From a virus, in the IMG/VR virus record IMGVR_UViG_3300032893_000105, positions 1 to 44,002 of that record: 44,002 nt of DNA; one strand, written 5' to 3'. The stretch's first letter is position 1. The number at the start of each line of letters is the position of its first letter. A program made the translations under genes and the position numbers. The notes beneath the pieces are model-generated. The model worked only from the letters and a program-made list of their open reading frames with translations. It was not told the origin of the DNA and did not search any database. Positions 1 through 44,002 of this stretch are shown here, one piece after another.

Positions 1-99
1 CGCAGGCGAGTCCTGGTGTCATTCATGCTCCACCTCCCGCCAGGTAGCCCCAAAAGGAGCCCCCGTAGCGAGAGACAAGGAGAGTGGTGCGGAAGCAAA
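1..99. repeat. Terminal overlap, copy 1 (matches 43374-43472)
   Basis: Bases 1-99 are identical to 43374-43472 (offset 43373). The shared part covers the portal start codon and the 3' end of the small gene before it. Identity stops right after GGAAGCAAA, where this copy runs into methyltransferase 5' sequence and the other copy runs into the rest of the 88-aa gene. This shows a circular or circularly permuted molecule whose two ends took different paths at the methyltransferase locus. Confidence 0.97.
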
Positions 100-352
100 T
101 TTCACTGCTGGGCTGGAGAATGAACACCGCCGACCCCATAGGCTTCAGCACCCGGCGGCACTCAGCAACCACCGGGTCCATCAGTGCGAACCACTCCTTC
201 TCGGTCCAGTAGCCGTACTCACGCTTGATGCACGGGTAGGGCGGGTCTGTGACGACCACATCGACACAACCGTCGGGTAGAGTGCGGAGCACATCGAGGC
301 AATCTCCTTCGACCACCATCACCGGTTCGTCGTCGTCGGGCAGGTCGATCAC
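23..352 (-). pseudogene. DNA methyltransferase, N-terminal part fused to an unrelated C-terminus
   Basis: The product starts at a GTG whose bases overlap the terminase stop (GTGA), after a G-rich ribosome-binding stretch. It contains GDCLDVLRTLP (S-adenosylmethionine-binding start) and DPPYPCIKREYGYWTE with the DPPY catalytic motif of N6-adenine/N4-cytosine methyltransferases, then ECRRVLKP. After ILQPSSE the family sequence stops, and the frame continues into the last 24 or so residues of the 88-aa gene that precedes the portal at the other contig end. The FxGxG half of the enzyme is therefore missing here; it is found at 43659-43988. Either a true in-frame deletion variant or an assembly chimera. 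Confidence 0.8.
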
Positions 353-366
353 CGTCGCCCCCCCTG
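293..366. repeat. Second terminal overlap, copy 1 (matches 43929-44002)
   Basis: Bases 293-366 are identical to 43929-44002 (offset 43636). They hold the first codons of the methyltransferase and the end of the terminase gene. Identity begins at ATCGAGGC, just inside the methyltransferase. The offset differs from that of the 1-99 overlap by 263 bp, so the two ends cannot both close the same circle. Confidence 0.97.
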
Positions 367-1563
367 CCGCTGTCGGCCGTTCCAAAGTTCGATGAGCCCC
401 CGCAAAGACATCTCGCAGGCGTCGGGTCCATCGTCGTGTTCTCCCTCTGGGAAGTCCCTGAGCTGCTCGACGAGCAGTCGGGTCCCCGGGGTGGCGCGAA
501 AGCGGACTTCCTTCCTCGCCAGATAGGGGCCCAGGCGACGAATACGGACCTCCTTTTTGACCATGTTCACCAGGGGGAGAATCGGCATGGGCACGGCCTG
601 TCGCTTGGCTTCGGTGCTGATCTGAGTGGCAAGTAACTCCTGGAACTGATTGGTCTCGATGGTGACAATATCGGCCGCGAACTCGCGTTGCCGTTCGATG
701 AGACAGTGAACGATATCCTCGGCGGTGCGGCGGCCGAGGTCAGCCTCGCACCATATTTTTCCTTGCCGGCAGCGACCCAGGCTGACGATCGCGGAGTAAT
801 CCCCATGCTTGGCATCCTTACCCTTGCTGGGGTCGAGACCGAGGGCCTTGATCATGATATCCTTGGGCCAATCGTCGAACCAGATCGAATCGGGGAAGTA
901 CTCGGCCGGCCATTCGGCGCCGGCAACATCGACGAACTCACCTTCCAGCTCCTGGAGGGCCAGCAGGCCTCCGTACTGCTGGGCGATCTGCTCGGAGAAG
1001 CCGGGCGGGGCGAAGGGGTTGTCACGGGTGCGGCATTTGATCAGGGCTGTATCGGGAGCCCCCCGGCCGAAGACGTCGTAGGTCCAGTGAGACCGCCCTT
1101 TTGGAGTGAAAGTGGCGGTCAGCCAACCCCTCTCGCCGCCCTCACGGAGACGGCCAATGGCGACGTCGTAAGCCTCCCTCGCCATCAATGAGGCTTCGTC
1201 GAGCCAGATGCCGGAGAGATTGGGCCCTCGCAGCCGCTCGGGGTCGTCGGCGGAGCGGAATAGTACCTCAGCCCCGTGGAGGAGGGTGACGATCAGTTCG
1301 GAGCGGTTGAGGGCACGGAACAGATGCAGATGCCGGGCCAAATCGAGGAAGGTACGGAGGGTGGCGTCCCGGAGCATGGGGTAGGTGGGGGCCGCAACCA
1401 TGTACAGTCGTCCCGGCTTCGCCTTCGTGAGGAGGTCGTAAGCGCCCACCCAGGACTTTCCGGAGCCAATGCCGGCGACGAGGCCCCGATAGGGCTCGTC
1501 AGACCGGAGGAACTGCTTCTGGGCCGGGTGGAGCCGCACTCGGGCCTGGAGCAGCAGGGACAC
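349..1563 (-). CDS. terL: Terminase large subunit
   Basis: ATPase-nuclease motor that packages DNA into the prohead through the portal. The 404-aa product has Walker A AGIGSGKS near residue 30, Walker B IWLDEAS near 119, and TFTPKG near 151 (coupling motif). The nuclease half has GLDPSKGKDAKHGDYSA (first Asp), IETNQFQ and DDGPDACEM (late acidic residues). The GTG at 1563 is preferred because AGGAGGTGG lies just upstream; an in-frame ATG at 1596 sits before that site. It overlaps the small subunit by 65 bp, and its stop overlaps the methyltransferase start. Size and motif order fit a Terminase_6-type large subunit. Confidence 0.93.
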   Translation of the reverse strand: MSLLLQARVRLHPAQKQFLRSDEPYRGLVAGIGSGKSWVGAYDLLTKAKPGRLYMVAAPTYPMLRDATLRTFLDLARHLHLFRALNRSELIVTLLHGAEVLFRSADDPERLRGPNLSGIWLDEASLMAREAYDVAIGRLREGGERGWLTATFTPKGRSHWTYDVFGRGAPDTALIKCRTRDNPFAPPGFSEQIAQQYGGLLALQELEGEFVDVAGAEWPAEYFPDSIWFDDWPKDIMIKALGLDPSKGKDAKHGDYSAIVSLGRCRQGKIWCEADLGRRTAEDIVHCLIERQREFAADIVTIETNQFQELLATQISTEAKRQAVPMPILPLVNMVKKEVRIRRLGPYLARKEVRFRATPGTRLLVEQLRDFPEGEHDDGPDACEMSLRGLIELWNGRQRQGGRR

Positions 1564-1918
1564 TGACCACCTCCTCGATAATGTGGATCTCCACATCTCC
1601 CTCGATTTGGACCTGATGGCGCTCGCGATATTTCTCAGGGCGATGAGACTTGAGGAGGAAGATCATCAGGGTATCACTGTCACCCAGAGCTCGTTGTCGG
1701 GCCTCCTCCTCCAGGATGTCGATGGCATTTTCCAGGGCGTCATCCCAGGCCTTTCGGAACACGGGGTCCTGCTCGCGCCGATCATAAGCTTTAGCCCGCT
1801 CGATGCCGGCTGCCCTGGCCGCAGCCCGAATGTTGGCATGCTTCGCCAGGGAAGCCAGGAAGGCGGGAACCCAGTCCCCGCCACCACGCCTCTTTTTTTT
1901 TGGTGTATCGTTAGTCAT
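1499..1918 (-). CDS. terS: Terminase small subunit
   Basis: 139 aa, directly upstream of and overlapping the large subunit. A basic N-terminus (TPKKKRRGGGDW) leads into an HTH-like segment, FLASLAKHANIRAAARAAGI, typical of small terminases that recognise the packaging site. A helical oligomerisation part follows (AWDDALENAIDILEEEARQRAL), then LKSHRPEKYRERHQVQIEG, a motif seen in many Terminase_2-like small subunits. The C-terminus is Pro/Ala-rich and probably disordered. Start ATG at 1918. Confidence 0.85.
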   Translation of the reverse strand: MTNDTPKKKRRGGGDWVPAFLASLAKHANIRAAARAAGIERAKAYDRREQDPVFRKAWDDALENAIDILEEEARQRALGDSDTLMIFLLKSHRPEKYRERHQVQIEGDVEIHIIEEVVSVPAAPGPSAAPPGPEAVPPV

Positions 1919-1979
1919 GCCCCCTCCGGATACCGGATAACGGCACAGTTTACCGCACGATAGTGGCGGCAGTCACGGC

Positions 1980-2558
1980 TCACGGCAGCTTCCCCTTCCA
2001 CTCGCGGGAAAGGACGAAGTTGGGACCGATCGTCACCGTCCCCCAGGGTCGGAGAGTGGCGCCAGCGCGCCCCTCCCCCTCGGCGAGGCAGTCCCAGGGC
2101 GTGCCGCCAGTACGGCAGATCACGCTGGCATTTTCGACCCTGAACTGAAACGGGCCGATCTGCTCAGCCACGAAGCCACATATCACCCACCCGTGCGGGA
2201 GGACGATCAATTGGTTTTTCCCGACTACTGGCATCGTTTGCCCACCCCCGCGCCTGTACTCGTCCCCATCCCCGTACCCGTCCCCGAACCCGAACCCGTA
2301 CCCGTCCCCGAACTCGCGCCCGCCCCCGTACCCGTACCCGTACCCATGCCCGTCCCCGTGCCCGTCCTTATGCCCGTCCTTATGCCCGTCCCCACCGCTG
2401 GGCCAGAAGCAAAACTCGCCCACGGGTACGGCCGCCGACCGCCACCAACAGGCCGAGGGTTCCCCCTTCTCCTCCAGCCGGTCGGCCAGGGCTAGCCAAG
2501 ACAGGGAACCCAGAGGCTCCCGGCGGGCGGCGGCCAGCAGGTAGTCACGTTCCCTCAC
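1980..2558 (-). CDS. Repeat-companion (TIGR02996-like) domain protein with Gly/Asp/Tyr repeat
   Basis: About 192 aa from a GTG at 2558. Residues 1-35 (RERDYLLAAARREPLGSLSW then LALADRLEEKGEP) match the TIGR02996 pattern, a short domain common in Planctomycetes. The middle is a low-complexity stretch of GDG, GYG, GHKDG and GFGDG units encoded by a hexanucleotide repeat. The C-terminal 80 residues (KNQLIVLPHGWVICGF...) look like a small beta-rich domain. Related mosaic proteins occur in planctomycetes and their phages, but I know no biochemical function. It is the strongest sign of host group in the window. The gene lies between the nuclease and the small terminase. Confidence 0.7.
   Translation of the reverse strand: MRERDYLLAAARREPLGSLSWLALADRLEEKGEPSACWWRSAAVPVGEFCFWPSGGDGHKDGHKDGHGDGHGYGYGYGGGREFGDGYGFGFGDGYGDGDEYRRGGGQTMPVVGKNQLIVLPHGWVICGFVAEQIGPFQFRVENASVICRTGGTPWDCLAEGEGRAGATLRPWGTVTIGPNFVLSREWKGKLP
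2252..2395. repeat. Degenerate hexanucleotide tandem repeat (CCCGTA/CCCGTC) inside a gene
   Basis: About two dozen 6-bp units, mostly CCCGTA, CCCGTC, CCCGAA and CCTTAT on the plus strand, encode alternating Gly-Tyr, Gly-Asp and Gly-His pairs in the minus-strand protein. The 6-bp unit keeps the frame, so gain or loss of units changes protein length without frameshift. Confidence 0.9.
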
Positions 2559-2886
2559 TTTTCCACCCCCTCGATTCCAGGGCCCGCCGCACCCACGCCA
2601 GAGCCAACTCGGATTGCATCTGTTCCGTGGTTGCCCACAGGCATAGCCAGCCGGCCAGTTGAGCCTCGGCCAACTTCTCACAGTCGCGGGCGTACCCGAG
2701 TCCGCGGGTGTGCCGACCCCGGACCCAAGTGGCACCCTGGATTTCGAGTGCCACTTTCCATGACTCAGGCTCCCAAGCGAAATCCAGGCGCCAGGCGCGG
2801 GTCGGGTGGAAACGGTATTCCGAAATAGGGGGCGGAAGACCACTGGCCCGGCAGAATGCGCAGATGAAACTGAAGACGGTATTCAC
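2545..2886 (-). CDS. PD-(D/E)XK-like nuclease (VRR-NUC/resolvase-like)
   Basis: 113 aa from a GTG preceded by GGGGAGGCAGG. The core EYRFHPTRAWRLDFAWEP, then VALEIQGATW, then GYARDCEKLAEAQLAGW has the order expected of a minimal restriction-endonuclease fold: RLDFAW supplies the Asp and ALEIQG the Glu-x-Gln/Lys-like pair, followed by a basic helix. Small phage nucleases of this type act in Holliday-junction resolution or DNA debranching before packaging. It sits just upstream of the terminase cluster, which would suit a debranching role. The exact substrate is not visible from sequence. Confidence 0.7.
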   Translation of the reverse strand: MNTVFSFICAFCRASGLPPPISEYRFHPTRAWRLDFAWEPESWKVALEIQGATWVRGRHTRGLGYARDCEKLAEAQLAGWLCLWATTEQMQSELALAWVRRALESRGWKSEGT

Positions 2887-2967
2887 GACCTGCCTCCCCT
2901 AGTTTCTGTACGCCCGTTTACGTCACATAAACTATTCGGACCGCGTTTGTCCTTCCCCCTACATATA
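2887..2967. other. Short AT-rich intergenic gap after the sigma gene
   Basis: About 80 bp between the sigma-factor stop and the nuclease start. It is AT-rich compared with its surroundings and holds a TATAAT on the minus strand at 2967-2972. No convincing -35 element is found 16-18 bp upstream. It could be a weak promoter for the nuclease-terminase genes or a site for the phage sigma factor encoded just upstream. Confidence 0.35.
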
Positions 2968-3702
2968 TTATATAGTGTGTGTGAGAAGAGGAGTCTCTCC
3001 CCCTCGGGGCCTCTGCTTTCGCGGCCTATTCCGGCCGGTAGAGCGGTGGCGGTGTCCCGGGGTCCCCACCAGGGCCGGACCGGCCTGGTCGCCCAACCGC
3101 CAGACCAGAATGCGTTCGGTCCGGTTCAGCAGCTGGCGCACGCGTTCCCGCCCGACCCCAAGATGGTCGCCGATTTGCCGGAGAGTCCACCCTTCCAAAT
3201 GGTACTGCCAGAGCACCCATATCTCTCGTTCGACGAGGAAGCCCCGCCGGCGCAGCTCTTCGAGGAGGCCCTGGAGGTGACGGAACTGGTCGGCGATCTC
3301 GGCCGTGACCGCCGGATCGGGCTCCCGGCCGATGAGGCAATCGATGGCCGTCTGATTGTTGTCCGGGCGGCGGTCCTGGAGGGTGGTGAACTCACATCGA
3401 CCCCAACGGGCACTCTCGACGGTAGAGTGAGGGGAAATCCAGATCATATTACGGACAACCCAGACGACCCGCTGGACGAGATAAGGACCCAATCCGGCCT
3501 TTCCATGCGGGGACTTTTGAAAGTCCCATTGTCGCCAGGCCTTCACCAGGGCAAGCTGGGCTTCGCCGAGGAGCTCGTCGAGATCAACCCGCGCGTCACG
3601 GGCTGCGCTGGCATAACGGGATACGATACGATGGGGGATTTGCAGATGTTCCGCGGTGAGCGGCGTGGCAAACGAGGCTGAGCCGCTGATCTCCACCTTC
3701 AT
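2968..3702 (-). CDS. Sigma-70 family RNA polymerase sigma factor
   Basis: 244 aa; ATG at 3702 follows AGGAG. Residues 25-90 (VSRYASAARDARVDLDELLG, ALVKAWRQWDF, GPYLVQRVVWVVRNMI) resemble region 2 with its core-binding and -10-recognition helices. Residues 155-200 (EREIWVLWQYHLEGWTLRQI, GDHLGVGRERVRQLLNRTER) are a clear region 4 HTH for -35 binding. The basic, Pro-rich C-terminus is probably disordered. It likely redirects host RNA polymerase, perhaps to late phage promoters, and lies between the replication and packaging genes. No anti-sigma gene is recognisable. Confidence 0.85.
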   Translation of the reverse strand: MKVEISGSASFATPLTAEHLQIPHRIVSRYASAARDARVDLDELLGEAQLALVKAWRQWDFQKSPHGKAGLGPYLVQRVVWVVRNMIWISPHSTVESARWGRCEFTTLQDRRPDNNQTAIDCLIGREPDPAVTAEIADQFRHLQGLLEELRRRGFLVEREIWVLWQYHLEGWTLRQIGDHLGVGRERVRQLLNRTERILVWRLGDQAGPALVGTPGHRHRSTGRNRPRKQRPRGGETPLLTHTI

Positions 3703-3713
3703 GGAGTCTCCTT

Positions 3714-4034
3714 TTAGCTCACCACCTGGTTCTCGGTCACGACGATGCCTATCCCCGCCGTGGAAACCGGAGACGACTCTTCGACCAGCCGGCGCTCGGC
3801 GAGTCGATTGGTCAACATATCGAGTCGCTCCTGGAGTTTCTCCAATCTCTGGCGGATGTTGTAGAGGGCCTCCAGATAGTGCCCGGCCGTCTCGCACTCC
3901 CGGAGAAGGGCCTCCCGGAGGATGCGGTTCTCGGCCAGGGCGCCGGCCAGCAGACCGGCCCGACCGGTCAGGAGATTCGAGGTGACGCCCAGGTGTTCGT
4001 GGGCAGGGGGAACCGTGGCAGTGTCAGGGATCAT
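3714..4034 (-). CDS. Small protein with coiled-coil centre
   Basis: 106 aa; its ATG overlaps the stop of the preceding gene (ATGA). The central NIRQRLEKLQERLDMLTNRL is a strong amphipathic coiled-coil heptad stretch, so the protein probably oligomerises. No catalytic motif or signal peptide is visible. Translational coupling to the TubC-like gene and to the sigma gene downstream suggests an early-operon role. Function unknown. Confidence 0.6.
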   Translation of the reverse strand: MIPDTATVPPAHEHLGVTSNLLTGRAGLLAGALAENRILREALLRECETAGHYLEALYNIRQRLEKLQERLDMLTNRLAERRLVEESSPVSTAGIGIVVTENQVVS

Positions 4035-4354
4035 GGTAATTTCTCCGGGTCGAAGGCCAGATAGGGCCCGCACCCCAACCAGTCCGGGGCGCGAATGAGG
4101 GCGGTCGTGCGCAGGCAGGTGTGCCCCGCCGCGTGGGCGAACGGGTCGTCGTGGTAGGCCCGTTCGGCCTGAGCGTCGGCGCGAGCTTCCCAGTCGAGAA
4201 GGGCCAGCAGATCCTGCCGATGAGCCGCCAGGAGGCCGCGGAGGGCGGGTGTCAGGGCGGAGGCCGGCCGGGCCACGGGTCCGCCCTCACGGAGTGAGAG
4301 CGTCACCCCCGCGGCCTGGAGGGTCGCCCGAACCTCAGAGGCGGTGAGTGTCAT
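4031..4354 (-). CDS. TubC N-terminal docking-like domain protein
   Basis: 107 aa. The first 60 residues (TLTASEVRATLQAAGVTLSL, then ALTPALRGLLAAHRQDLLAL) match the pattern of the small TubC_N docking fold (LTAxELLxxLxxxGVxL ... LTPELRxxLxxHKxxLLxLL). In polyketide systems this fold mediates protein-protein docking; stand-alone copies are scattered through planctomycete and phage genomes with unknown roles. The C-terminal part (HAAGHTCLRTTALIRAPDW) has one Cys and His but no full zinc site. Confidence 0.6.
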   Translation of the reverse strand: MTLTASEVRATLQAAGVTLSLREGGPVARPASALTPALRGLLAAHRQDLLALLDWEARADAQAERAYHDDPFAHAAGHTCLRTTALIRAPDWLGCGPYLAFDPEKLP

Positions 4355-4368
4355 GGCTATTCCTGCTT

Positions 4369-4695
4369 TCAGGACAAACCATCTTGGCCTTGAATCTGCC
4401 GATAGTGCTCGCGCAACTCGTCCTTGTCACGCTTGCGGAACTTGAAGTAGAGCTGTACGACAAAATCCTCACTGTAGGGAAAATCAATGTCCCTTTTCTC
4501 GGTCCGCTCCATCCAGGCCGTCCGCGCCCGCTGAAATATGTCGGCGCGATAACGGGAGTGGATTCCCCAGGTGTCCGCCCGAGACGTGACGCCAGCCACG
4601 CTGTCCCGCCGATCGTTTTCGTAAAAAACGTCCAGAACGGCGGCTTCAATGTACTGCCAGCACAGATAATTTCTCGCCTGGTCCCTACTATCCAT
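4369..4695 (-). CDS. Hypothetical protein, helical and charged
   Basis: 108 aa from the ATG at 4695, preceded by GGGGAGGTGTGAC; a longer in-frame start would precede that ribosome site. It is rich in Arg, Asp and aromatic residues (QARNYLCWQYIEAAVLDVFY, DFPYSEDFVVQLYFKFRKRD) and probably mostly alpha-helical. No known motif recognised. It follows the methyltransferase by one base and is likely co-transcribed. Confidence 0.55.
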   Translation of the reverse strand: MDSRDQARNYLCWQYIEAAVLDVFYENDRRDSVAGVTSRADTWGIHSRYRADIFQRARTAWMERTEKRDIDFPYSEDFVVQLYFKFRKRDKDELREHYRQIQGQDGLS

Positions 4696-4696
4696 G

Positions 4697-6112
4697 TCAC
4701 ACCTCCCCAAAGAGCGGCGGGGTTACTCCCGCCAGCCGCCTCCGAACCAGGTCCACCTGAGAAGCCCGTAGGTCGCAACCGATACCGACCCGGCCATTGG
4801 CCACGGCGACGGCGATCGTGGTACCCGAGCCCGCGAAGGGGTCGCACACCACCCCAGCCGGGGGGCAGAAGGAGCGGACGAAGAACTCAGCCAGCGATTC
4901 CGGGAACGGGGCCTCATTTTCGTGACAGAGGTCGTCGCCCATCGCCCCCCCGCCCACCACACAGTCGATCACGTTGCCCGGGTTGGCTCTCTCGGGAGGG
5001 CAGTAAACCCGCCCCGCCCGTTGGCGGGCCCGGTGCGGACCCACATTCTCCCGGTCAGCCATGGAGGCATAACCCGTGTCGTTGGCCCGTCGGCCGTCCT
5101 CCAGGCGATGGCTGGGGTTCCCGCCCGGCTCCCACTTTGGGGGCTCACCCATGGCCGTGTTGTTCGACCAAGGCAAAGGCCCCCCGTTGGTGGCACAAAC
5201 CACGAACTCGTAGTCGTGCCGCAGCCAGTCCGGGCCGCCGGAGCCTGGAATGCCGACGCGGTGGTAGATCGGCGGACAACGGAGAGTGATGCCTTCGGCG
5301 CGAAGCGCGGCCATCAGGAGCGCTGGCGAGGCGGTCCAGGCATAGCCCCGGGTGCGGCCCGCCACCACGAAGGCCACCAACCCCTTGCAGCATGACAGGG
5401 AGGCCTTGAAGACCTCCACCATCCACGTCACCCAAGCGTCCGTGTCGCGGGCCACGCCGAGATCTTCGCCGTTCTCCAGGTAGAGTCGGGCGTCCTCGTA
5501 GGGTGGCGAGCCGAAGATCAGGTCAATGCTCCCGGGCGCTTGGCGGCGAAGAAAGTCGAGGCAGTCTGCCTGTTCGACCCGCCACCGGTCGCCGCTGACG
5601 ACGGCCGGAATGTCCGGCCCGCTCGCACGGGCCTCCTCGCGGGCCTTCTTCCTTTCCAGCTCCTGGGCCAGCCGCCGCACTCCGGCACTGGTCGGCGCTT
5701 CGCCGTTCTCCCGGCACCAGCCGAGGTAGGCCTCGAAGTCCTCCTCCGGCACACTGGCGGCTTTCTGCCAGCGGTGGGAGTCGATGCGATTGACGCCTTC
5801 GGGCAGCCCCCCAATTGTTGCATCATGCAACAATTGGGGATTGCCCGGACGGACGGTCCGAGCCAACATCTCCCCCAATTGCCGCTCGGCCCGGAGCTTT
5901 AACTCGGCGGCATCCCGCATAGCCTCACCGGCGTCGTCGTGCTGGCGCAGGTAGAGGCGGATGGCCTCGGCCTGGTCGCGGATTTCCTTGACATCCTCGA
6001 TAGTGCGGGCCTCGGCCAGCAGTTGTCGGCCCCGGCTGATTAGCTCCAGTTGCCGGTCGGGGGCCGGAGCGACGGGGTAAGACTCTGCCCCCGCGTCGTT
6101 GTTCGGACTCAT
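4697..6112 (-). CDS. DNA methyltransferase (SPPY type) with N-terminal ParB/HTH-like region
   Basis: 471 aa from the ATG at 6112 (GGAGGAGACC upstream; the gene before it ends in ATGA overlap). Residues 70-150 (LRAERQLGEMLARTV, then HRWQKAASVPEEDFEAYL) resemble the DNA-binding segment found before DNA methylase domains in many phage enzymes. The catalytic half has ADCLDFLR, FGSPPYED near 200 (SPPY favours N4-cytosine modification) and CDPFAGSGTT near 423 (the AdoMet-binding FxGxG motif). The order, catalytic motif before FxGxG, is the beta-type arrangement. It probably protects phage DNA against host restriction. A perfect 31-bp palindrome sits inside the gene at 5809-5839. Confidence 0.88.
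   Translation of the reverse strand: MSPNNDAGAESYPVAPAPDRQLELISRGRQLLAEARTIEDVKEIRDQAEAIRLYLRQHDDAGEAMRDAAELKLRAERQLGEMLARTVRPGNPQLLHDATIGGLPEGVNRIDSHRWQKAASVPEEDFEAYLGWCRENGEAPTSAGVRRLAQELERKKAREEARASGPDIPAVVSGDRWRVEQADCLDFLRRQAPGSIDLIFGSPPYEDARLYLENGEDLGVARDTDAWVTWMVEVFKASLSCCKGLVAFVVAGRTRGYAWTASPALLMAALRAEGITLRCPPIYHRVGIPGSGGPDWLRHDYEFVVCATNGGPLPWSNNTAMGEPPKWEPGGNPSHRLEDGRRANDTGYASMADRENVGPHRARQRAGRVYCPPERANPGNVIDCVVGGGAMGDDLCHENEAPFPESLAEFFVRSFCPPAGVVCDPFAGSGTTIAVAVANGRVGIGCDLRASQVDLVRRRLAGVTPPLFGEV
5809..5839. repeat. Perfect 14-bp-arm palindrome inside the methyltransferase gene
   Basis: CCCCAATTGTTGCA, a TCA loop, and TGCAACAATTGGGG form a perfect hairpin in coding sequence (residues about 92-101). 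It would fold in mRNA or could bind a dimeric protein. Perfect symmetry of this length is not required by the encoded peptide. Confidence 0.9.
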
Positions 6113-6267
6113 GGTCTCCTCCCTTCCCTTAGCACGATCTTCTCGCAGTTCCCCACTTCGACTCGTAGCAGCAATGCCCAGCACTCCCCCCAGGTGTCGG
6201 CCCGGCAGGCGGGCGCCCACCGGCCCCGGGGCAGGCGGCGGACCCAGCCGACGAAGGCGGCGCTCAC
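6109..6267 (-). CDS. Small basic protein upstream of the methyltransferase
   Basis: 52 aa from a GTG at 6267, after an AAGGA-like ribosome site. VGWVRRLPRGRWAPACRADT, then WGECWALLLRV and REGRRP have the look of a short, conserved planctomycete/phage protein with Trp and Cys residues. The stop overlaps the methyltransferase ATG (ATGA), giving translational coupling. Function unknown; the overlap and compact codon use argue that it is real. Confidence 0.5.
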   Translation of the reverse strand: MSAAFVGWVRRLPRGRWAPACRADTWGECWALLLRVEVGNCEKIVLREGRRP

Positions 6268-6272
6268 CGGTT

Positions 6273-6500
6273 TCAATCCTTGGATAGAGGCTGATAGTCC
6301 CCACACCAATCATCGGCGTAGGTCACGGGCCAGACCCTCGCCGCGAAGTCGCGATTGGAGTTACAGCCCGCGGCGTCCATTAGTTGCGCCGCCGGAGCGT
6401 GACGACGACATTGCCCCCTCTCGTCTTCTTCCGGGTCGAAAAGTCTCCAGAACCTGCAGTTGCTGCAATTGTCCATGATCTCGGTTTGGTTCTTGTTCAT
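6273..6500 (-). CDS. Cys-rich small protein, probable zinc binder
   Basis: 75 aa from the ATG at 6500, preceded by AAGGAG at good spacing; the longer frame upstream runs through the palindromic intergenic DNA and is rejected. DNCSNCRFWRLFDPEEDERG, then QCRRHAP and RVWPVTYADDWCGDYQP have a CxxC, a C and a WCG, as in small phage/planctomycete proteins with a rubredoxin-like or zinc-ribbon-like site. Role unknown. Confidence 0.65.
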   Translation of the reverse strand: MNKNQTEIMDNCSNCRFWRLFDPEEDERGQCRRHAPAAQLMDAAGCNSNRDFAARVWPVTYADDWCGDYQPLSKD

Positions 6501-6820
6501 CAGGAACTCCTTGCAGGAGGGGGACACGGCCGCCAGAAATTCGTCGAGACAGTGATACAGTGAGACAGTGGGGAGGTAAGTCGTTATCTGATCGGCACTT
6601 GCCCACTGTATCGCCTCGATACACTGGCGATACAGTGAGACAATGGGGTGGTCACGGTCGAGTCCACTGTCCCACTGTATTGCCAGTGTGTCGTCAGTGT
6701 ATCGAGGCGATACAGTGGGCAAGTTGTTTGCCTGCATGGACTTAACTCCCCACTGTCTCACTGTATCACTGTCCAGGGTGGTCAGGCGGTGCGACAGTGA
6801 TTGTTTCGCGCTTGCCCTGG
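6501..6820. promoter_or_regulatory. Candidate replication origin or operator cluster (nested palindrome)
   Basis: A 320-bp non-coding gap between the RepA-like ATPase gene and the small Cys-rich gene. It holds three nested inverted repeats around 6660: 6548-6582 with 6739-6773 (34 of 35 pair), 6597-6626 with 6695-6724 (30 of 30 pair) and 6622-6646 with 6664-6688 (about 22 of 25 pair). Inside are about ten CACTGT/ACAGTG hexamers, several spaced exactly 8 bp (6549, 6557, 6565; 6665, 6673; 6751, 6759, 6767), with more diverged copies and one outside the palindrome at 6794. Iteron-like boxes next to an ATPase gene suggest an origin; a repressor-binding cluster is the alternative. Confidence 0.6.
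6548..6773. repeat. 226-bp nested inverted repeat
   Basis: The outer arms (6548-6582/6739-6773) and middle arms (6597-6626/6695-6724) share the same centre, between 6660 and 6661; the inner pair is shifted by about 5 bp. The middle arms are a perfect 30-bp match. A single strand could fold into one long cruciform. Confidence 0.95.
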
Positions 6821-8032
6821 CTAGACCTCGATCTCGTCACGTAAGGGTGGCCAGTTCTCCGGAACCCACCAAACCCATGTCCGGTCTCCCGTGACATCGA
6901 CAACTTGCTTGGCCTTCGGAAGTTCCAGTTTGTGCTTGGCCTGGAAGATCGCAATGCGGGAGATTCCCTCCGCTTTGGCGGCGTGGAACAGTTCGTCACT
7001 GGGCCACTCTCGCTTCTGGCGGAACAGGTCGATGAGCCACTCCTGGGCCACCACTCGCCGTGGTTTCGCCGGCTCGTGGTTGACGGCGGCGTCAGCCTCC
7101 GTGTCCACCTCGCCGAGCCACTCGATCCGGGCGAGTTCACCCGTCGGCACCAGGCGGTACGCCAGGCCCTTGCGCTCCGGGCCGAGGTTCGACTTGATCG
7201 GCAGGAAGAGCCGTCTCTGGTGGTCGTCTGGGTCCTTGACAAACAGGTGAGCTGCCCTCACGGCGGCGACCCAGGCCACCGAACCCATGACCCGGGTCGC
7301 CGCATCGACCCGGCCCACCGCCTTGTTGAGATGGGTGTTGAAAATCACGCTGATCTCATGCTGGGAAGCGAACTGCTGCAGCGGGGTAAGGAGCCGCCGA
7401 AGTTCCGAATTCTTGTGATCGTCCACGTCTAGCAGGTAGGAAGTGGGCGGGTCGATGACTGCCAGGCGCGGCCGGAGGTCGGGGTGCTTTTCGGCCATCT
7501 GGCCCAGGGTCTTTTCGAGTAAGGGCAGATCGGCCAGGGAGAATCGATTCAGAGCCGCGAAAGTGAGAAAGGCCACGCGATCAAGTAAAGCTTCTAGAGC
7601 CATGAGGCGCGGGACTAAGGTGTCCTCCGGGTCATCTTCCCCACTGATGTAGAGTACGGTCCCGGCCTCCCCACTGGCGGCCCCGCACGGCCAGTCCGCC
7701 CCCCGTGTCACCCGAGAAGCTATGTCCAGGAGGCAGAACGTTTTCCCGAGCCCGGCGGGTCCGGCGAACGTGGTCAGTTTTCCCAGTGGCACTGTGGCGG
7801 GCCACAGCCAGCGGACTGCCCGAGGTTCCACCTCGTTAGCCCACTGGATGAGCGACTCGTTGGCATCGGGCTCCGCCGGCTCCTCGGGCCGGAACGGCCT
7901 GTCCCAGGCGTCCCCGCGCTGGTCTTCGGGAAAGGGGTCAGGGGACGGCGACCCATACTTCCCATGGCGGCGAGCGAATTCATATTCTTTCCGCACCCGC
8001 TCGGCGTCGATTTTTCCGTTGTGACTGTTCAC
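6821..8032 (-). CDS. RepA-like AAA ATPase (AAA_25 family), probable replicative helicase
   Basis: 403 aa from a GTG at 8032 that follows GGGGAG. Walker A GPAGLGKT at about 91-98, GEDDPED near 131 and Walker B RLAVIDPP near 190 show a RecA-like hexameric ATPase of the RepA/AAA_25 type, which in plasmids and phages acts as a helicase or DNA-binding motor. SVIFNTHLNKA is the sensor-like strand after Walker B. The C-terminal 90 residues (AQEWLIDLFRQKREWPSDEL ... ISRIAIFQAKHKLEL) form a winged-helix-like domain common in this family. Beside a palindromic iteron-like region and Rad52, it is the best candidate for the phage replication motor. Confidence 0.82.
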   Translation of the reverse strand: MNSHNGKIDAERVRKEYEFARRHGKYGSPSPDPFPEDQRGDAWDRPFRPEEPAEPDANESLIQWANEVEPRAVRWLWPATVPLGKLTTFAGPAGLGKTFCLLDIASRVTRGADWPCGAASGEAGTVLYISGEDDPEDTLVPRLMALEALLDRVAFLTFAALNRFSLADLPLLEKTLGQMAEKHPDLRPRLAVIDPPTSYLLDVDDHKNSELRRLLTPLQQFASQHEISVIFNTHLNKAVGRVDAATRVMGSVAWVAAVRAAHLFVKDPDDHQRRLFLPIKSNLGPERKGLAYRLVPTGELARIEWLGEVDTEADAAVNHEPAKPRRVVAQEWLIDLFRQKREWPSDELFHAAKAEGISRIAIFQAKHKLELPKAKQVVDVTGDRTWVWWVPENWPPLRDEIEV

Positions 8033-8366
8033 AGTCGATCTCCCCGAGGAGTTCCGCCACCAGGGGACGGAGCACCTCACGCAACTGGCCCGGGTCGGAC
8101 AGAATCGCCGCCAGCGCCTGCTCGGTTTCCCCGATCGGCAGCGCCGGCGGCAGACCAGTTGCGAGCCGCTCCAGGGCTATCCATCTCGTGGATGCCAGGA
8201 CTAGGCAAGGGTCCCAGCTGTCGAGACGGATGCCCGCGGCTTCGAGGACCTGCCGACCGGTACGCGGGTCGTAGGGCGAGGGAGGGCGAGGCCGGGCGCG
8301 AGTGGCGTCACGGAACCGGCGCCATTGTTCCCGAGTTGGTGGCGGCACATCAGAATCGCTCGGCAT
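7980..8366 (-). CDS. Hypothetical protein between SWIM and ATPase genes
   Basis: 128 aa from an ATG at 8366; it overlaps the SWIM gene by 17 bp and the ATPase gene by 53 bp. The centre (GRQVLEAAGIRLDSWDPCLV, LGLPP-like helices, ILSDPGQLREVLRPLVAELL) is helical with a basic C-terminus (QSQRKNRRR). No family recognised. The position suggests an accessory to the replication ATPase. The long overlap with the next gene is unusual and leaves the exact end or start uncertain. Confidence 0.5.
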   Translation of the reverse strand: MPSDSDVPPPTREQWRRFRDATRARPRPPSPYDPRTGRQVLEAAGIRLDSWDPCLVLASTRWIALERLATGLPPALPIGETEQALAAILSDPGQLREVLRPLVAELLGEIDCEQSQRKNRRRAGAERI

Positions 8367-8697
8367 GGACGGTCTCCCGGAGAAGGTGGCGCAGCCAGGC
8401 CGACAGGGGGGCGAGGCACTGGCAGTGCTTGCAGGTCTTGTCCGCTCGCTTCGCGAAGGTGAAACTGGGGCAGGAGCACCACCAGGCTCCCGACTTCTGC
8501 CGCCCGACGAGGTAGCAATCGCCCGTATCGAGCCGGGTGAGCCGCACCGACCGCGGCAGCTCGGGCACTCGCACGCCGGCCTCCTGGTGACCCATCACGG
8601 GTCCGCCGAGGGTGAGGTCGTAGCTGCGCTCCTCTCCCTCGGCGTCGGGGATCTGAATCGTGCCGGCTCCACGGTCATCGATCAGGATCACCGTCAT
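8350..8697 (-). CDS. SWIM zinc-finger protein
   Basis: 115 aa. WWCSCPSFTF followed by KTCKHCQCLA gives the CxCxnCxH signature of SWIM zinc fingers (residues about 70-95), which bind DNA or proteins and, in other lineages, accompany Rad51/Rad52-type recombination proteins (Sws1-Shu complexes). The ATG overlaps the stop of the Rad52-like gene (ATGA), so the two are probably translated together. The N-terminal half (VILIDDRGAGTIQI, then ERSYDLTLGG) is probably beta-rich. Confidence 0.72.
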   Translation of the reverse strand: MTVILIDDRGAGTIQIPDAEGEERSYDLTLGGPVMGHQEAGVRVPELPRSVRLTRLDTGDCYLVGRQKSGAWWCSCPSFTFAKRADKTCKHCQCLAPLSAWLRHLLRETVHAERF

Positions 8698-9467
8698 GTC
8701 TCGGCTCCTTTCGCCGCCAGGCTGACGGCCGGACCGACGTCCTGGTTGTTCCGCGCGTCCAGGACTCGCTCCAGGAAGCCAATCCATTCGGCCAGCTGTA
8801 CCCCCTCGAGCCGGAGCCAATCACCATGGCCAAATTTCTGCCCCAGACGGGTTGCATACCAGTGGTCCGGCTTCCCCACCCGGGCCATAAGTTGCTGAAC
8901 CTGCCCGCGCAGGTCCTCCAAAGGCCCGGGTCCCGATGTCGGCCTGGGCGGTGCCAGCCCCGGCGCCGCGGCCATGCCCACGCCCCTGGGCAGCGCCCAG
9001 TCCGGCAGGGCCGGGGGACGCGCGAACCGCCGCTTCTGGGGGTCGTAGTCGCACCACTGCACCGGCAGCCGATAGAGGTACCGGCCGATTCCGAACTTCA
9101 CCGCCGCCCGCTTGAGAGCGTCGGAGCATGCCGCCTTGCGGCGGTCACCCTCATCAGACTGCTCACTCTGTCCGCCGACATCCGTCTTTGTGATCCACTC
9201 CGTCCCTCGCCGGACCGACAGCTCGCAGATGGCGGAACCGTCGGGGAGGAATTGATAAGTATCCTGCCAGCCCAGAACCCCGAACACGGAATCCAGTCGA
9301 TCCATCACGACCCGGGCATCGATGTAAGCCAGCGCCAGGGCCCGATTGCCGCTGACGGTCTGCGGCTTGAACTTCACCTCGCCAGGCTCAAACGGCGCCA
9401 GCAGCGCCTGCTCGATCGCGCGTGCGTCCCCGTCTTCGGCGGACGGGGTGGTTGGCTGCTTCGTCAT
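8694..9467 (-). CDS. Rad52/Rad22-family single-strand annealing protein
   Basis: 257 aa. Residues 20-150 show the Rad52 pattern: LALAYIDARVVMDRLDSVFG and VLGWQDTYQFLPDGSAICEL (double-strand-break repair core), then DALKRAAVKFGIGRYLYRLP, the conserved AVKxFGIGRYLY helix. The acidic and Pro/Gly-rich C-terminus is variable, as usual. It should anneal complementary single strands during phage recombination-dependent replication. Overlaps with csrA before it and the SWIM gene after it put it in a tight early operon. A cognate exonuclease is not obvious. Confidence 0.88.
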   Translation of the reverse strand: MTKQPTTPSAEDGDARAIEQALLAPFEPGEVKFKPQTVSGNRALALAYIDARVVMDRLDSVFGVLGWQDTYQFLPDGSAICELSVRRGTEWITKTDVGGQSEQSDEGDRRKAACSDALKRAAVKFGIGRYLYRLPVQWCDYDPQKRRFARPPALPDWALPRGVGMAAAPGLAPPRPTSGPGPLEDLRGQVQQLMARVGKPDHWYATRLGQKFGHGDWLRLEGVQLAEWIGFLERVLDARNNQDVGPAVSLAAKGAET

Positions 9468-9646
9468 TGTGGCCTCCGGTTCTTTTCTTCCAGCAATTCC
9501 TCGCGAAAGATGCTGACGTTCCAGGCCGCATCAAACCCGAGTTGCGCCTTCTGATTGTCCACGCGGATGAGTTCGACCCAGATGACCTCCCCCGAACGAG
9601 TCAGGATACGGACTCGTTCACCTTCCTTGCGTGTCAATACCAGCAT
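9464..9646 (-). CDS. csrA: CsrA-family RNA-binding regulator
   Basis: 60 aa, the normal CsrA length. It begins MLVLTRKEGERVRI, matching the CsrA start MLxLxRKxGE, and continues VIWVELIRVDNQKAQLGFDA and NVSIFREELLEE, matching the conserved LGIxAP-VxVxREE region with the C-terminal RNA-contacting Arg. CsrA dimers bind GGA motifs in mRNA leaders and change translation. A phage copy could repress or redirect host or phage mRNAs. An ATG after GAGGAGAT and overlap with the Rad52-like gene support the call. Confidence 0.88.
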   Translation of the reverse strand: MLVLTRKEGERVRILTRSGEVIWVELIRVDNQKAQLGFDAAWNVSIFREELLEEKNRRPQ

Positions 9647-9656
9647 GATCTCCTCC

Positions 9657-9881
9657 TCAGTTCCTTGGGCATGAGAGCCCCCGCAGGTGATTGGGCAGTC
9701 GATAGAGCGCAAGGCCCCAGACGACGCATCCCGGCCCCAGCAGTACGCGCACTCGAATCCAGGGGAGTCCGGGTCCGCTCTGCATCCGCCCGTCCTCGAG
9801 CCAATAACCCGGGCTCACCGGCAGTCGGTAGCCCGGGTAGTCGAACAGCTCCAACTGCGCATTTGCCGGAGATTCACCCAT
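9657..9881 (-). CDS. Hypothetical small protein
   Basis: 74 aa from the ATG at 9881. LELFDYPGYRLPVSPGYWLE and IRVRVLLGPGCVVWGLALYR suggest a compact beta-rich fold rich in Tyr, Pro and Gly. No motif recognised. It overlaps the gene upstream by 8 bp and precedes csrA by 10 bp. Confidence 0.5.
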   Translation of the reverse strand: MGESPANAQLELFDYPGYRLPVSPGYWLEDGRMQSGPGLPWIRVRVLLGPGCVVWGLALYRLPNHLRGLSCPRN

Positions 9882-10077
9882 GGGACGCCTCGCTTCCCTC
9901 GTCACGGGCCATGTTCAGCAGTTCCAGCGCGAGCAAGTGCCGCCCATGGTGCTGGCCGTAGGCCTCGGCTGTGTACACCGATGGATAATTCAGGTAGTGC
10001 TCGGCGTATTGGGCCGAGAGTATGGCCTCAGCCTCGGCGATCTTACGCACAACGATGAGCCATTCACTCGGATTCAT
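9874..10077 (-). CDS. Hypothetical small helical protein
   Basis: 67 aa from the ATG at 10077. EWLIVVRKIAEAEAILSAQY and GQHHGRHLLALELLNMARDE are likely two helices. No family recognised. Overlaps its upstream neighbour by 14 bp, consistent with a translationally coupled early operon. Confidence 0.55.
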   Translation of the reverse strand: MNPSEWLIVVRKIAEAEAILSAQYAEHYLNYPSVYTAEAYGQHHGRHLLALELLNMARDEGSEASHG

Positions 10078-10312
10078 GGGATCTTTCTTCCTCGAACAAA
10101 GGCAATTTCTGGGCTGCTCGCTCCACATAACGTTCGATCCGCCGGTCCAACTTGTCCTGCTCCGTCCCCGGCGGAGGCTCCCAGCAGCCCTGCTGGTGTA
10201 CTCGCGTCAGATGGCGTGAATGTTCGCAACGGGTGCGCGGCCGGCCCGGCTTTCCGTGGCAGGGCTCCCCACAGTAGGGGCAGGGACGACAATGTCGATG
10301 GTGCTTTGCCAT
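10064..10312 (-). CDS. Small Cys/His-rich protein, probable zinc finger
   Basis: 82 aa. CRPCPYCGEPCHGKPGRPRT and RCEHSRHLTRVHQQGC provide CxxCxxC and later C/H ligands, so a zinc-binding fold is likely in the first half. The second half (DKLDRRIERYVERAAQKLPL) is a helix. The ATG overlaps the stop of the gene before it (ATGA). May bind nucleic acid; the role is unknown. Confidence 0.6.
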   Translation of the reverse strand: MAKHHRHCRPCPYCGEPCHGKPGRPRTRCEHSRHLTRVHQQGCWEPPPGTEQDKLDRRIERYVERAAQKLPLFEEERSHESE

Positions 10313-10503
10313 CAGTCCCCTCCCCGTTCGGACGGATGCCCCAATTCCTCAAGGAGCAAATCGGCCAGTCGGACTGCATCACGGGTCACACTCGAGAGGC
10401 TCCCCGGATAGGATCCCGCGAGGAGGCCGGACAGAGCCTGCCCGGCCAGGAAACAGCGGATCTCGGGCAGATTCAGGCCGCTGAGGTCATTGACGGGTCG
10501 CAT
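10312..10503 (-). CDS. Hypothetical small protein
   Basis: 63 aa from the ATG at 10503. NDLSGLNLPEIRCFLAGQAL and VTRDAVRLADLLLEELGHP are helical with no known motif. Overlaps both neighbours, which supports a coupled operon. Confidence 0.5.
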   Translation of the reverse strand: MRPVNDLSGLNLPEIRCFLAGQALSGLLAGSYPGSLSSVTRDAVRLADLLLEELGHPSERGGD

Positions 10504-10726
10504 TCTCTTCCTCCTGGCCCGGCTCGATGGCGAAACACCAGGCCTCGAAACTCCACAGTCGTGAGTCAGGATTCTGCGCCGTAATGGCGTACACGTACAT
10601 TCCGTTCAGGTAGCCTGTGGCCACGTACAGGCCGAGACGGGCGTCCTCCAGCCGGGCGGCGAGAGTCTTCAACAGATCCAGGGCCACCTTTTCGCCGTGG
10701 ACAAAATCGATATCGACGATGGGCAT
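10487..10726 (-). CDS. Hypothetical small protein
   Basis: 79 aa from the ATG at 10726. VALDLLKTLAARLEDARLGL, YVATGYLNGMYVYAITAQNP and SFEAWCFAIEPG suggest an alpha/beta fold of unknown role. No motif recognised. Confidence 0.5.
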   Translation of the reverse strand: MPIVDIDFVHGEKVALDLLKTLAARLEDARLGLYVATGYLNGMYVYAITAQNPDSRLWSFEAWCFAIEPGQEEENATRQ

Positions 10727-10734
10727 GTCTTACC

Positions 10735-11055
10735 TCAGAAGGGGACGGGCTGCTCCCGGGTTACTTCGACGTGGTCGAACTTCCCCTCGGGGGTAAACAT
10801 GCTGTGGCAGCGGTGTCGTTCGAGGCGGCCGTCGCTCCACAGGGTCCAGCACACGGAGGGGTCGCTGCTGTCCCGCAGGAGCACACACAGGGGGACGTCA
10901 TGGCTATCGGTCAGCAGAAACGCCTGGGGCCCCTCGGCCTCGAGCCACCACCACTGGAGGATCTCTGCGACCACAACGGCCGTCGGGACACGGTGCCGGT
11001 ACTGGCACGACAGGCCGTGGTGGGCCGGACCGTGCACATGAATGACCGTAAACAT
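10735..11055 (-). CDS. Hypothetical protein downstream of repeat array
   Basis: 106 aa; ATG at 11055 with a strong GGAGGTGG ribosome site. The protein contains GPAHHGLSCQYRHRVPTAVV, then EILQWWWLEAEGPQAFLLTD and DGRLERHRCHSMF, with many His, Trp and Cys. No family recognised. It is the first gene after the 11.1-11.5 kb period-5 array, so its leader is that repeat sequence. Confidence 0.55.
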   Translation of the reverse strand: MFTVIHVHGPAHHGLSCQYRHRVPTAVVVAEILQWWWLEAEGPQAFLLTDSHDVPLCVLLRDSSDPSVCWTLWSDGRLERHRCHSMFTPEGKFDHVEVTREQPVPF

Positions 11056-11076
11056 TGACCACCTCCTTTAATCTCC

Positions 11077-11460
11077 ATGCCTGCCACGCCGGGCCTAGCC
11101 TTGGCGAGCCAAGCCCAGCCGGTCCTGCCATGTCGTGCCAAGCCTTGGCGAGCCGAGCCCCGCCGCGCCTGCCAGGTCGTTCCGCGCCGTCCGAGCCTGC
11201 CAGGTTCTGCCGTGACCGGCCCTGGCACGCCGAGCCGGAGCACGTCTAGCCTGCCGGGGCCTGCCGTGACCAGGCATGCCCTGCCGTGTCGCGCCTTCCG
11301 GCCCGCGCCTGCCGTGTCCTGCCGTCGCCAGCCTGGCCATGTGGCGCCGGGACTGGCCGCGCCTGCCGTGACAAGCCTCGCCGGCTCACGTCAGGCCAGG
11401 ACTCGCCAGGCCCGCCGTGGCGAGTCCTGACGCGACCTGCCACGTCGACCCAAGCCGTGC
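11077..11460. repeat. Degenerate repeat array with 5-bp periodicity (array B)
   Basis: A 400-bp gene-free stretch built from GCC-containing words at 5-bp spacing, read on the plus strand as AGCCT, AGCCA, AGCCC, AGCCG, or on the transcribed strand as GGCNN. The phase drifts by single bases but is regained. Words such as CTGCCGTG, GCGCCTGCC and AGCCTTGGCGAGCC recur. The 15-mer CTGGCCGCGCCTGCC at 11353 also occurs three times in array A. No fixed repeat-spacer layout and no open frame with convincing coding character. Confidence 0.8.
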
Positions 11461-11476
11461 CCGATTCTTCACCCGC

Positions 11477-11935
11477 TCACGCCGACTCGGGCTCGGGCGC
11501 GAGGACGGTGCGGTACTGCTCGACGAGGTCGTGAATCTCTTCAAAGAACTCTTTCATTTCTTCCAAGTAGCAATAGCGCTGCCGGAGGGACTGCACTTCC
11601 TTCAGAGCCGCCGAGATCAGATGCGTCCTGCGGACCGTGTCCTTCAGCACTTCGGTCGTGCGGCGATAGCCGTGCCCGTCGACGGCCAGGTGCACGTAGG
11701 CGCGCACTTTCTGCGGGGCGGTGCGCACGTGGATGACGTGTGCCTTGATCAGCCGCCGCGCCTGATCGAGCCGATGGGCATGCGCGGCGACACTGTCATC
11801 CCACTCAAACTGTTGCCCCAGTTCGGAGTTGCGATTGGCCTGTGCGCAGGCCAGCACAGCCTCCGGCAGCAAGATCCGCTCGGGATCCTGTTTCCGGATC
11901 CCCTCGAGCGTCTTCGCCAGGGTCTTACTGATCAT
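11477..11935 (-). CDS. Phage-conserved hypothetical protein (152 aa)
   Basis: The ATG at 11935 overlaps the end of the upstream gene by 11 bp. RILLPEAVLACAQANRNSEL, GQQFEWDDSVAAHAHRLDQA and RRLIKAHVIHV match a pattern I know from many phage and prophage hypothetical proteins (PEAVV-A-x-SPLH-FEWDD-A--YRL-QAR-LI), often near recombination genes. The C-terminal half is helical and coiled-coil-like (LKEVQSLRQRYCYLEEMKEF). The function is unknown. The pair with the upstream gene is flanked on both sides by period-5 repeat arrays. Confidence 0.75.
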   Translation of the reverse strand: MISKTLAKTLEGIRKQDPERILLPEAVLACAQANRNSELGQQFEWDDSVAAHAHRLDQARRLIKAHVIHVRTAPQKVRAYVHLAVDGHGYRRTTEVLKDTVRRTHLISAALKEVQSLRQRYCYLEEMKEFFEEIHDLVEQYRTVLAPEPESA

Positions 11936-12647
11936 TGGATTCCTCCTCCGGTTCCACGGTCTCCACGACGCGAAAGAGCCCCCAACCCATGCCCGTGCTC
12001 TTCTTGCTATCCGGCCGACCCTCGCCGATTCCCACCTGACAGCCGACCCGCATGAGGAGGTTGATGACATCCGTGTCGGTGAAGACGTCGGCGTCGTAGC
12101 GGATCCGCACGACGGCCTCCCAGCCCTCCTCCCAGAAGGGCCGGGCCCGGATGTCCGCCACCCCAGATTCATTCCTCACTGGGTGCTCCCGGCACACGGG
12201 CTTGCCCTTGGTGATGCGAACCAACGGAGTCCCGTCCAGGGTGTCCTTGCCGTCGGCGATGATGTAAACAGCCAACTTCGAGACCGTCATGGCAAACCCG
12301 CACAGTCGGCACGCACTCACGAGCGCATTGCGGAACGCCCCCGCCGGGATACCCCAGCCGTCCGGGAGGCGATACTGGGCCTCCTCGAAACAGGCTTCGA
12401 AGTTCTTGGGGTCCCGCTTGCGACCCTTCTTGGCCGTGGAGCCCTCCGCCTGTCGCTGTCGCATGATCTCTCGGGCTTTGATACTGAATCTGTTCTGACA
12501 ATACTCCGTTTCTCCGCAGATGCGGATCGCCACCTCGTGCATGTTGGGTTCACTGATGGTCAGGATCGGCGCCACCACTTCCCCGGCGGTTGCGCCGTTC
12601 GTCAGTTCCGCCTGCACGCGAACCACTTTGGTCGTCCGCTTCGCCAT
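11925..12647 (-). CDS. Hypothetical protein with possible RAMP/Cas7-like features
   Basis: 240 aa from the ATG at 12647, preceded by AAGGAA; the longer in-frame extension runs into repeat DNA and is rejected. Residues 97-117 hold DGWGIPAGAFRNALVSACRL, 160-188 hold ESGVADIRARPFWEEGWEAV then a beta strand, and 195-226 hold INLLMRVGCQVGIGEGRPDS followed by TGMGWGLF. The placement of an SxxRNAL-like helix, a late beta strand and a C-terminal Gly-rich GxGxxR...GxGxG loop recalls RRM-fold RAMP proteins such as Cas7, but similarity is only by eye. I see no nuclease motif. It is co-transcribed with the 152-aa gene and bracketed by two period-5 arrays. Confidence 0.6.
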   Translation of the reverse strand: MAKRTTKVVRVQAELTNGATAGEVVAPILTISEPNMHEVAIRICGETEYCQNRFSIKAREIMRQRQAEGSTAKKGRKRDPKNFEACFEEAQYRLPDGWGIPAGAFRNALVSACRLCGFAMTVSKLAVYIIADGKDTLDGTPLVRITKGKPVCREHPVRNESGVADIRARPFWEEGWEAVVRIRYDADVFTDTDVINLLMRVGCQVGIGEGRPDSKKSTGMGWGLFRVVETVEPEEESNDQ

Positions 12648-12699
12648 GCTTCGATTCCTTTTAAGGTGTTGAAAAAAATATTCCTCTGCTCTGTTCACC

Positions 12700-13047
12700 A
12701 TGCCTGCCATGCCTGCCATGCCTGGCCCGGCCCAGCCCACCGGGCCTAGCCATGCCCTGCCTGCCGTGTCGAGCCAAGCCTCGGCAGGCCCGGCCTGGCC
12801 ACGCCAGGCCTGCCGTACCGCGACCTACCCCACCGTGCCCCGCCCAGTCGAGACGAGCCATGCCTGCCTTGACTCGCCCTGACTTGCCCAGCCTCGCCTG
12901 GCCGCGCCTGCCGCGCCTGGCCTGGCCTCGCCTGGCCGCCCTTTCCCCGCCGCGCCTGCCGTGTAGAGCCTCGCCTGGCCGCGCCTGCCGCGCCTGGCCA
13001 CCCGAGCCAGCCCTGGCCGCGCCTGCCGCTCATTGGCGACACTTGCC
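12700..13047. repeat. Degenerate repeat array with 5-bp periodicity (array A)
   Basis: GCC-based words at 5-bp spacing (for example GAGCC AAGCC TCGGC AGGCC CGGCC TGGCC ACGCC), with ATGCCTGCC repeated three times at 12710-12736. A perfect 32-bp direct repeat lies at 12891-12922 and 12968-12999. The 15-mer CTGGCCGCGCCTGCC occurs at 12898, 12975 and 13013 and once in array B. The array forms the 5' leader of the 12.6-kb gene, downstream of the promoter at 13101-13129. The words vary and there are no constant spacers, so it is not CRISPR. Confidence 0.85.
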
Positions 13048-13100
13048 ATGATCTGGTGCTCCATCAGGGGCGTAGGTCGTTTCTCTCGTCTGACACGGGT

Positions 13101-13129
13101 ATCCTACTCTCGGCGGCTAGCCTTGTCAA
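13101..13129 (-). promoter_or_regulatory. Leftward sigma70-like promoter
   Basis: On the minus strand TTGACA (13124-13129) is followed after 17 bp by TAGGAT (13101-13106). The -35 is a perfect consensus; the -10 matches 4 of 6. One GGCTAGCC palindrome lies in the spacer and one just upstream of the -35. It would transcribe array A and the two genes behind it. Confidence 0.65.
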
Positions 13130-13229
13130 TGGAGGCTAGCCACTTTTTCCAAATACATCAGAGGCTTGCCTTAACTAGAAGCGACCCCTATACTTAGATG
13201 GTGCCGTCCAAGGCTGCTGGAGGCTTGCA
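13115..13229. promoter_or_regulatory. Four GGCTWGCC-type operator boxes between divergent promoters
   Basis: GGCTAGCC at 13115-13122 and 13134-13141, GGCTTGCC at 13163-13170 and GGCTTGCA at 13222-13229. Centre-to-centre spacings are 19, 29 and 59 bp, close to whole helical turns minus one base. Two boxes cover the leftward promoter, one covers the rightward -35 and the last abuts the regulator start codon. This suits a dimeric or tetrameric repressor, probably the ribbon-helix-helix protein encoded next to it (inference). Confidence 0.55.
13166..13194 (+). promoter_or_regulatory. Rightward promoter for the regulator gene
   Basis: TTGCCT (13166-13171), a 17-bp spacer and TATACT (13189-13194, 5 of 6 matches) lie 35 bp before the regulator's ATG. 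The -35 overlaps a GGCTTGCC box, pointing to autoregulation. Confidence 0.55.
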
Positions 13230-13475
13230 ATGGCAACTTGTGCCGGTACAATCCGGAGCATGGGAAGAAAAAAGAAGAACCCCCAGAGTCGGGCCCCCAA
13301 TTACGCGCTGTTCGCTCGCCTGCCTCCTGGGCTAGGTGCAGCATTCGACCGCTACCTGGAGAGCCAGCGACCCAAGCCAACGGCCAATTCCGCGGTGGTC
13401 GTGGCAATGGAGGAGTTCCTCCAAAAGCGGGGATTCTGGCCTCCCCCGTCCGACCAGCCCCCGGCGGGCGCCTGA
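13230..13475 (+). CDS. Ribbon-helix-helix-like regulator, only plus-strand gene
   Basis: 81 aa. ATG at 13230 has GGAGG six bases upstream; an ATG at 13260 is possible but its GGAG is only one base away. After a basic start (MGRKKKNPQ) the core NYALFARLPPGLGAAFDRYL, then PTANSAVVVAMEEFLQKRGF reads as strand-helix-helix, the layout of CopG/Arc-type DNA-binding dimers. It is divergent from the leftward early genes with shared operator boxes between, and ends exactly where the convergent HTH gene ends. Probably the early-gene repressor; lysogeny control is not proven. Confidence 0.6.
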   Translation: MATCAGTIRSMGRKKKNPQSRAPNYALFARLPPGLGAAFDRYLESQRPKPTANSAVVVAMEEFLQKRGFWPPPSDQPPAGA

Positions 13476-13787
13476 CTATCCCTTCCTCCGCCCTAGCTCC
13501 CGATCAAGAAAGTCTGTAGCTGCCCGGTGGGCTCGACGGTCGGCCTCCTCGATGGTCCTGAGATCGGCTTCCAGTTCGATGATCCGGCCCCCGGTACAGC
13601 AGGCGATGAACTCCACTACTGCCCGCCGCGAGATCCGCCAGCAGCCGCCCGCCTTGAAGGCACGCAGGGTCACAGTCTGACCCCGCACTCGATGGCCGCG
13701 ACGAATCCATGCTTGCACGATGTCAGTTGACACCTTCAGTTCAGCCGCGACTTCGGCCACACTCAAGTAATCGCACTCCGCGCCCAC
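13476..13787 (-). CDS. Excisionase-like HTH protein
   Basis: 103 aa from a GTG at 13787 preceded by GGAGGG; a TTG at 13922 would add a low-complexity leader. DYLSVAEVAAELKVSTDIVQ, AWIRRGHRVRG, then GCWRISRRAVVEF match the HTH_17/MerR-like winged-helix of excisionase-family DNA-binding domains. The C-terminal helix is basic. It is adjacent to the regulator and 0.7 kb from the integrase fragment, so it may be a recombination directionality factor or just a transcription regulator. Confidence 0.7.
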   Translation of the reverse strand: MGAECDYLSVAEVAAELKVSTDIVQAWIRRGHRVRGQTVTLRAFKAGGCWRISRRAVVEFIACCTGGRIIELEADLRTIEEADRRAHRAATDFLDRELGRRKG

Positions 13788-13918
13788 GGCTCGCCCTCCG
13801 CAAAAGGGGACGAGAGGCAATCTAACGGACTGGTCGGGGAAGCTGGGGGGGGCAGTTGGGAGGGTTCCGGGGAATTCGCGGCGTCTACAGGATGCTGATG
13901 GGGAGGATCCGGGGAAGG

Positions 13919-14410
13919 TCAATCCCCGGGTAGGCTTTCAGCCAATCGGTAGGTGCCCCGCAGGTGGCCGGGTTGGATCAGTTCGCCCCAGCCGCAATGA
14001 ACCCCGCCGGGAGCCTTGAAGAGGTCCCTCGCCCGGGAGCCCTCGGACTCGGCCGCCTCGCACAGGGCCGCACCCTGGACATCCGGAGCGCCTTGCTCCC
14101 AGCCGGCCCACAGCGCCCGCACCGCGGCCGCCTGGGCGGAGTTGAACTGGTACTCGCGGGGGATCGATTCCCCGTTAAACGTCCACCAGACGTAACGGTA
14201 ATCTTCGCTGTGCCGACGCGGGGCCTGGCCATCTTTCGGAGTAGGGGCCACCGGGAGGCGCAGGCGGTCCCCATCGGCGAGGATGATTTCCAACGTCCGC
14301 GGCGGGGCGTGCGGCGCGTAGTGCGCGCAAAAGAGTCTGACGAGCCGTTGCAACTCCTCGAAGGGAGGCGGGGGCTCCTCGGGATGGGATGGCAAGGATC
14401 GGGCCTCCAC
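13919..14410 (-). CDS. Winged-helix-like hypothetical protein
   Basis: 163 aa from a GTG. The C-terminal part YQFNSAQAAAVRALWAGWEQ, then ARDLFKAPGG and GWGELIQPGHLRGTYRLAES resembles short planctomycete proteins that read 'FTPAQAACVxxLWEAWExGTPxV ... RDLFKxHPAW', a probable winged-helix DNA-binding domain. The N-terminal half is Pro-rich. Its role is unknown; it lies in the regulatory region. Confidence 0.6.
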   Translation of the reverse strand: MEARSLPSHPEEPPPPFEELQRLVRLFCAHYAPHAPPRTLEIILADGDRLRLPVAPTPKDGQAPRRHSEDYRYVWWTFNGESIPREYQFNSAQAAAVRALWAGWEQGAPDVQGAALCEAAESEGSRARDLFKAPGGVHCGWGELIQPGHLRGTYRLAESLPGD

Positions 14411-14482
14411 GGCGAGGACCCAATCAATGTACTCTAGTGACCCCTGTCTCTAGAAGGGTGGTATGGCGGACAGTCACTACCT

Positions 14483-14890
14483 TCACCCGGTTTCCTCGGC
14501 CGCCCGTCGAGCGGCCTCGTCGTCGGGGGCGGCGTAGCGCTCGGTGGTGCTGGCCTGGCCGTGGCCCAGCTCGGCCTGCGCTGCGTCGAGGCCATGGCTG
14601 GCTCGCACCCGGGTGCCGCGGGCGTGGCGGAGTTGGTGAGGGTGCCAGGGCTCCACGCCGGCGGCCCGGGCCGCAGTCGCGATCAGCCGGGTATAGTGTC
14701 GGCGCGTCGGCGGGGACAGACGGCCCCTCCGGGCGAAGAGATAATCATCCGGCGTCCGGGCCGCCTCCAGCCAGGGCTGGAGGACTGCTCGAGCTCGGGG
14801 GCCCAGATACACCACCCGCCGGGCGGATTCCCCCTCGATGGGAGAAGGAATCCCCCAGGCCGAAGTGGGCGATTCAGCCTTGTGGCGCAA
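14483..14890 (-). pseudogene. Tyrosine recombinase, C-terminal catalytic fragment
   Basis: About 135 aa from a TTG. RRVVYLGPRARAVLQPWLEA, then WHPHQLRHARGTRVRASHGL, DAAQAELGHGQASTTERYA shows the HxLRH box, the LGH and the nucleophile Tyr of an integrase. The N-terminal DNA-binding domain and box I with its first catalytic Arg are absent; only 53 bp separate this from the next gene. It is therefore a remnant, or at best a catalytic-domain-only protein that cannot act alone. It suggests temperate ancestry. Confidence 0.75.
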
Positions 14891-14943
14891 CGACTTCTGA
14901 CGAGTGTAGGGGAGGCAGCCGGAGAGGGAAACTGGACGGAAAA

Positions 14944-15447
14944 TCAGGGGGAATTTCCGTCGGGGGGAGATGGGAGTCCGTCAGCTTTTCCGTCACCAAA
15001 TCGACTCAGGGTGGCGCGGGCGAGGTCGGCGGCGCGAGCGGCCTCGTGGCGACTGTCGAAGAGCCCCAGCTCCAGATCCTTCTGCTGGTCGGGCAACCAA
15101 ATTCTTACCCGGTAGCGGCGGCCGTGGCGCCGCACCCCGACCTCCTGACGGTGGGCCACTGTGCCCGTCTGGGTCGAGGCGATCCGCCCGACCAGCGGAC
15201 AATCCTGAGGGTGGAACAGGGCCAGGCCACGGGCGGCCCGGCGACAAAGGACCTTCAGCTTTCCGGGAGTACCAGCCGGGTGGGAGGTGGGAGAAGGGGG
15301 AAGAGGAGGGTCGGGGGTATCGTCGGCGAGCTGGTGCTCGGCACCGCAGATCGAGCACTTCCAAATCCGGATGCCGAGACGGAAGTCCTCCGCCTCGGTG
15401 AGATCCAGCATGGGCTCACCACAGCACCGCCGCACACTGATCGGCAC
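14944..15447 (-). CDS. Zinc-ribbon plus AP2 DNA-binding domain protein
   Basis: 167 aa from a GTG at 15447 with GGAGGGG upstream. The N-terminus has CCGEP and, about 25 residues later, KCSICGAEH, forming a zinc ribbon. The C-terminal part EVGVRRHGRRYRVRIWLPDQ, then LGLFDSRHEAARAADLARAT matches an AP2 domain (GVR...G.FxxxEEAARAYD), which in phages usually belongs to HNH homing endonucleases. No HNH motif is present, so it may be a DNA-binding remnant or a stand-alone regulator. Confidence 0.72.
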   Translation of the reverse strand: MPISVRRCCGEPMLDLTEAEDFRLGIRIWKCSICGAEHQLADDTPDPPLPPSPTSHPAGTPGKLKVLCRRAARGLALFHPQDCPLVGRIASTQTGTVAHRQEVGVRRHGRRYRVRIWLPDQQKDLELGLFDSRHEAARAADLARATLSRFGDGKADGLPSPPDGNSP

Positions 15448-15496
15448 GGGGCGCCCCTCCCTAGACCATAGGCGTCCGTCTGGAGTATACCGGGAT

Positions 15497-15652
15497 TCAG
15501 GGCATCGTGCCAATGCGCAAAGTGCGGCGGACCGCCTCGCACTCGTCACGCGAGAGGGTCCGCCACAGCCGTTTCAACTTTCGGCAGCCCCGCCAGGATT
15601 GGATCCACCTTTTGCGGGCGATCAGATATTCCTTAGCGGGGCAGATCTTCAC
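15497..15652 (-). CDS. Small basic hypothetical protein
   Basis: 51 aa; a GTG at 15652 overlaps the stop of the preceding gene (GTGA). KICPAKEYLIARKRWIQSWR, then KLKRLWRTLSRDECEAVRRT is strongly basic and helical. No known family; nucleic-acid binding is plausible from charge. Confidence 0.5.
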   Translation of the reverse strand: MKICPAKEYLIARKRWIQSWRGCRKLKRLWRTLSRDECEAVRRTLRIGTMP

Positions 15653-15966
15653 TTCTCGTCGGGCGGGTGGTCCCTCGACAGACAGTCCAGCAGGAGCAGA
15701 TTCTGCGTCAGAGCCTGGATCAGCGCCTGCTGCTGATCCTGCAGGAGATCGACGCAATGGTCACAACAGTGATCCGTCTTCGGGCCTGATGACAAACGCT
15801 CACCCGTCATCAGGTGACGACCTCTGGCCAGTCGCCTGCGACTCGCGGACCCGGCCAGGTCGTTTATCAGCGCCTGGATCAACGCCGCCAGTCGAGGAAT
15901 CTCGTTGGCCAGAGCCACGAGATCGGCAACCAGATTGTCCCAGTTCGGATTCTTCACAGTACTCAT
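15649..15966 (-). CDS. Hypothetical helical protein
   Basis: 105 aa; ATG with GAGGAGA upstream. NPNWDNLVADLVALANEIPR, LAALIQALINDLA and CDHCVDLLQDQQQALIQALT are amphipathic helices. The CCDHC could bind metal. It follows the lysis-type genes; role unknown. Confidence 0.5.
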   Translation of the reverse strand: MSTVKNPNWDNLVADLVALANEIPRLAALIQALINDLAGSASRRRLARGRHLMTGERLSSGPKTDHCCDHCVDLLQDQQQALIQALTQNLLLLDCLSRDHPPDEK

Positions 15967-16017
15967 TATAGTTCTCCTCAGATAGAATTGCCCCCAACTG
16001 GAGGCGTCCTTTCACCT

Positions 16018-16407
16018 TCACCGGCCGCGACCGCATCCAGAACAATGGCCGCATCCGGAACAATTGCCCCAGGACCCGCCCCAGTAGCCCCCGGAAGGCG
16101 CACCGGTGGGAAGGAAAACGGGGGCCTGGACTGGTGGGGGTACGGGGTACGCCGGGGTGGCCCAGAAGGGATCCCTGAACGTCGCGGGGACAAGAATCAT
16201 GACCGGGGCCGAGGCCGGAGCCGGGACCGGGACCGCCTGCCGCTTCGGGCGCGGCAATCGGATCAGGCCCGGCCGGCACCCGCAGTTCGTGCAGGGCCCC
16301 GTGGACTCGGCGCCATGGCACCAGGAGAAACAGAACAGGCAGAGCAGCGCACCGGCCAGCACGAATGCCCAGGTTCGCATCAGAAACCGCCGATCACTAT
16401 CATCCAC
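16018..16407 (-). CDS. Secreted small protein with Pro-rich and Gly/Cys-rich tail
   Basis: 129 aa from a GTG with AGAGGTG upstream. The N-terminus has Arg followed by the hydrophobic stretch TWAFVLAGALLCLFCFSW and CHGAES, a signal peptide or membrane anchor (a lipobox-like Cys is possible). Then come CTNCGCRPG, a Pro/Val-rich middle and a GGYWGGSWGNCSGCGHCSGC tail. It may be an Rz1-like spanin or an envelope protein, judging by its place just after the peptidase gene; no specific family recognised. Confidence 0.5.
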   Translation of the reverse strand: MDDSDRRFLMRTWAFVLAGALLCLFCFSWCHGAESTGPCTNCGCRPGLIRLPRPKRQAVPVPAPASAPVMILVPATFRDPFWATPAYPVPPPVQAPVFLPTGAPSGGYWGGSWGNCSGCGHCSGCGRGR

Positions 16408-16419
16408 GGTTCACCTCTC

Positions 16420-17430
16420 TTACCCTGGGAAGTCGAGGACCAGTTTGGCCGCAGCGACCTGCGCCGCGGTAACGTCGGCCGCGAACTGGCCGGCGACTTC
16501 GCCAGCGATCTTGTCGGCGAGGGCCTTGAAGGACTTGACGTCCTGTACGACCGGGTTCGGCGAGGAGTCGATCGGATAACTGCCAGCTGCCAGCGCTGTA
16601 CCTAGAGTGAGCGTGGTGTCGGCCACGGTATGGGACCCGGCCGCAAGGGATATTGCCACCTGCAGGAGATTCCCGGTCGGCACGGGATGCGGCCCCGGGA
16701 GAGGAGGCACGCCCACGGTTGTCGGTTGCCGGGTCCAGGCCTCGGCGCAAGTGCCCTGGATCCAGGCAAAATCGACGACGCCAATCGTACTCCACGTATA
16801 AAGGTGGTAACAATCGGGTTTGTTGGGGTCCACCCCAGTCGGAAGCGGCACGCCCAGGGCTTGGAAGCAGTAGGCCGCCGTGCCGTAACCGGACAGACTC
16901 ACGCAGTGGTCCGTACTCCTGCCACTGCTCCTGCCGAAGGCATGCCAGCCCATCTGATTGCCGGCGCTTGAGGGCAGGTCGCTCGACGAGATGGCAATCT
17001 TGACCGGCCCGGCCGAGTTCGGATCGGAGATGGCCGCCTGCAGGATTGCCGCATTGGAGTAATCGACGCCCAGCTTGTTGCCATCGTCGTAAGTCTGCGG
17101 CCCGACGACGAAGCCGTTGGACTTCATGGCGTCCAGGACACTGGACAGATCGGCGCCATCGAGAAAGCCGTTCTGCTGAGCCCAATTGATGACCGTTCTA
17201 GCATCGATAAAGATCTCTGGCAGGTAACAGGCCTTGGCGAAGGCTTCCTCGGCGGTCACACAATCGCCGTACTGGTTGTTCCCCCACATGTCCAGCTTTG
17301 CTGGCACGTAGGAGAACTGGGTCGGCGCCTGGCGCCGGATTCGGTAGGGTGCGGCGGCCAGGAGCCGATGCGGCGGCGAAGGCCGCGCGCCGGTCTTGAA
17401 GCGTCCGGAGACGACATCGGGATGAGCCAT
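16420..17430 (-). CDS. Papain/C39-like cysteine peptidase, candidate endolysin or virion hydrolase
   Basis: 336 aa. MWGNNQYGDCVTAEEAFAKA places the likely catalytic Cys at about residue 57, and RSTDHCVSLSGYG the His at about 175; the pattern (NxxxGDC ... DHxVxxxGYG) is that of papain-fold C39/C1-like peptidases found in planctomycete phages. The C-terminal 90 residues are Gly/Ala-rich and may bind cell wall. Planctomycete walls are unusual, so a peptidase is a reasonable lysis enzyme. It follows a small membrane protein, as in holin-endolysin cassettes. It could instead be a virion entry enzyme. Confidence 0.65.
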   Translation of the reverse strand: MAHPDVVSGRFKTGARPSPPHRLLAAAPYRIRRQAPTQFSYVPAKLDMWGNNQYGDCVTAEEAFAKACYLPEIFIDARTVINWAQQNGFLDGADLSSVLDAMKSNGFVVGPQTYDDGNKLGVDYSNAAILQAAISDPNSAGPVKIAISSSDLPSSAGNQMGWHAFGRSSGRSTDHCVSLSGYGTAAYCFQALGVPLPTGVDPNKPDCYHLYTWSTIGVVDFAWIQGTCAEAWTRQPTTVGVPPLPGPHPVPTGNLLQVAISLAAGSHTVADTTLTLGTALAAGSYPIDSSPNPVVQDVKSFKALADKIAGEVAGQFAADVTAAQVAAAKLVLDFPG

Positions 17431-17442
17431 GTAGATACCCCT

Positions 17443-17763
17443 TTACTTTTGAGGCGATGACGTGGATTCGCGGGACCTATCAAGGGTGAGGGTATCGAGC
17501 CGGGTATCCATTTCGTTAATGCGGCACAGGATGCGGTCGAGCTGCAGCTGCATCAGGCGGAACGATTCGACGGACAGTTGACTGGAGGCTCGCCCGATCG
17601 CCTCCCCCTCGGCGCGGCCGGAACTGGACGCCATTTCGAGGAGTTGCGTCAATCGGGAGTTGATCAGGACGTGCAACTGCTGGAGCTTGATCAGCGCGAT
17701 CATTGCCGGCATCCCGGCGACGATGACGGCGATGCAGCCGCCAAGGATCTGATCGAAGGACAT
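17443..17763 (-). CDS. Small membrane protein, candidate holin
   Basis: 106 aa from the ATG at 17763. Residues 5-27 (ILGGCIAVIVAGMPAMIALI) form one hydrophobic helix, followed by a polar, coiled-coil-like tail (SFRLMQLQLDRILCRINEMD, TRLDTLTL). One transmembrane span, small size and position before the peptidase fit a class III-like holin or spanin component. No holin family recognised. Confidence 0.5.
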   Translation of the reverse strand: MSFDQILGGCIAVIVAGMPAMIALIKLQQLHVLINSRLTQLLEMASSSGRAEGEAIGRASSQLSVESFRLMQLQLDRILCRINEMDTRLDTLTLDRSRESTSSPQK

Positions 17764-17843
17764 GAGAAGAATCCTCCAGAGTCCCACCCTACCTCGAGAC
17801 GGTGGCGGCGCTCGCCTAGCTCACCCGATCTTCACGCCGGCGC

Positions 17844-18170
17844 CTACCACTTGCCCGCCGGACACTTCTGCTCCGCCCACGCCGCCTTGACACGCAAGCC
17901 GCAGCCGCATAGTCGGCAGGAGCCGGCGACGTAATTCTCGCATGCCTCGCAGAGGCCGAGCCGGCGGGTGTACTCTTCCTCGTTGACTTTGGGCAAGCCG
18001 GCCAAGAGATGATGCCCGACGGCGGCCAGAAAGTTGCCTACTCTGGCCAGCAAGCCGGAGTCAGGGTCTTTCGCTTGGCCGTCCCAGAGGGCCCGATAGG
18101 TCGGGTCATTTTCGTAGAGCCAGCAGACCCGACAGAGTGGTTCCGGCTCGGCGTGTCGGCATGGCTTCAT
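17844..18170 (-). CDS. Cys-rich zinc-binding phage protein
   Basis: 108 aa; the ATG at 18170 overlaps the stop of the preceding gene. KPCRHAEPEPLCRVCWLYEN gives a first Cys set, and GLCEACENYVAGSCRLCGCG, then EQKCPAGKW a second. The ending C-x2-C-G-C-x-L-x-x-K...CPxGKW is a pattern seen in small tail-region proteins of diverse phages. A structural zinc site is likely. Role unknown. Confidence 0.62.
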   Translation of the reverse strand: MKPCRHAEPEPLCRVCWLYENDPTYRALWDGQAKDPDSGLLARVGNFLAAVGHHLLAGLPKVNEEEYTRRLGLCEACENYVAGSCRLCGCGLRVKAAWAEQKCPAGKW

Positions 18171-18682
18171 TGAGTCAGCAAGGCAAAATAACCAGCGGTA
18201 CACAAGACATTAGAGGGATAAGCGCCGTGTTGGATGTTTACAGGATTGCAGTTGAAAGCGACACTATTCTGATAGCAGTAAACGGTATTCGAGGCGGATC
18301 GGAAGGTCGAGTCGGGTCCCAGACTGAAACACAGTCGGAGTAAGTAAATGCTAGGGCCAGGGGCGCAGTCCACTCTTGGGATACAGTAGCCGTTGCCCAG
18401 ACTGCACGACACTGCCCGTGCAGGCGTCGTCCAGGCCCCCTTCTGGCCGCCGCTGTAAGCCGGATCGTTGGGGTCCCAGGTCATGGTGTAGCTACCGCCG
18501 GCAGACAGACAACTGCAATCTCCAATAGGTGAGACGGTAACATACAATGTTGCGGGCAGATTTACCCCAGAGCAGCAGAAAAGAACAGGGGATGAACACG
18601 GACAGGTTGTGTTGTAACAAAACAATCCGAAGAGGCTTTTTATCACACTGGAGGTGCCAGTCTTGAACCAGAAGTTGGCCAC
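18167..18682 (-). CDS. Cysteine-rich tail-region protein (14 Cys)
   Basis: 171 aa with 14 Cys, for example CYNTTCPCSSPVLFCC and GDCSCL, and beta-rich text (ATLYVTVSPIGDCSC, SYTMTWDPNDP). Many cysteines in a protein of this type suggest disulphides or metal in a virion surface protein. It sits between the tail-fibre-like gene and the small zinc protein. Base composition is lower in GC than around it. No family recognised. Confidence 0.5.
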   Translation of the reverse strand: MANFWFKTGTSSVIKSLFGLFCYNTTCPCSSPVLFCCSGVNLPATLYVTVSPIGDCSCLSAGGSYTMTWDPNDPAYSGGQKGAWTTPARAVSCSLGNGYCIPRVDCAPGPSIYLLRLCFSLGPDSTFRSASNTVYCYQNSVAFNCNPVNIQHGAYPSNVLCTAGYFALLTQ

Positions 18683-18695
18683 GGCCTTTCCTCCC

Positions 18696-20162
18696 TCAGC
18701 AGGTGGTCACGCCGTACCAGGCGAGGTTACCCGAACTGTCATGCCCAAGCAGCTGCTGAACGCCAGCGCTGTAACCGGAAATGGCCTGGTAATTGAATAT
18801 GGCTGTGATGTTGATAGCGGTTCCGCTGTCTGACACTGTCCAGATCATGACCCCGTCATCGTTGCAGTTGAGAATGCTGCGGGGCGTCCCAGTTGAAGCC
18901 CCCGAGTTATGCTCGCCCTCGATGCCGCCGCCACCTCCTCCGCCTCCCACGACCGCTTCAACGCCGATCTGGTCACCGTCGTCGGTAATCGTCCAGGTCA
19001 CACCGCCCCCGTCGCTAAAATCAATCACCTTGTAGGGTTCTGTCACCACAACGTCGTTGTGGGAGCCCGACACGCCGCCTTCTCCGCCTTCTCCGCCCCC
19101 TCCGCCTCCTCCGCCCCCTCCGCCCCCTGCGGATGCCGTGGTAGCCAGGAGCGCCCACTTCTTGAGGCCGCACAGGTCCCACCATAACCAGGCCGCATCG
19201 GCCTGGGCGAGGATTAACTGTGGACTGTACTGAGCCGGAAAGTTGAACTGCTCGAAGGATTGACTGTCGCCGCCAGTGGCATCAAGAGTGAGGTTTTCGC
19301 TTGCGACATTGCGTAAAACCAGCAACTGCGGCCCCATCGCCCGGATCGCACTGCCGGGGCTGGGCTCGAAGACCGGCTCGTCACTACCGCTGCTGCCCTG
19401 GAGAGTGAGGGTCTTCTGATCTGCTTCTGCGACCGTCCACACCCCATTCGCGGCCGTCAGTCCCTGGACCCCGCTCACCTCTACCACATCCCCCGGACTG
19501 GGCTCGAAATTCGCCCAGCTCTCAACTGTCAGCACAATCGGGTCTTCATTGGTAGCGTTAAGAATCTGTCCCACGTTCAGCGGCAGACCCCAACCACGCG
19601 GAGTAATGCCAGTGATCCGCGTCCCGCCCGCATCAGGGGTGATATCGACTACTACTCCTTGCTGGTACGGACCGCCCAACGAGACGCTATCCCGAAGCAT
19701 CTCTGACGGATTTTCTTGGGTGTGCAGAGACGAAAAAGTGAAGCTGATGCACTTCCAGAACAGCCAGCCCTCGATCATCAGGGGCGCCTGCACGTCCAGC
19801 GGGGGCGGCCCGTAAGGCGGGAGGGTGGTGAGGAGGTACGTTGGGTAGGGTGACCAACCGCCCGGCGGAGTGTAAGGCGGGAAGCCGGTCGTGGTGTAAG
19901 GCGGGTAGCTGCCCGGCGGCGGAAAGCCGCCGATCAAGAATGGACCCAAAATCTCGGTCGGCCCGATGAGCTGGAGTCCGGGCTGGATGGAATTGACAAC
20001 GGTATCCTGCGCCCAGGCCTGGCCGGCATCGGTCTGGACAAAATAGACCCCGGACGGGGCCAGGGCGCTGGCCAGTGCCGCCTGAGTGGCCAGCTCCTCA
20101 AGGCCGCGGGCTGACAGTTGACCGGAACGATTGTCCCACCGGGGCGGTTCGAAAAAGGGCAT
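18696..20162 (-). CDS. Tail fibre-like protein with polyglycine segments
   Basis: 488 aa. The N-terminal 70 residues (SARGLEELATQAALASALAP) may attach to the tail tip. The region from about 80 to 120 is Pro/Tyr-rich (PPPGSYPPYTTTGFPPYTPP). Residues 170-330 hold beta-rich repeats. Two Gly runs, GGGGGGGGGGGGEGGEGG and GGGGGGGGIEG, separate paired beta modules that share WTITDDGDQIGVEA and WTVSDSGTAINITA. This is the build of a flexible receptor-binding fibre. Overlap-free, 3 bp after the preceding tail gene. Confidence 0.6.
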   Translation of the reverse strand: MPFFEPPRWDNRSGQLSARGLEELATQAALASALAPSGVYFVQTDAGQAWAQDTVVNSIQPGLQLIGPTEILGPFLIGGFPPPGSYPPYTTTGFPPYTPPGGWSPYPTYLLTTLPPYGPPPLDVQAPLMIEGWLFWKCISFTFSSLHTQENPSEMLRDSVSLGGPYQQGVVVDITPDAGGTRITGITPRGWGLPLNVGQILNATNEDPIVLTVESWANFEPSPGDVVEVSGVQGLTAANGVWTVAEADQKTLTLQGSSGSDEPVFEPSPGSAIRAMGPQLLVLRNVASENLTLDATGGDSQSFEQFNFPAQYSPQLILAQADAAWLWWDLCGLKKWALLATTASAGGGGGGGGGGGGEGGEGGVSGSHNDVVVTEPYKVIDFSDGGGVTWTITDDGDQIGVEAVVGGGGGGGGIEGEHNSGASTGTPRSILNCNDDGVMIWTVSDSGTAINITAIFNYQAISGYSAGVQQLLGHDSSGNLAWYGVTTC

Positions 20163-20165
20163 GGC

Positions 20166-21299
20166 TCATCCGTCCTGCCAGTTGACCGGCGCCGCGACCT
20201 GAAACAGGGCATCATGATCTGCCGTTTTGTACAAGATGCTCCCGTCCTTGAAGGCGGCCGGGTAAAAATTACCGTTCGCGGCCGGGAAATTGTTCCACCC
20301 CGTCAGCCGGACTAGCCAACGCAGGTTTACTGTGAAAGTCACACTGCCGGCAGCCGAACGGCCCCGGCGGGTCTGCGGCTGGAGAAATAGCGCCGTTCCG
20401 GCGGGGAACCCGGGCCGATTAGGCCCGGCGTAGAGCAGGGCCTGATTGATGGTGCCGATGGTAGTATCAAAAATTGTCACCGGCGGATCCGGCACCTGGT
20501 GCCAAACATAGCGCACCTGAATGGTGCGCAGCAGCATCGCCCCCGGCTCGACAATCGTATTGCCCGAATAAGGACCACTAATGAAAATGAGTGGGTTTGC
20601 GGCTAGCAACCGGGCCAGTGGCAAAGCTTCCACGGCCGGCTCGAAATTCCGCTCAATCCACCGACTCTGTTCACCCACAGGGTGCATGTCCCGACTGGCG
20701 TCATCGCGAATCTCATATGGCAATTCGCGAAACGTGGCCTTTATTAGCGCCATGCCGTCAGAAAAGCTACCCCCGCCAGGGCCCGCAGCCCAACCTCCCC
20801 GATCATTGGAGACATAAGCGATAGCCGGAACCGGATTGCTCGGATCGGTGACGAAGGCCCCCTGCCCCCGCTCCAGCTCGAAATTGGTACAGTAGAGCCA
20901 GGGATAGACGGGGTCCTGGGCGGGCGGAATACGCGACAGACAGCCCCCGGCCTCGGGCGGGGCACCTGGGTCCGAAGTGATTGCGATCAGCGGTCCGCCC
21001 TGCGAGGTCAAGCCAGGCTGAGTGCTTGTGCTATAGCCGGGCTGCGTTTTCAGACTATATTTAGGTGGAACGTTGGCCGACACGCCCAGGAACCAAATTC
21101 GGGCGGCATCCAAAGTGCCCCAGGGAATCTGGTAATAGCGGACCGTCTCGCCTCCCTCCCCCAACCAACGCTCACGGTAGCCGTCGGCCTCCAGCAACAG
21201 GATCCCCGCCGGCATGGCCTGCAATTTGGCCGCCGAGTAGGTGATATTCGACAGGTTAGCGCGAGCAACCGTGGATCCTCCGATAATCTGAACGGGCAT
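20166..21299 (-). CDS. Tail protein following the tape measure
   Basis: 377 aa, start ATG with GGGAGAT. Placed right after the tape measure, where distal-tail or baseplate proteins lie. The sequence (LQAMPAGILLLEADGYRERW, then SGPYSGNTIVEPGAMLLRTI and VTFTVNLRWLVRLTGWNNFP) is beta-rich with no enzyme motif. I recognise it only as a virion protein by position and style; a distal tail role is an inference. Confidence 0.55.
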   Translation of the reverse strand: MPVQIIGGSTVARANLSNITYSAAKLQAMPAGILLLEADGYRERWLGEGGETVRYYQIPWGTLDAARIWFLGVSANVPPKYSLKTQPGYSTSTQPGLTSQGGPLIAITSDPGAPPEAGGCLSRIPPAQDPVYPWLYCTNFELERGQGAFVTDPSNPVPAIAYVSNDRGGWAAGPGGGSFSDGMALIKATFRELPYEIRDDASRDMHPVGEQSRWIERNFEPAVEALPLARLLAANPLIFISGPYSGNTIVEPGAMLLRTIQVRYVWHQVPDPPVTIFDTTIGTINQALLYAGPNRPGFPAGTALFLQPQTRRGRSAAGSVTFTVNLRWLVRLTGWNNFPAANGNFYPAAFKDGSILYKTADHDALFQVAAPVNWQDG

Positions 21300-21302
21300 C
21301 TT

Positions 21303-22607
21303 CTATCTCCCTACGGCGGGGGGAATCTGTCGCACCGCCTCGTTGGTGGCCCCGGTATTGTCGCGCACCTGCTCCAGCAACTCATTGGTGCGTTGTCGCG
21401 TGCCGGGGCCGGCTATGCTGGCCATGGCAATGCGCCGGAAGGTCTGCTCCACTGCCTCAAATCCGCCGCCGCGGCGAGGAAGGGGTTTACGATCCGGCTT
21501 TTCTTTTTCTGCCGGAGTCGGGGCGGACGCCGCCGAGGTGCCCGTCAGCCAGCCAATGGCCTCGCCAAGCTGGCGGACCAGCCAGGCTAGTGCCCGAATC
21601 CCCTGGGCCAACTTGTTCAGTGCCCAAGCGAGCACATCCAGAATCTTTGAGGCTAACTTGCCGATGACTGAAAACAACGGTTCCAGCGCCTCATAAACCG
21701 CTTTCCCCAGATCCCAAAGGGCCGCGCTGACTGGCTTGAATGCTTCGGCTAGTGCGCTCAGTGCGTTGCGACCAGTCTCGGTGCCGACGACCAGAGCGGT
21801 GAGACCACCCAGCAAAAGCCCGATCAGGGGCAGTAGGGCACCGATTCCAGTAGAGCTGAGACCGGTCACGATTGCCGCGGTGAGGGCCCGGACTGCCGTG
21901 ATCACCACGCCGATTGCCGAGGCCACCCGCGGAAACACTACCGCCACGGCCAGGGCTGCCGCAGCCGCCTCAGCCCAACGGGCAATGCTTTCGGCTTGCT
22001 CATCGGAAAGGTTGGTGATCCAGTTGACCAGATCACCGATTAGATCGATGACCGCCTCGATTTCCGGCTTGAAGAGCCCGCCGATCGCCAGACTCAGCTG
22101 CCCTAGCCACTGGTTCAGGATCTGACCCTGGACGCTGGCGGCCAGCCCGGCCAAGGCGAATAATTTTACCTGACCGACAACAGCGCCGAGTGCCCCGGTC
22201 GCCAGATTGGCTGCACGGGCCAGGTCGTCGAAGGATCTCGACCCGGCCACCCAACCCGCAAAATTGCCCACCTTCTTCCCGACGTCGGCCGCCTTCTCCC
22301 CCACCGCCCCCAGAAAAGAGGCGATCTGGGGAAACACTCTGGCTGCCGCCGACCCCACGGTCTGAATGCCAGCCCCCACCAGGCTCAAGGCGCCCCAGAA
22401 AGCCTTTGAGGCTTTTTCTAGGGCGTTCAGAGAGGATTTTAGCGCTTCTACCGCCTTCCTCGCATCGGGGAAGCCCGAAGCCGCACCTACGGCCTGGATG
22501 GCCGTGGTCACCGAGCCTAGTGAACTCTTTGTTGACTCAATGGCCTTCCGCACCTCGTCGAGGCCCTGGACTGAAAACTGAATCGCGAGGTCTGTCAATC
22601 CGGCCAT
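21303..22607 (-). CDS. Tape measure protein
   Basis: 434 aa. DLAIQFSVQGLDEVRKAIES and SSLGSVTTAIQAVG at the start, then long Ala-rich amphipathic helices, two hydrophobic blocks (AAAAALAVAVVFPRVASAIG; GIGALLPLIGLLLGGLTALV) and a basic Pro-rich stretch (EKEKPDRKPLPRRGGGFEAV). Placement directly after the frameshifted chaperone genes is diagnostic. With about 0.15 nm per residue the tail would be near 65 nm, short for a siphovirus (inference). Confidence 0.8.
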   Translation of the reverse strand: MAGLTDLAIQFSVQGLDEVRKAIESTKSSLGSVTTAIQAVGAASGFPDARKAVEALKSSLNALEKASKAFWGALSLVGAGIQTVGSAAARVFPQIASFLGAVGEKAADVGKKVGNFAGWVAGSRSFDDLARAANLATGALGAVVGQVKLFALAGLAASVQGQILNQWLGQLSLAIGGLFKPEIEAVIDLIGDLVNWITNLSDEQAESIARWAEAAAAALAVAVVFPRVASAIGVVITAVRALTAAIVTGLSSTGIGALLPLIGLLLGGLTALVVGTETGRNALSALAEAFKPVSAALWDLGKAVYEALEPLFSVIGKLASKILDVLAWALNKLAQGIRALAWLVRQLGEAIGWLTGTSAASAPTPAEKEKPDRKPLPRRGGGFEAVEQTFRRIAMASIAGPGTRQRTNELLEQVRDNTGATNEAVRQIPPAVGR

Positions 22608-23296
22608 CTATCGCCTCCGCGCATACTCGATTTTCTCAGCCCGCGACAGTCCCCGCCACCAGGCCGCGTAACCCTCCATCCCGCCAGAGTGCTCGGAGGG
22701 ATCCGTAGAGCCCGGCGGCGGCCGGGGCGAGTCGAGATCCCCGTCGAGAGCCAGATCAATCTCGGCGGGAGTCAGGGTCAGAAATTCCCGGGGTGACACG
22801 TGGAGGTCGGAGTGCCAGAGCTGCCGGGCCAGTTCCCGCCAGTCCACCAGTCCTGCCCCGGAGGAGTCGCTCAGGGCTCGTCCGGGGCGCCGACGTTTCC
22901 CATCTGCCCCATCGCCCGCGCCAGCGTCTCGCCGGCCCGTCCGCCCAGGGCCATCACCATGGCCAGCCCGTCCGTGGGGGTAGCTTCGGGATGGTACGGC
23001 TTCAGAAGCTCGCAAAATAACACCGCCAGCCCGACCTCAGTGGCCAGATACTTCTTAGCCAGATCACTGGCCAGAGAGAACTGCCGAAGCTGATCGCGCA
23101 CCAAGCGGCAGCGGGCATATTCCTCTTTCCATAAGTCTGGAGGGAGTCGGTCCGCCCAGATGGCCAGGTCGGCGAAGGGATCGCCCACCTGAGCCTCGAT
23201 CCAGTCGCGGAAATTCAGGATTGCCTCAACCGTGAGCCGGCCTAGTGTCCATACTTTCCCGCCCACGTTCACCTTCTGCTCGCGACCCAGATCCAT
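22608..23296 (-). CDS. Tail assembly chaperone, frameshifted long form (GT-like)
   Basis: Made by -1 slippage at GGGAAAC (22895-22901). The reading frame then continues as GKRRRPGRALSDSSGAGLVD, WRELARQLWHSDLHVSPREF, LTLTPAEIDLAL and ends at 22608, one base before the tape measure start. Counting one base twice gives exactly 230 codons including stop. As in lambda gpGT, the extension should bind the major tail protein while the shared part binds the tape measure. Confidence 0.8.
22871..23296 (-). CDS. Tail assembly chaperone, short form (G-like)
   Basis: 141 aa from the ATG at 23296 (GAGGTG upstream). MDLGREQKVNVGGKVWTLGR, LTVEAILNFRDWIEAQ, and FSLASDLAKKYLATEVGLAV are mostly helical. Located between the major tail protein candidate and the tape measure. 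Ends at a TGA 25 bases after a slippery heptamer in the correct phase. Confidence 0.8.
   Translation of the reverse strand: MDLGREQKVNVGGKVWTLGRLTVEAILNFRDWIEAQVGDPFADLAIWADRLPPDLWKEEYARCRLVRDQLRQFSLASDLAKKYLATEVGLAVLFCELLKPYHPEATPTDGLAMVMALGGRAGETLARAMGQMGNVGAPDEP
22895..22901 (-). promoter_or_regulatory. Programmed -1 ribosomal frameshift site (GGGAAAC)
   Basis: In the short form the codons read ATG GGA AAC, so the heptamer is G GGA AAC, the ideal X XXY YYZ phase. Slippage back one base gives GGG AAA and enters the open -1 frame. Sequence downstream (GTCGGCGCCCCGGACGAGCC) is GC-rich and could stall ribosomes. Confidence 0.85.
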
Positions 23297-23303
23297 AGCC
23301 ACC

Positions 23304-23711
23304 TCACAGCGCCGGGTAAACAAAAAGGCCCGCCCTGGAATTCCCCTTCACGTCAAACGAATATTTGACCTCTGATTCTACAGCGCTCTCGTAATGGACC
23401 TTTTCAATGATGGTCGGCACCTGGATGAAATTGGTTGGTGAGAGGTAGAAGTTAGCGATCCCGCTGATTCCGGCCGTGATCAGGGCCGCCCGGTAGGGGC
23501 TCAGGTCGAGGTCGTAGTCGGCATTCACGGTCCCGGCCGCGTCGCCCACGCCGGCGAGACGCGAACGGAATCCGCCCGAGCCGGTGTTGGTCGTGTCGAA
23601 GAGCAGCACAGAGATGTCGAGGCTGTGACTCTTGATATTGAGGACCACGCCCGCCCCGCCCTGGGGGTTCCAGCCGACCGGGACGTAGTCGCCACGTTGG
23701 AAGTTGAACAC
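23304..23711 (-). CDS. Probable major tail protein
   Basis: 135 aa. GDYVPVGWNPQGGAGVVLNI, DISVLLFDTTNTGSGGFRSR and EKVHYESAVESEVKYSFDVK, then GNSRAGLFVYP are beta-rich. It lies directly before the tail assembly chaperones, the usual place of the tube protein. Its small size is at the low end for tube subunits. Call rests on order and beta content. Confidence 0.6.
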   Translation of the reverse strand: MFNFQRGDYVPVGWNPQGGAGVVLNIKSHSLDISVLLFDTTNTGSGGFRSRLAGVGDAAGTVNADYDLDLSPYRAALITAGISGIANFYLSPTNFIQVPTIIEKVHYESAVESEVKYSFDVKGNSRAGLFVYPAL

Positions 23712-23726
23712 AATTTATCTCCCTTG

Positions 23727-23942
23727 TCATCGGCGGACAAACCGCAGCCACGTGGCGCAGTGCCGGCACAGGTGCTTGCCTTCTCCTGAGAGGGCGGCGA
23801 GATGCCCGCACTTCGGGCAGGCGGCTACTAGAACCTCCCGGCCGGCCTGAAGGACGACCCGGGCCGGGACATCCACGGCCTGGACGGCCTCGGCCTGTTC
23901 CAGGGCCTTCAGGAAGTTCGCCTGCAGGTCGAGCGGGTCCAT
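23727..23942 (-). CDS. Small zinc-ribbon protein
   Basis: 71 aa from the ATG at 23942 (GAGGTG upstream). ACPKCGHLAALSGEGKHLCR followed by HCATW gives a CxxC...CxxC zinc ribbon. The N-terminal 40 residues are helical (LQANFLKALEQAEAVQAVDV). Its place among tail genes is unusual for a zinc ribbon. Role unknown. Confidence 0.6.
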   Translation of the reverse strand: MDPLDLQANFLKALEQAEAVQAVDVPARVVLQAGREVLVAACPKCGHLAALSGEGKHLCRHCATWLRFVRR

Positions 23943-23950
23943 TGTCCACC

Positions 23951-25579
23951 TCATAATAACATCATGAGTCCTACACCATATGACACGATGACCGGAGGCG
24001 GCCCTCCGGCTCGGCTTATTTTAATCAATCCTTGTGGCGACCTGCGGGCCAAGGAGGCGGCCAGAGCCTGGCGGACAAGCGTCCTGCCAACGGGTGGACG
24101 TCCGCCACCTCTGATTATGGAAACTCTCCCCTTCGGAGTCCTGGCTCGGAGAGCCGCATCCAGAGCCTGAAGGACTCGAGTCCTGCCAACAGGTGGACGT
24201 CCGCCACCTCTGACTATGGAAACTCTTCCCTTCGGCGCCCTGGCTCGGAGGGCCGCATCCAGAGCCTGGAAGATAAGAGTCTTACCGACGGGTGGTGGCA
24301 GGACGACCGGCGGGCGGACGAACGTCCGAAGGATCGGGGGGAACTGCTGTGGGCGCGTGGATGGCGCCCGAACAAATACCTGCCTTCCAGTCGGTCCTCG
24401 AGGCCCACCCTTGAGAACCTGCCTGCCACCCCGGGGCAGACGGGGGAAAATCGCCGCGGTTACGGCAGAGACAAATCGGAACCGACCCACCGGTGGGGGT
24501 GAACCGTTCCGAAGGATCAGTACCTTTCCTCTAGGCAATCGGGGGTAGAGAGCAGCAGTCTGCGCCTGGCTTACAACCCGGATTCGGCCTATGGGAGGCT
24601 GGTACTTAAATGCCACCCTTGATAGAGTGATTACTCGGCCACGAGACAGTCTGCCCCTCAGAGCCGCGTCTAATGCCTGCTGTACGAGTGGCTTACCAGC
24701 CAGTGCTGGTACGCCGTTAAATGGTATCGCTCCGTTAAAAGCGATAGTTGAGTCGTTAAATCCAGTTATGGTAGGGATAATAACAGGAACGACTGGCGGC
24801 GGGGTGGCAATCGTCTGGATCGTGACCGGCCGGGACGGCGGGTAAGGTCCCCAGCGCGCCTGTTGCAACTGAATCCTGCCGACGGCAGGGCTTTGCTGCG
24901 GCGTAGCACCCCGAAGAATGTACACTCGTCCCGCCGGCCGGCGGGCGAAGAGGGCCGCGCCGAGGGATTGTCCGAGGATCCTGGACCGCCCGACAGGAGG
25001 TCGGGGGCCTCTGCCCAGAGTGATCACGTCCCCACGCGGCAGGCGTGGGAGGAGAGCGGATTGGAGGGCCTGTCGAACAACTACCCTACCAATGGGAGGT
25101 GACGGGCCTCTGCCTAGGATGATCACATCTCCACGCGGCAGGCGCGGGAAGAGGGCAGGCTGGAGGGCCTGTCGAACGATCACCCGACCGACGGGGGGAG
25201 CGCCACCACCTGTCCGGACGATTACCCTGCTGCGTGGCAGAAGGCGCGGCGAGACGGCTGCCCTGGCCTGAGAGATGACTACCGGTCGTCCGGCGACGAA
25301 TGCAGTAGCGGGGGAAGGTGGCGCTCCCTGCAGAATAATTACCTTACCGCGCGGCCGGCGGGGATAACTATCCGCTCCAATCGTCCGTACGATCTTGAAC
25401 CGGGCGACAGCCGGCTGGCCGCCGCCCTTGACGACAATCGCACCACCTGAGGGGCGGCGTGCCGCCAGAATGGAGCATGATACCCCCCGGGGAATAATGA
25501 GTTTGCCAACGGGTGGTTGATACCGGCCGCCGCGTAAAATGACCGGTGCGTGCGGCTGTCGGCGCCCGAACACGGCCAT
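23951..25579 (-). CDS. Highly basic tandem-repeat protein 1 (virion region)
   Basis: 542 aa, ATG at 25579. Built from about a dozen units of 30-35 residues with the core QALDAALRARxPKGRVxI, RGGGRPPVGRT: a PPVGR turn, an LxxALxxR helix or strand, an RxPRGxVxIL strand. Very rich in Arg, Pro, Gly and Val with few acidic residues. Around residue 245-290 a non-repeat stretch (PVIIPTITGFNDSTIAFNGA) interrupts the array. Adjacent to a structural paralogue of the 34.2-34.7 kb gene. Possibly a DNA- or surface-binding virion component; no family recognised. Confidence 0.65.
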   Translation of the reverse strand: MAVFGRRQPHAPVILRGGRYQPPVGKLIIPRGVSCSILAARRPSGGAIVVKGGGQPAVARFKIVRTIGADSYPRRPRGKVIILQGAPPSPATAFVAGRPVVISQARAAVSPRLLPRSRVIVRTGGGAPPVGRVIVRQALQPALFPRLPRGDVIILGRGPSPPIGRVVVRQALQSALLPRLPRGDVITLGRGPRPPVGRSRILGQSLGAALFARRPAGRVYILRGATPQQSPAVGRIQLQQARWGPYPPSRPVTIQTIATPPPVVPVIIPTITGFNDSTIAFNGAIPFNGVPALAGKPLVQQALDAALRGRLSRGRVITLSRVAFKYQPPIGRIRVVSQAQTAALYPRLPRGKVLILRNGSPPPVGRFRFVSAVTAAIFPRLPRGGRQVLKGGPRGPTGRQVFVRAPSTRPQQFPPILRTFVRPPVVLPPPVGKTLIFQALDAALRARAPKGRVSIVRGGGRPPVGRTRVLQALDAALRARTPKGRVSIIRGGGRPPVGRTLVRQALAASLARRSPQGLIKISRAGGPPPVIVSYGVGLMMLL

Positions 25580-25636
25580 CTATAGGCCACCTCTCTTTGA
25601 GAAAACCCTGCAGAGGGTATCTCTGCTGTCGGCCAG

Positions 25637-25894
25637 TTACCCCGTCACGATGCGGCGCCCTGGCCTCTGTGCGGGGGTCGGGGCGGCTAGTCGAGCTTCG
25701 TCGTCCGCGATCACATCCTGTCCGTCCACGATCCGCTGTAGGGCTGGCACATGGTGCCCCTGGATCCAGTTCAGCGCCGTGAGCACCCCGGTGAGGAGGG
25801 CCCGCTGATGAGTCGCCCCAATGTCCTGGCGTGACAGCTGTGCCTGAACCATCACCGCCGCCCTGGCCACATCATCTAGGTTGCGCATGCGCAC
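25637..25894 (-). CDS. Small hypothetical protein
   Basis: 85 aa from a GTG at 25894 (AAAGGA five bases upstream), or from the ATG at 25888. NLDDVARAAVMVQAQLSRQD, HQRALLTGVLTALNWIQGHH are helical. Located between the structural paralogue and the basic repeat protein. Function unknown. Confidence 0.5.
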   Translation of the reverse strand: MRMRNLDDVARAAVMVQAQLSRQDIGATHQRALLTGVLTALNWIQGHHVPALQRIVDGQDVIADDEARLAAPTPAQRPGRRIVTG

Positions 25895-25910
25895 GATCTT
25901 CCTTTCAGGC

Positions 25911-26423
25911 TCAGACTTCCACGATCACGTAGCAGTAGGTGTTGACCGTGGTACCAAAGGTCATGCGGATCCGCATGATCTTGTTGGCGGTGGTTCCGGG
26001 CACCAGCGGTCGATAGCCGAGCGGGAACTGCTCGATGAACTGGTTGGTCGGCGCGATCAACTGCGGGCCGGCCAGGTTGCGGACGGCAGTAATCGTGCCT
26101 TCAGAGGTGCAGGTGTAGCCTGTGCCCGAGGTGGACAGGGTGAAGAAAGTGGCGTTGGCATTGAACAGCAGAGCTTCAGCGTCGTACTGGGTGAGGTCGG
26201 CGGCTACTGAGGCCGTCACGGTGCCGGCGACTGCACCCGTGTCGATCAATTCGACCTGCCCAGGGGTAGCGGCGGCGCTGGCGTCGAAGGAGCAGCCCCA
26301 CTCGACGATGCGCATGGGCACGAGCGGCAAGACCTGAAGCATCGTCTTGATTGTCGCACCGGTGGCCACCTTGGCGAAGGCGGTCGTGGTCTGCATGGGA
26401 CCGTTGCCGATGAGGAATTGCAT
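25911..26423 (-). CDS. Structural protein, paralogue of the 34.2-34.7 kb gene
   Basis: 170 aa. FAKVATGATIKTMLQVLPLV, then RIVEWGCSFDASAAATPGQV ELIDT aligns by eye with AKIATGTSVKTLVQLLAAAN and RVKVKEISISFDGTSNTATP of the other gene: a shared K-ATG-x-x-KT-x-x-Q-L motif and a beta strand with SFD. Probably a beta-sandwich decoration or tail-surface protein. Both paralogues stand upstream of an Arg-rich tandem-repeat gene. Confidence 0.6.
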   Translation of the reverse strand: MQFLIGNGPMQTTTAFAKVATGATIKTMLQVLPLVPMRIVEWGCSFDASAAATPGQVELIDTGAVAGTVTASVAADLTQYDAEALLFNANATFFTLSTSGTGYTCTSEGTITAVRNLAGPQLIAPTNQFIEQFPLGYRPLVPGTTANKIMRIRMTFGTTVNTYCYVIVEV

Positions 26424-26437
26424 GAGAGAAGTTCCTT

Positions 26438-27169
26438 TCAGAAGTAGACCGCACCGGCCACCGATTGGCCGATGACAAGAGGCAACTTGGAAATCGTAGG
26501 AACCGCAACCGGCCGCAAGGCGAACGGGGCCGCCAGAAGGATCTGCCCGGAAGAGTTTCCGGCGTCAGTAATCGAGAAGGTGCCCGAAGATACCCCACCA
26601 GTCAATGTGCTCTGACCGTAACACAAGTCGGCGCTGGCATTGGACGCTGCCGCTGTACCAGCCGTGTTGCCATTGAGAATAAAATTCAGGGTGGACGGGC
26701 TGGAGGTCAACGTCCCGGAATTCCAATCAGCTAAACAGATCAGCTCCAGGGCTCCCGTGGTAACGGGAGTAACAGAATTGGCCGTGATACTGGCGGTGTT
26801 GCTATTCGTGCTACTGGTGGTCCCCGTGGCGTCGATCGGCGTGGAATTATCAACTCCCGTCCATCCAGTACAGAGCCACCCAAGTTCGTTTACCACACCA
26901 CTTTTGGTAAAAGTCAGGTTGGACACGCTTCCCAGGGCCCAGAATCCAATCATTCCTACATAAGAACTTCCGTTGTTGGAGGTGAAATTGTTGAATAACG
27001 GTGTCCAGCCAGCCGGTGCCGACCAGGTTCCTACGGCGCTACCATCGTCGCTGCCGAAGGAGACAATGATGACATCTGTAGATGTCGTCCCGGTGGGCAG
27101 TGTAATTGCAATAGTAGAACCCGGACCGGCAACATCTCCCTGCTTCAGCCCGCGCAAGGCAATAGCCAC
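26438..27169 (-). CDS. Beta-rich virion surface protein
   Basis: 243 aa from a GTG. The layout (VIIVSFGSDDGSAVGTWSAP, GWTPLF, then GMIGFWALG and WLCTGWTGVDNSTPIDATGT, ASITANSVTPVTTGALELIC) is that of phage and prophage beta-sandwich proteins with an APAGWT-x-L motif, found in fibres and decoration proteins. Ser/Thr/Asn-rich loops and lower GC than neighbours fit an exposed, fast-changing protein. Confidence 0.55.
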   Translation of the reverse strand: MAIALRGLKQGDVAGPGSTIAITLPTGTTSTDVIIVSFGSDDGSAVGTWSAPAGWTPLFNNFTSNNGSSYVGMIGFWALGSVSNLTFTKSGVVNELGWLCTGWTGVDNSTPIDATGTTSSTNSNTASITANSVTPVTTGALELICLADWNSGTLTSSPSTLNFILNGNTAGTAAASNASADLCYGQSTLTGGVSSGTFSITDAGNSSGQILLAAPFALRPVAVPTISKLPLVIGQSVAGAVYF

Positions 27170-27178
27170 AGGAATGCC

Positions 27179-27604
27179 TCAACTGAACTGGAGCCACAGA
27201 CCAACATCGAGCGTATTACCACAGGTGTCCAATCGCACGCGAACGGCGTTTGCTTGCACAATAGCCCCGTCCGCCATCTTGTCAGGGATATCCCGAATGA
27301 TACTTGGAGCAGCCGGAGTGATCCCGTCCTTCCGATAATTTCCTCCCTGCCAGTTATAGGGATTGCCTCCAGCCACTTCCCAGGTTAGCCCCCCGTCGTA
27401 AGAGGCGTCTAGCCAGATACTTGCTGTATGATTTGGGTCCAGTACGTCTGCATCGGTCATGATACTGCCGATGACAAGAGTGCTGAATGGTGCCCCGGTG
27501 TAGGGATTGATTCCCTGGGTGACGGCCAGAGCACTGCTGGTGTAGGTGCCCGGCAAGTAGACCTGTTGACCAAGAACAGTGTAGATGGGTCCTTGAAAAG
27601 ACAT
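27179..27604 (-). CDS. Hypothetical beta-rich virion protein
   Basis: 141 aa. NHTASIWLDASYDGGLTWEV followed by AGGNPYNWQGG and RVRLDTCGNTLDVGLWLQFS recalls sugar-binding or sialidase-like Asp-x-Gly-x-Thr-W turns (SYDGGLTW). It may be a carbohydrate-contacting decoration protein; no enzyme site is seen. Confidence 0.5.
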   Translation of the reverse strand: MSFQGPIYTVLGQQVYLPGTYTSSALAVTQGINPYTGAPFSTLVIGSIMTDADVLDPNHTASIWLDASYDGGLTWEVAGGNPYNWQGGNYRKDGITPAAPSIIRDIPDKMADGAIVQANAVRVRLDTCGNTLDVGLWLQFS

Positions 27605-27613
27605 GTTGCCTCC

Positions 27614-27994
27614 CTATTGGAATTTCGAGATCAGCCCACAGATGGCCGGACTGCCATTGCCCCGCAGGCCGTTGACCAGCACACCCCGCACCCGCAAGGG
27701 CGGCATCGGAAGGCGCGTCTCGCTGTCCCGCGGAAAGACGTACTGCGTGACTGGCGCCATAGCCGTGGGCCCGCCATTCCACGCAGAGCCCCGAGCCACT
27801 GTCTGCCAGTTGTTGCCGAAATCCGCCTCGACATTCACCTGCAGCCAGTTGGTGGCATCAATTTGCTCATTGTGAGGCAGATCAGCCGTCACGATATAAG
27901 TGGATGACCAGTCAGGCGGAACTTCATCAATTCCGTAAAATGTCCCAATCAGATTGTTGACCCTCAAAAGCACTATTTTCTGTCCTGCGCTCAT
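27614..27994 (-). CDS. Hypothetical virion protein
   Basis: 126 aa. VLLRVNNLIGTFYGIDEVPP, WLQVNVEADFGNNWQTVARG and LRVRGVLVNGLRG are beta-rich. It resembles its neighbour at 27179-27604 in size and in having a 'DFGNNWQTVA' strand where that has 'DGGLTWEVAG'. They may be diverged relatives. No family recognised. Confidence 0.5.
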   Translation of the reverse strand: MSAGQKIVLLRVNNLIGTFYGIDEVPPDWSSTYIVTADLPHNEQIDATNWLQVNVEADFGNNWQTVARGSAWNGGPTAMAPVTQYVFPRDSETRLPMPPLRVRGVLVNGLRGNGSPAICGLISKFQ

Positions 27995-28035
27995 TATTAT
28001 TCCCTCATTAGCCTATTAGTGACTCTAGGTAGTAA

Positions 28036-28557
28036 TCAACTAGTCGGTTGATCACCTGGCACGTTAATGGTCGGGTCGAAAGTGGGATTCACCAGGTAAG
28101 TTGGGTTATCCTGAATGTAGGCGGCAGCAATTCGTAACCGAGCGTTCTTAAGCGCTGTATCAGTGGCGCCACTGTCTGTTACTGCCCAGTCCAGGGCACC
28201 AATGGCTGCCGCGTTGATGCCAGTATCCAGCAAATATTTCTTCGGTGTTCCCGAGGACAAATCGCTCCAGGCATTGGTCTGCTGAGTCGTGTTCAAAGTC
28301 AGCAGGTCGCTGTAGATCGAGCACATCAGTCGGCTTGTGCGCGAGCGCAGGTCAGCTGCCATGGCTAGATTGTCACCCGTACTGATCTGCTGAGCCGTAG
28401 CGCTGGCTTGATAATCAATGCGAAGAACTACGTTATCACTGCGGGTTACCGTATGCCAACCTGGTTGGGAAACGGCATCGGTTATGTCTGCAACCCCATC
28501 AATCGGGATGTCTGCGGCGCGAAGGGACTGGTCGAGTCGGGTCAAACTGACAGCCAC
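28036..28557 (-). CDS. Hypothetical virion-region protein
   Basis: 173 aa from a GTG at 28557 with AGGAGAATCC upstream; a TTG further up lies before that site. SVSQPGWHTVTRSDNVVLRI-like text and NLAMAADLRSRTSRLMCSIY, then DWAVTDSGATDTALKNARLR suggest mixed alpha/beta structure. Follows the fibre gene at 28566. No motif recognised. Confidence 0.5.
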   Translation of the reverse strand: MAVSLTRLDQSLRAADIPIDGVADITDAVSQPGWHTVTRSDNVVLRIDYQASATAQQISTGDNLAMAADLRSRTSRLMCSIYSDLLTLNTTQQTNAWSDLSSGTPKKYLLDTGINAAAIGALDWAVTDSGATDTALKNARLRIAAAYIQDNPTYLVNPTFDPTINVPGDQPTS

Positions 28558-28565
28558 GGATTCTC

Positions 28566-29603
28566 CTAACAAAAGTATAATCCCGAAATAGCTGTATCTA
28601 AGGAACTACCATACCAGGTAGTGCTCCCGGAACCGGGTCCAGCCTCTAACAATTGGTAGTAATGATAGCCAATAGCTGTTGCTTGATTAAGATACGCAAG
28701 CCCATAGTCATATCCGGGGTAATAATAGGCATGTTTATTGAAGTCATCTGACGCGGCCGAGGTAGAATCAAGCCCAATACTTGTAATCCTGTTGATAGTG
28801 TCGCTACTGGAGATTGAAAACCCGAATAGAATGGTTGTATCCTCTTGTACGCCCGGAGCCACCTGTAATCGATTATTAGTGTTGTTGTTGCTGGGACGAA
28901 GTGTGTTGGTATTGTACACCCAGGAAGCTGCTGCTTCCAGAACTAGCATTTTCTTTTGAATTCGGTTGTAATAGTTATAGACAAGCCTTTTAGAGATACT
29001 ATCCTCGCTGGTCCCGGCCGCGCTGGGCGCCACCGTGCCCAGGTACAGGCGGGTTGAATCTCCAGATTTGACACGCACCCCATCCTGGAGTACCAACGCC
29101 GTCGCTCGGTTGCCGCCGTCCGTCCAGTTGAGGATTTCCAGGGCCACGGCGCTGCCATTCCAGTAGGCAAAAATATCTGCGCACTTGAGGTTAGCCTGAG
29201 TGGCCGGCACTGAAGGGGGGTTGGCTGTATATACCAAACCGGACAGAGAAACACTAATCTCGCTGAAGTTGTACTGGGTCCAAGTGCTATTCCCGTACAG
29301 GGCAATGGCACTCCCCTTGTACGGCGTGAAGTACAGAGTTGTGGCCCCCGTCACGTCGCCGGTGGTTACTGGCGTACCACTCGTCAGCGTCAGCCGGCCC
29401 TGTACCAACCCCGGTTTATTGACCCGGTAGTCAAGGGAAGTAGTGACGGCACTGTTCGTCACCCCCACCTTGACTTCCAGCGCCGCGACACTGTCCCCCA
29501 GATTCCCATGCAATGTGCTGTGAGGATCGGTGCCGAGTGTGTGACTTGCCAGTGTGAAGTCGCTGGGAAATGAATCCAGGCTGCCCGGAAAGTTAGTGGC
29601 CAC
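28566..29603 (-). CDS. Tail fibre or appendage protein
   Basis: 345 aa from a GTG after GGAGAATTCC. The start NFPGSLDSFPSDFTLASHTL, then DPHSTLHGNLGDSVAALEVK VG matches a pattern common at the N-terminus of phage fibres ('FPGxLDSF ... HxxxHNxxNDAxxALExKVG'). The C-terminal third (residues about 230-345) is Asn/Ser/Tyr-rich, as in receptor-binding tips, and its DNA is clearly more AT-rich than the rest of the window, hinting at exchange. Confidence 0.68.
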   Translation of the reverse strand: MATNFPGSLDSFPSDFTLASHTLGTDPHSTLHGNLGDSVAALEVKVGVTNSAVTTSLDYRVNKPGLVQGRLTLTSGTPVTTGDVTGATTLYFTPYKGSAIALYGNSTWTQYNFSEISVSLSGLVYTANPPSVPATQANLKCADIFAYWNGSAVALEILNWTDGGNRATALVLQDGVRVKSGDSTRLYLGTVAPSAAGTSEDSISKRLVYNYYNRIQKKMLVLEAAASWVYNTNTLRPSNNNTNNRLQVAPGVQEDTTILFGFSISSSDTINRITSIGLDSTSAASDDFNKHAYYYPGYDYGLAYLNQATAIGYHYYQLLEAGPGSGSTTWYGSSLDTAISGLYFC

Positions 29604-29684
29604 CAGGAATTCTCCATCAATAACGTAGCCAAGTTGGGGTCCAGGCCAAGCAGGGACAGTTATCCTCTTATTCGGGCCGGGAAA

Positions 29685-30578
29685 CTAGATCGATAGGCCG
29701 AGCGTGAAGCCATCATACACCCCAACATTCCGACAGTAGAAAATAAAGGCGTCCGCCTTGCCGGCGGTCGTCGTCAAGGTTGGTACGCTCGCACCGGGCC
29801 AGCTAACGCCGCTGAACCAAGTCACGGTGCGGGACCCAACCCCGTCCTGTTTGATGCGGACCATGAACACCTGACCCACGCCCACGTTCATGAGCGCCAG
29901 CGTAGTATTGCCGGCCCCCATGGCAACCTCGTGTCGATTGGATGTGCTGAGGTCAAGGGTGGTCGTCCCGCCCACCACAGCCGAATCGACGGTAATGGCT
30001 CCCTGACCATTTCCGGCTGGCCCTGCCGGTCCCACCGGGCCCTGGGGTCCGGCCGGACCGACGGGACCCGGTGGCCCGACCACGATTGCCCCGGGGGGTG
30101 CGTTGGCGGGTGGCGTCCCTGAGCCAGCCGCTCGCACACTCCACACCTCCGCCTCCAGTACTGCCTTCCAGACGTCCTTGCCGCCATGCACGGCGGCATC
30201 CTCCTCCAGGTGGCCGCCGCCGGTGGGCCACCAGCGCATAAAGCGCGGCAGGCCAGTGATATCGGTGGTGGAGTAACCGAGGAGGGTGTCGCGGTTGAAA
30301 ACGGCCTGCGCGGCGGCAAGGGCCTGAGAGGCCTGGGAGTAGTCGCCGCGGATCGTGATCGTGACCTTCCGGTAGTCGTGAAAAGCCCCGCCCGTGCCGG
30401 ATGGCTCCCGCCGCGCCAGGGCGCTCTCGGCCTGGGCGTAGGGGAGTGCTAGGGGTGTACCCTGGAGGCTGCGCAGCCGGCCAAAGTGGGGAGCTGGCAA
30501 GATCGCCGCCAAAGCCGAACTCTGCCCCCAGAGAGTAGCTACGGCTGCCAGGGTATCATCATCGATTACGTCCGCCAT
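29685..30578 (-). CDS. Tail-terminator-like domain fused to collagen-like fibre
   Basis: 297 aa. Residues 1-150 (DDTLAAVATLWGQSSALAAI, then ALARREPSGTGGAFHDYRKV, TITIRG and DVWKAVLEAEVWSVRAAGS) look like a tail completion/terminator protein of the gpU/DUF3168 style and follow the gp10-like gene as expected. Then GPPGPVGPAGPQGPVGPAGP is a collagen-like triple helix, and a beta-rich C-terminal head (TTTLDLSTSNRHEVAMGAGN ... RNVGVYDGFTLGLSI) follows. A terminator carrying its own fibre is unusual. Confidence 0.65.
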   Translation of the reverse strand: MADVIDDDTLAAVATLWGQSSALAAILPAPHFGRLRSLQGTPLALPYAQAESALARREPSGTGGAFHDYRKVTITIRGDYSQASQALAAAQAVFNRDTLLGYSTTDITGLPRFMRWWPTGGGHLEEDAAVHGGKDVWKAVLEAEVWSVRAAGSGTPPANAPPGAIVVGPPGPVGPAGPQGPVGPAGPAGNGQGAITVDSAVVGGTTTLDLSTSNRHEVAMGAGNTTLALMNVGVGQVFMVRIKQDGVGSRTVTWFSGVSWPGASVPTLTTTAGKADAFIFYCRNVGVYDGFTLGLSI

Positions 30579-30709
30579 ACGCCGAGCCTACCCCGACGGA
30601 GTGGCGGCGCACCACCGCTCTGGGCGAACGCGAAGGGCCTCCGACATCATGCCAGAGGCCTTTCTCCAGAGTCAGGAGTTGGAAGTATACCCGACTCAAG
30701 GCGCGAGCG
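30579..30709. terminator. Hairpin in gap between gp10-like and terminator-like genes
   Basis: In this 131-bp gap 30633-30663 holds AAGGGCCTC / GAGGCCTTT arms around a short loop. On the plus strand it ends in TTT; on the transcribed minus strand no U-run follows, so termination would be inefficient. It could be an RNA-stability element. Nothing else is evident here. Confidence 0.4.
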
Positions 30710-31177
30710 CTAGCCCAGTTTCGTTTCACGAAGAGCCTTCTCGACAGGCGCAAGGACGAGCGCCCGCAGTTCCGGCAGTAGCACTCGGAAGGTGGAGTCC
30801 AGCCAGGGCCGGGCTGCCACACGGGCCGTACCGAACTCCAGATACAGCCCGTAGCGGGCATTCTCGGTCACACCCACCCGGGCCCGCAGGGCAGAGCGGT
30901 CCAACTCGTAGCGGACGTTGCGCTGTAGCCAGCCAGTTCGCTTCCGCGGCGGCTCGCCGGGGCGAGAGGAGTGGGGGTAGATGGTGTAAGTGGCCGGCCG
31001 GCCCGAGGCGGTCTTCCGGGTCGGGTGCTTCCGCGACTCTCCCGTATTGGGAACGTTCAGCGTCTCCAGCAGATGGGTATGCAGGCGGAGAGCGGCCCGC
31101 TGCAGGCCTTCCCAGGCGGCTTCCTCCAGGGCCCGGACCACCGGGTCGCCATTCCAGGAGAATTTGGCTTCGATCAT
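30710..31177 (-). CDS. HK97 gp10-like head-tail/tail component
   Basis: 155 aa; the ATG overlaps the stop of the gene before it (ATGA). VVRALEEAAWEGLQRAALRL then YPHSSRPGEPPRKRTGWLQR NV, and VTENARYGLYLEFGTARVAA RPWL is the typical gp10 family signature (PPRxxTGxLxxS ... YAxYxEFGT...ARPFL). It forms part of the connector that joins tail to head. Confidence 0.82.
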   Translation of the reverse strand: MIEAKFSWNGDPVVRALEEAAWEGLQRAALRLHTHLLETLNVPNTGESRKHPTRKTASGRPATYTIYPHSSRPGEPPRKRTGWLQRNVRYELDRSALRARVGVTENARYGLYLEFGTARVAARPWLDSTFRVLLPELRALVLAPVEKALRETKLG

Positions 31178-31437
31178 GGCCCGATCCGCTTCGTGGGGTC
31201 GTCGTTGAGTTCGATTCGGGTGGAGAGGATAGGAAGAAGCCAACCATCCGGGACGTCGGGCAGGTGCGGCGACGTCACGCGGATCATGATCGCCATGCGA
31301 TCATAATCGTACCATAACGCCTCTACAACCCAATCAGCGGGGAGACCATTCAACCGTAATGGCCGCCCCTGCGTGAGATTGACTAGCAATTCCAGGAACG
31401 TCGCCTGGCTAATCATCATCAGGCCACATTTAGCCAT
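31174..31437 (-). CDS. Hypothetical connector-region protein
   Basis: 87 aa from the ATG at 31437 with GGGAGAGGT upstream. SQATFLELLVNLTQGRPLRL, NGLPADWVVEALWYDYDRMA and ILSTRIELNDDP suggest a small alpha/beta fold. Planctomycete-phage-like; function unknown. Overlaps the gp10-like gene. Confidence 0.55.
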   Translation of the reverse strand: MAKCGLMMISQATFLELLVNLTQGRPLRLNGLPADWVVEALWYDYDRMAIMIRVTSPHLPDVPDGWLLPILSTRIELNDDPTKRIGP

Positions 31438-31448
31438 ACCTCTCCCTT

Positions 31449-32132
31449 TCATGCCTTCAGCTTGGCCTCGACCCACGGCAGCTCGTCAATCCGCTGGGGA
31501 TTCTGGTATGAGATCAGGTCTAGTACCCGCTGTACCCCCGCCGGGTCCGTCCAGAGGAATCGATCCTCGGCAGGATCGAGATTGGTCAGTTGCTGGCCGA
31601 CGATGGCATGATAGCTCCCTTCGCTGTAGCGAATTCCGCGCTCCTCGGCGATCGCGGCCGTGAGCAGCTGCACCCGGGCCGGCACTGATGCATACAGTAT
31701 TTGTCCGCCCGAAGGCAAGTCGGAGGGAAAACGCTTGGCGGCGGCCCCAGCGGCCCCGTAGGTGACGGCGGCCCGCTCGACGGTCACCAAGTCGCGCAGG
31801 TCGAGGGCCAACACCAGATTCACGGCGCCCAATTTCCACGTCTGCCGCCAGCGATTCAGATCCACCGTCAGGACGGTCCAGAGAGTGCCGTCGCTATCCG
31901 TGATCCCGTCACCCGGCTTGGGAGTGGCGCCGGGGGACAACACGGCGGCAGGCAGATGCCAGTCCAGTTCATATCCAGCATATACCCCTCCTGATGGGGA
32001 CTTCTCCCGCCCCCGCACCGCCCGCCGCTTGGCAATCGGTACGGTGGCGGGGAGGACCCCGGCGGTGCGGGAACTGCTCCACACCACCGCCTCGACGTTG
32101 TCCCAGGCCTGATAGTCGGTACTCAGATCCAT
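31449..32132 (-). CDS. Head-tail connector-region protein
   Basis: 227 aa from the ATG at 32132; upstream in-frame sequence is not protein-like. DLSTDYQAWDNVEAVVWSSS, DGITDSDGTLWTVLTVDLNR, WRQTWKLGAVNLVLALDLRD is beta-rich and lies where head closure or adaptor proteins are found. The 'D..GT.WTVL.VDLNRWRQTWKLGA' core is recognisable in this phage group but has no named family I can assign. Confidence 0.55.
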   Translation of the reverse strand: MDLSTDYQAWDNVEAVVWSSSRTAGVLPATVPIAKRRAVRGREKSPSGGVYAGYELDWHLPAAVLSPGATPKPGDGITDSDGTLWTVLTVDLNRWRQTWKLGAVNLVLALDLRDLVTVERAAVTYGAAGAAAKRFPSDLPSGGQILYASVPARVQLLTAAIAEERGIRYSEGSYHAIVGQQLTNLDPAEDRFLWTDPAGVQRVLDLISYQNPQRIDELPWVEAKLKA

Positions 32133-32143
32133 GTCAGATCCTG

Positions 32144-32437
32144 CTACCGTTTCGCCCGCGTCAAGAGCCACTCCACCTTCCCGGGCTCGGCAAAGTCCGC
32201 CTCGACGCGCAGGTCCCCTTTCAGCCAGACAAGTTGAAGTTCGCCGGCGCCGCCGGGCACTACCTGGGTGGGCGGCGGGAAGCCGATGGCCCACGCGCCT
32301 TCAACCCACCGGATGGCTGTAGTGACATTCGCGGGATCAGGCCGCGACGATCCCTCTCCGTCCCAGTCGTCCTGAATCTGGAAGAAGTCTTCGAGCTGCC
32401 CGATCGTCCGTTGCCAGATTTCTACTTCCGTTGGCAA
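32144..32437 (-). CDS. Small protein with QDDWDGEGS motif
   Basis: 97 aa from a TTG at 32437 with a good GGAGGG site. [20 protein letters not shown] matches a short motif (LxxLxDDWDGEGAxAP) seen in many bacterial and phage small proteins of unknown role. The rest, [28 protein letters not shown], is a beta sheet. Overlaps the 50-aa basic gene before it. Confidence 0.6.
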
Positions 32438-32574
32438 CCCTTGCCCTCCTGGTTGGATTTACCAGCCTTCTTCAGCGCGATGGCGACCGCCTGTTTCTGC
32501 GGCTTTCCTGCCTTGATTTCTCTCCTGATGTTACTCGACACGGTCTTGTCACTCGACCCCTTTTTCAGCGGCAT
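32422..32574 (-). CDS. 50-aa basic protein with [11 protein letters not shown] motif
   Basis: Short open frame: ATG at 32574 preceded by GAGGAGAA, TAG at 32422. The product begins [20 protein letters not shown] and continues [19 protein letters not shown], a widely conserved small phage/bacterial motif ([20 protein letters not shown]) of unknown role. The C-terminus overlaps the next gene by 16 bp. Confidence 0.75.
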
Positions 32575-32584
32575 GATATTCTCC

Positions 32585-34210
32585 TCAGCCAGTAGCTTTC
32601 CAGTAGAAAGTCACAACCAGGGCCGTCCCGCTCACGGGAGTGAAAGTGATAACTGCCTCAAGCCGCGCCAACTCCCCTGCAAAGCCGGCCGGGAACAGGG
32701 AGGCTGACAGGGTAGCATTGAAATTGTACCCGATCGCATCTTGGGTCCAGTGCGAATCATTGGTCACCAGACCATCGAGGACTGCCCCGGTCAGAGTGCC
32801 AGTGCCCAGCACGACCGGGAATGGACTTTCGGGGGCCCACAGGGGCGGATTCTGGTTCGTCACCGTGTAAGCAACCGAAGTCCAGGTGGCCGATCCGGTC
32901 GGCTGGCCCTGGGCGCCCGTGACGCGGGCCAGCAGAGTCACCGAAGAGCCTGCCGGTACCACCCCCCAGGGGGGCGGCACCACTACCTGAATGGCCTGCA
33001 CTGTGTAGGGGCCCGCCACCGGCGCACCTGCCAGAGATAGACTGGCCCATCGCGACCGTCTTCGCTTTCCTGGGAAGGAAGGCGGGGGCGGGCCGTGGCG
33101 GGCAGTCCGGTGGCGCGACATTACCGGCTGGGCGATCTGCCTCGAAGGAGGCACTTTCCCCTTCCGCCGTTTCCCCGGAATGAGGGGCTGGCGGAGTAGT
33201 GGACTGAGATGGCGGGTGCGGCGAGCCAGCACCAGGATCGGCGCGGCACCCTGACCCGTCGGCGGGATCTTCCCCTTGCGCTTCCGACCCAGAAAGGGCG
33301 GGGGCTGGATGGGGCGGCGGGCCGTGCGGTGGCGGAGCGGCACTCCTGCAAGTGCCGAAGCCGACACCCGCCGCCGGACTTTTCGTCCTGCAAAGGGCGG
33401 GGGCAGAACCGAGAGCTTTGCCTTGCGGTGGCGAGGCACGACAAATGAGGTGGCACTCAGGCCCGTCAGCGGTAGGCGGTGCCGGACCTTCCGTCCCGCG
33501 AAGGGTGGAGGTTGGGCAGGATGTCGGGCCTGGCGGTGGCGGGGCACTACAAATGAGGTAGCGCTCAGGCCCGTCGGCGGCAAGCGATGCCGGATCTTTC
33601 GGCCGGCGAAGGGCGCCGGCGGTGCCGCTGGAGGCAACCGGTCGGTGCGGTGGCGAAAGGAGGGGTCGTAGCCCGCCGTCCCCGGCAGGCGGTGCCGAAC
33701 CTTCCGACCCGAGAAGGGTGATGGCTGAGCGGGATGACGGGCCTGGCGATGGCGAGGCACTACGAACGAGTTGGCTGACAGCCCTGTCCCTGGCAGGCGA
33801 TGCCGGACCTTCCGTCCCGAGAAGGGCGGCGGACTGGCAGGATGTCGGGCCTGGCGGTGGCGGGGCACGACAAAGGAGGTGGCACTCAGACCCGTCGGCG
33901 GCAAACGGTGCCGGACTTTCCTTCCCGAAAAGGGCGGGGGTTGGGCGGGATGACGAGCCTGACGATGGCGGGGTACGACAAAGGAGAGAGCCGACAGGCC
34001 GCTGCCTGGCACCCGGCGGCGCTTTTTCTGTCCTGCAAAAGGCGGGGGCAGGACCGGCCGGCGAGCTGTACGGTGGTGACCATTGACGGCCATCACCTGC
34101 GGGGGCAGGGGTGGGACCCGCCGCACCTTTCGCCCACGACGATGCGGGCGGAATGGGACCTTCGGCCAACGATGTCGCCGCAGGAGCTGCGGTACGACCT
34201 CGTTGGCCAC
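32585..34210 (-). CDS. Highly basic tandem-repeat protein 2 with Ig-like C-terminal domain
   Basis: 541 aa from a GTG with GGGGGAGGTGAGC upstream. Residues 1-385 contain about nine units of roughly 43 residues with core [36 protein letters not shown]: a basic RHRxARHP, a PPPF turn, a GRKVRHRLP strand. The C-terminal 150 residues ([40 protein letters not shown]) look like a beta-sandwich. Very few acidic residues in the repeats imply binding to nucleic acid or to an acidic surface. Upstream is the paralogue of the structural gene next to basic repeat protein 1. Confidence 0.65.
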
Positions 34211-34239
34211 AGCTCACCTCCCCCTTTTTTTCGGGTAGA

Positions 34240-34692
34240 TTATTCCTCACCGACCACGCGCACGCTGGCGTTCACATTGGCGGCCGCAGTAACGCGGACG
34301 CCGAGGCGTCCGCCGCCGGGAATTTTCAATTCGCCAGCGAAGGGGGCCTGCCACAAAAAGCCTGTCTGCGGGTGAACCAGCTCCGCCATTGGCACGTCGC
34401 CGGAATCAGTCGGCTCGGCCGTCGCCGTGTCCTTGCAGGTGGTCTGCAAGGTTTCTGTAAAGTCCGGATCCACCTTGCGGAGGGTGGTCGTGTTGGTAAT
34501 GGTACCGGCGCTAGTTTGCCGCACCACCTCCACATAAATCGGCGTGGCGGTGTTGCTAGTCCCATCAAAGGAAATCGAAATTTCCTTAACCTTGACGCGC
34601 TGATTGGCCGCGGCCAGGAGCTGCACCAGAGTCTTGACAGACGTACCAGTTGCAATCTTCGCCGGCTGGGCGACAAAGGACAGGTCAGCCAT
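34240..34692 (-). CDS. Structural protein, paralogue of the 25.9-26.4 kb gene
   Basis: 150 aa from the ATG at 34692. FVAQPAKIATGTSVKTLVQL LAAANQRVKVKEISISFDG shares spacing and residues with the 25.9-kb gene product. C-terminal strands GELKIPGGGRLGVRVTAAAN are beta. Probably a beta-sandwich decoration subunit. Precedes basic repeat protein 2, as its paralogue precedes basic repeat protein 1. Confidence 0.62.
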   Translation of the reverse strand: MADLSFVAQPAKIATGTSVKTLVQLLAAANQRVKVKEISISFDGTSNTATPIYVEVVRQTSAGTITNTTTLRKVDPDFTETLQTTCKDTATAEPTDSGDVPMAELVHPQTGFLWQAPFAGELKIPGGGRLGVRVTAAANVNASVRVVGEE

Positions 34693-34708
34693 CTGTTGCC
34701 TCTCAAGT

Positions 34709-34960
34709 CTAGAAGGTGCGGCCGCGGCTGACCACACAGTAGGGCTGCGCGGCGTTGATCAGTTGATTTAGCCTCTCGATTCGGGCGATCACGGCGTCCC
34801 GCCACTGGTCCCAGGAATAGTTCTCTCCGTCGAGGGAGTAGGTCGGCTTGGGGCCGGAGACGAGCTGGGCGGCCGTCTCGTTGGCCAGCAGGGTGGCCCA
34901 ATTGGTGCGGATCGTCTGCAGGGTGACCAGGTACGTCGGGCCAGCGGACGAGACGGACAC
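34709..34960 (-). CDS. Small hypothetical virion-region protein
   Basis: 83 aa from a GTG. TYLVTLQTIRTNWATLLANE TAAQLV, then YSWDQWRDAVIARIERLNQL INAAQPY is a helical hairpin; a similar 'YSWxEWxxxLxxxIxxLxxLI' pattern is found in small neighbours of capsid genes in this phage group. May be a connector accessory. Confidence 0.55.
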   Translation of the reverse strand: MSVSSAGPTYLVTLQTIRTNWATLLANETAAQLVSGPKPTYSLDGENYSWDQWRDAVIARIERLNQLINAAQPYCVVSRGRTF

Positions 34961-34969
34961 GGCATACCC

Positions 34970-35326
34970 TCACACTAGGACGTAAACCAGGAATCCGGAG
35001 ATCTGCACGGCGCCGCCCAGGACCAGGTTGAGTTTTTCTCCCACGCCCGTCTGGAACAAACCGAACTGGGAGGCGCTGAAGCCCAGGGGCACCCCCGTGA
35101 TCAGGGACATAGCCCCCGTGAGATTGGTCGTGGCGTTGGACTGGAGTTGGGCCGTGACGGCGCCGGCGGCCACCAGGACGATGTCGAGGACCCGGATCCG
35201 CTTGCCCGCCACGGCCGCGACCAGGTCGGCCGAGGCGGCGGTCGAGATGCTGGCATACTGGATCGGCAGATTCGCCGACGACACGGCGTCGTAGACGGCG
35301 TCCGATCTCGCTGCCTCCATCGCCAC
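34970..35326 (-). CDS. Beta-sandwich decoration-type protein
   Basis: 118 aa from a GTG with GGAGGGC upstream. QYASISTAASADLVAAVAGK RIRVLDIVLVAAGAVTAQLQ, then VPLGFSASQFGLFQTGVGEK LNLVL is a jelly-roll-like pattern common in small phage head-decoration and fibre-associated proteins. Position after the capsid gene favours decoration. Confidence 0.6.
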   Translation of the reverse strand: MAMEAARSDAVYDAVSSANLPIQYASISTAASADLVAAVAGKRIRVLDIVLVAAGAVTAQLQSNATTNLTGAMSLITGVPLGFSASQFGLFQTGVGEKLNLVLGGAVQISGFLVYVLV

Positions 35327-35339
35327 GGCCGGGCCCTCC

Positions 35340-35975
35340 TTAGATCAGTGGGATTTCTTCCCAACCGCAGCCGAAGACCACCAGCGGGCTCGTACCGGCC
35401 GCCGTAGTGCCCTCGACACTGAAACTCGACCCGGGATCGAGCATGAGGGAGCTGTCAAGGTCCAGGTAGATGTTGAAGGGAGATGTGGTGAGCGATCCCA
35501 CCCAGGCGTCGAGGTTGGCGAAGTTGCGCACGGCCGTCGGTGCTGCAGGCAGCGTGGCCGTGGTCAGTGGCTTCCCGACCGCCTGGACCCCGCCGCCGGT
35601 CCACAAGTTGACCGGAACGATTGCAGTCCCGCTCACTGCCGTGCCCGAGATTCCGCCCAGTGCCAGGACGAGATTGCCGGCGCCGAAGGTGCCAGAAACG
35701 TACCCCATCTCAATCCACATCAGGGCGAGTCGGCGCCCACTGCCGATAGGATTGGCCAGGGCAAACGGGGCCGCAGTGCTGATCGTCAGCGAGGCGACCG
35801 ACACGCCGGTCGCGGCCGTCACGGCGGCGTAGCAGTTGCCGCGGCTGACCGCCTCGAAATACTTGCCGTGGGCCTGCTGGGTGATCAGCTCGGCCATCTT
35901 GCCCAGGCGATTCTGCGGGTTGGTGCCGTCCCCGGCGAGAGTCGGCCCTACCCGATTGATAGTCGTGTCGGCCAT
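35340..35975 (-). CDS. Beta-rich head or decoration protein
   Basis: 211 aa. ITQQAHGKYFEAVSRGNCYA, VTGVSVASLTISTAAPFALA-like text and RRLALMWIEMGYVSGTFGAG NLVLALGG, then SFSVEGTTAAGTSPLVVFGC GW resemble the next gene's product (same order of strands), so both may be related surface proteins of the capsid. No enzyme motif. Confidence 0.58.
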   Translation of the reverse strand: MADTTINRVGPTLAGDGTNPQNRLGKMAELITQQAHGKYFEAVSRGNCYAAVTAATGVSVASLTISTAAPFALANPIGSGRRLALMWIEMGYVSGTFGAGNLVLALGGISGTAVSGTAIVPVNLWTGGGVQAVGKPLTTATLPAAPTAVRNFANLDAWVGSLTTSPFNIYLDLDSSLMLDPGSSFSVEGTTAAGTSPLVVFGCGWEEIPLI

Positions 35976-36200
35976 TTACTGGACCCTCTGAATGTCCATG
36001 GGGTGCTTGGAATCGCAAATGCCATTGGCGGCGTAGAAAGCCAATTTCGCCTTCTCGGGGTCGTCGGCCTCGACCTCCAGGCTCGGATGGGCCAGGGGGG
36101 TCGGGCAGGTCAGGGTGACCCGGTAGCGGGGTCGAGGCGGTTCGGGTTGGGTCAAGGGTTGGGTCAGGGGCCGGACCATGGTGGCGCTCTCATTAGGCAC
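35976..36200 (-). CDS. Small protein next to the major capsid gene
   Basis: About 67-74 aa; a GTG at 36200 overlaps the capsid stop, an ATG at 36179 is the alternative. PRPRYRVTLTCPTPLAHPSL EVEADDPEKAKLAFYAANGI has a strand-helix pattern like small 'xVxxPxP... VEAxDxxEAxxxFxxxNGI' proteins that lie next to capsid genes. Function unknown. Confidence 0.6.
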   Translation of the reverse strand: MPNESATMVRPLTQPLTQPEPPRPRYRVTLTCPTPLAHPSLEVEADDPEKAKLAFYAANGICDSKHPMDIQRVQ

Positions 36201-37446
36201 TGGATTTCACCATCGCACGGGGCTGCACCGTACTCACGCAGTCCTTGAGCGAGGCCTTGAACTGCATAACCACATCGCGCTCGAACTCGGCATCAGTGCC
36301 CGTGGAGCGCTGGGCGGTGATGATATCCCAGTTGTAATACTGCCGGACTTGCTTTCTCACGGACCCGAGGAACCAGTCTGTGGTCGTCTCGCTAGCGGCC
36401 TGCATGCGCGCCTTAAGGATCGGGGAGCTGAGCACCCGCAGACCAGGGATCACTTGGTGGATGGCCGGAGGCGAGATCGTGGTCGCCGGACTGCCGGTGG
36501 TCGCAAAGCCGGGGGCCGTCTGGCGGATCTCGGTGGCGGCCAGAAGGCGGGTCGCGCGGAAGACCAGGTCGGGGGCGACGACCAGGGCATCCGGGGCGAG
36601 CATGATCGGCTTGCCCGTGTACGGGTCCGTGATGGCGACGAGGACTTGCCAGGCCGCATCGATCACCGTCTCGTCCGTGAGTGCGTTGGTGGTCTTGACG
36701 TTGACCCAGGGTGTAGAAGCCTGGTAAGTGGCATAGGCCGTACCCTTCCAGGTATAGCGGTGTCCGCCCTGATAGGCCGACAGGGCGTTGGCGCCCTGGT
36801 CGAGCAGGGCGTCGCAGACGCGCTCCTCCAGACCATAGCCGAGCCAGTAGCCCAGCTCACCGCAGCGGTCGGTGAGCACACCGGTCTTGTCGCCGGCGAT
36901 AATTTCCTTGGTGACCTCCACAATCCCGCCATCTTTCCGCTTGGCCGGGACCTCAATGTAATCTTCCGAGACTCCGTAACGCGGATATTCCTGGCCCTCG
37001 CCGATGCCTCGGGTCGTCGAGCCGATCCGAGCGATGCCAGGAATCTTCTCGACGTCCTGGATGATTGAAGCCTTCTTCTCGATCTCTTTGGAAAACACAA
37101 AGTCGGGGTGCTCATACTTTTCGAGCACTTCCGTGAAGAAGATCTGGCCGGTGATGTTGCTAAAGTCCGCGTAACCGACGGCCGTCGAGCCGCCGGCTTC
37201 GAGCAGCTCGACGCCGTAGCCAGCCTCACCCAATTGCCACTGGCGGACGATGGAAGACCCGTCCTTGACGAGCCCCTCGAATAGCTCACGGATCGAAAAA
37301 TCGGACGGCCGCAGGTCGCCAGCCTTCAGGGCCTCCGAGAGATGCCGGGCGTAGAGCCGGCGGCCCTCGCGCTGACCCTTCTTGCGGCAGTAGTCCTGGA
37401 CGGAGGCCGCCACCTCGCGTCCCGACAGGCACCGGGTACCGGGCAT
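36193..37446 (-). CDS. Major capsid protein
   Basis: 417 aa. An N-terminal helical segment (YCRKKGQREGRRLYARHLSE, ALKAGDLRPSDFSIRELFEG) is followed by a conserved core: FFTEVLEKYEHPDFVFSKEI, GIARIGSTTRGIGEGQEYPR, then EVTKEIIAGDKTGVLTDRCG ELGYWLGY and PIMLAPDALVVAPDLVFRAT RLL near the C-terminus. This is the usual layout of HK97-fold coat proteins of this phage group, and the order protease-scaffold, decoration, capsid agrees. No separate delta domain cleavage site can be read with certainty. Confidence 0.8.
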   Translation of the reverse strand: MPGTRCLSGREVAASVQDYCRKKGQREGRRLYARHLSEALKAGDLRPSDFSIRELFEGLVKDGSSIVRQWQLGEAGYGVELLEAGGSTAVGYADFSNITGQIFFTEVLEKYEHPDFVFSKEIEKKASIIQDVEKIPGIARIGSTTRGIGEGQEYPRYGVSEDYIEVPAKRKDGGIVEVTKEIIAGDKTGVLTDRCGELGYWLGYGLEERVCDALLDQGANALSAYQGGHRYTWKGTAYATYQASTPWVNVKTTNALTDETVIDAAWQVLVAITDPYTGKPIMLAPDALVVAPDLVFRATRLLAATEIRQTAPGFATTGSPATTISPPAIHQVIPGLRVLSSPILKARMQAASETTTDWFLGSVRKQVRQYYNWDIITAQRSTGTDAEFERDVVMQFKASLKDCVSTVQPRAMVKSSA

Positions 37447-37458
37447 GGGACCTCCTTT

Positions 37459-38202
37459 TTACCAGGCAACCGCGGCCGGGGTGGCGCGGCGCTGTAGGAA
37501 GATGACCTGATCGACCGTGAGGATCTCGCTGGCCGTCGTGCCGGCCTTGGCCATGGCGATCAATTTCATGGCTGAAGCACTGGCGATGGCCACCGTGTGC
37601 TTGATCGGCCGGTGGTAAGTGTAGTCCGTCAAGGGGTTATCATTAAGAAAGTAAGTGATCTCGAAATTGCTGCCATCGACGTCGCGGCCTTCAATCCGCA
37701 GGAGCTGGAAGTCCGTGGTGGTCGCGGGCTGACTGGACAGGGCCGACTGCGTGAGAGTCTGAGTGGTGCCGTTGCTGGATACGCAGCGCCAATAGGTATC
37801 ACCCACCTGCTTGTAGATCAGCATCCCCGTGAAGTTGTTGAGCGGAACGCCCGTTGAATCAGTCAGGAGGGAGCTGGTGACCACAGACGACAGCCCGAAC
37901 GCGATCATCGCGTTATTGGTGCTGGCCTCGGTGTACTGGAGGATCGACTCGGCATAAAAGGGCTGACCCTTACCGAGCTTGATGCAGGCGTTAGTCAGTG
38001 TCAGCCGGCCGCCATCATTCAGGGTGGCGCCGGTGGTGATGGCGATGGCGCCACCGCCGTTGGAGCCGGCCGCGAAGGCCACCGTCCCGCCGCCCGTCAC
38101 ACTCTTGGTCCAGAGCTGTGTGTCCGTGTAGGAAGCGAACTCATCCACGATCGTGAACTGGGCGCGCTCGCGTAGGGCGGCCGGAAAGACGTTCAATTTC
38201 AC
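37459..38202 (-). CDS. Head decoration-like protein (LamG/jelly-roll style)
   Basis: 247 aa; the GTG start overlaps the protease stop (GTGA). DEFASYTDTQLWTKSVTGGG TVAF, then GGRLTLTNACIKLGKGQPFY AESILQY, FGLSS and FQLLRIEGRDVDGSNFEITY FLND follow the strand order of concanavalin/LamG-like sandwiches found in phage surface proteins. The position between protease and capsid makes a head-surface role likely. Confidence 0.6.
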   Translation of the reverse strand: MKLNVFPAALRERAQFTIVDEFASYTDTQLWTKSVTGGGTVAFAAGSNGGGAIAITTGATLNDGGRLTLTNACIKLGKGQPFYAESILQYTEASTNNAMIAFGLSSVVTSSLLTDSTGVPLNNFTGMLIYKQVGDTYWRCVSSNGTTQTLTQSALSSQPATTTDFQLLRIEGRDVDGSNFEITYFLNDNPLTDYTYHRPIKHTVAIASASAMKLIAMAKAGTTASEILTVDQVIFLQRRATPAAVAW

Positions 38203-39503
38203 AGGCTCACCCTCCCCTCTCCCTCGCCAGTAAAGGCGCCCTGCTTGAGGGCGATCGCCAGTCCTTTTCCGTCCGTGATTTCCTCGACCCGCCGCGACGA
38301 GGCACTCTCGGCGACTGCCTGGGTGCGGGGCCGGCCCCCGGAGCGGTGAGCCCGCAGATCCTCCAGCAGGGCCCGGCGCTTCCGATCACTGGATAGGGCA
38401 GCCAGGGCCTCCAGCATGGCGCTGGAGCACACCACGCCGGCCTCCTCGCACAGGCAGCGGGCCCGATCGCGGGCCTTGTAGCGCCGCAACTCCTCCTTCA
38501 TGTCGTCCTCGTCCTCGTCCCACTCCTCGTCGAACTCCTCGATCTCTTTCTTGCCCTTGCCGCCGAAACCCTTGGCCTGGTCGGCCGGGACCTCGAGATC
38601 AGGCTCAGGCAGGCCGCGTTCGCCCGCCGGTTCGTCCTCCTCGACGGGGGCAGAGAGCTTCTCATGGGTCTTGAGGAGTTCCTTGAGGCGCTTGATCTTC
38701 TCATCGGCCGACATGCTATCGTCGTCCAATACCGCCACGGAGGCGGCGCGGAAGCCATCGGCAAGGGCCTGATGGTGGTCAGCCGGGGCGGCGTCCTCGG
38801 GGGGTGCCGCCTCGTCCGGCATCTCCGTATCCATGTAGTCATCACCCATGCCGGCTTCGAGGAGCCGGCGGAGGGCCTTGCGCCTCCGGGGGCCGAGGGC
38901 CTTCACGCCAGCCCAAGCCTCCAGGAATTTGCGGAAGTTCATGCGCTTGCTCCGACTCCGGCTTCGGCTTTCGGCCAGTCCCCGGGTCGTGGCCGGATCG
39001 GCCACGACATCGACGGACCGGACCTCAGTGATTTCCTGGACCTCAAACACGCCCCGAACTGTCTCGCCCTGACCCTCGGCGTTATGGGACAACCCGAATA
39101 GCTTCGGATTGCGTTCGGCGGCCTCGCAGATCCGTTCGGCCATGGGATGGCTTTGGAGGTAATGCAAATCGGCGAAGAGCTCGCCTCCCACGACCCGCAC
39201 ATTCTCTAGCCAACCAAAGACGTCCTCACTGTCGCGCGAGTCTTCGGGCCGACGAGGGTGGTTGATTCGGACCGACCGACCCTCGTAGAGGTGGACAGCT
39301 TTCTCGACCGCCTCAGGGAGATAGCAACGGCCGTTCTCAGACTGGCTGCCTAAGACTTTTACATTGCGAATTACTCCCTTGTCACGGTCCACGATCAGGC
39401 CACTGCCAGTACGCACCACCTCCTCTGGGAGGCGGACGGTGCGACGGGCCGTGCGGTGGACAGGGGTAGTCGTCTTATGAACCATGCGACGAGCATCGCA
39501 CAT
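38199..39503 (-). CDS. Prohead protease with C-terminal scaffold-like domain
   Basis: 434 aa (ATG at 39503 or 39485). Residues 30-180 (GVIRNVKVLGSQSENGRCYL, YEGRSVRINHPRRPED, FGLSHNAEGQGET, VQEITEVRSVDVVADPATTR GL) match the head-maturation protease fold; His in NHP and Ser in GLSHN are candidate catalytic residues. After a hinge, residues 210-350 become acidic (EIEEFDEEWDEDEDDMKEEL) and helical, like a scaffold. Protease-scaffold fusion lets the scaffold be cleaved out as the capsid matures. Confidence 0.82.
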   Translation of the reverse strand: MCDARRMVHKTTTPVHRTARRTVRLPEEVVRTGSGLIVDRDKGVIRNVKVLGSQSENGRCYLPEAVEKAVHLYEGRSVRINHPRRPEDSRDSEDVFGWLENVRVVGGELFADLHYLQSHPMAERICEAAERNPKLFGLSHNAEGQGETVRGVFEVQEITEVRSVDVVADPATTRGLAESRSRSRSKRMNFRKFLEAWAGVKALGPRRRKALRRLLEAGMGDDYMDTEMPDEAAPPEDAAPADHHQALADGFRAASVAVLDDDSMSADEKIKRLKELLKTHEKLSAPVEEDEPAGERGLPEPDLEVPADQAKGFGGKGKKEIEEFDEEWDEDEDDMKEELRRYKARDRARCLCEEAGVVCSSAMLEALAALSSDRKRRALLEDLRAHRSGGRPRTQAVAESASSRRVEEITDGKGLAIALKQGAFTGEGEGRVSL

Positions 39504-39518
39504 TATTGTGGCGGCGCT

Positions 39519-40595
39519 CTAGAGGCACTGTCCAGTGGGAGGGCCGAAGCAATCACCATAGGTGGGGTCCCGCCTCAGGAACTCCCTTAGCTCGTCATAC
39601 CTGCGGCCCCCGATCAGCACTCGCTTGCGTCGGGGGCCGGCCTTTTGGAACCACGCCTCCATTACCTTCTTGTCGGGACCGACTAGCCGGGAATCTCTCA
39701 GAATGGGGGACAACCAGCATCGGCAATTCCACGCGGTAGTCCCATCCGCCTCCTGGGGCGGATTCGGCATCTGGTCGTAGCCCAATTGCCCCGGAGCCGG
39801 GTTGGCGTAATAGGCGGTGCCGTTGCGCTTTCGATGTTCGGGCCGGGTGCGGGCGTCGAGCGTGGCGTGGATCTGATAGCCCACCACCAGATCGCCGAGC
39901 TGCTCATGGGTCTTCATCACCGCAGCCTGAGCCACTCGCAGACTTTCGGTGCGGGCCACCCGCCGGGCACTAGCTCGCACCCCGTCTACCAATGGAAGCA
40001 GGTCTCGAGCAATCTCCTGCTGGCTCTTTCCGGCAGCCAACCCTACAGCCAGTGTGTCTGCCAACACCTCAGGGCTGGCCAGCCGGGTACCAGCGCCGAT
40101 CCGGGTCTGCCAGTCCGTCGCGTAGATCACAGCGTGCAACTCGGCAGCTGTAGGGGCGGGGAGCAGCAGTGCGGAGAGATCACGATTACTGATCTCAGCG
40201 GGCAGACCCAGGAGCGAGAGGAAGTCCAGTTCGCCCGCCTCCTCTTCGCGCAGCCGACCGTGACGATATTGCCAGGTCAGGGCCTGCAGTAGGGCGCGGC
40301 GAGGCAGAGCACGACCCAGCGCCCAGCGGGCGCTCGCCTCCGCCCAGGCGGTGGTGTCGGTCAGTGCTCCTGTCACGGCCTGGATCAGAGCGGGGCGGAG
40401 GGCGGTGAACAGGCGCAAGGCCTGGCCCCGGGCCTCGGCGGGGGCGGGCCGGCGCTTCATTAGCGCCAGAATCTCCAGCCAGACGGCACGGGCGGCACGG
40501 TCGGCGGCGCGGGCGGCCCGACCAGCCCGCAGGCTCACTTCCACTTGCCGGGCCGTCGCCAGAGCAGAGAGCCGGCGCTGAGCGGGAAGAGTCAC
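39519..40595 (-). CDS. Phage head morphogenesis protein (Mu F / SPP1 gp7-like)
   Basis: 358 aa; the GTG overlaps the portal stop (GTGA). The C-terminal part has ARRVARTESLRVAQAAVMKT, then GYQIHATLDARTRPEHRKRN GTAYY and WNCRCWLSPIL, the MuF domain signature (ARTET.....A, D.RTR..H....G, N.RC...P). The N-terminal 150 residues are Arg/Ala-rich helices. It is injected or binds the portal from inside the head in related phages. Order portal-MuF-protease-capsid is classic. Confidence 0.85.
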   Translation of the reverse strand: MTLPAQRRLSALATARQVEVSLRAGRAARAADRAARAVWLEILALMKRRPAPAEARGQALRLFTALRPALIQAVTGALTDTTAWAEASARWALGRALPRRALLQALTWQYRHGRLREEEAGELDFLSLLGLPAEISNRDLSALLLPAPTAAELHAVIYATDWQTRIGAGTRLASPEVLADTLAVGLAAGKSQQEIARDLLPLVDGVRASARRVARTESLRVAQAAVMKTHEQLGDLVVGYQIHATLDARTRPEHRKRNGTAYYANPAPGQLGYDQMPNPPQEADGTTAWNCRCWLSPILRDSRLVGPDKKVMEAWFQKAGPRRKRVLIGGRRYDELREFLRRDPTYGDCFGPPTGQCL

Positions 40596-43399
40596 GAGCC
40601 GTCCCTCTGGCCAGCCAGATTCAGGAGGGCCTGTTCCTGGCCGGGCCGGACCAACACCAGCCCCAGGCGGTGATTGCCCTCGCCGGGAATTCCCACCTCC
40701 CGCTGTACCGGGGTGAAGCCCTGCCGCCCCTCATAATTGGTCAGCGAGATCAGGCCCTTCTGCTGGAGATCCCGAACCGCGGCGTGCAGCTCGGGCACTG
40801 ACAGTCCCGTCTCCTTTTTCAGGTCAGCCAGATCCACCAGATTGTCCGGCCCCGCCAGGCGGTGGATGGCTCCGGCGAGGCCGGCCGCATGCTCGGGGCG
40901 GGGCCCGGCGGGCTGCGCCCCAGAAGGCGACTTCTGTCGTCTTTGCTGAGCTCGCATGGCGTGAGATTTCTCGGCATCACGTCCTGCGGTAGCAAAGATG
41001 CCAGTTTTCTCTGCAGCATAGGCCAATTCGGGGCGCCGTGCTATCAGCGGATCATTGCCTCTGGCTCCAGCCCGAATGATTCGCAATGCGGCAGGATCAT
41101 CTGCATCCGCTTTAGCTGGAAATTCCTCGACATGCCGAAAGAACTCTTCGGCACGGCGAATGTGTGCGACCCACTCCTCGGGAGTGAGAGGTTTATCCCG
41201 CAGGTATTCAGCACTGTGCATTGTTCTTGCTGCAAGAACATCAGCCTTCGTCTCTTGATCCGTATTGAGTCTAGCTTCGTATTCCCGAATGATGTCGGTC
41301 GGCTGGGGCGCCTCGGCCTTCGCTTTCGCTGCCGGCTTCTTGGGTTTCGCCGCAGGTTCTACCTTCACGGCTGCGGCTGCAGCCGTGTCTACCTTCTTCG
41401 CGGCCGCTCCCGCCGCCTGGTGCAACTTTACGGCCAGATTGATGGCTTGCTGGCGGGCCTCAAAGTCCGCCGTCTGCTCTTTCTTGAGTGCGTCGTAGGC
41501 AACCTGGAGTTTCGCCTTCTGGCCCGCCTTTGCCCCCTTTAGCGCCTTCTCGGCTCGATCCAAAAGCATCTGTCTCTTCTGCATCCGCTTGCCGATCGCA
41601 TCGGCAGCACGATCCGCCTTCTTCCAGTCGGCCACTGCAGCCTGATGTCCCTTGATGGCATGGCCGTGTAGTTCCTTCGGCGTGGGCCTGCAAGGGCGAC
41701 CTGTCCTGGAGTCGTGATAGCCCCTGCCCGACTTGTTGGGCACACAGGCCTCAGCCAGAAGTGATTCGGCCAGGGATTCGGGGTAGGATACGGCCTCACC
41801 CCCGCCCTCTTCCTCGCCGCCTTCGGGACCCAGGAGGGCCTGCAGGTCACCCGCCGCGCCGCCCTTTTCTTCGCCAGGCATCGGTAGTCCTTCGCCCTGA
41901 CCGCCGGTCTTCTCCTCCCACTCCTCGATATTCTGCAGCTCTTGCTCGCTGTCGAGGCCCAGTTCCTGTTGCACGGTCTGGATCGACTTGACCCTGGCCT
42001 GGATGTACATGGCGTTAACTTGGGCCTCTTCCTGCTTGTTGCGCACCTCGATCGTGGGTGGCTCCACCTGCAGATCAATAGCCCTCCGCACTTCCTCGAA
42101 TGACCAGCGCCGGCCCATGGCCCGCAGCCGGCCCATGTCACAGGCACAGCGCATGGCCCGCCAGGCCGTGCGCGTGAACAGCACCTGATAGCGCCATTGC
42201 TCCGCCTTGCATCCCTTGACGAATGGAGATTCTGCGGTAATCGAGGAACTGTAGTTGTTATTGCTGGCATCCCCCGAGATCAGCCACTCGGGAGCGTTCC
42301 AGCGCACGGCAACCGAACGCAGTACGGCCTGGACCACGGAGACGAAGCCCTGGGCGTTGGCCGCGAATGGGGGTGCGACGTAGTTGTACCCTTTGGGGAT
42401 ATCGTGGATCGATCCTGGGTAAAAGCGCTGAACGTTGGTGTCGGGACCGCCATAGGGATTGGACTCCACGTAATCGGCGATACTGCCGACAAAGTCCGAT
42501 ACCTCGGAGGAGATAGACTGGTCGTGCTGGCGGATCAAAGCAATGGCCGCCTGCACGGCGCTGCCCTCGCTGAGATTCTCGATCAGGCGTTGAGCGCCCT
42601 TCAGGGTGTCATAAGTGTCGAAGGAGAAGTCGGTGAGGCCGCGCTTGACGTAGCGGTCCACGTTCAATTTGAGGTGATAGATTTCCCTGGCATCGACCTC
42701 CTCGCCGCGACCGGCGTCGCCATCGAGGCAGACCCAGTAGGCCAACGGGTTCTCGATATCATCGGCATGGTTCAGAATGCCGAACGAGGCGGTGGCCAAG
42801 TCGCGGTCGGGTGGCTCAAGAATCTGCTCGGGCAGGACCTGCCGCAACAGAAGTATGCCGTCGCTCTGGGGGAACTCGCGCAGGAAAACTTCGCCATCAC
42901 GACGGCTATTAGCGAACAATTCCCGTTGGAGCAGGCGCCAGTCGTTGGCGCGCTCGAAGTCGTCGAGGACTTCGCTCGCAGCGGCCACCAGGGCCTTCGG
43001 CGTGGAGGCGGCTTTCGGGGCGGCCCGGGTGACATACCCTTCCCCGATAACGTAGTTCGTCAGTCCGCGAATGGCGCCCGAGGCCAGGGTGGACATCGTG
43101 CAGAGGATGCGGGCGCTGGCGCGAAGGCGGGCATGCTCCACCCAAGTCCTCCAGAATGGCCAGAAGCAGCCGAAGCGGCGGTCCGAGTAGGTGGAGACGG
43201 GAAGGATCAGGTCGCGCTCGGGGCCGCGCAGTCGGTCGATGATCTCGTTGTACGTCGAGATCCACTCCCAGGCTTCCTGATCCTCCAGCAAGCGCTTGTG
43301 CTGGGCCTGGGCGCGGCGGAGCTGGCCGAGTTCCAATTCGGCACGGATCAACCGGGCCTGTTGGCGAACTTCCCGCAGGCGAGTCCTGGTGTCATTCAT
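40592..43399 (-). CDS. Portal protein with long C-terminal extension
   Basis: 935 aa from the ATG at 43399 (GGAGGTGGAGC upstream), much longer than usual portals of 450-550 aa. Residues 1-520 are portal: ILCTMSTLASGAIRGLTNYV, PEQILEPPDRDLATASFGIL, ENPLAYWVCLDGDAGRGEEV DAREIYHLKLN, APEWLISGDASNNNYSSSIT. After an acidic Gly-rich hinge come a Lys/Ala-rich coiled-coil (QKRQMLLDRAEKALKGAKAG), a less GC-rich insert near 41.0-41.3 kb, and a C-terminal winged-helix-like part (LVDLADLKKETGLSVPELHA AVRDLQQKGLISL). The extra 400 residues are either internal head protein fused to portal or separate domains of unknown role. Confidence 0.82.
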   Translation of the reverse strand: MNDTRTRLREVRQQARLIRAELELGQLRRAQAQHKRLLEDQEAWEWISTYNEIIDRLRGPERDLILPVSTYSDRRFGCFWPFWRTWVEHARLRASARILCTMSTLASGAIRGLTNYVIGEGYVTRAAPKAASTPKALVAAASEVLDDFERANDWRLLQRELFANSRRDGEVFLREFPQSDGILLLRQVLPEQILEPPDRDLATASFGILNHADDIENPLAYWVCLDGDAGRGEEVDAREIYHLKLNVDRYVKRGLTDFSFDTYDTLKGAQRLIENLSEGSAVQAAIALIRQHDQSISSEVSDFVGSIADYVESNPYGGPDTNVQRFYPGSIHDIPKGYNYVAPPFAANAQGFVSVVQAVLRSVAVRWNAPEWLISGDASNNNYSSSITAESPFVKGCKAEQWRYQVLFTRTAWRAMRCACDMGRLRAMGRRWSFEEVRRAIDLQVEPPTIEVRNKQEEAQVNAMYIQARVKSIQTVQQELGLDSEQELQNIEEWEEKTGGQGEGLPMPGEEKGGAAGDLQALLGPEGGEEEGGGEAVSYPESLAESLLAEACVPNKSGRGYHDSRTGRPCRPTPKELHGHAIKGHQAAVADWKKADRAADAIGKRMQKRQMLLDRAEKALKGAKAGQKAKLQVAYDALKKEQTADFEARQQAINLAVKLHQAAGAAAKKVDTAAAAAVKVEPAAKPKKPAAKAKAEAPQPTDIIREYEARLNTDQETKADVLAARTMHSAEYLRDKPLTPEEWVAHIRRAEEFFRHVEEFPAKADADDPAALRIIRAGARGNDPLIARRPELAYAAEKTGIFATAGRDAEKSHAMRAQQRRQKSPSGAQPAGPRPEHAAGLAGAIHRLAGPDNLVDLADLKKETGLSVPELHAAVRDLQQKGLISLTNYEGRQGFTPVQREVGIPGEGNHRLGLVLVRPGQEQALLNLAGQRDGS

Positions 43400-43472
43400 G
43401 CTCCACCTCCCGCCAGGTAGCCCCAAAAGGAGCCCCCGTAGCGAGAGACAAGGAGAGTGGTGCGGAAGCAAA
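43374..43472. repeat. Terminal overlap, copy 2 (matches 1-99)
   Basis: Same 99 bases as 1-99. Here the sequence continues upstream into the 88-aa gene and the methyltransferase C-terminal half, whereas at the left end it jumps to the methyltransferase N-terminal half. Confidence 0.97.
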
Positions 43473-43662
43473 AGTTCTGGATGGCCTCGACGGAATAAAG
43501 ATACGTGGGGGAAGCCATTATGACCAGGGGCATCCCCGACTCCGTCAGACAGGGAACATACACCACGGACTGTGACCCGAACTGGTTCACCGCGGCCGTG
43601 GCGAACTCCTGGGCGTCCTGTACGGAGGGGAACTGATGGAAGAGGAGTAAGGCATCACTCAC
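43396..43662 (-). CDS. Small hypothetical protein before the portal
   Basis: 88 aa from a GTG at 43662 that overlaps the methyltransferase stop; its own stop overlaps the portal ATG. DALLLFHQFPSVQDAQEFAT AAVNQFGSQSVVYVPCLTES, then GMPLVIMASPTYLYSVEAIQ and RTTLLVSRYGGSFWGYLAGG suggest a small alpha/beta fold. The last 24 or so residues are duplicated at the left contig end as part of the methyltransferase chimera. Role unknown. Confidence 0.6.
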   Translation of the reverse strand: MSDALLLFHQFPSVQDAQEFATAAVNQFGSQSVVYVPCLTESGMPLVIMASPTYLYSVEAIQNFCFRTTLLVSRYGGSFWGYLAGGGA

Positions 43663-43988
43663 ACTCCACTCCCCTTCCCGGCAGTGCCAAACAGCGGACC
43701 CGGGCACATCATCTTCTGTACCCGGTTGCGGGCCAGAGTAGCGTACTGTGACACTCGCTCGATCCCCAGGCACTTCCGCCTCTCGGCGAGGGCTGCCAGA
43801 GCTACGGTGCCGGAACCGAGAAACGGGTCTAGCACTGCACCGTCCGGCGGGCAGAGGTAACGAACCAACCATCGACACAAGATTGAGGGCGTGCCGGCGG
43901 GGTGATCGTGACTCCAGACATCGGAGCGATCGAGGCAATCTCCTTCGACCACCATCACCGGTTCGTCGTCGTCGGGCAGGTCGATCAC
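43659..43988 (-). pseudogene. DNA methyltransferase, C-terminal part joined to its first residues
   Basis: 109 aa from the same GTG as the left-end copy (43988). IDLPDDDEPVMVVEGDCLD is followed directly by RSDVWSHDHPAGTPSILCRW LVRYLCPPDGAVLDPFLGSG TV and CLGIERVSQYATLARNRVQK M. The DPFLGSGT motif is the AdoMet-binding FxGxG loop and the last part is the usual C-terminal helix. The DPPY half is absent; it is at the left end (23-352). In the complete enzyme about 100 residues of target-recognition region, present at neither end, would lie between. Chimera or deletion variant. Confidence 0.8.
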
Positions 43989-44002
43989 CGTCGCCCCCCC
44001 TG
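43929..44002. repeat. Second terminal overlap, copy 2 (matches 293-366)
   Basis: Identical to 293-366. Together with the other overlap it shows that the right end continues into the terminase gene at the left. Confidence 0.97.

Follow-up and report, generated by a model that had tools for sequence, protein, structure and literature searches.

The 44,002-nucleotide stretch of environmental viral DNA analysed here (the window; IMG/VR record IMGVR_UViG_3300032893_000105) almost certainly carries a VIPR (Viral Interference Programmable Repeat) system, in which two overlapping minus-strand genes are bracketed by two arrays of GGY/NN pentamers. This identity rests on array structure, protein fold, homology, the co-occurrence of gene and arrays, and one mutual guide–target pair in relatives; expression, processing and targets in the window phage itself we infer. 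VIPR was reported in a 2026 preprint (PMC13142463), according to which it comprises Vipr, which is a RAMP protein, the accessory protein vap, and vrRNAs in which GGY and NN alternate, the NN pairs binding double-stranded DNA with a one-base skip. RNA binding, the skip rule and repression have been shown there for the relatives from SUSP1 and a P. fulva prophage (PMC13142463).

Array A lies at 12700-13047, with its punctuated pentamers at 12695-13027, and array B spans 11077-11460, both read on the minus strand as GGY/NN pentamers; array A bears GGCA punctuation, and array B is more degenerate. As an earlier note on this DNA had stated, just two coupled genes lie between the arrays, vipr (11925-12647, minus strand, 240 aa) and vap (11477-11935, minus strand, 152 aa), the latter overlapping the end of vipr by 11 nt. 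The 5-bp period that the note had described in both arrays stands out clearly in autocorrelation. At lag 5, the base identity of array A is 0.548 and that of array B 0.483, with a mean of 0.27 over the window. Compared with shuffles of the arrays, these values are higher by 6.5-7.6 SD (first-order) and 5.7-5.9 SD (second-order), and at this lag the top ranks of the window fall in arrays A and B. Throughout the 44 kb, every chained GGY run of at least eight lies inside array A or B and on the minus strand, like both genes; the plus strand contains no such run. The 15-mer CTGGCCGCGCCTGCC, said to occur three times in array A and once in array B, is found exactly at 12898, 12975 and 13013 and at 11353, respectively, and shorter words repeat within array A and between the two arrays. 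Intact phase is confined to units A4 (12869-12908), A5 (12815-12864) and A6 (12766-12810) of array A and B1 (11314-11363), B3 (11202-11251), B5 (11130-11169) and B6 (11086-11125) of array B, all on the minus strand; the remaining units are damaged or one base off. Such degenerate or off-by-one units are commonest in array B, and we count them against the VIPR reading. Open reading frames within the arrays are considered artefacts, and an Rfam scan gave nothing above threshold near the arrays and no hammerhead. Apart from the arrays, positions 2201-2450 form a period-6 stretch with a lag-6 identity of up to 0.64.

The 240-aa protein belongs to phrog_4652, a family that it shares with the Vipr of phage Alf5, itself 98% identical to SUSP1 Vipr. 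A profile of the vipr family retrieves the solved SUSP1 Vipr (PDB 36pp) with an E-value of 7.4e-5 among 177,635 sequences, and hhalign aligns the two over 54 columns (probability 89.9, E 1.7e-6); identity between the window protein and the Alf5 protein, which is near-identical to SUSP1 Vipr, is 17%. No informative match was obtained in PADLOC, Pfam or NCBIfam. The AlphaFold model (pLDDT 84.1, pTM 0.79) was compared with the PDB by Foldseek, and the best matches are all CRISPR RAMPs, namely Csm3, type VII Cas7 and chains of Cmr complexes, with a best E-value of 2.9e-6, a probability of 1.00 and TM-scores of 0.32-0.49. The RAMP/Cas7-like (RRM-type) fold suspected in the earlier note from the sequence is thus borne out by structure prediction, with Csm3/Cas7 matches at probability 1.00.

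Relatives of this Vipr occur in cyanophage Cy-LDV1 (51% identity), in Mycobacterium and Gordonia phages and, via the relative L004, in Felixounavirus, and a period-5 array lies beside the gene in 7/7 such phages examined, the Felixounavirus triplet being mostly GGT. An alignment-based search found Vipr relatives in 220 viral contigs, 80 of which were retrieved for locus analysis. By a strict test, 82 of the 95 vipr-bearing loci have sense-strand GGY runs of at least eight near the gene; in the remaining 13, period-5 stretches are present but weaker or degenerate. An antisense run occurs once among the 95, a set that includes the window as well as near-identical copies. Second-order shuffled loci pass the same test in 2 cases out of 94, and 18 of the 21 bacterial contigs found by protein alone also contain GGY runs. 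Nearly all homologues are array-bearing, and none of the three outcomes by which the earlier note would have been refuted (mostly array-free homologues, no 5-bp autocorrelation above shuffles, no RRM-like fold) came about. The best bacterial relatives point to no single host, as they come from Verrucomicrobia, Bacteroidales, Planctomycetota and Alphaproteobacteria. Additionally, the largest array encountered, roughly 1.2-1.3 kb long and containing more than 200 chained GGY triplets, lies between vipr and vap at L040:3670-4960. Felixounavirus Alf5, like SUSP1, has GGT/NN arrays (L010:3640-4045 and 5065-5470; L015:1995-2540 and 3555-4020) beside a gene annotated as hypothetical; genes of the Alf5 type are present in more than 70 Escherichia phage records, and GGT arrays are not mentioned in the accessible portions of the Felix O1 papers. 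Two contigs picked solely for a window-like terminase, L131 and L154, also encode Vipr and vap, and L154 passes the strict GGY-run test while L131 fails it.

The accessory protein vap (phrog_15946) is encoded near vipr in 86/95 loci, a few of which contributed to the vap profile itself. Its AlphaFold model is confident (pLDDT 93.7), yet no PDB match is better than E 1.5, so that its resemblance to winged-helix DNA-binding domains is just weak, and PADLOC, Pfam and NCBIfam returned no informative match; a model match to Csm6 (E 0.007) was judged to be chance. Compared with SUSP1 vap1 by hhalign, vap shows no detectable kinship (probability 0.3%), which we count against the VIPR reading and because of which the window locus is not type II by the vap criterion.

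Across all loci, the entropy of successive pentamer positions in intact-phase units is 0.25, 0.31 and 0.81 bits for GGY and 1.88 and 1.97 bits for NN; GGY is conserved and NN is near-random. Where two GGY triplets in an otherwise perfect context are separated by a 4-nt step, that step is GGCA in 210/220 cases, distributed over 63 loci. Successive GGCAGGY motifs are spaced by 4+5k in 362 of 457 instances, and most intact units (216 of 254) contain 7-11 pentamers. The window follows the same pattern, its occasional 4-nt steps being mostly GGCA and splitting the arrays into units. Judged from these sequence regularities, GGCA would be a guide boundary and the guides would comprise 7-11 NN pairs. 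Staggered arrays with overlapping vrRNAs are mentioned in PMC13142463, and these may be the same thing as the GGCA-punctuated units.

We decoded the guides and scanned them against the collected loci with skips of 0-3 bases. One guide of L029 matches L034 at 18/18 positions under the one-base-skip rule, and one guide of L034 matches the same gene of L029 at 17/18; the two are related phages, represented by contigs of one metagenome (3300037043). Both matches keep to the codon frame, the wobble base being the one skipped, and the two guides together spell VGCSGA-FTV-EQ.LTR. Each phage matches its own guide more poorly in its own copy of the gene, at 14/18 and 15/18. The pair was tested separately because the general order-shuffle control also masked the L034 target region, and in 100 order-shuffled sets neither direction exceeded 15. 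The two guides are not fully independent, since they have the segment TT AC GT in common. The mutually targeted gene (L029:2362-3657 and L034:4917-6209) adjoins the VIPR locus in both contigs, and its product combines phage DNA-adenine-methylase-like and GNAT-like domains (PF22555, PF22559). When all loci are pooled, 152 guide matches reach 16 and 9 reach 17, as compared with 117-139 and 2-9 for order-shuffled guides, which also gave one 18/18 by chance, and with 171 and 7 for guides in reversed order. The pooled high matches thus hardly rise above order-shuffled guides, a result that we count against the VIPR reading. Since order-shuffled guides yield comparable numbers, we place no trust in the other 17/18 matches (L173, L040, L068, L022, L058 and L090), and an apparent excess at skip 1 was dropped as it disappeared under the order-shuffle control. 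L029/L034 is the sole convincing guide–target pair. We tentatively propose, as a possibility that falls somewhat short of an even chance, that GGCA is a conserved phase-shifting punctuation separating the guides of compact arrays, each of 7-11 NN pairs, and that phages of this branch target the homologous gene of close rivals while their own copy is spared by mismatches. The GGCA rule and the mutual-targeting case appear to be additions, the consulted portions of the literature containing no earlier description of them.

For the guides of the window itself, no target was found for A5 in bacterial genomes, for A5, A6 and B3 in IMG/VR, for A5, A6 and B1 in 50 related records, or for any of the seven intact-phase units among the collected loci, and no self-target stood out within the window. 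Ten exact matches to eight NN pairs of A6 are ascribed to chance, as 0/10 match both bases of the ninth NN. This absence of a target in the searched sets is counted against the VIPR reading, though it comes as no surprise for a phage that has been neither cultivated nor assigned a host. It would also suit arrays that serve their protein merely as a local DNA or RNA platform, in autoregulation, at a replication origin or in packaging, with no guide function, as would the closeness of the arrays to their gene. A pure binding track, however, has no need of near-random NN positions, the L029/L034 pair fits the guide code, and guide function has been demonstrated in the systems of SUSP1 and P. fulva (PMC13142463); we regard a guide-free platform as very unlikely. 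Still less credible, to the point of being nearly negligible, is the reading of the arrays as annealing or recombination substrates for a nearby Rad52/Erf-like protein, for which the earlier note had suggested annealing. A Rad52 family protein is indeed encoded at 8694-9467, and the two arrays do contain recurrent short words, some of them common to both, but such substrates would need long common words, whereas the NN positions are near-random, and it is the 152-aa gene, not a Rad52 gene, that is conserved next to vipr (86/95 loci), which leaves the suggestion without support. Functionless GC-rich repeat expansion by slippage, to which the degenerate units and the short words recurrent within array A might point, has scarcely any probability and is refuted by the conservation found, namely the recurrence of the array rule in phages of very distant hosts, whose homologues are 17-51% identical at the protein level, the restriction to one strand (1 antisense run in 95 loci), and near-random NN combined with a conserved GGCA step.

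With the VIPR reading, the arrays most likely encode guides, the DNA target being written in the NN positions. A sigma-70-type promoter-like site, TTGACA-17-TAGGAT, was located by consensus scan at 13129-13101 on the minus strand and reads into array A, like the promoter that the earlier note had described; it has the top score among four promoter-like sites in 10000-14500, a consensus match being by itself no evidence of function. Two GGCTAGCC palindromes (13115-13141) on either side of its -35 element constitute a candidate operator, the palindrome occurring 3 times in the window, where about 1 occurrence is expected, and regulation of this site is plausible from the sequence. Divergent from this region lies an 81-aa ORF (13230-13475) with its own promoter-like site and no family match, which is possibly a regulator. 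In the proposed mechanism, both arrays would be transcribed on the gene strand as vrRNAs, along each of which Vipr would assemble so as to hold the GGY triplets and expose the NN pairs. The earlier idea of the arrays as RNA tracks for a RAMP/Cas7-like protein agrees with the Csm3/Cas7 fold matches, the array-adjacent homologues and the RNA binding published for relatives (PMC13142463). The NN pairs would base-pair with double-stranded DNA read as NNxNNxNN, the skipped base often being a codon wobble position, and binding would keep genes of competing phages or prophages from being transcribed. The GGCA steps would mark boundaries, making each array a row of separate guides. The locus is probably a minimal RNA-guided weapon, used to switch off rival-phage genes.

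In comparison with the type II VIPR of SUSP1 (PDB 36pp), as presented in PMC13142463, the window locus shares a phage-borne RAMP-fold Vipr of similar size, a small adjacent vap, and arrays of GGY/NN pentamers that lie on the coding strand both up- and downstream. Unlike the separate SUSP1 vrRNAs, which are ~100 nt each with a conserved tail and GGT triplets, the GGC arrays of the window are long and continuous, contain GGCA steps and showed no such tail; Vipr identity is low, and the vap proteins lack detectable kinship. The features of type II (the SUSP1 clade), vap1 and tailed single vrRNAs, were thus not found in the window. Homologous vipr and vap, annotated as hypothetical proteins, together with GGCA-punctuated GGY/NN arrays, are present in Saal (Mycobacterium), ODay, UmaThurman and Pipp (Gordonia) and Cy-LDV1 (cyanophage). 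The position of the array differs: Saal has it upstream only, the Gordonia phages have it between vipr and vap, and Cy-LDV1 has arrays between and after the genes, whereas those of the window stand before and after them. With the class 1 CRISPR RAMPs (Csm3, Cmr4, type VII Cas7) the likeness lies in the fold and, putatively, in assembly on a guide RNA. In place of the direct repeats, unique spacers and several cas genes of CRISPR-Cas, the window has pentamers with GGCA steps, its guide pairing would be gapped, involving 2 of every 3 target bases, and no cas match was found among the window proteins scanned. TIGR-Tas systems, too, are phage-borne and pair a compact protein with tandem guide arrays. 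The Tas proteins contain a Nop-type domain, whereas the window Vipr has no Pfam match and a RAMP fold.

VIPR, described only in 2026, has been proposed as the root of the CRISPR RAMPs, and the window locus falls in a large branch of it. Relatives were detected in 220 viral contigs, and the branch also extends to cyanophage, to phages of Mycobacterium and Gordonia and to contigs from many bacterial phyla. With the GGCA rule one could split long arrays into individual guides, as is needed for target prediction, and L029 and L034, whose guides are mismatched to their own copies, offer a concrete, testable case of phages silencing each other's genes.
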